43,373 nucleotides of DNA from Pseudomonadota bacterium (lineage in GTDB: Bacteria; Desulfobacterota; Desulfovibrionia; Desulfovibrionales; Desulfovibrionaceae). Below the pieces are notes generated by a model. It saw nothing but the letters and a program-made list of their open reading frames with translations, was not told where the DNA came from and ran no database searches. The translations under genes were made by a program, and so were the position numbers. Shown here piece after piece: positions 1 through 43,373 of this stretch (within the stretch, counting starts at the first letter, position 1; each line of letters opens with the position of its first letter). Location of the stretch: contig JAHIUD010000058.1 of assembly GCA_018817515.1 (NCBI GenBank), positions 1-43,373 on the forward strand. Direction: 5' to 3'.

Positions 1-560
1 CCACCTGGCCCTGGGGCGCCTACCTGGGCGACGGCGCACTGGAAAAGGGCATCAGCATCAAGACCTCCAGCTTCACCCGCCACCATGTCAACGCCATGAT
101 GACCAAGGCCAAGGCCTGCGGCAACTACGTTAACTCCGTGCTGGCCAAGACCGAGGCCGTGGCCGACGGCTTCCACGAGGCGCTGATGCTCGACACCCAG
201 GGCTATGTGTCCGAGGCCACCGGCGAGAACATCTTCATCGTCAAGAACGAGGTCCTCAAGACCACGCCGCTGACCTCCATCCTGCCCGGCATCACCCGCG
301 ACAGCATCATGATCCTGGCGCGCGACCTTGGGTACGAGGTCGTGGAGCAGCTCTTCACCCGCGACGAGCTCTACTGCGCCGACGAGGCCTTCTTCACCGG
401 CACCGCCGCCGAGATCACGCCCATCCGCGAGGTCGACCGCCGCCAGATCGGCGCGGGCAAGGCCGGGCCCCTCTCGCTCCTGCTCCAGAAGGAGTACTTC
501 AAGATCGTCAAGGGCGAGAACCCGGACTATTCGCACTGGCTGCACGAGTACACCATCTAG
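1..560 (+). CDS. ilvE: Branched-chain amino acid aminotransferase, C-terminal part (5' end outside window)
   Basis: This is the C-terminal part of a PLP fold-type IV aminotransferase. It is open from the first complete codon at base 3 to the stop at 558-560, about 185 residues. The family transfers the amino group between glutamate and the branched-chain 2-oxo acids, the last step of Val, Leu and Ile synthesis. The visible block [16 protein letters not shown] matches the region of the PLP-binding lysine in IlvE. EATGENIF matches the conserved cofactor-contacting segment of the class, and [12 protein letters not shown] is the typical substrate-loop block. A D-amino-acid transaminase or ADC lyase is less likely because those lack the KxxGNY pattern. 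A good intrinsic terminator follows 12 bases after the stop, so this gene ends its transcription unit. Confidence 0.93.
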
Positions 561-572
561 CGTCCGTTACGT

Positions 573-613
573 CCGGGGGGAGCGCCGCAATCGCTCCCTC
601 CGGGCCTTTTTTT
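573..613 (+). terminator. Intrinsic terminator after ilvE
   Basis: A 12-bp stem (573-584 with 592-603, one G-U pair) with a 7-base loop is followed by GCC and a run of seven T at 607-613. It separates ilvE from dnaX. Confidence 0.85.
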
Positions 614-682
614 AAAGCCTGCGCCAGCGGCGCAAACGTTCAAGCATCGGCGAATTTCCGCAGCATCGCCCGGAGCCCGCAC

Positions 683-2551
683 ATGGCCAGCCTCACCGCA
701 AAATACAGGCCCCGCCGCTTTGCCGACGTCGCAGGCCAGGACGCGGTCAAGGCCATCCTCTCGCGCGCCTCGGCCACGGGCAAGATCGCCCCGGCCTACA
801 TGTTCAGCGGCACGCGCGGCGTGGGCAAGACCACCATCGCCCGCATCTTCGCCAAGGCGCTGAACTGCGAGAAGGGCCCCGCTGCCGAGCCCTGCAACGA
901 ATGCCAGATGTGCCGCCAGGCCACGGCAGGCACGGCGGTGGACATCATCGAGATCGACGCGGCCAGCCACGGCGGCGTGGGCGACGTCCGCGCCCTCAAG
1001 GAGGACGTGGGCTACGCGCCGCTGGAGGGTCGCTACAAGGTCTTCATCATCGACGAAGCGCACATGCTCTCCACCGCGGCCTTCAACGCGCTCTTGAAGA
1101 CGCTCGAGGAGCCGCCCGCTCGCGTGACCTTCATCCTGGCTTCCACCGAGGCCCACAAATTTCCGGCCACCATCCTCTCGCGCTGCCAGCATTATGTCTT
1201 CAAGATGCTGCCCCAGGCCGACCTGGCCGCGCATCTGGAGGGGCTGCTCGTCCGCGAGGGGTTGGAGTACGAGCCTGCGGCGGTGCGCATCATCGCCCGG
1301 CGCGGAGCGGGCAGCGTGCGCGACAGCATGTCGCTTTTGGGCCAGGCCCTGGCCTACAGCTCCGGCAAGCTCTTGGAGAGCGAGGTGCGCGGCTGTCTCG
1401 GCCTGGCCGGGCAGGAAGTCTTTTTCGCCCTCATGGAGGCCATCCAGAGCCGCGATCTGCCGCTTTTGTCGCGCACGCTGCGCCTGGTGCTGGACCAGGG
1501 CCTGGACCTGGGCTTCTTCCTGCGCGAGCTGTCCTCGTGCTGGCGCAACATGTTCCTGCTGCGCCAGGCCGGGGAGGCCATTCTGCCGGAGCTGGGCCTG
1601 CCCGCCGAGGAGGCCGCGCAATGGCAGGACTGGGCCGCGCGCTTCACGCCCGCGCACATCCACGCCTGCTGGCAGATGACGCTGGACGGCCAGCAGCGCG
1701 TCATCAAGAGCCTGGAGCCCGCGCAGGCGCTGGAGCTTCTGCTGCTGAACCTGGCCTGCCTGCCGGACCTGATCCCGCTGGAGGCCCTGGGCGGCAAGGG
1801 CTCGGCCCCGTCGGGCGGCGGCGCTGCGGACCGGGGGCCTGTTGGTGCGGCCTCGGGTTCGCCGACGTCATCGTCCATGGGTTCAGCAACGATGTCTTCC
1901 ACGGCTTCGTCTACGGTTTCATCCACGGCTTCATCCACGGCTTCATCCATGGCCACGGCAACGCCTCCGCCAACGGCGCAGGCCCCGGCCCAGGCCGCTT
2001 ATGCCGCCGCTGCAGCCACGCTGTCGTCAATGCCAATTTCAACGTCCAGTTCAACGTCCAGTTCAACGACGAGTACGACGCCTGGTTCAACGCCCAGCTC
2101 AACGCCGCCCGCCACGGAAACGGCAACGCCGACCGCTGCCCCGTCCGCCGTGGAACCGACCCCTGCGCCTGCCGCGCCTGCCGCCACCGGCGGGCCGCGC
2201 TCCTGGGAGGGCTTCCATGACTTCGTTGCCTCCAAGAACGGCAGCGGCATCATCACCGGGCTGGCCCAGGCCCAGGGCGACTGGACCGATGGCGTGCTGA
2301 CCCTTGGCTGCCACAACGGCACCCACTGCAACATGCTTTCCCAGGGCGACAACCATACGCGCCTGCAGCGCCTTGTGCTGGAGTACTTCGGCTCCGAGGC
2401 CCGGCTGGAGTTCAGCTTCGAGGAGCGCGAACCCCAGCGCAGCGGGTCCGAGGTGGACCGCGAGGTCCAGGCCAACCCGGCGGTCCAGCGGGTGCGCGAG
2501 GCCTTTGAGGTCAAGGGCCCCGGGCTGGTGACGCTGCGGGAGCGGCGCTAG
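683..2551 (+). CDS. dnaX: DNA polymerase III subunit gamma/tau
   Basis: This 622-residue protein is the ATPase of the clamp loader that places the beta clamp on primed DNA. The N-terminal AAA+ module shows Walker A GTRGVGKT (43-50), the zinc-binding cysteines C62, C71, C74 and C77, and Walker B with D124-E125. A sensor-1 block ILASTEAHK and an SRC arginine-finger motif follow. The collar domain III runs to about residue 380. Residues 390-490 are a Ser/Thr/Pro/Ala low-complexity linker coded by 12-bp tandem repeats, and the last 120 residues form a tau-type C-terminal domain. The ATG at 683 follows GGAG at 672-675. I saw no A-rich slippery site that would make a separate gamma product by frameshifting. 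The order dnaX-ybaB-recR is conserved in many bacteria. Confidence 0.96.
   Translation: MASLTAKYRPRRFADVAGQDAVKAILSRASATGKIAPAYMFSGTRGVGKTTIARIFAKALNCEKGPAAEPCNECQMCRQATAGTAVDIIEIDAASHGGVGDVRALKEDVGYAPLEGRYKVFIIDEAHMLSTAAFNALLKTLEEPPARVTFILASTEAHKFPATILSRCQHYVFKMLPQADLAAHLEGLLVREGLEYEPAAVRIIARRGAGSVRDSMSLLGQALAYSSGKLLESEVRGCLGLAGQEVFFALMEAIQSRDLPLLSRTLRLVLDQGLDLGFFLRELSSCWRNMFLLRQAGEAILPELGLPAEEAAQWQDWAARFTPAHIHACWQMTLDGQQRVIKSLEPAQALELLLLNLACLPDLIPLEALGGKGSAPSGGGAADRGPVGAASGSPTSSSMGSATMSSTASSTVSSTASSTASSMATATPPPTAQAPAQAAYAAAAATLSSMPISTSSSTSSSTTSTTPGSTPSSTPPATETATPTAAPSAVEPTPAPAAPAATGGPRSWEGFHDFVASKNGSGIITGLAQAQGDWTDGVLTLGCHNGTHCNMLSQGDNHTRLQRLVLEYFGSEARLEFSFEEREPQRSGSEVDREVQANPAVQRVREAFEVKGPGLVTLRERR
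1906..1953 (+). repeat. 12-bp tandem repeats in the dnaX linker, first block
   Basis: The unit TTCATCCACGGC occurs as two exact copies (1918-1929, 1930-1941), one copy with a single change (1942-1953) and a more diverged copy (1906-1917). In the dnaX frame this codes Ser/Thr/Ala residues of the linker. The 12-bp unit keeps the reading frame, so copy-number change would only alter linker length. Confidence 0.8.
2038..2073 (+). repeat. 12-bp tandem repeats in the dnaX linker, second block
   Basis: A second and different 12-bp unit, TTCAACGTCCAG, is present at 2038-2049 and 2050-2061, followed by a degenerate copy at 2062-2073. It also codes Ser/Thr-rich linker sequence. Two independent repeat units in one linker suggest repeated slippage events. 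Confidence 0.75.
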
Positions 2552-2697
2552 GGCCAGTCTCGCAAAGTGTCTTTTGCCCCCTGGTCGTCGTCACGAGCCA
2601 ATTCCGGATCAGGGCTGTACCACATGAGTACTCTCCCTGGCCCAAAATCGGCTCGCTCCTCGCCAGGGAACAACATCCATCTTTGAGAAACTGGCCC
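2551..2697. repeat. 147-bp element with terminal inverted repeats between dnaX and ybaB (MITE-like or structured RNA)
   Basis: The ends are imperfect inverted repeats of about 17 bp. The left end starts GGGCCAGT at 2551, on the last base of the dnaX stop codon, and continues CTCGCAAAG. The right end at 2681-2697 reads CTTTGAGAAACTGGCCC. The outer 8 bp are perfect, and the next 9 pair with two mismatches. Inside, CCCTGGC (2635-2641) can pair with GCCAGGG (2662-2668). There is no coding frame I believe and no clear target-site duplication. A miniature inverted-repeat transposable element or a structured intercistronic RNA both fit. Confidence 0.5.
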
Positions 2698-2777
2698 AAG
2701 ACGTTATTCCGGTGCGCATTCACGTGCAAAATGAAGCGCGCCACATCAAAAATACGAATCGACCGGAGGACACCCCC

Positions 2778-3089
2778 ATGCGTGGAATGCAGGATATGTT
2801 GCGCCAGGCCCAGCTGATGCAGAAGAAAATGGCCACCATACAGGAAGAGCTCAAGACCCGCGAGGTCGAGGCCACCAGCGGCGGCGGCATGGTCACGGTG
2901 AAGGTCACCGGCGGCCAGGAGGTATTGTCCGTGACCATCGACAAGAGCGTGGTCGAGGCTGGGGACGTGGAAATGCTCCAGGACCTGGTGCTGGCGGCCG
3001 TGCGCGATGCCATGAAGAAGGCCAAGACCATGACTGAGGAAGAGATGAGCAAGATCACCGGGGGCATGAAAATTCCCGGCATGTTCTAG
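2778..3089 (+). CDS. ybaB: YbaB/EbfC family nucleoid-associated protein
   Basis: This 103-residue protein belongs to the YbaB/EbfC family of small dimeric DNA-binding proteins that coat the nucleoid and are usually encoded between dnaX and recR. The typical opening MRGMQDMLRQAQLMQKKM, the GGGMVTVKVTGGQEVLSVTID strand region and a C-terminal amphipathic helix ending in GGMKIPGMF are all present. I start it at the ATG at 2778 because it follows a strong GGAGGA (2765-2770) and gives the family's usual length. The frame is open further upstream, but that would add 22 residues from the inverted-repeat region with no family likeness. recR begins 2 bases after its stop. Confidence 0.93.
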   Translation: MRGMQDMLRQAQLMQKKMATIQEELKTREVEATSGGGMVTVKVTGGQEVLSVTIDKSVVEAGDVEMLQDLVLAAVRDAMKKAKTMTEEEMSKITGGMKIPGMF

Positions 3090-3091
3090 GC

Positions 3092-3718
3092 ATGTCCGCT
3101 TCCCGCACGCCGGGCGACCGCCTGCCGGGCCCCCTGCGCGAGGTCGCCGAGCATCTCTCCCGCCTGCCGGGCCTGGGGCCCAAGAGCGCCCTGCGCGCGG
3201 CCCTGGCCCTGCTCAAGATGCCGCGCGAGCAGGCCGCGGCCGTGGGCCAGTCCGTTTTGCACCTGCGCGAGCGCCTGTGCCTTTGCGGCACCTGCGCCAG
3301 CCTGGCCGAGCAGAATCCCTGTCCCATCTGCGCCGATCCCGCCCGCAACCGCGAGCAGCTCTGCCTCGTGGCCGAGTGGGATTCGCTGCTGGCGCTGGAG
3401 GAGATGAACCTGTTCCGGGGCACGTACCTGGTGCTGGGTGGGTTGCTCTCGCCGCTGGATGGCGTGGGCCCGTCGGGCCTGGAGTTCGATCTCTTGCGCC
3501 GCCGCCTGGAATCCGGCGAGGTTCGCGAGCTGATCCTGGCCCTGGGGGCCACGCTGGACGCCGAGAACACCGCCTCGCACGTGAAGAACATCGTGGCCCA
3601 GGGCTTTCCGCAGGTGACCGTGTCGCGCCTGGCCCAGGGCATTCCCATGGGCGCGGAGGTCAAGTACATGGACCGCGAGACCCTGCGCCAATCCTTGCTG
3701 CACCGCCAATCCGTGTAG
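3092..3718 (+). CDS. recR: Recombination mediator protein RecR
   Basis: RecR works with RecO (and RecF) to load RecA onto gapped single-stranded DNA. The protein has 208 residues, close to the usual 200. An N-terminal helix-hairpin-helix (RLPGLGPKSALRAAL, from residue 24) is followed by a zinc finger with C65, C68, C77 and C80 (CGTC and CPIC). A Toprim domain begins LCLVAEWDSLLALEE (from residue 90), with the acidic residue E95 at the expected place. The C-terminal Walker-B-like region ends in LLHRQSV. It is only 2 bases from ybaB and clearly co-transcribed. The recD2-type gene follows after 32 bases. Confidence 0.95.
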   Translation: MSASRTPGDRLPGPLREVAEHLSRLPGLGPKSALRAALALLKMPREQAAAVGQSVLHLRERLCLCGTCASLAEQNPCPICADPARNREQLCLVAEWDSLLALEEMNLFRGTYLVLGGLLSPLDGVGPSGLEFDLLRRRLESGEVRELILALGATLDAENTASHVKNIVAQGFPQVTVSRLAQGIPMGAEVKYMDRETLRQSLLHRQSV

Positions 3719-3750
3719 CCCCCCCTCCCTTTATCCGGCCAAGGAGCCCC

Positions 3751-5937
3751 ATGCCCGCCACCATCAAAGCCGAAGTCCACGCCGTGGTCTACCACAACCC
3801 GGACAACGGCTATGCCGTGATCCGGGTGCGCGCCAAGGACGAGCCCGGCATGCTCACCGTTGTGGGCTGCCTGGGCCAGATGCAGCCTGGCGAGTACCTG
3901 GAGATCACCGGGGAGTGGAAGAACCACCCCAAGTTCGGGCGGCAGATGGAGGCCATAAGCTTCAAGCAGACCTACCCGGCCACCGAGCACGGCGTGGTGC
4001 GCTTCCTCAAATCCTCGCTCAAGGGCGTGGGCGAAAAGACCGCCAAGGAACTTGTGGAGCGTTTCGGCGTGGCCGTGCTGGACCTGCTCGACAACGACCC
4101 CGACAAGCTCTTGGGCAAGGGCATCAGCAAGAAGAAGCTGGCGGGCATGCTGGAGTCCTGGCAGGGCCAGCGCGAGGTCAAGAGCCTCATCGTCTTCTTG
4201 CACAGCCACGAGGTGCCGCCCACCTACGCCTCGCGCATCTTCAAGATCTACGGCGCCCAGAGCGAGGCCAAGCTGCGCGAGAACCCCTACGAGCTGGCCT
4301 ACCTCATCCGGGGCATCGGCTTCCGCACGGCGGACAACATGGCGCTCAAGCTCGGCTTTGCCGAGGACTCGCCCCAGCGCATCGAAGCGGCCATCGCCTA
4401 CATCTTGGTGAGCCAGGGCGAGCGGGGCGGGCACATGTTCTGCCCCAAGGATAAGTTGCTCGCCGAGGCCGCCAAGCTGCTCGACGTGCACGACCCAGAA
4501 CGCCTGGAGGAGGGCCTGGCCACCCTGGAGGGCAAGAAGCGCGTGCACATCGAGGACCTGCCGGAGCAGGGCGTCGTGCAGGCCGTGTTCCTCATGACCT
4601 CCTACCGGGCCGAGCGCGAGATCAGCCAGCGCCTGTTCGGCCTGGTGAACCACCCTGCGCCCGTGTCCGAGGCCAAGGTCCGCCAGACCCTGCCCATCAT
4701 CGAGGGCAACCTGGGCTTCAAGCTTTCCGAGGAGCAGCGCAAGGCCGTGCTCATGGCCTGCGTGCACAAGGTCTTCATCATCACCGGCGGGCCAGGCACG
4801 GGCAAGACCACCATCACCCGGGCCATCGTGGCCGCCCTGGGCGAGCTCAAGCTCACGGTGCGCCTGGCCGCGCCCACGGGCCGCGCCGCCAAGCGCCTTT
4901 CCGAGGCCACGGGCGAGAGCGCCCAGACACTGCACCGCCTGCTCATGTACTCACCGGAGCACGGCTTCTACCACTGCGAGGACCAGAAGCTGGCCGCCGA
5001 GGTGCTGCTGGTGGACGAGGTGTCCATGCTCGACGCCCAGCTGTTTCTGGCCGTGCTGCGGGCCCTGCCCGTCACCTGCCGGCTGATCCTGGTGGGCGAC
5101 GTGAACCAGCTGCCGAGCGTGGGCGCGGGCAACGTCCTGGCCGACCTGATCAACAGCGGCGAGGTGCCCAAGGCGGTGCTGACGCACATCTTCCGCCAGG
5201 CCCAGGAGAGCTCCATCGTCATCAACGCCCACCGCTTCAATGCCGGGCAGCCCCCCATCCCCAGCCCCAAGGAGCCGCCCGAGGCCGACTTCTTCTGGAT
5301 GCCCCAGGACGATCCGGGCAAGGTCCAGGAGCGCATCCTGGAGATGGTCACCACGCGCATCCCGGAGCGCTACGGCCTGGACCCCCTGCGCGACATCCAG
5401 GTGCTGACCCCCATGCACAAGGGCGACGTGGGCACGGGCACGCTGAACAGCCTGTTGCAGGCGCGCCTGAACCCCAAGCGCGGACTTGAGCTCAAGCGCG
5501 GCTTCGCGACGTTCCGGAAAGGTGACCGCGTGCTCCAGTTGCGCAACAATTACGACAAGGAAGTGTTCAACGGCGACCTGGGCTGGGTCTTCGAGGTGGA
5601 CCCGGAGGAGGGAGCCCTTGTGGTGGACTTCGACGGCCACCTCGTGACTTTCGACTCCACCGAGCTCGACGAGCTGACCCTGGCCTACGCGGTCTCCGTG
5701 CACAAGTCCCAGGGCTGCGAGTACCCGGCCATCGTGGTGCCGGTGGTCACGCAGCACTACCTGCTCCTGCAGCGCAACCTCTTGTACACGGCGCTGACCC
5801 GCGCGCGCAGGCTGGCGGTGTTCATCGGCAGCGAGAAGGCGCTGGCCATGGGTCTGAACAACGTCACCTCAGACAACCGCATGACGCATCTCAAGCACCG
5901 CATCCGCACGGTCTTCGGCGGGAACATCTTCGGCTAG
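3751..5937 (+). CDS. recD2: RecD2-type ATP-dependent DNA helicase
   Basis: A 728-residue SF1 helicase that, from family knowledge, unwinds DNA 5' to 3' without RecB and RecC partners. An N-terminal OB-like and helix-hairpin-helix region contains SSLKGVGEKTAKELVERFG. The two RecA-like domains carry Walker A GGPGTGKT (346-353), Walker B with D422-E423, GDVNQLPSVGAGNVLAD (motif III) and a C-terminal YAVSVHKSQGCEYP block with TALTRARR (motifs V and VI). The length of about 730 and the long N-terminal region fit RecD2 rather than the RecD of RecBCD. The ATG at 3751 has AAGGAG at 3741-3746. The frame is open upstream inside recR, but that is only a shadow. It probably shares transcription with dnaX-ybaB-recR. 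Confidence 0.93.
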   Translation: MPATIKAEVHAVVYHNPDNGYAVIRVRAKDEPGMLTVVGCLGQMQPGEYLEITGEWKNHPKFGRQMEAISFKQTYPATEHGVVRFLKSSLKGVGEKTAKELVERFGVAVLDLLDNDPDKLLGKGISKKKLAGMLESWQGQREVKSLIVFLHSHEVPPTYASRIFKIYGAQSEAKLRENPYELAYLIRGIGFRTADNMALKLGFAEDSPQRIEAAIAYILVSQGERGGHMFCPKDKLLAEAAKLLDVHDPERLEEGLATLEGKKRVHIEDLPEQGVVQAVFLMTSYRAEREISQRLFGLVNHPAPVSEAKVRQTLPIIEGNLGFKLSEEQRKAVLMACVHKVFIITGGPGTGKTTITRAIVAALGELKLTVRLAAPTGRAAKRLSEATGESAQTLHRLLMYSPEHGFYHCEDQKLAAEVLLVDEVSMLDAQLFLAVLRALPVTCRLILVGDVNQLPSVGAGNVLADLINSGEVPKAVLTHIFRQAQESSIVINAHRFNAGQPPIPSPKEPPEADFFWMPQDDPGKVQERILEMVTTRIPERYGLDPLRDIQVLTPMHKGDVGTGTLNSLLQARLNPKRGLELKRGFATFRKGDRVLQLRNNYDKEVFNGDLGWVFEVDPEEGALVVDFDGHLVTFDSTELDELTLAYAVSVHKSQGCEYPAIVVPVVTQHYLLLQRNLLYTALTRARRLAVFIGSEKALAMGLNNVTSDNRMTHLKHRIRTVFGGNIFG

Positions 5938-5943
5938 CGCCTC

Positions 5944-5973
5944 TTCACAACCGCAGATTCATGCGTATATGAT
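5944..5973 (+). promoter_or_regulatory. Predicted sigma-70 promoter of the ferritin gene
   Basis: TTCACA at 5944-5949 and TATGAT at 5968-5973 are 18 bases apart, about 50 bases before the ferritin start. It lies just after the helicase stop. Confidence 0.5.
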
Positions 5974-6024
5974 TCCTTCGTACCTTGTGAAATCCGGCAA
6001 CCACCACAGCCAAGGAGTCCCGCC

Positions 6025-6534
6025 ATGTTGAGCAAGAAGATGGAGAAGGCCTTCAACGACCAGATCAAATGGGAATACTACTCCGCGTATCTGTACCTGT
6101 CCCTGTCGTCCTACTTCCACGGCATGGGCCTGCCCGGCTTCGCCAACTGGATGGACGTGCAGTTTCAGGAGGAGCAGTTCCACGCCCGCAGAATGTTCGA
6201 CTACGTCTTGGAGAAGGGCAGCAAGGTCCAGTTGCAGGGCATCGAGGCCCCGCAGCATACCTGGAAATCGCCGCTGGCGGCCTTTGAGTTCGCACTCAAC
6301 CACGAGTACGCCGTCACCAAGCGCATCAACGACCTGATGGACCTGGCGCAGAAGGAAAAAGACCACGCCTCGGGCATCTTCCTGCAGTGGTTCGTCACCG
6401 AGCAGGTGGAGGAGGAGGCCAACTTCGGCGATACCGTGAACAAGCTCAAGCTGGTGGGCGATGGCGGCGGGCTGTTCATGCTCGACCGCGAGCTGGCCAC
6501 CCGCGTGTTCGTCCCGTCCGTGATCGGCAAATAG
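6025..6534 (+). CDS. ftnA: Non-heme bacterial ferritin
   Basis: A 169-residue ferritin that oxidises Fe(II) and stores iron in a 24-subunit shell. It also protects an anaerobe against oxidative damage during air exposure. The ferroxidase residues fall at the same numbers as in E. coli FtnA: E17, E50, H53, E94, Q127 and E130. There is no bacterioferritin heme-ligand methionine context and no rubrerythrin-type extra domain. The ATG at 6025 follows AAGGAG at 6013-6018. It has its own promoter candidate and its own terminator, so it looks monocistronic. The gene symbol follows the E. coli homologue. Confidence 0.93.
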   Translation: MLSKKMEKAFNDQIKWEYYSAYLYLSLSSYFHGMGLPGFANWMDVQFQEEQFHARRMFDYVLEKGSKVQLQGIEAPQHTWKSPLAAFEFALNHEYAVTKRINDLMDLAQKEKDHASGIFLQWFVTEQVEEEANFGDTVNKLKLVGDGGGLFMLDRELATRVFVPSVIGK

Positions 6535-6565
6535 CCGACTGGCGCAAGCAGCAATATCGATGAGT

Positions 6566-6588
6566 GGGGGGGCTTGGCCCCCCCTTTT
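6566..6588. terminator. Intrinsic terminator between ferritin and the EAL-CBS-GGDEF gene
   Basis: GGGGGGGC (6566-6573) pairs with GCCCCCCC (6577-6584) around a 3-base loop and is followed by TTTT. It ends ferritin transcription. It also lies just beyond the stop of the opposing gene at 6603, so it may act in both directions. Confidence 0.8.
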
Positions 6589-6602
6589 CGTTGCGGGGGG
6601 CT

Positions 6603-8957
6603 CTAGACCGCAGCGCTCTCTGCCAGGGCCTCGGGCTCGGCGCAAGTGGCCTGCTCGGCCTGGCCGCCTGCGTCATGCTCGCTGCCCAGCGGCTGCCTGC
6701 GGTCCCAGGCGTAGACGTTGCCGGGTATGGACTTGGCGTATTTCTTCACATAGGCGGCGCGCTCGCCTATCTCCAGCAGGTTGCAGGGCCCGCCGATCTC
6801 CATGATGCCGATGCTGAGGGACACCAGCGGATAGGTGCGCTCCACGCCGTCGCGGCCATTGGCCAGCACCTCGCCGCGCACGCGGTCCTCCAGGCAGTAG
6901 CAGCCCCGGATGAGCCTTTTAAAGCTGCGTGTGGTGGCCTTGCAGATGCGTTCCACATGCTCCGGCCTGCACACCAGCACGAAGTCGTCGCCGCCGATGT
7001 GGAAGAGCTTGGCCGTGGCGTCGCCGTGGCGGCGCACGCTGTGGTCCAGGATGTCTGCGGCCAGCTTGATGACCCGGTCGCCGTTCTTGAACCCGTAAGT
7101 GTCGTTGTAGACCTTGAAGTTGTCCAGGTCGGCGTAGGCCATGGAGAAGCGCTTGCCCGAGGCGATGCTGGCCTCCACCTCCTGTTCCAGGGTCACGTTG
7201 CCGGGCAGGCCGGTGAGCGGGTTTGTGCCCTTGGCCATCTCCACCTGCACGCTGGCCAGGGTGTTCAAGAGGCGCTGCACCGTGACGATGCCCAGCACAT
7301 GTCCCTGGCGCGTGACGATGACGTCATCGTAGGCCTTGATCTTTTCGCGCTGCATGGCCGCCTTGGCCGTCTGCTCCACGGGGGTGGCCTCGTCCACGAT
7401 GAGCGGTCCGCGGTCCATGATGGCCTCTACCGGGCGCTTGGCGTACAGGGCCGAGCCGAACTGCCCGGAAAGCTGGCGGTTGAGCTGGTACTCCATGACC
7501 AGGCCGATGGGCCGGTGGCCGTCGACCACCACGATGCTGGCGTGCTGGCGGGAGGTCTCAAAGCAGTGCTGGGCGTCGGGCACGAGCATTCCGGCCGGAC
7601 GCACCTGGGCGGCCTCCACCAGGTTGCCGATGGGCATGAGGCAGGAGGTGGTCAGCCTGGTCTGCTCCTGCTGGCTGCGCAGGTAGGTGGTGTCCAGCGA
7701 CAGGGGAGGCTTGGGCGAGGCCGGCCTGGCCAGGTAGAAGCCCTGGCCGTAGTGCACCCCGATGTCTACCAGGCAGGCCGCCTGGGACTGTGATTCGATG
7801 CCCTCGGCGATGATCTTGGAGCCGATCTTGTCGGCGAAGGTGACCAGGGTCTCGATGAGGGCGCGTTTCACCGGGTCCTTGTCGATGCCCTGGATGAGGC
7901 TCATGTCGATCTTGATGAACTCCGGGCGGATCTGGGCGATGGAGGTGAGGCCCGAGTATCCGGCGCCGGCGTCGTCCACGGCCACCAGGTAGCCCTGGCT
8001 GCGGTAGTGGTCCAGCGTGCGGTGGAACAGGGCGAACTCGGTGATGCTGTGGCGCTCGGTGATCTCGAAGACGATGTTCTGCGGGGTCAGGCCCGCGGCC
8101 TGGAGCAGCTCCAGGGTCATGCCGTGGGTGAACTCCGGGTCGGCCATGGTCTTGGGGTGGATGTTCAAGAAGAGCTTCTGCCCAGGGCCAATGGCCCCGA
8201 AGCTGCTGATGGCCTTCTCTCGGCACAGGCGCTCCAGGGCGAAGAGCTTGCCGCTCTGCTCGGCGAAGTCAAATAGCATGGCCGGGGAGTGGAAGGTGGT
8301 GCCCTCGGGGCCGCGCGTCAGCGCCTCCCAGGCCAGGATGGTACCGGTGGTGAAATCGGCGATGGGCTGGAACACCGCGCGCACGTTTCTGCCGTGCAGA
8401 ATGTTGTTGAACTCCGTGGACAGGGAAAGTTGGCTCAAGTCCAGGCGCATCTTGGCGCGCAGCCGGGCCTCGTTGACGGCCTGGAAGAGCTGGGCCTCGC
8501 GGTCCTGACAGTTGGCGGCCTCGTAACGGGAGCAGCCGAAGCCCAGGTCCAGCTCGCGCCCGGCCCAACGCAGCAGGTGCAGGTTGGCCTCGCGTTGGGC
8601 TGAGAGCTTGATCTCGTAGGCCGCGTCGTGCTGGACGGTGGTGCCGCCGCCCTGCGTCGGCCAGCCCAGCAGATATTCGCCGGGCTCGAGCGTCATGCAG
8701 AAGGGGGTGACGTGGAGCCGTTCGTACACGGCGCGCTTGAGCACGTTGGTCAGCTGGGATTCGACCTCCTGCGAAAGCTCCTTGCCGTAGAGTTCGCGCA
8801 AGAGCGGGAAGTCGCGCACGTTGATGAGCAGGATGTCGAAGTCCTGGCCGGTGCGCACCAGCTCCCGCAAGCGGTTGGCGGGCAGCTCCGGCCTTGACGC
8901 ATCGGTGGCGAACGCCTGCCTGCCGTTGCGGAGTTTGTGCATGATGGTGCTTATCAT
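6603..8957 (-). CDS. EAL-CBS-GGDEF c-di-GMP turnover protein
   Basis: A 784-residue cytoplasmic protein without membrane segments. An N-terminal region of about 180 residues with no clear motif is followed by an EAL phosphodiesterase domain (about 182-430). That domain has intact EAL at 211-213 and the expected metal and catalytic blocks: NIHPKTM, FEITER, VDDAGAGYSG, KIDMSLI, AEGIES and GQGFYLARP. Two CBS domains (about 440-570) could bind adenine nucleotides. The C-terminal GGDEF-type domain (about 590-760) has NPLTGLPGN and a GGDDF signature. GGDDF may or may not be active. The RHGD that could be an inhibitory site is 8 instead of 5 residues before it, so product inhibition is unlikely. I start at the ATG at 8957; a second ATG at 8942 is possible. 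It probably degrades c-di-GMP under CBS control. Confidence 0.85.
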   Translation of the reverse strand: MISTIMHKLRNGRQAFATDASRPELPANRLRELVRTGQDFDILLINVRDFPLLRELYGKELSQEVESQLTNVLKRAVYERLHVTPFCMTLEPGEYLLGWPTQGGGTTVQHDAAYEIKLSAQREANLHLLRWAGRELDLGFGCSRYEAANCQDREAQLFQAVNEARLRAKMRLDLSQLSLSTEFNNILHGRNVRAVFQPIADFTTGTILAWEALTRGPEGTTFHSPAMLFDFAEQSGKLFALERLCREKAISSFGAIGPGQKLFLNIHPKTMADPEFTHGMTLELLQAAGLTPQNIVFEITERHSITEFALFHRTLDHYRSQGYLVAVDDAGAGYSGLTSIAQIRPEFIKIDMSLIQGIDKDPVKRALIETLVTFADKIGSKIIAEGIESQSQAACLVDIGVHYGQGFYLARPASPKPPLSLDTTYLRSQQEQTRLTTSCLMPIGNLVEAAQVRPAGMLVPDAQHCFETSRQHASIVVVDGHRPIGLVMEYQLNRQLSGQFGSALYAKRPVEAIMDRGPLIVDEATPVEQTAKAAMQREKIKAYDDVIVTRQGHVLGIVTVQRLLNTLASVQVEMAKGTNPLTGLPGNVTLEQEVEASIASGKRFSMAYADLDNFKVYNDTYGFKNGDRVIKLAADILDHSVRRHGDATAKLFHIGGDDFVLVCRPEHVERICKATTRSFKRLIRGCYCLEDRVRGEVLANGRDGVERTYPLVSLSIGIMEIGGPCNLLEIGERAAYVKKYAKSIPGNVYAWDRRQPLGSEHDAGGQAEQATCAEPEALAESAAV

Positions 8958-9324
8958 TTTGGGCCTATGAGTCCTTGGTGGGGTTGTGGCGGGGACGAAG
9001 CGCGCCCGCGTCTGGACGTGAAAGTAGTGTGGCGCGGCAACGGTCAGGTGACGCGCGCGTGACAGACTGGTGAGGATTCGTCTGCGGACTACGCAAAAAA
9101 CGCCAGGAAGACGCGTGTTCTTCCGGGCGGTATTTGTGGAGGCGGATTTACGTCCGCCAGGATGGTGCAAATGTATGCGGCTCAGGAGGGCGAAATCATC
9201 ACGCGGCACGGCATGGAATTTCCAAAATGCCGATGGTGTTGCGTTCTGATGATGAATCCGCCCTGGCCTCAGCCTGCATGCAGGCGGAACTCCTCACCAG
9301 TTGGTGCGCGGCTGTTGTCTCAGC
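8958..9324. other. Gene-free stretch of 367 bases
   Basis: I see no believable gene here. It holds a 6-bp hairpin with arms GGCGGA (9141-9146) and TCCGCC (9153-9158), and a perfect 14-bp palindrome GCCTGCATGCAGGC at 9272-9285. The promoter of the EAL-CBS-GGDEF gene must lie in its left part, but no good -35/-10 pair stands out. Confidence 0.5.
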
Positions 9325-10071
9325 TCACCGCGACATGAGCGCGAATACGCCCCAGCCCAGGTATTCACGGGTGTAGGTGGCGTAGCGTTCGGCCGCCGAG
9401 GTCAGTTCTGTTCGAACTTCTTTGGCGAAGTCATCGTCGGAATTCGTTTCAAGCCATCGGCGCATGGTGAGCCATTTGGCTGCCTCGTATCTGTCCCAGC
9501 TGTCCTGGTCTGCCAGGACCATTTCCACGACATCGTAGCCGAGGCTGTCAAAAGAGGCGAGAAGGTCTGGCAGCAAATGATAGTCCGAGATGGAACCGGC
9601 GCGGCATCCCTGGGCGACCTCATCTGTCGGCGGCAAGCGCAGCCAGTATGGTTCGCCGATGAGGATGATCCCCCCCGTGCGGAGGCTCTTCGCCAGAAGC
9701 TCGATGCTGCCGGCGACACCCCCGCCGATCCACGTGGCGCCAAGACAGGCCGCCACATCGGCCTTTTCGTTGGCGACATAACCGGCAGCGTCTCCGTGGA
9801 TGAACTCGACCCGATCGGCGACGCCCAGTTCAACAGCGCGGAGTTTCGCCTGTTCGGCGAACAACTGGCTCATGTCGATGCCCGTGCCGCGGATGCCTTG
9901 ATCGCGCGCCCAGGTGCACAGCATCTCGCCCGAACCGCTGCCGAGGTCGAGCACGCGGGTCTCCGGCTCAAGACGCAATGCCGCGCCGAGGGTGGCGAGT
10001 TTGTCTTGCGATAACGGGTTATGGATGCGATGAGCGCTTTCGGTAATGTTGAATATCCGTGGAATGTCCAT
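9325..10071 (-). CDS. Class I SAM-dependent methyltransferase
   Basis: A 248-residue Rossmann-fold methyltransferase. Motif I is LDLGSGSG (41-48), followed by GTGIDMSQLFAEQAKLRA (motif II acidic region) and FIHGDAAGY with CLGATWIGGG around motif IV. The fold resembles the UbiE/CmoA-like small-molecule methyltransferases, but the substrate cannot be told. I start at the ATG at 10071 because GGGGAG lies 7 bases upstream of it; an in-frame ATG at 10092 has no such site. Codons look less GC-biased than in the neighbours, which may mean transfer, but I could not measure this. It has no evident operon partner. The gap to the next minus-strand gene upstream is 78 bases and holds a small hairpin (10097-10129). 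Confidence 0.75.
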   Translation of the reverse strand: MDIPRIFNITESAHRIHNPLSQDKLATLGAALRLEPETRVLDLGSGSGEMLCTWARDQGIRGTGIDMSQLFAEQAKLRAVELGVADRVEFIHGDAAGYVANEKADVAACLGATWIGGGVAGSIELLAKSLRTGGIILIGEPYWLRLPPTDEVAQGCRAGSISDYHLLPDLLASFDSLGYDVVEMVLADQDSWDRYEAAKWLTMRRWLETNSDDDFAKEVRTELTSAAERYATYTREYLGWGVFALMSR

Positions 10072-10149
10072 GCTGAAGCTCCCCGGCTGCATCTCGTTGC
10101 GCCTCGGCTCCGCGATAGATGAGGCGCAGTACGGGCGGCTGCCCGCGCG

Positions 10150-12396
10150 TTAGCGGTAGTACAGGTTGCGTCCGCCCATGGTCAGGAAGGCCTGGTGCAG
10201 GTTGGCCCGGATGTCGCGGCGGTCCCAGATGTCCTGGATGTGCCCGCGTGACAGGGCCTTGTACGCGCTGTGATAGTCGGGCGGGATGTCCATGCCCGTG
10301 GTCTCGCGGATGACGCCGGGTCCGGCGAAGCCGATGCGCGCGCTGCGCACGGCGTACTGGTAGGGCGAGCAGCCCAGGAAGCTGGCCACGGGACCGGCGT
10401 AGGAGTTGGTGTCGTAGAGCACGATGTACAGGCCGCCTTCCTCGATGTAGCGGCGCACGGCCAGCGTCACGCGCGGCATCTGGATCAGGCCGTTGACGCC
10501 CTCCTGGATGCGGATGCCCGCGGTGCCGTGCACATAGGCCAGGAAGGGCTGGTGGCGCTTGCGTGCCAGGTCCAGCGCGCGGATGAACTTTTCGCCTTCT
10601 GCCGAGCCCACGCTGCCGCCCCGGAAGTCGGCCACGAGCATGGCGCAGGTCAGGCGCAGGCCCAGGATGCTGGCATTGAAGGTCACGCAGGAGGACTGCA
10701 GGTGGGTCTTCTCCTTGGCCTGCTTGATGCGCTCGTCGAACTTGGGGAAGCCCGTGGGGTTGCCTGCGGCGATGGACTGGTTGAACTCGCGCACGCTGCC
10801 GCGGTCGAACACGTTGGCCATGTACCACTTGTACTCCATGGGGAAGTGGTAGCCACAGTTGGGGCACACGCCGCCAAACTCGCCGAACAGGTCGCGCGCC
10901 CAGATGTCCAGGCAGCCGCGTTCGGCGGCGTGCGGACAGGTCAACTCGCGATCTTCCAGAGACTTGGGGCTGATGTAGTTGGTCTCGTTGGTGCGCGCGT
11001 CGCAGGCGGGCTCGGAGAGGCTGGTCAGGGCCTTCTCGTTGCCCCGGCCGAGCTGGAGCAGGCCCAGCTTCTCCAGGGCCTGGCAGGTGAGGCGGTCCAT
11101 GCGGCTGGTGACCACGTGGATCTCGTCGGTGACGTCCGTGGCCACGCGCAGAATCTTCTTCTGGTAGCGTTTGATGATTTCGTAGCGCAGCGTCGTGTAG
11201 ATGGAGTAGTAGAACTCCATGTGCTTGGCCGCCAGCTTCTCCAGGATGCCGCGCTTGTCGATGTATGCGTGGCGGGCCATGCGCCGGTACTTCTGGTAGC
11301 GCTTCCAGACCAGCTCTTCGCGGGCCTTGGGGTTGAGCTCCCAGCGGATGAGCACGTCCTCGACGTTTTCCGGCTTGTGGGCGCGGCGGCGGGCCAGCTT
11401 GCGCAGCACGCTCACGCCCTGAACCGAGAGCACGACCTCGTCGGTGGCGCGGATGACGTCCGCACGCAGCCTTTTGAAGAAGTCGAAATGTTCGTTGCGC
11501 GCGCCCAGGGGCGGCTCCTCGATGATGGAGTCGATGTAGCCGTTCTTCAGATTGTCCTGGGCGGTGATCATCTGGTGCTTGGCGCACTTCTCGATGAGCT
11601 CTGGGGTGGCGCGCATCTGGCCGAAGACCTTGCCCTCGATGGCCGCTGCACCCTCGGGGGAGATGACCGAGTAGTAGCCGTGGGAGAACATCAGGCGCTG
11701 GTCGGCCAGGGCGATGGCCTCGGCCCCGCCGCTGCCGCCCTCGGAGAACACGGCCACGATGGGCACGTCGAGCCCGGCCATTTCGTAGATGTTCTCGGCT
11801 ATCTGCTGGGCCGCGCCCGGGTAGTCCTCGATGGGGTAGGAGCCCGGCGTGGACACGTAGGCGTGGATGGGGATGTTCTCCAGCGCGGCGACCTTCATGT
11901 ACTTCAAGGCCTTGGCATTGCCCCAGGGCTTGATGGAGCCGCCGTTGCGGAACTCCTGGCCGTGGCCCTTTTCCTGGCCCACGACCATGACCGAGTGGTG
12001 GATGACGCGCTTGCCCACGCGGCGGGTGATGTACGCCCGCGCGATGAGCATGCCGGGGTCGATGGAGACCTCGTCGCGCCCGCCGATTTCGGTGTAGTTG
12101 TCGTAGACGTTCTCCAGGATGTCCTTCAGGCACACGCGCTGCGGGTGGCGCACCACGCGCACCTTGTCCATGGGCGTGAGCAGGTGGTCGAGGTCCTCCT
12201 CCAGCACGGAGAGGCGCCGCGAGATGTCCGCGATCTTGTCCAGGGCGACGTCAATGTCCAGGCTGTCGAGCCTGGGCGCAAGGTCGCTGATGTCCTGGCC
12301 GATGGCCTCCAGGCGTTCGCTGGTTCTGGGCACCATGATGTCGCGGGCGTAGGCCACGCGCTGCGAGAGAGTGTCGAGATTTTTTTCGATATCCAT
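10150..12396 (-). CDS. Acetyl-CoA carboxylase carboxyltransferase, AccA-AccD fusion
   Basis: A 748-residue fusion of the two carboxyltransferase halves in the order alpha then beta. The AccA-like half (about 80-330) contains GGSGGAEAIALADQRLM and HGYYSVISPEGAAAIEGK, the alpha-subunit signature. The AccD-like half (about 480-748) has a cysteine cluster (CPHAAERGC then CPNCGYHFP) and the crotonase-fold blocks VADFRGGSVGSAEGEK and GGLYIVLYDTNSYAGPVASF. The first pair of the zinc finger is C-x7-C rather than the usual C-x2-C. An N-terminal coiled-coil-like stretch (1-75) is extra. The enzyme class transfers CO2 from carboxybiotin to an acyl-CoA. The biotin carboxylase gene lies 20 bases upstream on the same strand. 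Acetyl-CoA is the likely but unproven substrate; another acyl-CoA is possible. Confidence 0.85.
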   Translation of the reverse strand: MDIEKNLDTLSQRVAYARDIMVPRTSERLEAIGQDISDLAPRLDSLDIDVALDKIADISRRLSVLEEDLDHLLTPMDKVRVVRHPQRVCLKDILENVYDNYTEIGGRDEVSIDPGMLIARAYITRRVGKRVIHHSVMVVGQEKGHGQEFRNGGSIKPWGNAKALKYMKVAALENIPIHAYVSTPGSYPIEDYPGAAQQIAENIYEMAGLDVPIVAVFSEGGSGGAEAIALADQRLMFSHGYYSVISPEGAAAIEGKVFGQMRATPELIEKCAKHQMITAQDNLKNGYIDSIIEEPPLGARNEHFDFFKRLRADVIRATDEVVLSVQGVSVLRKLARRRAHKPENVEDVLIRWELNPKAREELVWKRYQKYRRMARHAYIDKRGILEKLAAKHMEFYYSIYTTLRYEIIKRYQKKILRVATDVTDEIHVVTSRMDRLTCQALEKLGLLQLGRGNEKALTSLSEPACDARTNETNYISPKSLEDRELTCPHAAERGCLDIWARDLFGEFGGVCPNCGYHFPMEYKWYMANVFDRGSVREFNQSIAAGNPTGFPKFDERIKQAKEKTHLQSSCVTFNASILGLRLTCAMLVADFRGGSVGSAEGEKFIRALDLARKRHQPFLAYVHGTAGIRIQEGVNGLIQMPRVTLAVRRYIEEGGLYIVLYDTNSYAGPVASFLGCSPYQYAVRSARIGFAGPGVIRETTGMDIPPDYHSAYKALSRGHIQDIWDRRDIRANLHQAFLTMGGRNLYYR

Positions 12397-12416
12397 AGGA
12401 TGTGTGGTCTCCGGAG

Positions 12417-13835
12417 TTAGAACTCCAGCAGGTCCTTGGTTTTCTCGCGCAGGAAGGCGATGTTGCTTTTGAGTTCCGTGCCCTGGGCATCGGCCCCGGC
12501 AAGCTTGAAGTCGTCCAGGAAGGCCAGGCCGCGGGCCTTGGCCTCGTCCAGATCCTTGCCCCAGATGATGGCCAGGGCCAGGTTGGGATCGTATTCCGTG
12601 GGGATCTGGTAGGCACGGTCCCGGGGCACGTGGGTGTGCAGCTTGAGCCAGGGCTGGTCCGTCCAGGCGATGGTCTCGATGCGGCCTGTCCAGGGGGCGA
12701 AGCGATTGAACGTGTCCTCGGCGATGATGCGGTATTCGATGCCCACGCCCTCGAAGCTGACGTCGCTTTGGCTGTAGCCCTGCGCCTCGCCCAGGCCCAG
12801 GCGGATCTGCTCGCGGATGAGGTTGACCTCGCCCTGGCCCTTAATGCGCGAGATGGCGGCGGAAACGCCGTTCTCCACCTGGATGCGCGTGTTCACTTCC
12901 ATGAGGAAGGGCTCGCCCTTGGGCGTCACGATCCATTCCCAGGTGCCCACGTTATCGTAGTTGATTTCGCGCGCGATGGAAAGGGAGTGGCGCACGATGT
13001 CGTCCATGACCTTGCGGGCGTCGAATGCGTAGCTCAGGCTCTCGGGCACGAAGCCCGGCGCGGTCTCGATGCGTTTTTGCCTGCCCGGGCTCTGCACGGA
13101 GCAGTTGCGCGTGCCGAAGTGGATGGGATCAAGCCCGCCGCGCGCGGAGACGATCTGCACTTCCAGGTGGTTGTAATTGAAGATGCGCTGCTCGATGAGC
13201 ACGCCAGGGTCGTTGAACTGGCGCTGGGAGTAGTTGCGGATGCGCCGGTAGGTCTGGCGGAAGTGGTTCATGCTGTGCACTTCGTCGATGCCCATGCCGC
13301 CGCCCCCGGCCGAGGCCTTGACCAGCACCATGGGCCGGGACACGCCCTGCTTATCCTGGTAGTCGAAAAGCTGCTGGCCGATGGTCTCGGCCTCCATCTC
13401 GTCGTAGATGGCGCGGTCGCTGCCCGGAACGGTGGGCACGCCCAGGCTTCTGGCCAGGCGCTTGGTGTTGATCTTGTCGCCCAGGTCGCGGATGACGCGC
13501 CAGGAGGGTCCGATGAACATCATGGGCCGGGAGCGCTCCACCACGCGGCGGGCGAAGCGGTAGTTCTCCGAGAAGAATCCGTAGCCCGGATGCACAGCCG
13601 TGGCGCCGGTGGCGTCGGCTGCGGCGAGGATGTCGCCCGCGTCCAGGTAGTTCTGGATGCGCACAAGCGCCTCTTCCCCGCCCAGGCTTCTGGCCAGGGA
13701 GACGTGGCCGGAGTCGGCGTCTTCCTTTGTATACACGCAGACAAAGCCGACGCCCAGATCGGCGCAGGCCTGCATGATGCGCACGGCGATCTCGCCCCGG
13801 TTGGCTATGAGTACCTTTTGCTTGTCCCTGGTCAC
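12417..13835 (-). CDS. Biotin carboxylase subunit (AccC-like)
   Basis: A 472-residue ATP-grasp enzyme that carboxylates biotin with bicarbonate and ATP, feeding the carboxyltransferase next door. The N-terminal domain starts KVLIANRGEIAVRI, and the ATP-binding loop KASAGGGGMGI and the RNCSVQ block are present. The metal and catalytic block reads MEVNTRIQVEN, where most AccC proteins have IQVEH. The catalytic E, N, R, Q, V and E are kept, so activity is expected. No biotin-carrier domain is attached, and none is encoded nearby, so the partner BCCP must come from elsewhere. The start is GTG at 13835 with GAGGGA upstream. It forms a two-gene unit with the AccA-AccD fusion. Confidence 0.88.
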   Translation of the reverse strand: MTRDKQKVLIANRGEIAVRIMQACADLGVGFVCVYTKEDADSGHVSLARSLGGEEALVRIQNYLDAGDILAAADATGATAVHPGYGFFSENYRFARRVVERSRPMMFIGPSWRVIRDLGDKINTKRLARSLGVPTVPGSDRAIYDEMEAETIGQQLFDYQDKQGVSRPMVLVKASAGGGGMGIDEVHSMNHFRQTYRRIRNYSQRQFNDPGVLIEQRIFNYNHLEVQIVSARGGLDPIHFGTRNCSVQSPGRQKRIETAPGFVPESLSYAFDARKVMDDIVRHSLSIAREINYDNVGTWEWIVTPKGEPFLMEVNTRIQVENGVSAAISRIKGQGEVNLIREQIRLGLGEAQGYSQSDVSFEGVGIEYRIIAEDTFNRFAPWTGRIETIAWTDQPWLKLHTHVPRDRAYQIPTEYDPNLALAIIWGKDLDEAKARGLAFLDDFKLAGADAQGTELKSNIAFLREKTKDLLEF

Positions 13836-13949
13836 GTGCTTTTGTTCCCTCGCTATTGTGGCGGCAGTTGCACAGCGCCTTTAGCCGTTCTTGGGCGCAT
13901 TGGCAAGTCGGGGGAGACTGGGCGGCTCATGGCCCGGCGGCTGGGGGGG

Positions 13950-13981
13950 AAAAGAAAAACCCCGCCCGGTGAGGGGCGGGG
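13950..13981 (-). terminator. Intrinsic terminator of the small repeat-protein gene
   Basis: An 8-bp perfect stem (13960-13967 with 13974-13981, 6-base loop) is followed on the minus strand by a T-rich tract (plus-strand 13950-13959 is A-rich). It ends the 14019-14381 gene before accC begins. Confidence 0.85.
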
Positions 13982-14018
13982 CCTTCGGCGTTGGCGTCAT
14001 CCCGGGCGGTTTCGGCGG

Positions 14019-14381
14019 TCAAATCTTGATGTTGGTGAGCGCCCCGATTTCGTCGGCATGGCCGCCGAGGACGCTTTTCTGGAAGTCATAGCTTTGGGCC
14101 ATGCCGCTGTCATGGCCTTGTCCTGAATTCATGTAGTCCAGGGTCTTTGAGACCACCGCAGCCCCGAAGGTCTGTTTGTCCATGGGTGCGGCGTCCGTGC
14201 CGGACGAGCCCTGGCCGTTTAGGTAGTCCATTGTTTTTGTGACCACGGCAGCCCCGAAGGTCTGTTTGTCCATGGGGGCGGACTCCTGCGCCCGCAAGCT
14301 CTGCGCCAGGGCAAAGGAATCGTTTCCGGTGCTCTGGTTCTGGGTTTGGATCGAGTACCCGCCGATGGGCTCAATTGTCAT
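14019..14381 (-). CDS. Small protein with two internal repeats, probably motility-linked
   Basis: A 120-residue protein without signal peptide or membrane segment. Two near-identical repeats of about 24 residues share the core APMDKQTFGAAVV followed by K-T-(M/L)-D-Y-(L/M)-N. The C-terminus ends in a short KSVLGGHADEIGALTNIKI-like tail. I do not recognise a function. The repeat core, ending in a V-x-K-T-x-D-Y-x-N helix, vaguely recalls the YjfB-type putative motility proteins, but this is a weak impression. A sigma-28 promoter directly upstream supports a link to flagella or chemotaxis. I start at the ATG at 14381, which follows AAGGGGG; an upstream in-frame start at 14408 has no such site. 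It is a single-gene unit with its own promoter and terminator. Confidence 0.7.
   Translation of the reverse strand: MTIEPIGGYSIQTQNQSTGNDSFALAQSLRAQESAPMDKQTFGAAVVTKTMDYLNGQGSSGTDAAPMDKQTFGAAVVSKTLDYMNSGQGHDSGMAQSYDFQKSVLGGHADEIGALTNIKI
14131..14281 (-). repeat. Two 61-bp direct repeats, 90-bp period, inside the small gene
   Basis: Bases 14131-14191 and 14221-14281 are near-identical over their second two-thirds (GCAGCCCCGAAGGTCTGTTT and onward) and more diverged at the start. The spacing is exactly 90 bases, so the repeat keeps the frame and gives a 30-residue protein period. Confidence 0.85.
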
Positions 14382-14429
14382 GTTTGACCCCCTTTTGGCC
14401 GAAAGCAAAGATAACGCCTTCTTCGCTTC

Positions 14430-14456
14430 CTATCGGTATTTCCTTAAAAAACTTTA
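14430..14456 (-). promoter_or_regulatory. Near-consensus sigma-28 (FliA) promoter
   Basis: On the minus strand TAAAGTTT (plus 14456-14449) is followed after exactly 11 bases by ACCGATAG (plus 14437-14430). The FliA consensus is TAAAGTTT-N11-GCCGATAA, so 14 of 16 bases match with exact spacing. Transcription would start near 14423, about 40 bases before the ATG of the small repeat-protein gene. Confidence 0.8.
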
Positions 14457-14486
14457 GGGCCGGGCAAAAAATCTTGCAGGCTATGT

Positions 14487-14514
14487 TTGACAAGTGTCGT
14501 CCCTTCGTTAATAC
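14487..14514 (+). promoter_or_regulatory. Strong sigma-70 promoter of the S1-domain gene
   Basis: Consensus TTGACA at 14487-14492 is followed after 16 bases by TAATAC at 14509-14514. It leaves a leader of about 50 bases to the ATG at 14574 and diverges from the sigma-28 promoter. Confidence 0.75.
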
Positions 14515-14573
14515 ACGCCCCAGGCGGATGCGTACCGCCAATATATTTGCGTTCAATCGCACAGGAGCAGAAG

Positions 14574-16085
14574 ATGACCGACCAGGCGCAGAGCAACGGG
14601 GATCAGGAGCAGAGCTTCGCGGAACTATTCGAGGCCAGCTATGCCGGACAGGGCGAGCCCCTGAACCTTGGAGATAAGATTTCCGCCCGCATCATCAGCA
14701 TCGGCGCGGACAGCGTGTATTTCGACACCGGCACCAAGATCGACGGCGTGGCCGACAAGAAGGAGCTCCTCGACGCCGAGGGCAACTTCCCCTTCAAGGA
14801 AGGCGAGAGCATCGATCTCTATGTCGTCTCCAAGACCGCCAGCGAGATCGTCCTCTCCCGCGCGCTGGCCGGAGCCGGCGGCATGGAGATGCTCCAGAGC
14901 GCCAAGGACGCCGAGCTGCCCGTTGACGGCCGCGTGAAGGAGACCTGCAAGGGCGGCTTCTCGGTGGAGATCATGAACCGCCGGGCCTTCTGCCCCGTGA
15001 GCCAGATCGACGCGCGCTACGTGGAGAACCCCGAGGAATACGTCGGCAAGACCTTCCCCTTCCTCATCACCAAGCTTGAGGAACGCGGCCGCAACATCGT
15101 GGTGTCCCGCCGCGTGCTCATCGAGCGCGAGCGCCAGGCCGCCACCGAGGAATTCCTGGCCGCCATGAAGCCCGGCGAGGAGATCGACGGCACCGTCGTC
15201 CGCCTGGCCGACTTCGGCGCCTTCGTCGAGATCGCCCCGGGCCTGGAAGGCATGGTCCACGTGAGCGAGCTGGGCTTTGCCCGCATCGCCAAGCCCGACG
15301 AGGCCGTGAGCATGGGCGAGAAGATCCGCGTCAAGGTGCTTGGCGTGGAGCCCGGCAAGAAGCCCGGCCAGCTCAAGATCTCGCTCTCGCGCAAGCAGAC
15401 CATGAGCGATCCCTGGGACGGCGTGGAAGGCAAGCTCAAGGAAGGCGAGAAGCTCACCGGCAAGGTGGTGCGCCTGGCCGACTTCGGCGCCTTCGTGGAA
15501 ATCCTGCCCGGCGTGGACGGACTCATCCACGTGAGCGAGATGAGCTACACCAAGCGTGTGAACAAGCCGAGCGAGATGGTCCAGGTGGGCGACGAGGTCT
15601 CGGTTGTCCTGAAGGAGATCGACCTGTCCAAGCGCCGCATCTCCCTGTCCATGAAGGAAGCCGAGGGCGACCCCTGGCTGGAGGTCGCCGCCAAGTACGC
15701 GCCCGGCACCCAGGTCACCGGCATCGTGGAAAAGCGCGAGACCTTCGGCATCTTCGTCACCCTGGAGCCCGGCATCACCGCGCTTCTGCCCAAGTCGCGC
15801 ATGGCCGTGGCTGTGGACACCAAGCAGTTCGACAAGCTCAACCGCGGCGACTCCGTGACCCTGGTGGTCGAGGACCTGCGCGCGGGCGAGCGCCGCATCG
15901 CGCTTTCGCCCCTTGAAGTGCGCGAGAACACCCGCAACGAGGGTGGCAATGGTCGCGAGAACGAGGACTGGAAGGGCTACAAGGCCGCCAAGCCCGCCGA
16001 GAAGTCCGCGTCCTCCGGGGGCGGCGGCATGGGCAACCTGGGCGACATGCTGGCCCAGGCCAAGGCCCAGAAGAGCAAAAAGTAG
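14574..16085 (+). CDS. S1-domain RNA-binding protein (30S ribosomal protein S1-like)
   Basis: A 503-residue protein with five S1 OB-fold repeats, starting near residues 32, 110, 197, 285 and 370. Repeats three and four are almost identical in their core (VVRLADFGAFVEI, then HVSE), the strongest RNA-binding type. The opening QSFAELFEASYAG matches the N-terminus of ribosomal protein S1, which binds mRNA and brings it to the 30S subunit. Classical S1 has six repeats and about 560-580 residues, so this is either a shorter S1 or a paralogue; I therefore give no symbol. The C-terminus is a charged, Gly-rich tail (GENEDWKGYKAAKPAEK). The ATG at 14574 follows AGGAG (14563-14567), and a strong promoter lies upstream. 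ettA follows, supporting a translation role. Confidence 0.87.
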   Translation: MTDQAQSNGDQEQSFAELFEASYAGQGEPLNLGDKISARIISIGADSVYFDTGTKIDGVADKKELLDAEGNFPFKEGESIDLYVVSKTASEIVLSRALAGAGGMEMLQSAKDAELPVDGRVKETCKGGFSVEIMNRRAFCPVSQIDARYVENPEEYVGKTFPFLITKLEERGRNIVVSRRVLIERERQAATEEFLAAMKPGEEIDGTVVRLADFGAFVEIAPGLEGMVHVSELGFARIAKPDEAVSMGEKIRVKVLGVEPGKKPGQLKISLSRKQTMSDPWDGVEGKLKEGEKLTGKVVRLADFGAFVEILPGVDGLIHVSEMSYTKRVNKPSEMVQVGDEVSVVLKEIDLSKRRISLSMKEAEGDPWLEVAAKYAPGTQVTGIVEKRETFGIFVTLEPGITALLPKSRMAVAVDTKQFDKLNRGDSVTLVVEDLRAGERRIALSPLEVRENTRNEGGNGRENEDWKGYKAAKPAEKSASSGGGGMGNLGDMLAQAKAQKSKK

Positions 16086-16114
16086 AAACTCAACGATTCA
16101 AGTATGTAACGAAA

Positions 16115-16140
16115 CGGGGCGGCCAATCCGCCCCGACTGA
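16115..16140 (+). terminator. Hairpin between the S1-like gene and ettA (weak terminator or attenuator)
   Basis: CGGGGCGG (16115-16122) pairs perfectly with CCGCCCCG (16128-16135) around a 5-base loop. There is no proper T run after it, so read-through into ettA is likely. Confidence 0.45.
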
Positions 16141-16154
16141 TTTAGAGGACACAC

Positions 16155-17834
16155 ATGGCTGAGCCGACCAACAAGATCATTTATTCCATGATGGGCGTGA
16201 GCAAGTATTTCGACAAGCGCCAGGTTCTGAAGGACATCTCCCTGTCCTACTTTTACGGCGCAAAGATCGGCGTGCTGGGCCTGAACGGAAGCGGCAAGAG
16301 TTCGCTTCTGAAGATCCTGGCCGGGGTGGACACGGACTTTCAGGGCAAGATCGCTCTGTCGCCCGGATACACCATCGGCTTCCTGGAGCAGGAGCCGCAC
16401 CTCGACGAGACCAAGACCTGCCGCGAGGTCGTGGCCGAGGCCGCGCAGGAGACCGTGGATCTGCTGGCCGAGTTCGAGCGCATCAACGAGAAATTTGCCG
16501 AGCCCATGGACGACGACGCCATGCAGAAGCTCATCGACCGCCAGGCGGCCGTGCAGGAGAAGCTCGACGCCTGCGACGCCTGGGACCTGGACAGCCGCCT
16601 GGAGATGGCCATGGACGCCCTGCGCTGTCCCCCGGCCGATACCCTGGTGAAGGTCATCTCCGGTGGTGAGAAGCGCCGCGTGGCTCTGTGCCGCCTGCTG
16701 CTTCAGAAGCCGGACATTCTGCTGCTCGACGAGCCCACCAACCACCTGGACGCCGAATCCGTGGCCTGGCTGGAGCACCACCTGCAGCAGTACGCGGGCA
16801 CGGTCATCGCCGTGACCCACGACCGCTACTTCCTGGACAACGTGGCCGGCTGGATCCTGGAACTGGACCGTGGCCGGGGCATCCCCTGGCAGGGAAACTA
16901 CTCCTCCTGGCTGGAGCAGAAGCAGAACCGCCTGGCCAACGAGGAGAAGAGCGAGACCGACCGCCAGAAGACGCTGGCGCGTGAGCTCGAATGGATCCGC
17001 ATGTCCCCGCGCGGCCGCCACGCCAAGGGCAAGGCGCGCATCAGCGCGTACGAGAACCTGCTGGCGCAGGAGAACGAGAAGCTCGGACCCGAGCTTGAGA
17101 TCTTCGTGCCCGCTGGCCCGCGCCTGGGCAACGTGGTCATCGAGGCCAAGGGGCTCAAGAAGGCCTTTGGCGACAACCTGCTCGTGGACGGTATCAGCTT
17201 CATCATGCCTCCCGGCGCCATCGTCGGCATCATCGGCCCCAACGGCGCGGGCAAGACCACGCTGTTCCGCATGATCACCGGGAAGGAGCAGCCCGACGAG
17301 GGCAGCCTCAAGATTGGTGAGACCGTGAAGCTGGCCTACGTGGACCAGGACCGCTCGCTGGACCCGGAGAAGACCGTGTACGAGGCCATCTCCGGCGGGG
17401 CGGACTTCATCAAGCTCGGCAACCGCGAGATGAACGCCCGGGCCTACATCGGCAAGTTCAACATCACCGGCAGCGACCAGCAGAAGAAGGTCGGCCTGCT
17501 CTCCGGCGGCGAGCGCAACCGCGTGCACCTGGCGGCTTTGTTGAAAGAGGGCGCCAACGTCCTCCTGCTCGACGAGCCCACCAACGACCTGGACGTGAAC
17601 ACCATGCGCGCCCTGGAAGACGCGCTGGTCAACTTCGCGGGCTGCGTGCTGGTCATCAGCCACGATCGCTGGTTTCTGGACCGCATCGCCACGCACATCC
17701 TGGCCTTTGAGGGCGACTCCCAGGTCAGCCTGTTCGACGGCAACTGGAGCGAGTACGAGGCCGACCGCAAGGCCCGTCTGGGAACCGCCGCCGACCAGCC
17801 GCACCGCATCAAGTACCGCCACCTGACCCGCTAG
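16155..17834 (+). CDS. ettA: Energy-dependent translational throttle protein EttA (ABC-F ATPase)
   Basis: A 559-residue soluble ABC-F protein with two ATPase domains and no membrane part. Family members bind the ribosomal E site and adjust the entry of initiation complexes into elongation according to ATP/ADP. Walker A motifs are GLNGSGKS (42-49) and GPNGAGKT (361-368). Signature motifs are SGGEKRRVALCR and SGGERNRVHLA, and both Walker B blocks read LLLDEPTN. The linker between the domains includes the EttA-type RMSPRGRHAKGKARI stretch. Close agreement with EttA at the start (VSKYFDKRQVLKDISLSYF, GAKIGVLGLNGSGKS) and the length favour EttA over Uup or YheS. It follows the S1-like gene by 69 bases and ends with an intrinsic terminator. 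Confidence 0.94.
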   Translation: MAEPTNKIIYSMMGVSKYFDKRQVLKDISLSYFYGAKIGVLGLNGSGKSSLLKILAGVDTDFQGKIALSPGYTIGFLEQEPHLDETKTCREVVAEAAQETVDLLAEFERINEKFAEPMDDDAMQKLIDRQAAVQEKLDACDAWDLDSRLEMAMDALRCPPADTLVKVISGGEKRRVALCRLLLQKPDILLLDEPTNHLDAESVAWLEHHLQQYAGTVIAVTHDRYFLDNVAGWILELDRGRGIPWQGNYSSWLEQKQNRLANEEKSETDRQKTLARELEWIRMSPRGRHAKGKARISAYENLLAQENEKLGPELEIFVPAGPRLGNVVIEAKGLKKAFGDNLLVDGISFIMPPGAIVGIIGPNGAGKTTLFRMITGKEQPDEGSLKIGETVKLAYVDQDRSLDPEKTVYEAISGGADFIKLGNREMNARAYIGKFNITGSDQQKKVGLLSGGERNRVHLAALLKEGANVLLLDEPTNDLDVNTMRALEDALVNFAGCVLVISHDRWFLDRIATHILAFEGDSQVSLFDGNWSEYEADRKARLGTAADQPHRIKYRHLTR

Positions 17835-17860
17835 CGCGCACCGCGCATGCCTCCGCCTGA

Positions 17861-17898
17861 AAGGCCCATCCTGATCCACAGGGTGGGCCTTTATTCTT
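17861..17898 (+). terminator. Intrinsic terminator after ettA
   Basis: A 13-bp stem (17861-17873 with 17879-17891, one G-U pair) and a 5-base loop are followed by TTATTCTT. Confidence 0.85.
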
Positions 17899-18009
17899 GA
17901 GCGCGGCGGGAGAGTGGGGTATGCCACAAGCACTAAGCCGCTTCCTGGCGCTGCCCGGACATTCTGCGGCCCTCACGGTCAAACGCAACATGCAAGGTGG
18001 GGTGAACTT

Positions 18010-18752
18010 ATGCGCAAGAGCCTGCTGTCACTGTCCCTCTGTGTCCTGGCCCTCGGCCTGCCAGCCTTCGCCCTCGCGCAAGCCGCCAAACCAACGGACA
18101 CCATCCCCACGGACAAGGGCAACCTTGTCATCACCTTTCTCGGGCACGGCACGCTCATGTTCCAGTGGAACGGCAAGGTGGTGCACGTGGACCCCTGGTC
18201 CAAGCAGGCCGACTACGCAGCCCTGCCCAAGCCGATCTCGTCCTGGTGACCCATGAGCATGGCGACCACCTGGACGTCGGGGCCATCAAGGCCGCCACCA
18301 AGTCCGGCACGGTCATCGGCTCCTCGGCCAAGGCCTCGGCTACGCTGGAGGGGGCGGTGGTGCTGAAGAACGGCGACACCAGGGAGCTGGCCGGAATCGT
18401 GGTGGACGCCGTGCCCGCCTACAACCGCGAGCACATGCGCTCGCCCGGAACCCCGTACCATCCGCAGGGCCAGGGCAACGGCTACGTGGTGCACTTCGGC
18501 GCTACCCGCGTGTACGTCGCGGGCGATACCGAGGTCATCCCGGAGATGGCGGCGCTCAAGGGCGTGGACGCAGCCTTCCTGCCCGTGAACCTGCCCTACA
18601 CCATGACCATTTCCATGCTCGTGGACGCGGCCGGGATGATTCAGCCGAAAATTCTGTATCCCTACCATACCGGCGACACGAACATGGCTGAGCTGGCCGC
18701 CCGCCTGAAGGATGTGCCCGGCGTGAACACGCGCATTATCCCAATGAAATAG
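18010..18752 (+). pseudogene. Secreted metallo-beta-lactamase-fold hydrolase, frameshifted
   Basis: Two overlapping frames together make one MBL-fold protein. The first (start 18010) has a Sec signal peptide (MRKSLLSLSLCVLALGL to about residue 23, ending ALA-Q) and the opening strands ITFLGHGTLMFQW and VHVDPW. It then stops at 18247-18249. The second frame continues with DLVLVTHEHGDHLD (metal-binding HxHxDH), VYVAGDTEVIPEM and a late LYPYHTGDTN. Restoring one base near 18232 (AAG-GCC instead of AA-GCC) joins them as ALPKADLVLVTHEHGDHLD. So one base has been lost, in nature or in sequencing. The intact family resembles UPF0173/L-ascorbate-6-phosphate-lactonase-like periplasmic hydrolases of unknown substrate. 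A perfect 8-bp hairpin (18750-18768) overlaps the final stop. Confidence 0.85.
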
Positions 18753-18810
18753 CCCATGAAATGGGCTACAAAATTGGCCATGACGTTGGCCTGAACCCCC
18801 CGGAGGCCCC

Positions 18811-20496
18811 ATGCCCGCCGTGAATGCAGCTAGCGCCATGGGCGCCTGGAACGACATGCCCGCCTTGGCCCGCCGCGATCTGGCGCGTGGGTCCGTGGGC
18901 CGGGACCATCTGGTGGGGTTGGCGGCGGAGCTGCTGTCTCTGGCCGCCGCGTCCGATCCGGCAGGCCGCGCCGCGCTGGCCGCGCTGATCCAGGACCTGC
19001 TGGGCTTGGCCTGGGCCGGGAGCCCCCTGGACGGCGATCTCGCCCATCTCTGCTCCGGCCAGCCCTGGCCCGGCTGGCCGCGGCTGCCTCAGAACGTGGC
19101 CGACACCCTGAAGGCCTACGCCAACTTCTGGCGGCCGCCCGTGGCCTCTGATCCCTGGTGGACGATGCCGGGAGATGCGGTGGGCAACGACAAGCGCCGG
19201 GCCGTACTCCAGGCGCGCCTGGAGGCCGAGCCCAGGAACCTGTTCTGGAAGTCCGAGGCCTGGAGTTTTGCCTGGCCGCGCGCTGACTGGGCGCTGGCGG
19301 ACGCGGCCCTGCGTCCAGAGTCCTGGCCCCGGACCCTGGAGCCGGTGCGGCTGCAGGCCCAGGCCCAGGCCCTGCTGGCCCGTGGCGAGGCGGCTGACGC
19401 CCTGAGCGCCTTGTACAATGTGGGGGCGTTCTTTCCGGACGGCAGCCCTGGCCTGCGCGCCGAGTGCCTGCTGCGCCTGGGGCGCGAGGCCGAGGCCGTG
19501 GACGTGCTGGCGGCCAGCGTGGCCCGCGCGCCCTGGCGCACCAGCGAGGTGCTGCGCCTGTCCGACCTCGTGAGCGGAGCTGCGGCGGAGGTCTTGCCAG
19601 CGCCCGGCAGCGTGGCCGTCTTGCTGTACACCTGGAACAAGGCCCGCGAGCTGGACGAGACCATGGTGTCCCTCGCTGCTTCGGACATCTTCGGGCCAGG
19701 GCAGGGCGTGCGGCTCTGGGTGCTGGACAACGGCAGCACCGATGCCACGCCCCAGGTCCTTGAGGCCTGGCAGGCACGGCTGGGCGAGGCCTTGAACGTA
19801 CTGCGCCTGCCCGTGAACATCGGCGCCCCGGCGGCGCGCAACTGGCTCTTGTCCCTGCCGGAGGTGCGCGGCCACGAGTTCCTGGTGTTCCTCGACGACG
19901 ACGTGATGCTGCCTGCTGATTGGCTGGGGCGGCTCAGCGCCGCTGCCGCGCGCTTCCCGGAGGCCTCGGTCTGGGGCTGCCGCGTGGTGGATGAGGCCAA
20001 CCCGCTGGTGGTCCAAAGCGTGGACTACACGCCCCAGGCGGCCAGAGCGGACCAGGACGGCGGCCAGCCCATGTCGCTGCCCACGCTGCATCAGGGCCAG
20101 CCGGACCTGGGCCAGTTCGCGTATCTGCGCCCCTGCGTCAGCGTCACCGGTTGCTGCCACCTGCTGCGCACCGCGGACATCGAGCGCACGGGCGGTTTTG
20201 ACATCCGCTTCTCGCCCTCGCAGTACGACGACCTTGAGCGCGATCTGCGCGTCTATTTGGGCGGCGGGCACGCCGTGTACCAGGGGCACCTGGTGGTGGG
20301 GCACAAGCGCAGCAGCGGGCAATTGGCCGAGCGCAGCGCGGCGGACATCGGCAACGCCACGGCCAACACGCACAAGCTTTTGACCAAACACGCGCCGGAC
20401 GCCCTGGCGAGCCTCTGCCTTGGCGGCGAGGCGCTGCTGGAGCGCGACATGGAGCGCCGCCTGACGCAGCTTCAGGAACTGCTGGCAGGCGTATGA
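18811..20496 (+). CDS. Family 2 glycosyltransferase with long N-terminal extension
   Basis: A 561-residue protein. The C-terminal half (about 268-520) is a GT-A fold glycosyltransferase of family 2. It has SVAVLLYTWNKARELDETM at the nucleotide-binding start, VLDNGSTDATPQVL, NIGAPAARNW and the DDD motif at 362-364 (FLDDDVMLP). The N-terminal 260 residues are Ala/Leu/Trp-rich, probably helical, with short repeats that look TPR-like (LLARGEAADALSAL, LLRLGREAEAVDVL). There are no membrane segments. It may decorate surface polysaccharide, flagellin or another protein; the donor and acceptor cannot be told. The ATG at 18811 follows GGAGG at 18802-18806. It converges with the GGDEF-PilZ gene, 27 bases away. 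Confidence 0.83.
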   Translation: MPAVNAASAMGAWNDMPALARRDLARGSVGRDHLVGLAAELLSLAAASDPAGRAALAALIQDLLGLAWAGSPLDGDLAHLCSGQPWPGWPRLPQNVADTLKAYANFWRPPVASDPWWTMPGDAVGNDKRRAVLQARLEAEPRNLFWKSEAWSFAWPRADWALADAALRPESWPRTLEPVRLQAQAQALLARGEAADALSALYNVGAFFPDGSPGLRAECLLRLGREAEAVDVLAASVARAPWRTSEVLRLSDLVSGAAAEVLPAPGSVAVLLYTWNKARELDETMVSLAASDIFGPGQGVRLWVLDNGSTDATPQVLEAWQARLGEALNVLRLPVNIGAPAARNWLLSLPEVRGHEFLVFLDDDVMLPADWLGRLSAAAARFPEASVWGCRVVDEANPLVVQSVDYTPQAARADQDGGQPMSLPTLHQGQPDLGQFAYLRPCVSVTGCCHLLRTADIERTGGFDIRFSPSQYDDLERDLRVYLGGGHAVYQGHLVVGHKRSSGQLAERSAADIGNATANTHKLLTKHAPDALASLCLGGEALLERDMERRLTQLQELLAGV

Positions 20497-20523
20497 GCCG
20501 GGTCTGGAGCGGGAAAGCGGGCC

Positions 20524-21741
20524 CTAGGTGCTGGCGGCGGGGCGTTGCTCGGCGCGGAAGCAGTAGCCCGCAGGTTCGGTGCGTCCTTCGATGAGGGCCA
20601 TGAGGGTCTTCTGGTCCTCCAGGGAGGGCAGCTGAAAGGACAAGCCAAGCTGATAGCCGCCGTCCGCTGTGGAGATCACCCGGCTGACCTGGGCGCTGAC
20701 TGGCAGACGGATGCCGAGCACGCTGTCCGTGAGCACGAGATCGATGTTGGTGGCGCGGGGCACGGGCTTGTCGGACTCGCAGAGCAGGCCGCCGAAGCTG
20801 ATGTCGCGCGCAACGGCGAAGATCTTGTCCTTCTTGCTGCCCAGGCGCAACGGAAGCGGGTCGGACAGGACGTAGCGCGTGTGGCTGCGCTGGTGGTCGC
20901 TATACGGGCGCACGCAGTTGCGCGTGGCCTTGGCCTGGTACAGGGCCTGATCGGCCCGCTGCACCAGGGAGGCCATGTCCAGCGCGTCCGTGGGGAAACA
21001 GGCCAGGCCGATGCTGATGGTGATGGGGGGCAGGTCCTGCCCGGCGAAGTTCAGGCGCTGCTTCTGCACCACCGAGCGGATGCGCTCGGCCACGCTCACG
21101 CCCTCCTCCCTGGTTGTCTGGGGCAGTATGACGGCGAACTCCTCGCCCCCGTAGCGCACGACGCTGTCCAGCAGGCGGGCCGTTTCGCTCAGGATTTGGG
21201 CGATGTCGCGCAGGGCCTGGTCGCCTGCGGAGTGTCCATGGGTGTCATTGAAGTCCTTGAAATGGTCGAGGTCGAGCATGAGCAGGGTGAAGGGGTGCCC
21301 GAAGCGCCGGAACCGCTCCATCTCCTTGGGTATTTCCTGATTGAAGGCGCGGCGGTTGTAGAGCCCGGTGAGCTCGTCCCGGTAGGCGTTCTCCTCTCTC
21401 TGGCGCAGGAGGTTCACCTCCACCAGGACAGGGTCGCGCAGCATGGGATTCACCTGCATGAAGTAGTCGCACATGGCCGTGACCATGCTGACGTTGCGTC
21501 CCAGAGCCTGGCAGAGGCCATCCTGGTGGTGGAGGATGGACTCGACGGTCTTCCTGGCCTCATCCGGGGTCAGCTCAAGGCGGCTTAGGCGGTAGAGGGC
21601 CTCGGTGTAGATCTCGTCTCCGCATTCCCGCGCAAGGGCTGCCCACTGGTCCTGATTGAGGAAGCAGGCGGTGGAGGATGCCTCTATGAGATCGTTTAGC
21701 TGCCTTGAAAAGTCCATTGGCAGCTGCTTTTTATCTAACAT
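20524..21741 (-). CDS. Diguanylate cyclase with C-terminal PilZ domain
   Basis: A 405-residue soluble protein. Residues 1-115 are helical and of unknown type. The GGDEF domain (about 118-280) has DELTGLYNRRAF, GGEEF at 198-202 and an inhibitory-site RLLD at 189-192 exactly five residues before it. It should therefore make c-di-GMP and be product-inhibited. The PilZ domain (about 284-390) has both halves of the c-di-GMP motif: RSHTR at 285-289 and DISFGG at 313-318. One chain thus makes and senses c-di-GMP. I start at the ATG at 21741, about nine bases after AGGA; an ATG at 21717 is also possible. It diverges from the dioxygenase-like gene across an AT-rich gap (21742-21923) in which I see no clear promoter. 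Confidence 0.88.
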   Translation of the reverse strand: MLDKKQLPMDFSRQLNDLIEASSTACFLNQDQWAALARECGDEIYTEALYRLSRLELTPDEARKTVESILHHQDGLCQALGRNVSMVTAMCDYFMQVNPMLRDPVLVEVNLLRQREENAYRDELTGLYNRRAFNQEIPKEMERFRRFGHPFTLLMLDLDHFKDFNDTHGHSAGDQALRDIAQILSETARLLDSVVRYGGEEFAVILPQTTREEGVSVAERIRSVVQKQRLNFAGQDLPPITISIGLACFPTDALDMASLVQRADQALYQAKATRNCVRPYSDHQRSHTRYVLSDPLPLRLGSKKDKIFAVARDISFGGLLCESDKPVPRATNIDLVLTDSVLGIRLPVSAQVSRVISTADGGYQLGLSFQLPSLEDQKTLMALIEGRTEPAGYCFRAEQRPAAST

Positions 21742-21923
21742 ATAAGGTATCCTACTGAAATTATTAGTTAAGTAACTTCATGGTTTACATCTACCATAGA
21801 GTGTAACCTTAGTGCAAGGAAAAGCAAGGGAGCAGTACGCATGTTTTGTCCACTTGACTGTTTCCGTTACCGGATGCACTTGTAAAACAAGAAAAAGAAT
21901 TTTTCAGAATTTTGGGGGATGTC

Positions 21924-23003
21924 ATGACCGCCGACTTTCGAAATGACGACAGCGTCCTTGTGGCCAGGGTCGAGAATGTTCTGCAAGAGCGGCGCAGCCT
22001 GGGCCTGGAAGGGCTGGTGGGCGGCCTGGAGACCGTGGTCTTCAATGTCGAGCCGGACCGCCTGAAAGAGGCCGCTGCGGAATTCCTGGGCACCACCGGC
22101 TACTTCTTCGGCGCGGGCTACGACAGCCCGGATGCCGAGGCCTGCGTGCTTGAGCTGCCCGGCTCGGCGGATTTCCTCATGCGTGCACGCAAGCCCGGCC
22201 CCAACCCCTTCGATGCCGAGCCCAAGGGGCCGAAGTCCGCGCACCTGCCGCACACCAGGGTGGAGACCATGGTCTTCTTGTGCCACGACCTGGAGCGCTT
22301 CGTGGCTCTGCAACAGGCGCGCGGGGTGCGCTTCCTCTCGCCCATCATCCGTTCCGACAGTTCGCTGTTCATCCAGACCGAGCCCTCGGCGCACAGCGCC
22401 TTGTCGTACGGGTACGTGCAGTGGCTGGGCTGCGGGCGGCAGTACCATGGCGGGCATTTCCGCCAGGCCGAGTGGTCCCTGGCCAAGCCGGACCGGGCGC
22501 ACCTGCGCAACATCGGCATCTTTGACCACGCCTCGGTGCGGGTGCGCGCGCGCGAGCGCGACAACGCCATCGTGGAGTTCCTGGAGCTCACCAACTACGA
22601 GTATTCCATGTCCGTGTACGTGGACAATCTGAACTCCATCACCAACGTGGCGCGGCTCCCGGGCGAGCCCTACGCCATGGTCATCACCTCCGGCCTGGGC
22701 GACGCCGTGGGCGGGCAGGTGGGCCCCACCGAGAAGTTCATCGAGAACTACGGGCGGCGCATCCACCACCTGGCCTTCCGCACCGAGCACATCCAGCAGA
22801 CCTTTGCCGGGCTCAAGGCCGCGGGCATGGATTTTCTGGTGGAGCTGGTGGGCTCGCCCGAGGAAGGTCTTCGCCAGACCTTCAGCAAGCCTCTTGCCAA
22901 CACCCTCATGGTCAATGAATACATCAAGCGTTACGAGGGCTTCGACGGATTCTTCACCAAGAGCAACGTGACCCTGCTGACCAAGGCCACGGAGAATCAG
23001 TAG
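21924..23003 (+). CDS. 4-hydroxyphenylpyruvate dioxygenase-like protein (VOC fold)
   Basis: A 359-residue protein with two vicinal-oxygen-chelate modules, the length and layout of 4-hydroxyphenylpyruvate dioxygenase (HPPD). The three iron ligands of HPPD have counterparts: His in FDHASVRVRA, His in RRIHHLAFRTEHI and Glu in LMVNEYIKRYEG. The helix block IENYGRRIHHLAFRTEH and QTFSKPL also align with HPPD. The last strand (MVNEYIKRYEG for FFEIIQR) and the N-terminal module are unusual, so the substrate may differ. HPPD needs O2, which is odd beside anaerobic genes. The ATG at 21924 follows GGGGG by six bases; the in-frame TTG at 21912 is rejected. It seems to be a single-gene unit. Confidence 0.75.
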   Translation: MTADFRNDDSVLVARVENVLQERRSLGLEGLVGGLETVVFNVEPDRLKEAAAEFLGTTGYFFGAGYDSPDAEACVLELPGSADFLMRARKPGPNPFDAEPKGPKSAHLPHTRVETMVFLCHDLERFVALQQARGVRFLSPIIRSDSSLFIQTEPSAHSALSYGYVQWLGCGRQYHGGHFRQAEWSLAKPDRAHLRNIGIFDHASVRVRARERDNAIVEFLELTNYEYSMSVYVDNLNSITNVARLPGEPYAMVITSGLGDAVGGQVGPTEKFIENYGRRIHHLAFRTEHIQQTFAGLKAAGMDFLVELVGSPEEGLRQTFSKPLANTLMVNEYIKRYEGFDGFFTKSNVTLLTKATENQ

Positions 23004-23034
23004 ACAAAACCGCAAAACTGCAGGGTGAAATTCC

Positions 23035-23063
23035 TTGACAGGGCAGGGCGCCACGCATACCTT
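23035..23063 (+). promoter_or_regulatory. Promoter of the metal-sensor gene
   Basis: Consensus TTGACA (23035-23040) is followed after 17 bases by TACCTT (23058-23063). Transcription would begin near 23070, just before the operator-like repeat at 23073-23086. Confidence 0.6.
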
Positions 23064-23072
23064 GAAAACAAG

Positions 23073-23086
23073 TGAGCACATGTTCA
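23073..23086. promoter_or_regulatory. Candidate ArsR/SmtB operator, TGAGCA-N2-TGTTCA
   Basis: A 6-2-6 inverted repeat with one mismatched pair sits at the predicted transcription start and next to the ATG at 23088. TGAACA-type half-sites are typical for SmtB/CadC-type repressors, which supports autoregulation. Confidence 0.55.
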
Positions 23087-23087
23087 T

Positions 23088-23453
23088 ATGAATAAAGATA
23101 CAAACCTGGATGCCTGCGAGAAGCAGTGCCTGCACACGGACCGCATCGAGCGGGTGCGTGGGGACATGCTTGCTGACAATGCGGCAGTGGGCCTGGCTGA
23201 GATCTTCGGCCTGCTGGGCGACCTGACGCGGGTGCGCATCCTGCATGCCCTGACCCTGGGCGAGCTGTGCGTGTGCGACATCTCCGCCGTGCTCGGCATG
23301 ACCTCTTCGGCGGTGTCGCATCAGTTGCGGCTGTTGCGCACGGCCAAGCTTGTCAGGGCCCGCAAGGAAGGCAAGAACGTCTTCTACACCCTGGATGACG
23401 AGCATGTGCGCCAGCTCTTTGCCCAGGGCCTGGAGCATGTGCTGGAGCGTTAA
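23088..23453 (+). CDS. ArsR/SmtB family metal-sensing repressor with two metal sites
   Basis: A 121-residue winged-helix repressor. The recognition helix region is LGMTSSAVSHQLRLLRTAKLV. Both metal sites known in this family appear complete. The alpha-3N thiolate site of CadC is represented by C10 and C14 (CEKQC) plus C61 and C63 (ELCVCD). The alpha-5 zinc site of SmtB is represented by D104, H106, H117 and E120, the same spacing and even the same numbers as SmtB. Metal binding should release it from DNA. The next gene is an SO_0444-type metal exporter, the expected target. The ATG at 23088 has only a weak ribosome site. Cd, Pb or Zn are the likely effectors. Confidence 0.9.
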   Translation: MNKDTNLDACEKQCLHTDRIERVRGDMLADNAAVGLAEIFGLLGDLTRVRILHALTLGELCVCDISAVLGMTSSAVSHQLRLLRTAKLVRARKEGKNVFYTLDDEHVRQLFAQGLEHVLER

Positions 23454-23473
23454 TTTTTTTGACCAAACAGATG

Positions 23474-23491
23474 AACAAGTGCGCAATTGTT
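23474..23491. promoter_or_regulatory. Second candidate metal-repressor operator before the exporter gene
   Basis: AACAAGTGCGCAATTGTT is an 18-bp inverted repeat with only one mismatched pair. It lies between the repressor stop and the exporter start (23515). It could be a second operator for the same repressor. Confidence 0.5.
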
Positions 23492-23514
23492 TGTGCGAAT
23501 AAAAAGGAAACCCC

Positions 23515-24633
23515 ATGGATGCTCTCCTGTTGCTCTTGACCGAAAGTTGGCACGTGTTCCGCCAGGCCGCGCCATTCCTGCTCTTCGGCTTTTTCGTGGC
23601 TGGCCTGCTCAAAGCTCTGGTTCCCGCCGATCTGCTGGTGCGGCATTTCGGGGGGCGGGGATTTCTCTCGGTGCTCAAGGGAGCGCTCTTGGGTGCGCCG
23701 CTGCCGCTGTGCTCCTGCGGTGTGCTGCCCGCCGCCATGGCCCTGCGGCGGCAGGGAGCAGGTGCCGGGGCCACCACGGCCTTCATGATCGCCACACCGG
23801 AGACGGGCGTGGACTCCATGGCCGTGACGTACGCCCTCATCGACCCGCTCATGACCGTGCTGCGGCCCTTGTCCGCGATTTTCACGGCCCTGGTGGCCGG
23901 GCTGTCGGCCAATCTTTTGCCGGAGCGTTATCTCCCCAGCGTTGAACCACAGCCAAAGGGCGAGGCCACTGGCTGCGTGACGGGTTGCTGCTCCGGCGGC
24001 TGTTCCGCATCCTCGTCAGGCAGCGCTGCTTCGAACCCTGCTGGCCAGGCAAGCCTTTCTGATCGTCTGCGCGAAGGCCTGGGCCACGCCTTTGGCGAGA
24101 TGCTGGCCGACGTCGGGGTCTGGCTGGTCCTCGGCGTGCTGGCGGCCGGGGCAATCTCGGCCTTTCTGCCGCCGACGCTGTTTGCTGATCTGCCGGGCGG
24201 CGAACTCACCTCCATGCTGGCCATGCTCGTCATCGGCCTGCCCATGTACGTCTGCGCGTCCAGCTCCACGCCCATCGCGGCCTCGCTGCTGCTCAAGGGC
24301 CTGTCGCCCGGCGCGGCGCTGGTGTTTCTGCTCACCGGCCCGGCCACCAACGTCACCACCCTCACGGTCATGGCCCGCACCTTTGGCGCGGGCCTCACCG
24401 GGATCTACGTGGCCTCCATCGTGGTCTGCTCACTTGTCTCCGGGTTCATGGCCAACCGCATCTACACGGCTCTGGGGTTCGACATCCATGCTGTGCTCGG
24501 CAGCGTGGCCGAGACTCTGCCCGCCTGGGTCGAGGTCGCCGCTTCGGTGCTGCTTGTGGTGCTGATCCTGCGCGCGCTGCTCGCCTCGCGCCACAGCCAC
24601 GAGGGCTGCGCCCATGGCGTGGCCGAGCACTAG
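23515..24633 (+). CDS. SO_0444-type Cu/Zn efflux permease (DUF318/ArsP-like)
   Basis: A 372-residue inner-membrane permease with two bundles of about four helices each. The conserved family blocks are GAPLPLCSCGVLPAAMALRRQGA in the first half (a CSCG motif in a membrane helix) and YVCASSSTPIAASLLLKGLSPGAALVFLLTGPATN in the second. A Cys-rich cytoplasmic loop, CVTGCCSGGC near residues 154-163, joins the halves. A His/Cys tail (SHEGCAHG) ends the protein. Relatives of Shewanella SO_0444 export copper and zinc. The gene directly follows the two-site metal sensor and has its own palindrome upstream, so it is probably induced by metals. The ATG at 23515 follows AAGGAAA (23504-23510). The amino acid GAPLPL/CSCG architecture also occurs in ArsP organoarsenical permeases, a possible alternative. 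Confidence 0.87.
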   Translation: MDALLLLLTESWHVFRQAAPFLLFGFFVAGLLKALVPADLLVRHFGGRGFLSVLKGALLGAPLPLCSCGVLPAAMALRRQGAGAGATTAFMIATPETGVDSMAVTYALIDPLMTVLRPLSAIFTALVAGLSANLLPERYLPSVEPQPKGEATGCVTGCCSGGCSASSSGSAASNPAGQASLSDRLREGLGHAFGEMLADVGVWLVLGVLAAGAISAFLPPTLFADLPGGELTSMLAMLVIGLPMYVCASSSTPIAASLLLKGLSPGAALVFLLTGPATNVTTLTVMARTFGAGLTGIYVASIVVCSLVSGFMANRIYTALGFDIHAVLGSVAETLPAWVEVAASVLLVVLILRALLASRHSHEGCAHGVAEH

Positions 24634-24717
24634 GGCGGCTCGCGGTGGCCTTGCGGGCCTGGGCGGATTGCGGTAGCGCATTGCTGACGTAATTTCCGCC
24701 GGGAGGACGCGAGGGAT

Positions 24718-25719
24718 ATGGCAGAGAAGGGTACACCGGGCCGCAAGCTGGAGTTCAAGGACTCCGAGCTGGCCAACAAGCTCTTTGGCCCGCAGGCGGG
24801 CAACCTGGCCCTGCTGGCCGAGAAGACCGGCGTGGCCATCGACACGCGCGGCTCCACGGCCACGCTCACCGGCGAGCCCGAGGCCGTGGACCTTGCCGCG
24901 AGCGTGCTGACGCAGCTCTACGGCCTGATCCAGGAGGGCAAGGCCGTGCACCCGCAGGATGTGGACTGCGCCTGCCGCATCCTCCTGCGCGAGCCCGGCG
25001 CGGACATCCGGCGCATCTTCCTGGACACGGTGTACGTGGCCTCCCCGCGCAAGACCATCGCCGCCAAGACCATCAGCCAGCGCGACTACCTCATGTCCAT
25101 CCGCGAGAACGACCTGGTCTTCGCCGTGGGCCCGGCGGGCACGGGCAAGACGTATCTGGCCGTGGCGCTGGCCGTCAGCGCGCTCATGAAGCGCGAGGTC
25201 AAGCGCATCATCCTGGCGCGCCCGGCGGTGGAGGCGGGCGAGAAGCTGGGCTTCCTGCCCGGCGACCTGGCCGAGAAGGTCAACCCCTACCTGCGCCCGC
25301 TCTACGACGCCCTGCACGACATGCTGGACTTCGCCCGCGTGCAGGACATGCTGGCCACCGGGGTCATCGAGGTCGCGCCCCTGGCCTTCATGCGCGGTCG
25401 TACGCTCAATGACGCCTTCGTCATCCTGGACGAGGCCCAGAACACCACGCCCGAGCAGATGAAGATGTTTCTCACGCGCCTGGGCTTCGGCTCGCGCTGC
25501 GTGGTCACCGGCGACGTGACCCAGATCGACCTGCCTGCCCAGACGCGCTCCGGCCTGGTGGAGGCGCGCGGCATCCTGGCCGGGGTCAAGGGTATCGGCT
25601 TTGTGGCTTTCCACGAGGAAGACGTCATCCGCCACCCCCTGGTGGGCCGCATCGTCCAGGCCTATGAACGTCATGATCGGGACAGGCACGACAAAGCGCC
25701 CGGAAAGGCCAAGGCGTGA
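24718..25719 (+). CDS. phoH: PhoH family ATPase
   Basis: A 333-residue PhoH-like protein. An N-terminal region of about 100 residues with a KH-like pattern ([20 protein letters not shown]) precedes the ATPase. Walker A is GPAGTGKT (138-145). [23 protein letters not shown] is Walker B with its following helix, and [12 protein letters not shown] is the sensor region. The family is linked to RNA metabolism, but its exact activity is not settled. It overlaps ybeY by four bases, the common phoH-ybeY arrangement, which supports a role in ribosome or rRNA maturation. The ATG at 24718 follows GGGAGG at 24701-24706. Confidence 0.92.
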
Positions 25720-26159
25720 GCCTCACCCTGGACATCCGCACCGGCGCAAGTCCGCTGGACCCGCGCTTCCCGCTGTCCCGGCGCGAACTCACAGGCGTGG
25801 TGCAGACCATCCTTGAGACCCTGGGCCTTTCCGGTGCGGCCCTGTCCCTGACGCTCCTGGACGACCCGGGCATTGCGCTCATAAACGCCAAGTACCTGGA
25901 CTGCCAGGGCCCCACCAACATCCTGAGCTTTCCCGAGGCCGACCCCAAGCACCCGCAGAAGTTGGGCGCGCTGTTCTTGTCCGTGGATACGCTGGCGCGT
26001 GAGGCTTTCCTTTATGGCCAGGAGCCGGAGCGGCACCTGGCGCGGCTGCTCAGCCACGGCATCCTGCACCTCTGCGGCCACGACCACGGCCCGGACATGG
26101 AGGCGCTGACCGAGCTGGCCGTGGACGCGGTTCGTCCGGAGGAGCCCTGGTCCGCCTGA
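25716..26159 (+). CDS. ybeY: Endoribonuclease YbeY (rRNA maturation factor)
   Basis: A 147-residue metal-dependent endoribonuclease involved in 16S rRNA 3' maturation and ribosome quality control. The zinc motif HxxxHxxxxxH is intact: H114, H118 and H124 in HGILHLCGHDH. The upstream block GPTNILSFPEAD corresponds to the family TDVLSFP strand. The start is GTG at 25716, overlapping the phoH stop in the form GTGA, so translation is coupled. The C-terminus is short, and the family's E-x-ILxxLG ending is missing or diverged (DAVRPEEPWSA). A promoter for argF lies in the 146 bases that follow. Confidence 0.92.
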   Translation: MSLTLDIRTGASPLDPRFPLSRRELTGVVQTILETLGLSGAALSLTLLDDPGIALINAKYLDCQGPTNILSFPEADPKHPQKLGALFLSVDTLAREAFLYGQEPERHLARLLSHGILHLCGHDHGPDMEALTELAVDAVRPEEPWSA

Positions 26160-26228
26160 GTATCGCCACGTTTTCGGCTTGAATTTCCCACCGATTTTCC
26201 ACATGATTCAGCCCCTGCCCCGCAGCTC

Positions 26229-26257
26229 TTTACAATCAGGGCGCGGTTGGGCAAAAT
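26229..26257 (+). promoter_or_regulatory. Candidate promoter of argFG
   Basis: TTTACA (26229-26234) is followed after 17 bases by CAAAAT (26252-26257), about 50 bases before the argF start. The -10 match is modest. Confidence 0.4.
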
Positions 26258-26305
26258 ATCCCTTTTTACGAACGCCCCCCAGGGTTCTTGCGAGGAGAGT
26301 CAACA

Positions 26306-27211
26306 ATGCCCAGACATTTCTTGAACATTCTGGATATGCCCAAGGCCGATGCCTTCAAGGTGCTCAAGCGGGCCAAGGCCCTGAAGGACGGCGACGTCCG
26401 CACCAGGCTGCTGGACGGCAAGACCGTCATCCTGATCTTCGAGAAGGCCTCCACACGCACCCGCGTGTCCTTTGAGGTCGCCGTGCGCCACCTGGGCGGC
26501 AGCACCGTGTTTTTGACCCCGCACGAATCCCAGCTGGGCCGCAACGAGCCCCTGAAGGACACCGCCCGCGTGCTCTCGCGCTACGCCGATGCATTGGTGG
26601 TGCGCACCTTCGGGCAGGAGAAGCTGGACACCCTTGTCCAGTGGGGAAACATTCCGGTGGTCAACGCGCTCACCGACGAGCACCACCCCTGCCAGGTCAT
26701 GAGCGACGTGCTGACCATGTATGAGCGCACCCCGGACCTTTGCGGCCTCAAGGTGGGCTGGATCGGCGACGGCAACAACATGGCCCATTCCTGGATCGAG
26801 GCCGCGGCGCGCTTCAACTTCGAGCTGACCCTGGCCTGCCCCTCGGGCTACACCCCGGACCTCTCCATCCTGGCCAAGGCCAGGGAGGAGGGCGCGCGCA
26901 TCGTGCTCACCGAGGACCCGGAGCTGGCCGCGCGCGACGCCCACTACCTGAACACCGACGTCTGGGCCTCCATGGGCCAGGAGGCCGAACAGCTGCGGCG
27001 CGAGGCGGCCTTCGAGGGCTACCAGCTCAACGACGCCCTGTTGTCCCTGGCCCGGCCCGGCTGCAAGGTCATGCACTGCCTGCCCGCGCACCGGGGCGAG
27101 GAAATCACCGACGACATCTTCGAGGCCAACGCGGATATGATTTTTGACGAGGCCGAGAACCGGCTGCACATGCAGAAGGCCATCCTCGAATGGGTTTTCG
27201 AGGCCCTGTAA
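26306..27211 (+). CDS. argF: Ornithine carbamoyltransferase
   Basis: A 301-residue enzyme of arginine synthesis that joins carbamoyl phosphate and ornithine to give citrulline. The carbamoyl-phosphate loop STRTR is at 49-53, HHPCQ follows in the middle, [12 protein letters not shown] marks the second domain, and the ornithine loop [10 protein letters not shown] is near the C-terminus. These identify OTC rather than aspartate carbamoyltransferase. The ATG at 26306 follows GAGGAG (26292-26297); an in-frame start at 26288 is upstream of that site and is rejected. argG starts 32 bases after the stop, so citrulline passes to the next enzyme of the same operon. Confidence 0.96.
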
Positions 27212-27243
27212 CCATTTCCAGCGCACCCAAGGGAGCACGCAGC

Positions 27244-28440
<1,197 letters not shown>

Positions 28441-28466
28441 CATTTATTCCAGATAATTGCACCACG

Positions 28467-28510
28467 GCCCCCGCCTCGGACCAAACGTCCCAGGCGGGGG
28501 CTGTTTTGTT
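28467..28510 (+). terminator. Intrinsic terminator after argG
   Basis: GCCCCCGCCT (28467-28476) pairs with AGGCGGGGGC (28492-28501) and is followed by TGTTTTGTT. Confidence 0.85.
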
Positions 28511-28627
28511 GTCAGGCTGGCATGTTTGTGCCAGATAGGTTTCGGCGTGTATGGGCGACGGGTGGACATGGGCGTGATGCTCCGCGTTGAGCCGTTGCTT
28601 GTACGGCGCTTTCGACAGGGAGGACTC

Positions 28628-29683
28628 GTGGCTCGGCAAATGACTCGGCAGATGACTCGGCAGGATTGCCTCGACCGGCTGAAGGCCGAAGCCTGCGAAG
28701 TCGCGCCCGGGCAGAAGGTGCGCACGGACACGTTTCGCCCCGAAGACGCCGAGGGGATTGCCCGCCTCTATTACGCGATCTACGGCAACAGCTTCCCCAT
28801 AGACTATGTGTACGACCCGGACCGCATCCGCGAGGCCAACCGCAGGCAGGACCTGTACCAGATTGTGGGCAGAACGGAGTCGGGTGACGTCGTCGGGGTC
28901 ATGGCCATGTTCCGCGCCGCGCCGGGAAAGGGCATCCTGGAATCGGGCGGACTGATGATCCTGCCGGAGTATCGCAAGGGGCTCCTGCTGTATCGGCTCT
29001 ACGACCTGACGCAGAAGATCGCCCGTGGTCTGCCCTGGCTGAACGCTGAGTATACGCAGACCGTCACTGACCATATTACTCCGCAGAAGATGAACGAGCG
29101 CTTTGGGGCCAGGGGGCTGGGCCTGGAGATCGAGGCCATGGGGCCCAGGCCCGACGGCTCAGGCGGGCGCGTCACCCTGCTCGACGAGTTCATCGTCCTG
29201 CGCGATGTTCCCCATGATGTTTACCTGCCGCAGCGCTACGCCGAACTCCTCCGCAGCCAGTACGCTGCCCACGGGCTGACGCGGCGCTATTTGCCCGGAC
29301 AGGAGCCCGCAGGCGGCACACGCTGGGAGCGGGTGGAGATGCCCATAGCCAACCTGGCGAAGTTTCAGGTGACGGAGATCGGGACGGACCTGGACGCGGT
29401 GCTGCGCCAGACCGCGCAGCTGGACACCGCCTACGCCCTGCACCTGCAGCTGCCTTTGGCAGATCCGGGCCTGCCCTGGGCCGTGGAGCTGGCGCGGGCG
29501 CATGGATTCTGGCTGGGCGGCTTGCTGCCGCTGTGGAACGACACCGACGTGCTGCTGCTGCAAAAGCTGGCGGGCCGCCCGGACTTCGACGCGCCGCAGT
29601 TGCTGAGCGCTGAGGTGCAGGAACTTATGCGGCTTGTGCGTGCGGATTATGAGGCGCTGTGCTGCGCTGATACCGTGCTGTGA
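28628..29683 (+). CDS. GNAT-like N-acetyltransferase of unknown substrate
   Basis: A 351-residue protein with a GNAT fold in its first 200 residues: RPEDAEGIARLYYAIYG, then GVMAMFRAAPGKGILESGGLMILPEYRKGLLLYRLYD. The last segment corresponds to the acetyl-CoA strand and loop, although a clean RxxGxG is not seen. The C-terminal 150 residues are another alpha/beta domain I do not recognise. I choose the GTG at 28628 because GGGAGG (28618-28623) lies five bases upstream; the frame is open to 28457, but that part runs through the argG terminator. The first residues are a short repeat (MTRQMTRQ) coded by two copies of ATGACTCGGCAG. It converges with the CstR-like gene. Confidence 0.7.
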   Translation: MARQMTRQMTRQDCLDRLKAEACEVAPGQKVRTDTFRPEDAEGIARLYYAIYGNSFPIDYVYDPDRIREANRRQDLYQIVGRTESGDVVGVMAMFRAAPGKGILESGGLMILPEYRKGLLLYRLYDLTQKIARGLPWLNAEYTQTVTDHITPQKMNERFGARGLGLEIEAMGPRPDGSGGRVTLLDEFIVLRDVPHDVYLPQRYAELLRSQYAAHGLTRRYLPGQEPAGGTRWERVEMPIANLAKFQVTEIGTDLDAVLRQTAQLDTAYALHLQLPLADPGLPWAVELARAHGFWLGGLLPLWNDTDVLLLQKLAGRPDFDAPQLLSAEVQELMRLVRADYEALCCADTVL

Positions 29684-29764
29684 GGGGCGGGCGCTTCAAG
29701 GGGCTTAGAGGGGTGGCGCTGGCAGGGGCGGAAAGGGGCACTCGCCCAGAGGGTCCCCAGCTCA

Positions 29765-30052
29765 CTAGCCGTCGATGTAGTTAGAGATGAGCTTGACGAG
29801 CTTTTCGTACTGGTCCACGGGGTTGCCCTTGGTGCTGGCCTGCTCCTGGCAGCGCATGAGGTAGCGGCGCATGATCTGCTCCGTGGCGGAGCGCAGGGCC
29901 GCGCGCACCGCGCGCACCTGCACCAGGATGTCCTCGCACTCCTTGCCTTCCTCGATCATTCGCTGGATGCCGCGCACCTGACCTTCGATGCGCTTCATGC
30001 GCGCCGCGACATCCTTCTTGAGGGCTTCCTGATCCTTGATGACCTTGGCCAT
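29765..30052 (-). CDS. CsoR/FrmR family regulator of CstR type (probable persulfide sensor)
   Basis: A 95-residue all-helical DUF156 repressor. The family signature runs from MKRIEGQVRGIQRMIEEGKEC. Two cysteines, C39 and C68, are 29 residues apart, exactly as C36/C65 in copper-sensing CsoR and C31/C60 in persulfide-sensing CstR. The copper-binding histidine of CsoR falls at position 64, which here is tyrosine, so copper sensing is unlikely and the CstR pattern fits. CstR forms di- and trisulfide links between its cysteines when sulfane sulfur rises. The gene is the last of a minus-strand unit with a triple rhodanese and a thiosulfate/polysulfide-reductase-type enzyme, which fits this role. 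The ATG at 30052 follows AGGGAG; an upstream start at 30073 is less likely. Confidence 0.82.
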   Translation of the reverse strand: MAKVIKDQEALKKDVAARMKRIEGQVRGIQRMIEEGKECEDILVQVRAVRAALRSATEQIMRRYLMRCQEQASTKGNPVDQYEKLVKLISNYIDG

Positions 30053-30142
30053 GGCTCCCTCCTGCCTGTTCACTCACCCGTGGGCGCGCGCCGCACTCTC
30101 AGCAATGCGACAAGGCATTGGGCTTGAAATGCGCGGGCCAGG

Positions 30143-30191
30143 CAGGGCCGGGGACGAACACTGGCGTGTCATTGGCTCGTCCCCGGCCCTG
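30143..30191 (-). promoter_or_regulatory. Strong intercistronic hairpin between the rhodanese and CstR-like genes
   Basis: A perfect 15-bp GC-rich stem (30143-30157 with 30177-30191) encloses a 19-base loop, 8 bases after the rhodanese stop. No T run follows on the minus strand. It may protect the upstream mRNA from decay or reduce expression of the regulator. Confidence 0.7.
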
Positions 30192-30199
30192 TGGCGGAC

Positions 30200-31303
30200 T
30201 TACTTCTTCTTGTTGTCGATGATCTCGCAGTTGCCGTCCTTGGTGCACTTGCTGGTGGCTTCCAGGTAGTACACGTCCTTGACGTCCTTACGCATTTCGC
30301 GGGTCATGTAGTAGGCCTCGCCGCTGCGCGCGCCGGTGGCGCAGACGAACACGACGGGCTTGTCGAACTTCATGCCCGGCAGCTTCTTCTCCAGCTCGTT
30401 GACGCTCATGTTCACCGCGCCCTTCATGTGCCCGGCGTTGTACTCGTCGGCGTCACGCACGTCGATGATCATGAGGCTCTCCGGCTTTTCGGCCAGGGTC
30501 TTCTTGAACTGCTCGGTGCTGATGGCGCCCTCGACGCCGCCGGTCTCGACCTTGAGACCGCCGCCGGAGGCGCCGAACATCTTGGTCCAGGCAGGCTCGC
30601 CGCCCTCGAAGAGCTTGACGTTGGTGTAGCCCAGGGCCATGGCCTTGGCCGCGCTCTTGTGGCTCAGGGGGCAGTCGTAGCCGCCGCAGAAGAACACCAG
30701 CTCAACGGCCTTGTCGGCGGGCAGCAGGCCGGTCTTCTTCTCAAAGGCGGAGTCGGGAATGCTGACGGCCGAGGGGATGCTGCCCTCCAGGAACTTCACC
30801 AGCGGGCGGGAGTCCACCAGCAGGAAGTTCTCGCCCTTGCTGATCTTCTCCTTGACCACTTCCACGGTGATGGCCGGGGCGTTGCCAGCCTTTACCCATT
30901 CCGGGTAGCCGCCGGGGAAGACCTTGACGTTCTTGTAGCCGAGCTTTTCGGCCTTCTTGGCGGAGGAGTGCGAGAGCTTGCACTCCGGGCCTTCGCAATA
31001 ATAGACCAGGGTGGTGTTCTTGTCCTTGGGCAGCAGGTCGAGATGCTTGTCGAACTCGCTGTCCGGGATGCTCGTGGCCGTGGGGATGTAGCCCTGCATG
31101 AACTTGCCCTTGTAGGGACGCGAGTCGATGAGCATGACGCCGGCCGGGTGCGGGACCTTCACCAGGGGCTTCACGTAGTCGATGCCGACGAGGTGCTTGT
31201 AGAACCAGTCGGGATTGGCGGCCTGGGCCTGCACCGTGAAGGCCAGGGCCAGCACTGCCGCCAGGAATACCTGGCCGATTCTGAACTTATGAATGTGACG
31301 CAT
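30200..31303 (-). CDS. Exported protein with three rhodanese domains
   Basis: A 367-residue protein with a Sec signal peptide (hydrophobic FLAAVLALAFTV, cut after AQA near residue 28) and three rhodanese (sulfurtransferase) domains. Domain 1 (about 33-145) has the loop CEGPECKLSH with C103. Domain 2 (about 147-245) has CGGYDCPLSH with C206. Domain 3 (about 258-360) has CATGARSG with C321. Each has the expected active-site cysteine, which would carry a persulfide. Domains 1 and 2 share a C-x4/5-C-x-L-S-H loop and look like an internal duplication. It probably shuttles sulfane sulfur in the periplasm to or from the PhsABC-like enzyme encoded upstream. The ATG at 31303 follows AGGAGT; longer starts lie upstream of that site and are rejected. 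Confidence 0.85.
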   Translation of the reverse strand: MRHIHKFRIGQVFLAAVLALAFTVQAQAANPDWFYKHLVGIDYVKPLVKVPHPAGVMLIDSRPYKGKFMQGYIPTATSIPDSEFDKHLDLLPKDKNTTLVYYCEGPECKLSHSSAKKAEKLGYKNVKVFPGGYPEWVKAGNAPAITVEVVKEKISKGENFLLVDSRPLVKFLEGSIPSAVSIPDSAFEKKTGLLPADKAVELVFFCGGYDCPLSHKSAAKAMALGYTNVKLFEGGEPAWTKMFGASGGGLKVETGGVEGAISTEQFKKTLAEKPESLMIIDVRDADEYNAGHMKGAVNMSVNELEKKLPGMKFDKPVVFVCATGARSGEAYYMTREMRKDVKDVYYLEATSKCTKDGNCEIIDNKKK

Positions 31304-31394
31304 GGTTGACTCCTGTGTTTCGAGGGTTACTGCCGTTGTCTTCATTGCCAAGCCGTCAGGTGTGGGAGGCTCCCCCCGCACCGGGATGAACACG

Positions 31395-32111
31395 CTAGGG
31401 TGCGCCGGGGTCGGCCTTGTCGCCCTCGCCCAGGCTCTCAACCCAGATGCCGTGGTGGTGGCGGGCGTAGTCCTCGGGCACCACGCCCGTGAACATGCTG
31501 CGGAAGCCGGGCTTCTCCTCGGGCGAGATGGCCGCCATGTAGATGTGGACCAGCAGCCCCGCGAAGACCAGGCCCACGGCCAGATAGTGCAGGGTCACGG
31601 CCCAGCCGACGAACACGGTGGCCGAGGCCGGAAGCATCTTGTCGGACAAGAGCAGCACCGCGCCGGTGAGCACGATGGCCGCGCCGCCCGCCACAGAGGC
31701 CTGGGCAAAGGCCTTCTGGCCCATGTTGTAGTAGCCTTGGGGCGGCAGCTCGCCGCCGATGCCCAACGTCATGCGGCCCATCTTGCGGATGAGCCAGAGG
31801 AAATCGCCGGGGCGGACGCTGAAGATCTCCTTCAGGAAGAACTTGGCGCCGCGGGCGTTCACCAGGACGTAGGCCAGGATGCCCAGCACCCAGAGCACGC
31901 CCGCCACCTCGTGGATGACGAGCAGCACGGCCCCGCCGGCGCTGCCGCCGCCAAAGAGGGCGCGCAGGGCGTCGGGGAACCACGCCCCCAGGGGGTTCAA
32001 GCGATCGTTCTTGATGAGCCCGAGCCCGGTGATGAGCAGCACGAGCCAGGAGGCCGCGTTGAACCAGTGGATGAGGATGTCGGAGGTATCGTGGCGCTTG
32101 AGGTTACGCAT
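31395..32111 (-). CDS. Cytochrome b subunit of the molybdoenzyme (PhsC/FdnI-like)
   Basis: A 238-residue membrane protein with four predicted helices. The histidines H15, H67, H175 and H189 are placed like the b-heme ligands of the formate dehydrogenase gamma (FdnI) and thiosulfate reductase PhsC family. The C-terminal MFTGVVPEDYARHHHG also matches that family. It would connect the periplasmic catalytic subunits to the quinone pool. This is not the NrfD/PsrC type of anchor. It overlaps the iron-sulfur gene by eight bases, and the ATG at 32111 follows AGGAGGAGGA, a strong ribosome site. Longer starts in another context are excluded by this site. Confidence 0.85.
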   Translation of the reverse strand: MRNLKRHDTSDILIHWFNAASWLVLLITGLGLIKNDRLNPLGAWFPDALRALFGGGSAGGAVLLVIHEVAGVLWVLGILAYVLVNARGAKFFLKEIFSVRPGDFLWLIRKMGRMTLGIGGELPPQGYYNMGQKAFAQASVAGGAAIVLTGAVLLLSDKMLPASATVFVGWAVTLHYLAVGLVFAGLLVHIYMAAISPEEKPGFRSMFTGVVPEDYARHHHGIWVESLGEGDKADPGAP

Positions 32112-32949
32112 GACCGTCCTCCTCCTTCTTCTCGGTATTTGGCTTGCTGTCTGTTTCGTGTGAATTGTCTGGCCCGCGTGAATTGTCTGGCCCGTGTGAA
32201 TTGTCTGGCCCGTGTGTTCCGGCTCCGGCAAAGAGCTGGCGGCCGAGCATGGCCAGCACGCCCAGGCCGGACAGACCCACCGCCAGCTTCACCGCCGGGG
32301 CCACAACCCCGGCCAGGAAGTCGAAGCTCGTCGGGTCCACCGGCTGCACGGTCCAGCCATCGGGCGCGGTGCTGGCGATGTAGTACATGTTGGGCTTGGT
32401 GTCCTTGTTCTTGGCCACCACGCGCACCACCTTGCCCTGGTTGGCCGCCAGCAGCTTCGCCGCCTCGCTGCTCGGATCGTTGATGTCGCCGAACACGCGG
32501 GCCTTGGTGGGGCAGGTGTCCACGCAGGCCGGGGCCAGCCCGGCGGCCCGGCGCTCCGGGCAGTAGTTGCACTTGTCGGCGATGCGCTTCACCGGATCGC
32601 GGAAGCGCGCGCCGTAGGGGCAGGCCTTGATGCAGTTGCCGCAGCCGATGCACAGCTTGGGGTCGATGACCACCGTGCCGTCAGCCGCGTTCTTGTAGGT
32701 TGCGCCGGTGGGGCAGGCCTGGATGCAGGTGGGCTCGTCGCAGTGCATGCACGCGCCGGGCTGGAAGTGCCCGTGGCCCAATTTCTTTGCCCCATCAAGG
32801 CCGTCCACGACAGGGGGCACGGCCTCCTTGATCCAGTTGCGCCAGACCCCGCGCGAGACGTTGTTGGCCTGCTTGCAGGACGCCATGCAGCCCTTGCAGT
32901 CGATGCACTTGGCCGAGTCGATGACCATTGCGAGCTTCTGGGTGCTCAT
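32104..32949 (-). CDS. Four-cluster ferredoxin subunit of the molybdoenzyme (PhsB/PsrB-like)
   Basis: A 281-residue electron-transfer subunit. The first 150 residues carry the cysteine pattern for four [4Fe-4S] clusters, starting C15IDC18KGC21MASC25 and continuing CMHCDEPTCIQACP, CIGCGNCIKACP and CNYC with CVDTCP. A single C-terminal hydrophobic helix (FLAGVVAPAVKLAVGLSG) is likely a membrane anchor. After it comes a tail of three tandem GPDNS(H/R) units followed by charged residues, which is unusual. There is no signal peptide, as expected for a subunit exported with a Tat-dependent partner. It overlaps the molybdoenzyme gene upstream as ATGA and the cytochrome b gene downstream by eight bases, so the three are translationally coupled. 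Confidence 0.92.
   Translation of the reverse strand: MSTQKLAMVIDSAKCIDCKGCMASCKQANNVSRGVWRNWIKEAVPPVVDGLDGAKKLGHGHFQPGACMHCDEPTCIQACPTGATYKNAADGTVVIDPKLCIGCGNCIKACPYGARFRDPVKRIADKCNYCPERRAAGLAPACVDTCPTKARVFGDINDPSSEAAKLLAANQGKVVRVVAKNKDTKPNMYYIASTAPDGWTVQPVDPTSFDFLAGVVAPAVKLAVGLSGLGVLAMLGRQLFAGAGTHGPDNSHGPDNSRGPDNSHETDSKPNTEKKEEDGHA
32157..32216 (-). repeat. Three 18-bp tandem repeats at the 3' end of the ferredoxin-subunit gene
   Basis: Units at 32157-32174, 32175-32192 and 32193-32210 differ at one position, with a partial fourth unit to 32216. On the coding strand they give a six-residue repeat GPDNS(H/R). Confidence 0.9.
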
Positions 32950-35153
32950 GCGGCCCCCTTCTTCTTCACGCTGAGGAAGGTTTCATGGATGGCCGAGTTG
33001 CCGCAGATGGAGTCGTAACGGGTCTCCATGAGTTCCACGATGCTCGCGCCAACTCCCTTGGTGTGCGACAAGCCGCCGGAGATGCTGCCGAAGCCGCTGA
33101 GCATGTACACGGTATCGCGGCGGATCTTCGGCGTCACCAGGGCCTTGAGCTCACCCTTGCCGACCGGGCTTTCCACCTGGACCACGTCGCCCTGCTTGAC
33201 GCCAAGCTCCTTGGCCGCCTCGTCGTTCAGCCAGAGCATGTTCTCCGGCTCAAACTCGGACAGGAGCGCATTGTTGGTGCTGCTGGCCTGGGTGATGCAG
33301 GCGCTGCGGCCCACCACGAGGCGGAACTTGCGGGCCGTGTCCGGTGAGGGCTTGGGGGGCGTGTACACCGGCAGCGGGTCCAGGCCCATCTCCGCGTAGC
33401 GCGAGCAGAACAGCTCGATCTTCTGGCTCGGGGTTTTGAAGGCCGCGCCGTCCGTGCCGCCCAGGGGCGGGTTGGGCGGGTAGAACACGCCATCGCGCTT
33501 GATGATTTCCGCTGCCTCGGGGAAGGCGGCCAGCTGCTTTAAGCGGTAGCTCTCGATGTCGAAGTCGAAGAACTCGCCCAGGCCGAGCTTGCCCGCCAGG
33601 ATCTTCAGGATGTCGAACACCGGCCGGCTCTGGTAGAGGGGGGGGATAACCGCGTCGCGCCAGACCAGGCACGCGCCCTCGGCCCCGGACTGGAGCGCCT
33701 GCACCGGGTCCGTGCGCTCCATGGCGCTGGGCGCGGGCAGCACCAGGTCGGCCATCCAGGCCGTGTCGCTCATGGTGATGTCCACCACGATCATGAAGTC
33801 CAGCTTGTCGATCATCTCGCGGGTCTTCGCGCGTTCGGGCGCGGTGGCCATGGGGTTGGTCTTGTACACGAACCAGCCCTTGATGGGGTAGGGCGCGCCC
33901 TTGATGACAGCCTCGCGGGTGAGCACAAAGGAGCCTTCCTCGTCAAACAGCAGCGGCACGCTCTTGGCGTCCACGCGGCCGGGCGGGTTGTCGTCGTACC
34001 AGGGCGGCTCGCCCGGGACCTTCTTCAGCCCCGCTGGCCGCGCCGGAACCAGGCCGCCGGGGCGGTCGTAGTTGCCGAGCAGCGCGTTGACGATGGCGAA
34101 GCTGCGGCGGATCTGGGTGGAGTTCTCGTAGTCCGAGGTGCGGCGACCAGGGTAGACCATGGAGGACGGGGCCGCTGCGGCCAGGTCGCGGGCCATGCGC
34201 CGGATGTCCGCCGCCGGGATGCCGGTCTCCTTTTCGGCCCACTCCGGGGTCATGTCCGCCACGTGGTCGGCCAGCTTGTCCAGGCCGCTGGTGCGCTCGG
34301 CCATGTACTTGGCGTCGTAGAGCTTCTCGGTGATGATGACATTCGCCAGGGCCAGCATGAAGGCCATGTCCGTGCCGGGGCGGATGGGATGCCATTCCGA
34401 GGCCAGGGCCGCGCTCTTGGTGTAGCGCGGGTCCAGCACCACGACCTTGGCGCCTTCCTTCATGATGGAGATGAGGTCCATGCTGTCGGGCGTGACCAGG
34501 GCCTCCAAACGGTTGGCACCGGCCAGGATGACGTACTTGGAGTTCTTGACGTCCGGCAGGGGCACGTCGCCGAAGGTGTCCAGGAAGGCGCGGTTGCCGG
34601 AGAGCAGGCACAGGGACTCGTGGCTGGTGACGTTGAAGGAGCCGAAGGCCTCGGCAAAGCGGTTGACGAAGCCGCTTTGCATGTCCGCCCCGGCGCTGAA
34701 GAGCATGCCACATCTGGTGTACTTCTCGCCGATGTCCTTCATCTTCGTGGCGGCGAGCTCCAGGGCTTCGTCCCAGGAGATGGCCTTCCACTTGCCTTCG
34801 CCGCGCGCGCCCACGCGCAGGAGGGGCGTCTTCAGGCGGTCCGGGTCGTAGACCTGGGCTACGCCCGCGTTGCCCCGCGCGCAGAGCATCCCGCGCGACT
34901 TGGTGAACTTGGGGTTGGGGTCAAGCTTGGTGATGACGCCGCGCTCCACCCGGGCGATGAGCCCGCAACGGTTGAAGCACATGTCGCACACGCTGTACTT
35001 CGACTCCCACTTGGGCGCCTGGACGGCTGGCGCGGCCTTGGCCTCGGGCGCCGTGGCCGCCGTGACGGCCGTGGCCGCCACCGCAGTGGCAGCGGTCCCC
35101 GCCAGGCGCAGGAAGTCGCGCCGGGAAATCTGTCTGGTGCTGTTGTCGTTCAT
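32946..35153 (-). CDS. Periplasmic molybdopterin oxidoreductase, thiosulfate/polysulfide reductase type (PhsA/PsrA-like)
   Basis: A 735-residue catalytic subunit of the DMSO-reductase family. It has a twin-arginine signal SRRDFL (10-15) with an Ala-rich hydrophobic stretch, cut near residue 40. The [4Fe-4S] site is C56, C59, C63 and C91. The block SHESLCLLSGNRAF places a cysteine (C182) where PsrA/PhsA have their molybdenum ligand. The enzyme would reduce thiosulfate, polysulfide or tetrathionate, or run in the oxidative direction; sequence alone does not decide. The exported triple rhodanese and CstR-like regulator of the same operon point to sulfane sulfur. Formate dehydrogenase is unlikely because the usual selenocysteine or cysteine context and its active-site arginine-histidine block are not seen. 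It overlaps the next gene as ATGA. Confidence 0.85.
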   Translation of the reverse strand: MNDNSTRQISRRDFLRLAGTAATAVAATAVTAATAPEAKAAPAVQAPKWESKYSVCDMCFNRCGLIARVERGVITKLDPNPKFTKSRGMLCARGNAGVAQVYDPDRLKTPLLRVGARGEGKWKAISWDEALELAATKMKDIGEKYTRCGMLFSAGADMQSGFVNRFAEAFGSFNVTSHESLCLLSGNRAFLDTFGDVPLPDVKNSKYVILAGANRLEALVTPDSMDLISIMKEGAKVVVLDPRYTKSAALASEWHPIRPGTDMAFMLALANVIITEKLYDAKYMAERTSGLDKLADHVADMTPEWAEKETGIPAADIRRMARDLAAAAPSSMVYPGRRTSDYENSTQIRRSFAIVNALLGNYDRPGGLVPARPAGLKKVPGEPPWYDDNPPGRVDAKSVPLLFDEEGSFVLTREAVIKGAPYPIKGWFVYKTNPMATAPERAKTREMIDKLDFMIVVDITMSDTAWMADLVLPAPSAMERTDPVQALQSGAEGACLVWRDAVIPPLYQSRPVFDILKILAGKLGLGEFFDFDIESYRLKQLAAFPEAAEIIKRDGVFYPPNPPLGGTDGAAFKTPSQKIELFCSRYAEMGLDPLPVYTPPKPSPDTARKFRLVVGRSACITQASSTNNALLSEFEPENMLWLNDEAAKELGVKQGDVVQVESPVGKGELKALVTPKIRRDTVYMLSGFGSISGGLSHTKGVGASIVELMETRYDSICGNSAIHETFLSVKKKGAA

Positions 35154-35176
35154 GAAAGCCCCCCCTTGAGGGTGTG

Positions 35177-35212
35177 GCGGCGGGCCGAGGTCACGTTGCC
35201 CCGGCCCGCCGC
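35177..35212 (-). promoter_or_regulatory. Intercistronic hairpin between the cytochrome c and phsA-like genes
   Basis: A perfect 11-bp GC-rich stem (35177-35187 with 35202-35212) with a 14-base loop. No T run follows on the minus strand. It may set the relative levels of cytochrome and enzyme. Confidence 0.65.
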
Positions 35213-35228
35213 GCGGTCGCGCATACGT

Positions 35229-35546
35229 CTAGTTGCACTTGGCCGGAGAAGGGGAGTCCTTGGCGTAGTCGTGCAGGTAGGAGTAGATGTCGCCACGGTC
35301 GGCATCGGACACTCCCTTCCAGTCCTTGGCGCACTTGATGCCTTCCCACTTGGCGAAGGTCTTCTTCCAGTCGGCCTGGGTCTTGGAGTTGGGCGAAAGG
35401 TCGGAGGCGGTGGCGCCGTGACAGGTGCGGCACTTCTGGCGGTACAGGAACTTGCCCTTGCGGGCGTTGCCTTCGGCGAAAGCCAGGCTGGCGACGGCCA
35501 GAGCCAGGACCAGGGCGGCGATGATGCCAATGCTGCTGCGCTTCAT
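35229..35546 (-). CDS. Small exported monoheme cytochrome c
   Basis: A 105-residue protein with a signal peptide (cut after AFA near residue 24) and one heme motif CRTCH at 39-43. The mature chain contains no methionine, so the usual Met axial ligand is missing; H92 (YLHDYAK) is the only other histidine I see after the motif. Two extra cysteines, C72 and C104, might form a disulfide or react with sulfur species. It is the first gene of the sulfur operon, so it probably carries electrons to or from the PhsABC-like enzyme or the rhodanese protein. The ATG at 35546 follows AAGGAGA; the longer open frame upstream crosses the operon promoter and is rejected. Confidence 0.85.
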   Translation of the reverse strand: MKRSSIGIIAALVLALAVASLAFAEGNARKGKFLYRQKCRTCHGATASDLSPNSKTQADWKKTFAKWEGIKCAKDWKGVSDADRGDIYSYLHDYAKDSPSPAKCN

Positions 35547-36021
35547 GGGACTCTCCTTGGTTTTGCGTTCCGGTCTTCGTGGCGGCCCGAATGGCTTCCA
35601 CGTTTGTTGATGATCATATGGCTCATAGATACCCATACGGGGTACCAGTGTCAAGGGGGTTGGGGACAAATTTGAACATAATATTTTCATGCTTAAGTTT
35701 TACATAACCATATTGAAAATTAAGATGTTTTAATTGGCAGCCTGGCAGCTTGGCCTTGGGGCGAGAAAATTAATCGTTCTGCCGACACGCCGGTTGCGAG
35801 TATTGTCTTCAGCGCAAGGGTAAGGACCTGCCGTAAACCCGTTAGCACACAATTCGTATTCTTGTACAAGATTCTTCTGCCAGTTCCTGCGCATAGCCGA
35901 GCACGGTTTGCGTATGCGCCCCGGTTAACCTTGGGGCAGGGAGCCCTTTTCAAGTTGCGGCTTTTCCGCTAGTTCAGTGGGGCGTCAAGGGATATCGAAC
36001 TGCGCCGGGAGGGCTTGAGAC
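35547..36021. other. 475-base gap between the sulfur operon and argH
   Basis: The left part holds the promoter and inverted repeat of the sulfur operon. The middle (about 35660-35740) is AT-rich compared with the rest of the window. The right part holds a small hairpin (GCCCC at 35918-35922 with GGGGC at 35933-35937) before argH. I see no believable gene. Confidence 0.6.
35626..35654 (-). promoter_or_regulatory. Sigma-70 promoter of the sulfur operon with embedded operator candidate
   Basis: On the minus strand a consensus TTGACA (plus 35654-35649) is followed after 17 bases by TATCTA (plus 35631-35626), about 80 bases before the cytochrome c start. The spacer contains an inverted repeat TACCC-N5-GGGTA (35630-35644) that also overlaps the -10 element. 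Repeats with C-runs and G-runs flanked by TA are typical of CsoR/CstR-class operators, as I recall them. Confidence 0.65.
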
Positions 36022-37407
36022 ATGACCAAGAAGATGTGGGGCGGGCGTTTTGCCGAGGCCGCAGCAGCCTCGGTGGAGGAGTACACCCAGTCCGAGAGCT
36101 TTGACCGGGCCCTCTGCCGCGAGGACATCCTGGGCTCCAAGGCCCACGCCAGGATGCTCGGAAAGGTTGGCATCATCAGCCCCGAGGAGGCCTTGTCCCT
36201 TGGCCATGGCCTGGACCAGGTGCTCGCCGAGATCGAGGCCGGGACGTTTGTTTGGCGGCGCGAGCTGGAAGACGTGCACATGAACATCGAGCGCCGGCTC
36301 ACCGAGATCGTCGGGCCCGTGGGCGGCAAGCTGCACACCGCGCGCAGCCGCAACGATCAGGTCTGCCTGGACTTCCGCCTGCATGTCGACGCGCGGCTGG
36401 GCCGCTGGTCCGCCGAGCTGGCGCGGCTGGTGAATGTCCTTTGCGAGCGCGCCGAGGAGCACGGCGCAACGCTTCTGCCCGGCTGCACGCACCTGCAGCC
36501 CGCCCAGCCCGTGAGTCTGGCCCAGCACCTGCTGGCCTACGCCCAGATGTTCCGGCGCGACTTCGAGCGCCTGCAGGACTGCCTCAAGCGCGTGCGCGTG
36601 TCGCCCCTGGGCGCTGCGGCCCTGGCAGGCACCACGCACCCCATCGACCCGGCCCAGGTGGCTGAGGACGTGGGCTTTTTGTCCACCTTCGCCAACAGCA
36701 TGGACGCCGTAAGCGACCGCGACTTCGCCCTGGAGGCGCTGTTCTGCGGCAGCGTCATCATGATGCATCTAAGCCGCCTGTGCGAGGAGCTCATCCTTTG
36801 GGCCAACCCGAATTTCGGCTACGTGCGCCTGCCCGACGCGTATTCCACGGGCTCGTCCATCATGCCGCAGAAGAAGAACCCCGACGTCTGCGAGCTCATG
36901 CGCGGCAAGACGGGCAGGGTGTATGGCGCGCTGACCTCGCTGCTTACCCTCATGAAGGGCCTGCCGCTGACCTACAACCGCGACATGCAGGAGGACAAGG
37001 AGCCGTTCTTCGACGCCGACAGGACCGTTTCCTCGTCCGTGGCCATCATGGCCGACATGCTCGGCGTGCTGGAGTTCGTGCCCGAGGCCATGCGCCGGGC
37101 GCTCGCCAAGGGCTTCCTCAACGCCACGGAGCTGGCCGACTATCTGGCGGCCAAGGGGTTGCCCTTCCGCGAGGCGCACCACGCCACCGGGGCCGCCGTG
37201 GCCCTGGCCGAGAAAAAGGGCGTGGGCCTGGAGGACTTGAACCTGGAGGAGCTGCGCGCCTTCTCGCCCCTGGTGGAGCAGGATGTCTTCGCCGTGCTGG
37301 AGTTCGAGGCCGCCGTGGCGCGCCGGAACCTTGCTGGCGGCACCGGACCGGAGTCCTGTGCGGGGCAGATTGTGGCGCTGCGGGCCTGGCTGGCGGGCAT
37401 CCGCTGA
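36022..37407 (+). CDS. argH: Argininosuccinate lyase
   Basis: A 461-residue enzyme of the fumarase/aspartase superfamily that splits argininosuccinate into arginine and fumarate, the last step of arginine synthesis. It shows the early block [19 protein letters not shown], the HLQPAQP region with the catalytic histidine and the signature [12 protein letters not shown]. Length is normal. The ATG at 36022 follows GGGAGG (36006-36011). argF and argG are about 7.6 kb upstream on the same strand, separated by the GNAT gene and the divergent sulfur operon. argH therefore needs its own promoter, which I could not place with confidence. It ends with an intrinsic terminator. Confidence 0.97.
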
Positions 37408-37433
37408 AGATTGTTCGGCAATAGTGTTGGACT

Positions 37434-37464
37434 GGGGGCGCTCCATGCGGGCGTCCCTTTTTTT
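37434..37464 (+). terminator. Intrinsic terminator after argH
   Basis: GGGGCGC (37435-37441) pairs with GCGTCCC (37451-37457, one G-U pair) and is followed by seven T. Confidence 0.75.
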
Positions 37465-37571
37465 ATCCAAGAAAACCATGTGCATTTTTGAACATGGGTT
37501 GCGCTTCTTTGAGTTTTTGTTCATAGCCTCCAAAGGAGCAGAGTCACCGCATCCGATCCCGGAGGGGAAAC

Positions 37572-38618
37572 ATGACGACGTACACCGTCTACAAGGAGCA
37601 GCTGCCCGGGCTGTTCGAGAAGTGGAGCAAGCAGTACGCGCTCCACGTCCCGGCCCGGCTGCGCGAAGGTTTTTACGACCTCGTGCCCTGGAAAAAGGAC
37701 CTGGAGATCGCCTGGGACTATGATGTTGCCTACAACTCGCCCAAGCGTTTCGTCATGCCCCCGCATGAGGCGCTCATCACCTACGACCGCCGCACCTGCG
37801 AGGCCCAGCCGGTCTTCGAGGCACCGAAGCAGATACTCTTCGGCGTGCACCCCTATGACGTGAAGGCCCTAAACCAGCTGGATCAGCTCATGGAGGGCGG
37901 CAGCCCGGACCAGAATTATCTTCGCCGCCGCGAGGCCACCGTGGTCATGGTCTTTGAGCCGCTCACGGTTTCGTCTTCGGCCTTCTGGGCCAGCGTGGGC
38001 GCGGCCAGCGTGGCCCACGGCTTCGACCTCTACTGGACCAAGATCGGTCCCGCCGCCTTCACCGTCGAGGTGGGCTCGGCCAAGGGCGAGGAGCTGCTCG
38101 GCATGAACGGCCCGCTTCTTTCCTCCACCGCCGGGGACAAGGAAGGCGCACGCCGGGCCAAGGCGCGCGTGCTGGCCAAGGCCCGCAAGAACGCCCTGCG
38201 CTACAACTGGGAGGAGACCCCGCGCCTGCTCGCCAAGTGCTGGGACTCGCCCCTGTGGCGGCGCTACTCGCAGATGTGCCTGGCCTGCGGCTCCTGCAAC
38301 CTCGTCTGTCCCACCTGCTACTGTTTCGACATCCGCGAGGAGACCGACGACAAGCTGGAGACGGGCGTGCGCTCACGCGAGTGGGACGGCTGCATGCTGG
38401 AGGGCTTCGCCAAGGTGGCGGGCAACCACAACTTCCGGCCCAAGGCCCAGGACCGCTACCGCCACCGGTACTTCCGCAAGGGCAAATACATCTACGACAA
38501 GATCGGCGAGCTTGGCTGCGTGGGCTGCGGACGCTGCGTGCGCGCCTGCACCGCAGGCATCGCCAACCCGCTCAAGGTGTTCAACGAATTGTGGGAGGAG
38601 ACCGCACATGAATACTAA
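37572..38618 (+). CDS. hydB: Sulfhydrogenase beta subunit (two [4Fe-4S] clusters)
   Basis: A 348-residue iron-sulfur subunit of a group 3b [NiFe] hydrogenase. Two ferredoxin-type motifs lie at the C-terminal end: C236, C239, C242, C246 (CLACGSCNLVC) and C316, C319, C322, C326 (CVGCGRCVRAC). The N-terminal 220 residues are the family domain without cofactor. It passes electrons between the hydrogenase dimer and the flavin subunit. The order beta, gamma, delta, alpha is that of hydBGDA in Pyrococcus furiosus, whose enzyme also reduces elemental sulfur and polysulfide to sulfide. The ATG at 37572 follows GGAGGGG. The next gene overlaps its end by 11 bases. Confidence 0.9.
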   Translation: MTTYTVYKEQLPGLFEKWSKQYALHVPARLREGFYDLVPWKKDLEIAWDYDVAYNSPKRFVMPPHEALITYDRRTCEAQPVFEAPKQILFGVHPYDVKALNQLDQLMEGGSPDQNYLRRREATVVMVFEPLTVSSSAFWASVGAASVAHGFDLYWTKIGPAAFTVEVGSAKGEELLGMNGPLLSSTAGDKEGARRAKARVLAKARKNALRYNWEETPRLLAKCWDSPLWRRYSQMCLACGSCNLVCPTCYCFDIREETDDKLETGVRSREWDGCMLEGFAKVAGNHNFRPKAQDRYRHRYFRKGKYIYDKIGELGCVGCGRCVRACTAGIANPLKVFNELWEETAHEY

Positions 38619-39441
38619 ACTCTTCTCGCCCTACGTGCCGCGTCCGGTCACGCTGGTGGAGAAGACCCCGCTGTCGGACTTCGTCACGCGCTTCACCTTT
38701 GAGCAGGACAACGGCAAGCCCTTGGCCCACAAGCCCGGCCAGTTCGTGAACCTGTCCATCTACGGCATCGGCGAGGCGCCATTCTCCATCAGCTCGCCGC
38801 CTAGGCGCACCAACATCACCTTCGAGATCGCCGTGCGGCGCATCGGCGCAGTCACAGGCGCGCTGCACGCCCTTGAGCCCGGCGCCAAGGTCGGCCTCCG
38901 CGGACCCTACGGGTCGTCGTTCCCGGTGATGAAGTTCGTGGGCAAGGACGTGCTCATCGTGGCTGGCGGCCTGGGCTACATCCCTTTGCGCTCGCTTCTG
39001 TTCTACCAGCTGCGCCACCGCGACGAGTTCGGGCGCATCGTGCTCATGGTCGGCACCCGCGACCCCAAGGAGCGCATCTTCGTCGACGAGATCGCGGACC
39101 TGGCCAAGAGCGGCGAGGTCGAGGTCATGGAGACCGTGGACATGCCCGACAGCACCTGGAAGGGCAACGTCGGCGTCATCACCACGCTTTTGCCCAAGGC
39201 CGAGCTTGATCCGGGCAACACCTTCGTGGCCATGGTCGGGCCCCCAATCATGTACCGCTTCGTCATCGCCGAGTGCCGCAAGAAGGGCATCGCCTCGGAA
39301 CAGATCTTCGTCTCGCTTGAGCGTAAGATGAAATGCGGTCTGGGCAAGTGCGGCCACTGTCAGATCAACGAGCTCAACACCTGCATCGACGGGCCCGTGT
39401 TCTGCTACACGGACATCGAGGCCTACCAGGAAGCCATCTAG
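38608..39441 (+). CDS. hydG: Sulfhydrogenase gamma subunit (FAD/NAD(P)-binding)
   Basis: A 277-residue ferredoxin-reductase-type subunit that exchanges electrons with NAD(P)H. The FAD domain has APFSISSPP (RxYS-like) and RGPYGSSFP. The nucleotide domain has VLIVAGGLGYIPLRSLL, and MVGPPIMY is the NAD(P) ribose-end loop. A C-terminal [2Fe-2S] site is formed by C243, C248, C251 and C259. The same fold is found in dihydroorotate dehydrogenase PyrK, but the neighbours make the hydrogenase assignment firm. The ATG at 38608 lies inside the end of hydB, preceded by GGGAGGAG. This G is the gamma subunit and is unrelated to the HydG maturase of [FeFe] hydrogenases. Confidence 0.9.
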   Translation: MNTKLFSPYVPRPVTLVEKTPLSDFVTRFTFEQDNGKPLAHKPGQFVNLSIYGIGEAPFSISSPPRRTNITFEIAVRRIGAVTGALHALEPGAKVGLRGPYGSSFPVMKFVGKDVLIVAGGLGYIPLRSLLFYQLRHRDEFGRIVLMVGTRDPKERIFVDEIADLAKSGEVEVMETVDMPDSTWKGNVGVITTLLPKAELDPGNTFVAMVGPPIMYRFVIAECRKKGIASEQIFVSLERKMKCGLGKCGHCQINELNTCIDGPVFCYTDIEAYQEAI

Positions 39442-39465
39442 GCGCTCTGGCGGGGAGGGGACACC

Positions 39466-40206
39466 ATGGCAAAACCAAAAATCGCCTTCTTCGACTTCGC
39501 TGGCTGCGAGGGCGACCAGCTCCAGATAGCCAACCTCGAAGAGCGCCTGCTCGACATCCTGGGACACGTCGAGGTGGTGAGCTTCCGCGAGGTCGCCACC
39601 GGACATTCCGATGACTACGACGTGGCCTTTGTGGAAGGCTCCATCACCCGGCCCGAGGACGAGATCCGCCTGAAGGAGATACGCAAGAACGCCAAGGTCC
39701 TGGTGGCCCTGGGGGCCTGCGCCTGCATCGGCGGCATCAACTGCCTGAAGAACTTCATGGCCGAGAACGTCTACCGCGAGGAAGTTTACGGCGGCCAGGC
39801 CCGCTGGTTCTCCACCTACGCCGCCAGGCCGCTGAAAAGCGTGGTCCACGTCGACGCCGAGGTGCCCGGTTGCCCCATCGACCCGACGGAGTTCGCGCGC
39901 ATCACCAAGGAGCTGCTCCAGGGCCGCGCGCCCTGGATTCCCGACTTCCCGGTCTGCGTGGAATGCAAGCAGGCCGGCAACGTCTGCCGCTACGAGATGG
40001 GCCGCATGTGCCTGGGGATCATCACCCGCGCCGGCTGCAAGGCCGCCTGCGTGAGCGAGGGCGCGCACTGCTGGGGTTGCCGGGGCCTGGTGCCCGGGGC
40101 CAACCTCGATGCCGCCCGCATCGTCATGGACCGCGCGGGAAGCGACCGCAAGGCCACCCAGGATCTGCTGCGCTTCTTCCTGGGCGACACCGGCGCCGCC
40201 CTGTAG
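39466..40206 (+). CDS. hydD: Sulfhydrogenase delta subunit ([NiFe] hydrogenase small subunit)
   Basis: A 246-residue small subunit related to NuoB and MvhG. It carries the cluster next to the [NiFe] site. The usual C-x2-C opening is C14-E-G-D17 here, so the second ligand is aspartate. The other proximal ligands, C85 (GACA) and C136 (GCPI), are present. The C-terminal part has many cysteines (C164, C167, C174, C182, C191, C195, C202, C205), enough for the two further [4Fe-4S] clusters. The ATG at 39466 follows GGGGAGGGG. It is 24 bases after hydG and 63 bases before hydA, in one operon. Confidence 0.9.
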   Translation: MAKPKIAFFDFAGCEGDQLQIANLEERLLDILGHVEVVSFREVATGHSDDYDVAFVEGSITRPEDEIRLKEIRKNAKVLVALGACACIGGINCLKNFMAENVYREEVYGGQARWFSTYAARPLKSVVHVDAEVPGCPIDPTEFARITKELLQGRAPWIPDFPVCVECKQAGNVCRYEMGRMCLGIITRAGCKAACVSEGAHCWGCRGLVPGANLDAARIVMDRAGSDRKATQDLLRFFLGDTGAAL

Positions 40207-40269
40207 CCGCGACAATCGCCGCAAAGTAGACCACCGGCCCAGAATCCGGGCCGCCGAGAGGATACGACC

Positions 40270-41709
40270 ATGGCCAAGACCGCACCCGCCAAGAAAGCCG
40301 CCAAGACCGTCAAGGCACCCAAGGGGGCCAAGGGCTCTCCGGCCACCCCCATCTCCGTGCCGGAAAAGGTCAGCGGACCCAAGAAGGTCCATGTGCACTA
40401 CCTGACCCGCGTGGAAGGCCACGGCAACATCGTGGTGGACGTTGAGGCCGACGGCCGCGTGTCCACCTGCCGCTGGGAAGTGCCCGAGGCTCCGCGCTTC
40501 TTCGAGGCCATGCTCATCGGCCGCGACTACAAGGACGTGCACCACATCGTTTCGCGCATCTGCGGCATCTGCGCCATCGGCCACCAGCTGGCCAGCCTGC
40601 AGGCCACCGAGGACGCGCTGAACATCAACGTCAGCGACCAGACGCACACCCTGCGCCGCCTGGCCCTGCACGCCGAGAACCTCCAGAGCCACCTGCTGCA
40701 CATCGCCTACCTCGTCCTGCCGGACCTGATGGGCGTGGACTCCATCCTGCCCCTGGCCTCGACCCACAAGGACGCGGTGCTCAAGTTCATCGCCGCGCGG
40801 CGCGTGTCAAACGAGTTCAGCCGCCTCATCTGCGGACGCACCACGCACCCCCAGCGCCTGGTTCCCGGCGGGTTCACCATGTTTCCCACCACCGAGCAGC
40901 TGGAAAACCTGCGCACCATGCTCACGGACACGCTGCCCAATCTCGCCTTTGCCGTGGACCTCTTCGCCAGCATCATCGACAAGGTCCCGCAGTTTGACCG
41001 CAAGACCGAGTACATCGGCTTGGTCTCGCCCTCGGAATACGCCATGTACTGGGGCGAGATCGGCTCCAGCATGGACGAGCGCAGGCCCGTGCGCCAGTAT
41101 CGCAACATGACCCGCGAGTACCTGATTCCCACCTCCACCGCCAAGTGGACCAAGAACCTGGACGAGTCCTACATGGTGGGCGCCCTGGCGCGCTTCAACC
41201 TGAACGCCGAGCACCTGACCCCCGGAGCCGTCGCCGCAGCCAAGAAGCTCGGCCTTAAGAAGGGCTGCACCAACCCCTACATGATCACCATCGCCCAGTT
41301 GGTCGAGTGCGTGCACACCGTCGAGGATTCCCTGCAGCTCGTCGACGAATTGCTCGCCCGCGGCATCCGCGATGAGGCCCCGGCCAAGGCCAGCATCGCC
41401 GCCGGTCGCGGCGCCGGCGCCGTTGAAGTGCCGCGCGGCCTCTTGTTTCACGCCTACGAGTACGACGAGCATGGCCGCATCTTCCAGGCCGATTGCGTCA
41501 TCCCCACCAACCAGAACCATGCCAACATCCAGAAGGACATGGACGCCCTGGTGCCGCTCATCTCCGGCCTGTCGGAAAAGGAGATGGAACTGCGCCTGTC
41601 CATGCTGGTGCGCGCCTACGACCCTTGCATCAGCTGCTCCACGCACTTCATCGACGCGCGTGGCATCAACGAGGAAAAACGCAGCATGGTTCGCTTCAAC
41701 TACAAATAG
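40270..41709 (+). CDS. hydA: Sulfhydrogenase alpha subunit ([NiFe] hydrogenase large subunit)
   Basis: A 479-residue large subunit with the [NiFe] active site. The N-terminal ligand motif is RICGICAIGH with C98 and C101. The C-terminal motif DPCISCSTH provides C453 and C456. Twenty residues follow H459 and are probably removed by a maturation endopeptidase. The first 39 residues are an Ala/Lys/Pro-rich tail (AKTAPAKKAAKTVKAPKG) not normal for hydrogenases. The true domain starts near KKVHVHYLTRVEGHG. The ATG at 40270 is preceded by GAGAGGA. The cytoplasmic heterotetramer would couple H2 to NAD(P)H or reduce sulfane sulfur. No maturation genes (hyp) or endopeptidase are in the window. Confidence 0.93.
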   Translation: MAKTAPAKKAAKTVKAPKGAKGSPATPISVPEKVSGPKKVHVHYLTRVEGHGNIVVDVEADGRVSTCRWEVPEAPRFFEAMLIGRDYKDVHHIVSRICGICAIGHQLASLQATEDALNINVSDQTHTLRRLALHAENLQSHLLHIAYLVLPDLMGVDSILPLASTHKDAVLKFIAARRVSNEFSRLICGRTTHPQRLVPGGFTMFPTTEQLENLRTMLTDTLPNLAFAVDLFASIIDKVPQFDRKTEYIGLVSPSEYAMYWGEIGSSMDERRPVRQYRNMTREYLIPTSTAKWTKNLDESYMVGALARFNLNAEHLTPGAVAAAKKLGLKKGCTNPYMITIAQLVECVHTVEDSLQLVDELLARGIRDEAPAKASIAAGRGAGAVEVPRGLLFHAYEYDEHGRIFQADCVIPTNQNHANIQKDMDALVPLISGLSEKEMELRLSMLVRAYDPCISCSTHFIDARGINEEKRSMVRFNYK

Positions 41710-41716
41710 CAGACAA

Positions 41717-41773
41717 GAGTCCAGGGGCGCTGCCCCTGGACCCCCGCCAAAGGGCCTGAGGCCCTCTGGACTC
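41717..41773. repeat. Nested inverted repeats after hydA
   Basis: An outer inverted repeat GAGTCCAG (41717-41724) and CTGGACTC (41766-41773) encloses two alternative hairpins. One is a 10-bp perfect stem at 41719-41741 (GTCCAGGGGC with GCCCCTGGAC). The other is a 6-bp stem at 41751-41765 (AGGGCC with GGCCCT). The outer arms compete with the first hairpin. Such units look like dispersed intergenic repeats. Confidence 0.7.
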
Positions 41774-41781
41774 CCCATAGC

Positions 41782-41833
41782 GCCGAAAGCTCTGTCTCAG
41801 GAGGAACCTGAAACAGGGCTTTCGGCTTTCTTT
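41782..41833 (+). terminator. Intrinsic terminator of the hydBGDA operon
   Basis: A 20-bp stem (41782-41801 with 41807-41826, one G-U pair and one mismatch) with a 5-base loop is followed by TTTCTTT. Confidence 0.8.
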
Positions 41834-41936
41834 GGGGAAGCAATGGCAAAACGTGGATAGGCTGAAATGGTGAGCCACAACCGGAAACATGACTCAGCAC
41901 CCAAGAAACCCCTGAAAGGGGCGAAGGGGGGACGGG

Positions 41937-42449
41937 CTAGGCTTCGATGTTGAAGGCCGGATGGTGCGAGATCGCCCCGTTGGGCTCATCTCCGCAGAGA
42001 GGCTGGTAGAGCACGAACTTGGCCGGCACGCCGGGCCAGGAAAGGCCAACGGCCTGCCGGAAGCCCAAGCGCGCATATAACGCCGGGTCGCCCACCAAGG
42101 CGCAGCCCGCGGCGTTGCGCTTACGAAGTTTGGCCAGGCCGGCCAGCACCAGCTTCGAGCCGATGCCCTTGCGTTGCAGGTCGGGCAATACGGCCACCGG
42201 GCCAAGCAGGTACCAGCCCAGGTCGCGGCCATCCACAGGCTCCTTGGAAAAGGCGATGTGGCCCACGATGCGTACATCACCAGCCAGGACGTCTTCCGCC
42301 ACCAGCGAGACGGTCAGAGCGCCCTCGGCGCGCAGGGCGTCGACGATGAGGTGCGCGGTCTGCCTGCTGAAAAGGTGGACCGCAAAGGCTGCGTTGTTGA
42401 TCTTACGGATTGCGGCGTGGTCGGCGAAAGTCTCGGGACGGATGTTCAT
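41937..42449 (-). CDS. GNAT family N-acetyltransferase
   Basis: A 170-residue acetyltransferase of the YhbS type. It has MNIRPETFADHAAIRKINNAAF at the start, the central strands GHIAFSKEPV and LGPVAVLPDLQRKGIGSKLV with the acetyl-CoA loop QRKGIG, then ALVGDPALYARLGF. The substrate is unknown. The ATG at 42449 has a weak ribosome site. Starts further upstream lengthen the protein to 215 residues with unrelated sequence. A short hairpin with T-rich tail (41904-41921, minus strand) may terminate it. It converges with hydA. Confidence 0.83.
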   Translation of the reverse strand: MNIRPETFADHAAIRKINNAAFAVHLFSRQTAHLIVDALRAEGALTVSLVAEDVLAGDVRIVGHIAFSKEPVDGRDLGWYLLGPVAVLPDLQRKGIGSKLVLAGLAKLRKRNAAGCALVGDPALYARLGFRQAVGLSWPGVPAKFVLYQPLCGDEPNGAISHHPAFNIEA

Positions 42450-42720
42450 GTGTTTCTTTGATGTTTGAAGGTTGACGCAGGCTACGCAGATGTCGGTCGC
42501 GCAGCATTGCGTATAGGTGGAGACCTCTATCCCGGGCTGAATAGAAGGGCCAGGCATCGCATGAAGTTGCACAAACATACGCAAGGCCTGTGGCTAGGCA
42601 GGGCAAGGCTGGCGGGTGAACCGCACTGAATTCGGCTGGCATATAACGTGCATGATGGTTGTAATTTTCGAGGCGTCCGGCCCTTGTCCGTGGCCGCGTC
42701 AATACCGGGAGGAAACGTAC

Positions 42721-43373
42721 ATGCACGCTGAACCCATGAAGCTCTTCGTCTATCAGGATGGTCTGGACTTCAAAGTCCCCGCCCAAGTTCTTGACAAACG
42801 TGGAGCCTCTCCCGTCATTCCGTTGCTGCAGCAGGTTGATGGCCAAGGCAACAGCCTGGACGGCAGCTTTGTGCGCGTGACCACGCCGGATGCCGCTGAC
42901 TACATCGTGTATCCCTATGTTATGGAGCCGCACATCAGTATCGAGCGCGCGCTGCATGTGCATGACTTCATGCGACGCCTGCCGTATTTCTACGAGCATG
43001 AAAACAAGCATGTGTTCTTCAACTTCCACGACCGGGGCCAGCCGCTGCTGACCACCGCCCTGATCATCACCGACGACCCCCGCAGAAGCAACGTGGACGA
43101 CCCGAACGTCTACTGCTATCCGCACTTTCCCGCTCCGCACGTGCTCAAGGCCGCCCCGAGCTTCGACTTCGACAAGATCCTCTTCGACGTCTGCTTCACG
43201 GGCACCTTGTCCGATCCTGTGCGCGTGGCCATGGTCGACAGCATCGCAAGCGAGAAGCGTCTGCGCTCCTACCTCCGGCACCCGAACACCCTGGATTGGG
43301 CAGATCCCAACACCTCGTATCTGCACATGAAGGACGAGGACAAGCGCCGCAAGCTGGAGGCCGCGTACATCAG
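42721..43373 (+). CDS. Exostosin-like glycosyltransferase, N-terminal part (runs off window)
   Basis: An open frame from the ATG at 42721 to the window end, 217 complete residues, with no stop. GGGAGGAAAC (42707-42716) lies just upstream. The sequence shows a pattern of the exostosin/GT47-like family: YIVYPYVMEP, KHVFFNFHDRGQPLL, LIITDDP, VYCYPHFPAPHVL and a KILFDVCFTGTLSDPVR block. These are the inverting GT-B-type proteins that act in polysaccharide synthesis. The family call is tentative, as the nucleotide-sugar domain lies outside the window. Bases 42450-42720 before it hold no gene. Confidence 0.65.
   Translation, partial: MHAEPMKLFVYQDGLDFKVPAQVLDKRGASPVIPLLQQVDGQGNSLDGSFVRVTTPDAADYIVYPYVMEPHISIERALHVHDFMRRLPYFYEHENKHVFFNFHDRGQPLLTTALIITDDPRRSNVDDPNVYCYPHFPAPHVLKAAPSFDFDKILFDVCFTGTLSDPVRVAMVDSIASEKRLRSYLRHPNTLDWADPNTSYLHMKDEDKRRKLEAAYI

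Follow-up and report, generated by a model that had tools for sequence, protein, structure and literature searches.

The window, the whole stretch of 43,373 nucleotides analysed here, carries on its minus strand a cytochrome c-Phs-rhodanese gene set, followed by the gene of a CsoR-family regulator (Table 1). The first gene of the set encodes a monohaem cytochrome c and was absent from the first-pass annotation. The remaining order given there is borne out, with PhsABC-like genes and a rhodanese of three PF00581 stretches with a signal-peptide-like start, all on the minus strand. Among 27 models compared with the molybdoenzyme, the PhsA model NF012032 is the best with 533.8 bits, below its equivalog cut-off of 694. 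The best solved relative is 2vpw (E 5e-122), and the alignment places a Cys within an 'SLC' stretch, which we take to be the Mo ligand. By these matches the predicted enzyme is Phs/Psr-like, short of the PhsA equivalog level. The combination of cytochrome c, PhsABC-like molybdoenzyme and exported triple rhodanese, together with the palindrome described below, recurs in 11 genera of the family, as counted by genus labels. Elsewhere in the window, at 23088–24633 (+), an ArsR-type regulator gene is followed by a gene for an SO_0444 family Cu/Zn efflux transporter (401 bits, cut-off 300).

Table 1. Features of the regulator locus and of the gene set next to it, in window coordinates
Feature	Position	Strand	Remarks
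csoR-family regulator	29765–30052	-	95 aa counted from ATG; PF02583 87.5 bits (gathering cut-off 22.8); C39/Y64/C68 by alignment (C-Y-C, CstR-like)
Strong GC hairpin, terminator- or attenuator-like	30143–30191	-	after rhodanese stop; 15-nt perfect arms 30143–30157 / 30177–30191; no T-run
Triple rhodanese, signal-peptide-like start	30200–31303	-	367 aa; three PF00581 stretches
Cytochrome b561-type membrane anchor (PhsC-like)	31395–32111	-	238 aa; PF01292
Fe-S subunit (PhsB-like)	32104–32949	-	281 aa; 4Fe-4S dicluster families; ferredoxin-type
PhsA/PsrA-like molybdoenzyme, RR-type signal	32946–35153	-	735 aa; best NCBIfam model PhsA
Monohaem cytochrome c	35229–35546	-	105 aa; PF13442 (matched on longer ORF)
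Promoter-like TTGACA-17-TATCTA	35626–35654	-	sequence reading; spacer = predicted operator
Predicted operator TACCCCGTATGGGTA	35630–35644		palindrome TACCC-N5-GGGTA; conserved in promoters of relatives

The PF02583 match places the regulator in the CsoR/RcnR family. It has the two cysteines 29 residues apart and the tyrosine in place of the CsoR histidine that had been read from it before; in family alignments C39, Y64 and C68 line up with the Cys, His and Cys ligands of CsoR, in that order. The protein is therefore typed C-Y-C, and the ligand set of copper CsoR is absent from it. Since Tyr64 stands in for the His ligand, metal sensing is unlikely. The P-type ATPase motif DKTGT[LIV]T does not occur in the whole 43-kb window. 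The source genome (3.61 Mb, 114 contigs) harbors two PF02583 genes, the window copy and one at C85:40317, both C-Y-C. It is 95% complete, so a further CsoR gene could be missing from it.

The promoter-like stretch before the cytochrome c gene reads TTGACACTGGTACCCCGTATGGGTATCTA, from 35654 down to 35626, and 83 bases separate the palindrome from the cytochrome c start codon (35546). TACCC-N5-GGGTA is presumably a CsoR-family type of box. The predicted operator sits where a CsoR/CstR repressor would bind, and a protein bound at it should exclude RNA polymerase. What is new here is this reading of the palindrome as the filling of the spacer of a TTGACA-17-TAT promoter before the cytochrome c-Phs-rhodanese genes. 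Its conservation supports the earlier proposal that the regulator controls a PhsABC-like and rhodanese output.

All 49 promoters read contain the box with at most one mismatch, and 43 have it exact. The first sample comprised 34 loci with both PhsA and cytochrome c matches, each read over a 300-nt stretch whose end lies 100 nt ahead of the haem motif. In this sample 30 boxes are exact, and all 34 are within one mismatch. Mononucleotide shuffles of the same stretches (34 x 200) gave no exact box in 6800 and 0.69% with at most one mismatch, and 1832 other 300-nt pieces of the same loci held 5 exact boxes and 22 within one mismatch. Fifteen more promoters added 13 exact boxes and 2 with one mismatch; the shuffle controls refer to the 34-locus sample. 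In 28 of the 34 loci the chosen site has TTGACA in front of it, 17 nt from a TAT-type -10. At L047, L049 and L307 the site was picked outside a TTGACA context, and each of these genomes also has a TTGACA site with one mismatch.

Position of the motif, not its frequency, is the evidence, because on its own the motif is no more frequent in the source genome than chance predicts: TACCC-N4-GGGGTA with one mismatch shows no excess there over the reversed control (11+13 vs 14+16). When TTGACN5TACCCN5GGGTA was searched in 297 genomes, the source genome gave one exact match, which is the window site, and one match with a mismatch. The stricter palindrome TACCCCC-N4-GGGGGTA has no match in the window at up to three mismatches, and a general promoter scan of the window did not list the operon promoter. 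The extended form ATACCC-N5-GGGTAT is no marker by itself, since it is present in 94 of the 297 genomes, some without this clade's regulator, and absent from the source genome. Other genera have the same box next to genes for a C-H-C CsoR and a P-type ATPase (L290, L291), so the predicted operator does not reveal the ligand. In a same-genus genome that is 87% complete, an identical promoter and palindrome precede cytochrome c and PhsA genes (L279, G250:C135), and PF02583 finds no match. Because this contig stops within the gene set, the regulator may be missing from the assembly.

PF02583 matches number 127, in 122 of the 297 genomes of the order. Residue classes were assigned by alignment to 124 of them, all but a second G193 fragment and the weak, partial matches in G206 and G295: 66 are C-Y-C (63 genomes), 55 are C-H-C, and C-A-C, C-R-F and C-S-C occur once each. 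A triple-rhodanese match of at least 336 bits is found in 52 genomes, and the regulator is C-Y-C in 47 of these and C-A-C in 1. The remaining four are without this clade's regulator. G233 and G260 have only a C-H-C protein, and their contigs are too short for promoter reading. G013 and G023 have no PF02583 gene; in the stretch covered they have no PhsA match, and the sole cytochrome match is boxless (4 mismatches, L325). A C-Y-C regulator occurs with no triple-rhodanese match of 336 bits or more in 16 genomes. Such genome counts across the order are not independent, because the genomes are related. Triple-rhodanese matches in other families of the order run through an in-frame TGA (G022, G032, G046, G001, G017, G050, G063, G069, G037), as would be expected of selenocysteine rhodanese-type proteins.

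Gene neighborhoods differ between the two main classes. The P-type ATPase motif is nearby at 47 of 55 C-H-C loci vs 2 of 66 C-Y-C loci, in scans covering 3–16 kb per locus and 43 kb for the window; several of the eight C-H-C loci without the motif lie on short contigs. Differences in the second shell were also observed. At X-1, 48 of 50 C-Y-C proteins of the order have Glu, whereas 72 of 80 C-H-C proteins from outside it have Tyr. Z+16 is Lys in 43 of the same 50 and Glu in 74 of the same 80. The X-1 and Z+16 residues play a role in copper allostery. The C-H-C proteins inside the order differ from the outside ones too, mostly with Pro at X-1. The far C-Y-C group of 11 in this comparison includes two members of the order, L130 and L131, and nine from outside it. 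Three relatives have C-S-C (L329, G293), C-A-C (L103, G149) and C-R-F (L081, G121) in place of C-Y-C, showing that the tyrosine is replaceable and that one protein is without the second cysteine.

Trees of 85 rows and of 52 rows were built. The C-Y-C proteins of the order group in a single clade (99/91; masking of the key residue gives 96/94), and the C-N-C proteins form a separate one (100/96; 100/98 masked). The two clades join with 94/96, in a grouping that also takes in 6 of 8 distant C-Y-C rows, and with 93/64 when the key residue is masked. This adjacency to the CstR clade is suggestive only, because the program cautions that columns are few and branches long. The order clade of 30 rows comprises 28 C-Y-C proteins, one C-A-C and one C-R-F. 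Both cysteines are kept in 29 of the 30, more than chance would be expected to give. Tree placement had been proposed as a check on the regulator: it falls outside the FrmR/RcnR and C-H-C groups and nearest to the CstR clade, within the suggestive support just given. Residues, neighbors and tree together support the view that it is neither a copper CsoR nor an FrmR/RcnR protein.

The first-pass annotation had also taken the tyrosine as the CstR residue pattern, which is not supported. Bacillota CstR-like paralogues have Asn at the CsoR His position in 7 of 7 cases, as has PDB 7mq1, which is presumably a CstR although its record name says csoR. Judged by the sampled CstR-like proteins and 7mq1, Tyr is not the CstR pattern. 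Rhodanese-type ORFs are in view at 6 of the 7 Bacillota C-N-C loci (by eye, 3-kb loci). C-Y-C was also considered as a mark of sulfur sensors everywhere and rejected: nine distant C-Y-C loci have mostly housekeeping genes as neighbors (by eye), and the tree places 2 of 8 distant C-Y-C rows among the C-H-C ones.

The regulator had been called the last gene of the operon. Its position after the rhodanese gene stands, but simple operon membership is doubtful. A gap of 147 nt separates the two genes and holds the hairpin, a 91-nt piece of which folds with -47.9 kcal/mol (z -6.2). A GC hairpin of differing sequence follows the rhodanese stop in 6 of 6 same-genus operons folded. In 28 of 49 C-Y-C/C-A-C loci, a chaperone-like gene lies on the strand opposite csoR (chaperone query, E below 1e-4), directly upstream of csoR in the loci with printed coordinates. 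Two of the three chaperone queries pass the cut-off of PF02613, and the third reaches 13.2 of 22.2 bits; this chaperone family was not found in the source genome by profile search. Boxes with one mismatch precede csoR in L033, L037 and L041 (operon-linked) and in L035 and L052 (lone), and one with two mismatches in L036. Because of the hairpin after the rhodanese stop, the boxes upstream of relatives' csoR and the opposite-strand chaperone-like genes, we read csoR as probably its own transcription unit, not simply the last operon gene.

The lone paralogue L052 of the source genome may share or lead the repressor task. It is possible, though doubtful, that L052 is the working repressor of the operon and that the window copy, itself little expressed, is a duplicate that has diverged or is decaying. 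L052 pairs with the operon-linked csoR of G005 (99/84), and the window copy sits on a longer branch (0.30 vs 0.05–0.12). Upstream of L052 there is a near-operator; upstream of the window csoR there is none (4 mismatches). The rhodanese-csoR gap, 147 nt in the window, is 294–337 nt in five same-genus relatives. However, the window copy is intact and keeps all the invariant columns of a 12-row clade alignment, and both copies could act together. Having L052 as the repressor alters the acting copy, not the mechanism.

As a whole explanation we favor, with moderate confidence, a C-Y-C CsoR-family repressor that holds the cytochrome c-phsABC-rhodanese genes off until sulfane sulfur raises persulfide. 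CsoR-family proteins are tetramers. The cytosolic repressor, of the C-Y-C branch near CstR, would in its reduced form bind TACCC-N5-GGGTA between the -35 and -10 boxes, either as the window copy or as its close paralogue elsewhere in the source genome, and would thereby block the cytochrome c-phsABC-triple rhodanese genes; both steps are suggested by the conserved placement of the box. Polysulfide, S0 or sulfane sulfur derived from thiosulfate would raise cytosolic persulfide. C39 of one protomer and C68 of its neighbor would then be persulfidated or joined through sulfur, and the modified repressor would release the DNA so that the enzyme is made, by analogy with CstR, YrkD and ScCsoR. The enzyme would reduce sulfane sulfur in the periplasm, and the rhodanese would handle sulfane sulfur. 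Such a sensor would report the substrate, zero-valent sulfur, and not sulfide. A sulfate reducer always makes sulfide. With sulfide always present, a sensor of sulfane sulfur rather than of sulfide would be a neat solution. Sulfane-sulfur sensing is likely. What the sequences themselves show is the family, the key residues, the gene order, the conserved palindrome in the promoter and the contrast to the C-H-C loci; DNA binding, repression, the persulfide signal, sulfane-sulfur induction, the substrate of the enzyme and the identity of the acting copy are inferred. Several observations weigh against this explanation: the box also adjoins metal ATPase genes, its half-sites are spaced otherwise than in ScCsoR, CstR-type proteins have Asn where this one has Tyr, the two clades join without firm support, some genomes have the rhodanese or the regulator alone, ScCsoR is persulfidated at Cys37 with no bridge, and YrkD does not answer thiosulfate.

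The same repressor and operator could serve a different signal. Oxygen or other oxidants would form a C39-C68' disulfide, and the genes would answer oxidative stress or sulfite; we consider this unlikely. Conservation of both cysteines suits thiol oxidation also. In the passages available, the S. aureus CstR is likewise cross-linked C31-C60' by an HNO donor (PMC5480029), and disulfide-linked TTHA1953 binds DNA less well, with NaHS having no visible effect (PMC10318464). The target genes, however, reduce and transfer sulfur, and a few relatives have the box in front of rhodanese genes and of genes of the octaheme tetrathionate reductase type. No oxygen-defence gene was seen among the Pfam and NCBIfam profile matches of the window operon.

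Less probable still, and surprising to us, would be a repressor that responds to a metal (Cu, Ni, Zn) or to formaldehyde in the manner of CsoR, InrS, RcnR or FrmR, with the sulfur genes adjacent by accident. The fold family is the same, and the only NCBIfam matches of the regulator are RicR, FrmR and RcnR, but they are all far below cut-off (65.9 of 175, 40.6 of 133 and 39.8 of 138 bits, respectively). The box is used beside metal ATPase genes elsewhere, and the window has the Cu/Zn efflux gene, accompanied by an ArsR gene of its own, at a distance of about 5 kb. Against a metal or formaldehyde ligand stand the lack of His at the ligand position, the differing second-shell residues, the rarity of the P-type ATPase motif at C-Y-C loci, the tree position outside the FrmR/RcnR and C-H-C groups, and the placing of the conserved predicted operator on sulfur genes.

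Further boxes were seen in other genomes, which were selected because a site was found. In G251 a box with TTGAC upstream precedes an octaheme tetrathionate reductase family gene (L280:1531-3273 (-), 591.8 bits, cut-off 375), and another precedes csoR itself. In G147 a box, again with TTGAC upstream, precedes a 134-aa ORF (L276:3645-4049 (+)) with a partial match to the same family (52.1 bits, below cut-off). In G076 the box stands before a rhodanese-YgaP-like gene. Seven genomes of genus g7 (L272, L273, L274, L275, L285, L286, L287) have a perfect or near-perfect ATACCC-N5-GGGTAT near 3.1–3.4 kb, between the genes of citrate synthase and of a Tat-type Fe-S protein. The best HMM for the L272 Fe-S protein is HmcB (127.6 of 420 bits); the other six were assigned by resemblance. 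This site is a possible second target of the C-Y-C regulator. An octaheme gene (637.5 bits) is also found at L048, where G143 has a lone csoR. A lone same-genus csoR is adjoined by an FmdE-zinc finger-MoCF (molybdopterin-binding) fusion (L034:8553-10238 (+)), as are, by resemblance, those of L038, L040 and L042; other lone same-genus csoR genes neighbor an ORF of no named family and a Usp gene.

The CsoR family is known mostly for metal and sulfur stress defence, and to our knowledge the choice of sulfate reducers to respire thiosulfate or polysulfide is poorly understood. We hold it about evenly balanced that a distinct C-Y-C branch of this family in Desulfovibrionaceae senses zero-valent sulfur and turns on anaerobic sulfur respiration instead of detoxification, with the palindrome as promoter spacer. 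Its targets would be a Phs/Psr-type enzyme, joined in some species by Hmc/DsrO-like proteins and by those of the octaheme tetrathionate reductase type.

The notion of a fingerprint has been put forward (PMC5016687), and several members of the CsoR family have been studied, the CstR of E. faecalis among them (PMC9405070). Copper CsoR and the C-H-C proteins of the order belong to the same family as the window regulator and share the same kind of palindrome. They differ in the His ligand, in second-shell residues and in the P-type ATPase motif near most of their loci. The window protein resembles the CstR of S. aureus, with C31/C60 (PMC5480029), and YrkD of Bacillus licheniformis, which is CstR-like and, in the passages available, answers S0 and polysulfide, not NaHS or thiosulfate (PMC9918477). 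The likeness covers the spacing of 29 residues between two cysteines, targets among sulfur genes, with rhodanese-type proteins included, and the nearest clade in the trees. In contrast, CstR and YrkD have Asn where the window protein has Tyr, they serve sulfide oxidation and detoxification instead of a respiratory Phs/Psr-like molybdoenzyme, and the window protein stands in its own Desulfovibrionaceae clade.

A sulfane-sulfur sensor has also been reported in Streptomyces coelicolor: ScCsoR (SCO0620) depends on Cys37 and Cys66 and recognizes ATACC-n6-GGTAT; as far as the available passages state, only Cys37 is persulfidated, with no bridge (PMC7533328). It shares with the window regulator the spacing of 29 residues, the half-sites ATACC/GGTAT and control of a rhodanese. 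The center between half-sites is 6 nt in its operator whereas it is 7 nt in the window palindrome, and its targets include a persulfide dioxygenase and a sulfite transporter. On the enzyme side, the PhsA of another Desulfovibrionaceae member, Oceanidesulfovibrio marinus CS1, produced H2S from thiosulfate in E. coli and was up-regulated with thiosulfate (PMC10989961); the passages available name no regulator for it. In the open-licence literature, as far as its passages were available, no report of a CsoR/CstR regulator paired with a phs operon was found. TTHA1953 of Thermus thermophilus, which controls Sox (PMC10318464), is also a cysteine-based CsoR-family regulator of sulfur energy metabolism. 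Its operator is TACNNTACNNNNGTANNGTA, it serves oxidation instead of reduction, and its targets are non-adjacent. If the proposed mechanism is true, the CsoR family becomes a switch of energy metabolism, for which TTHA1953 with Sox is a precedent on the oxidative side.
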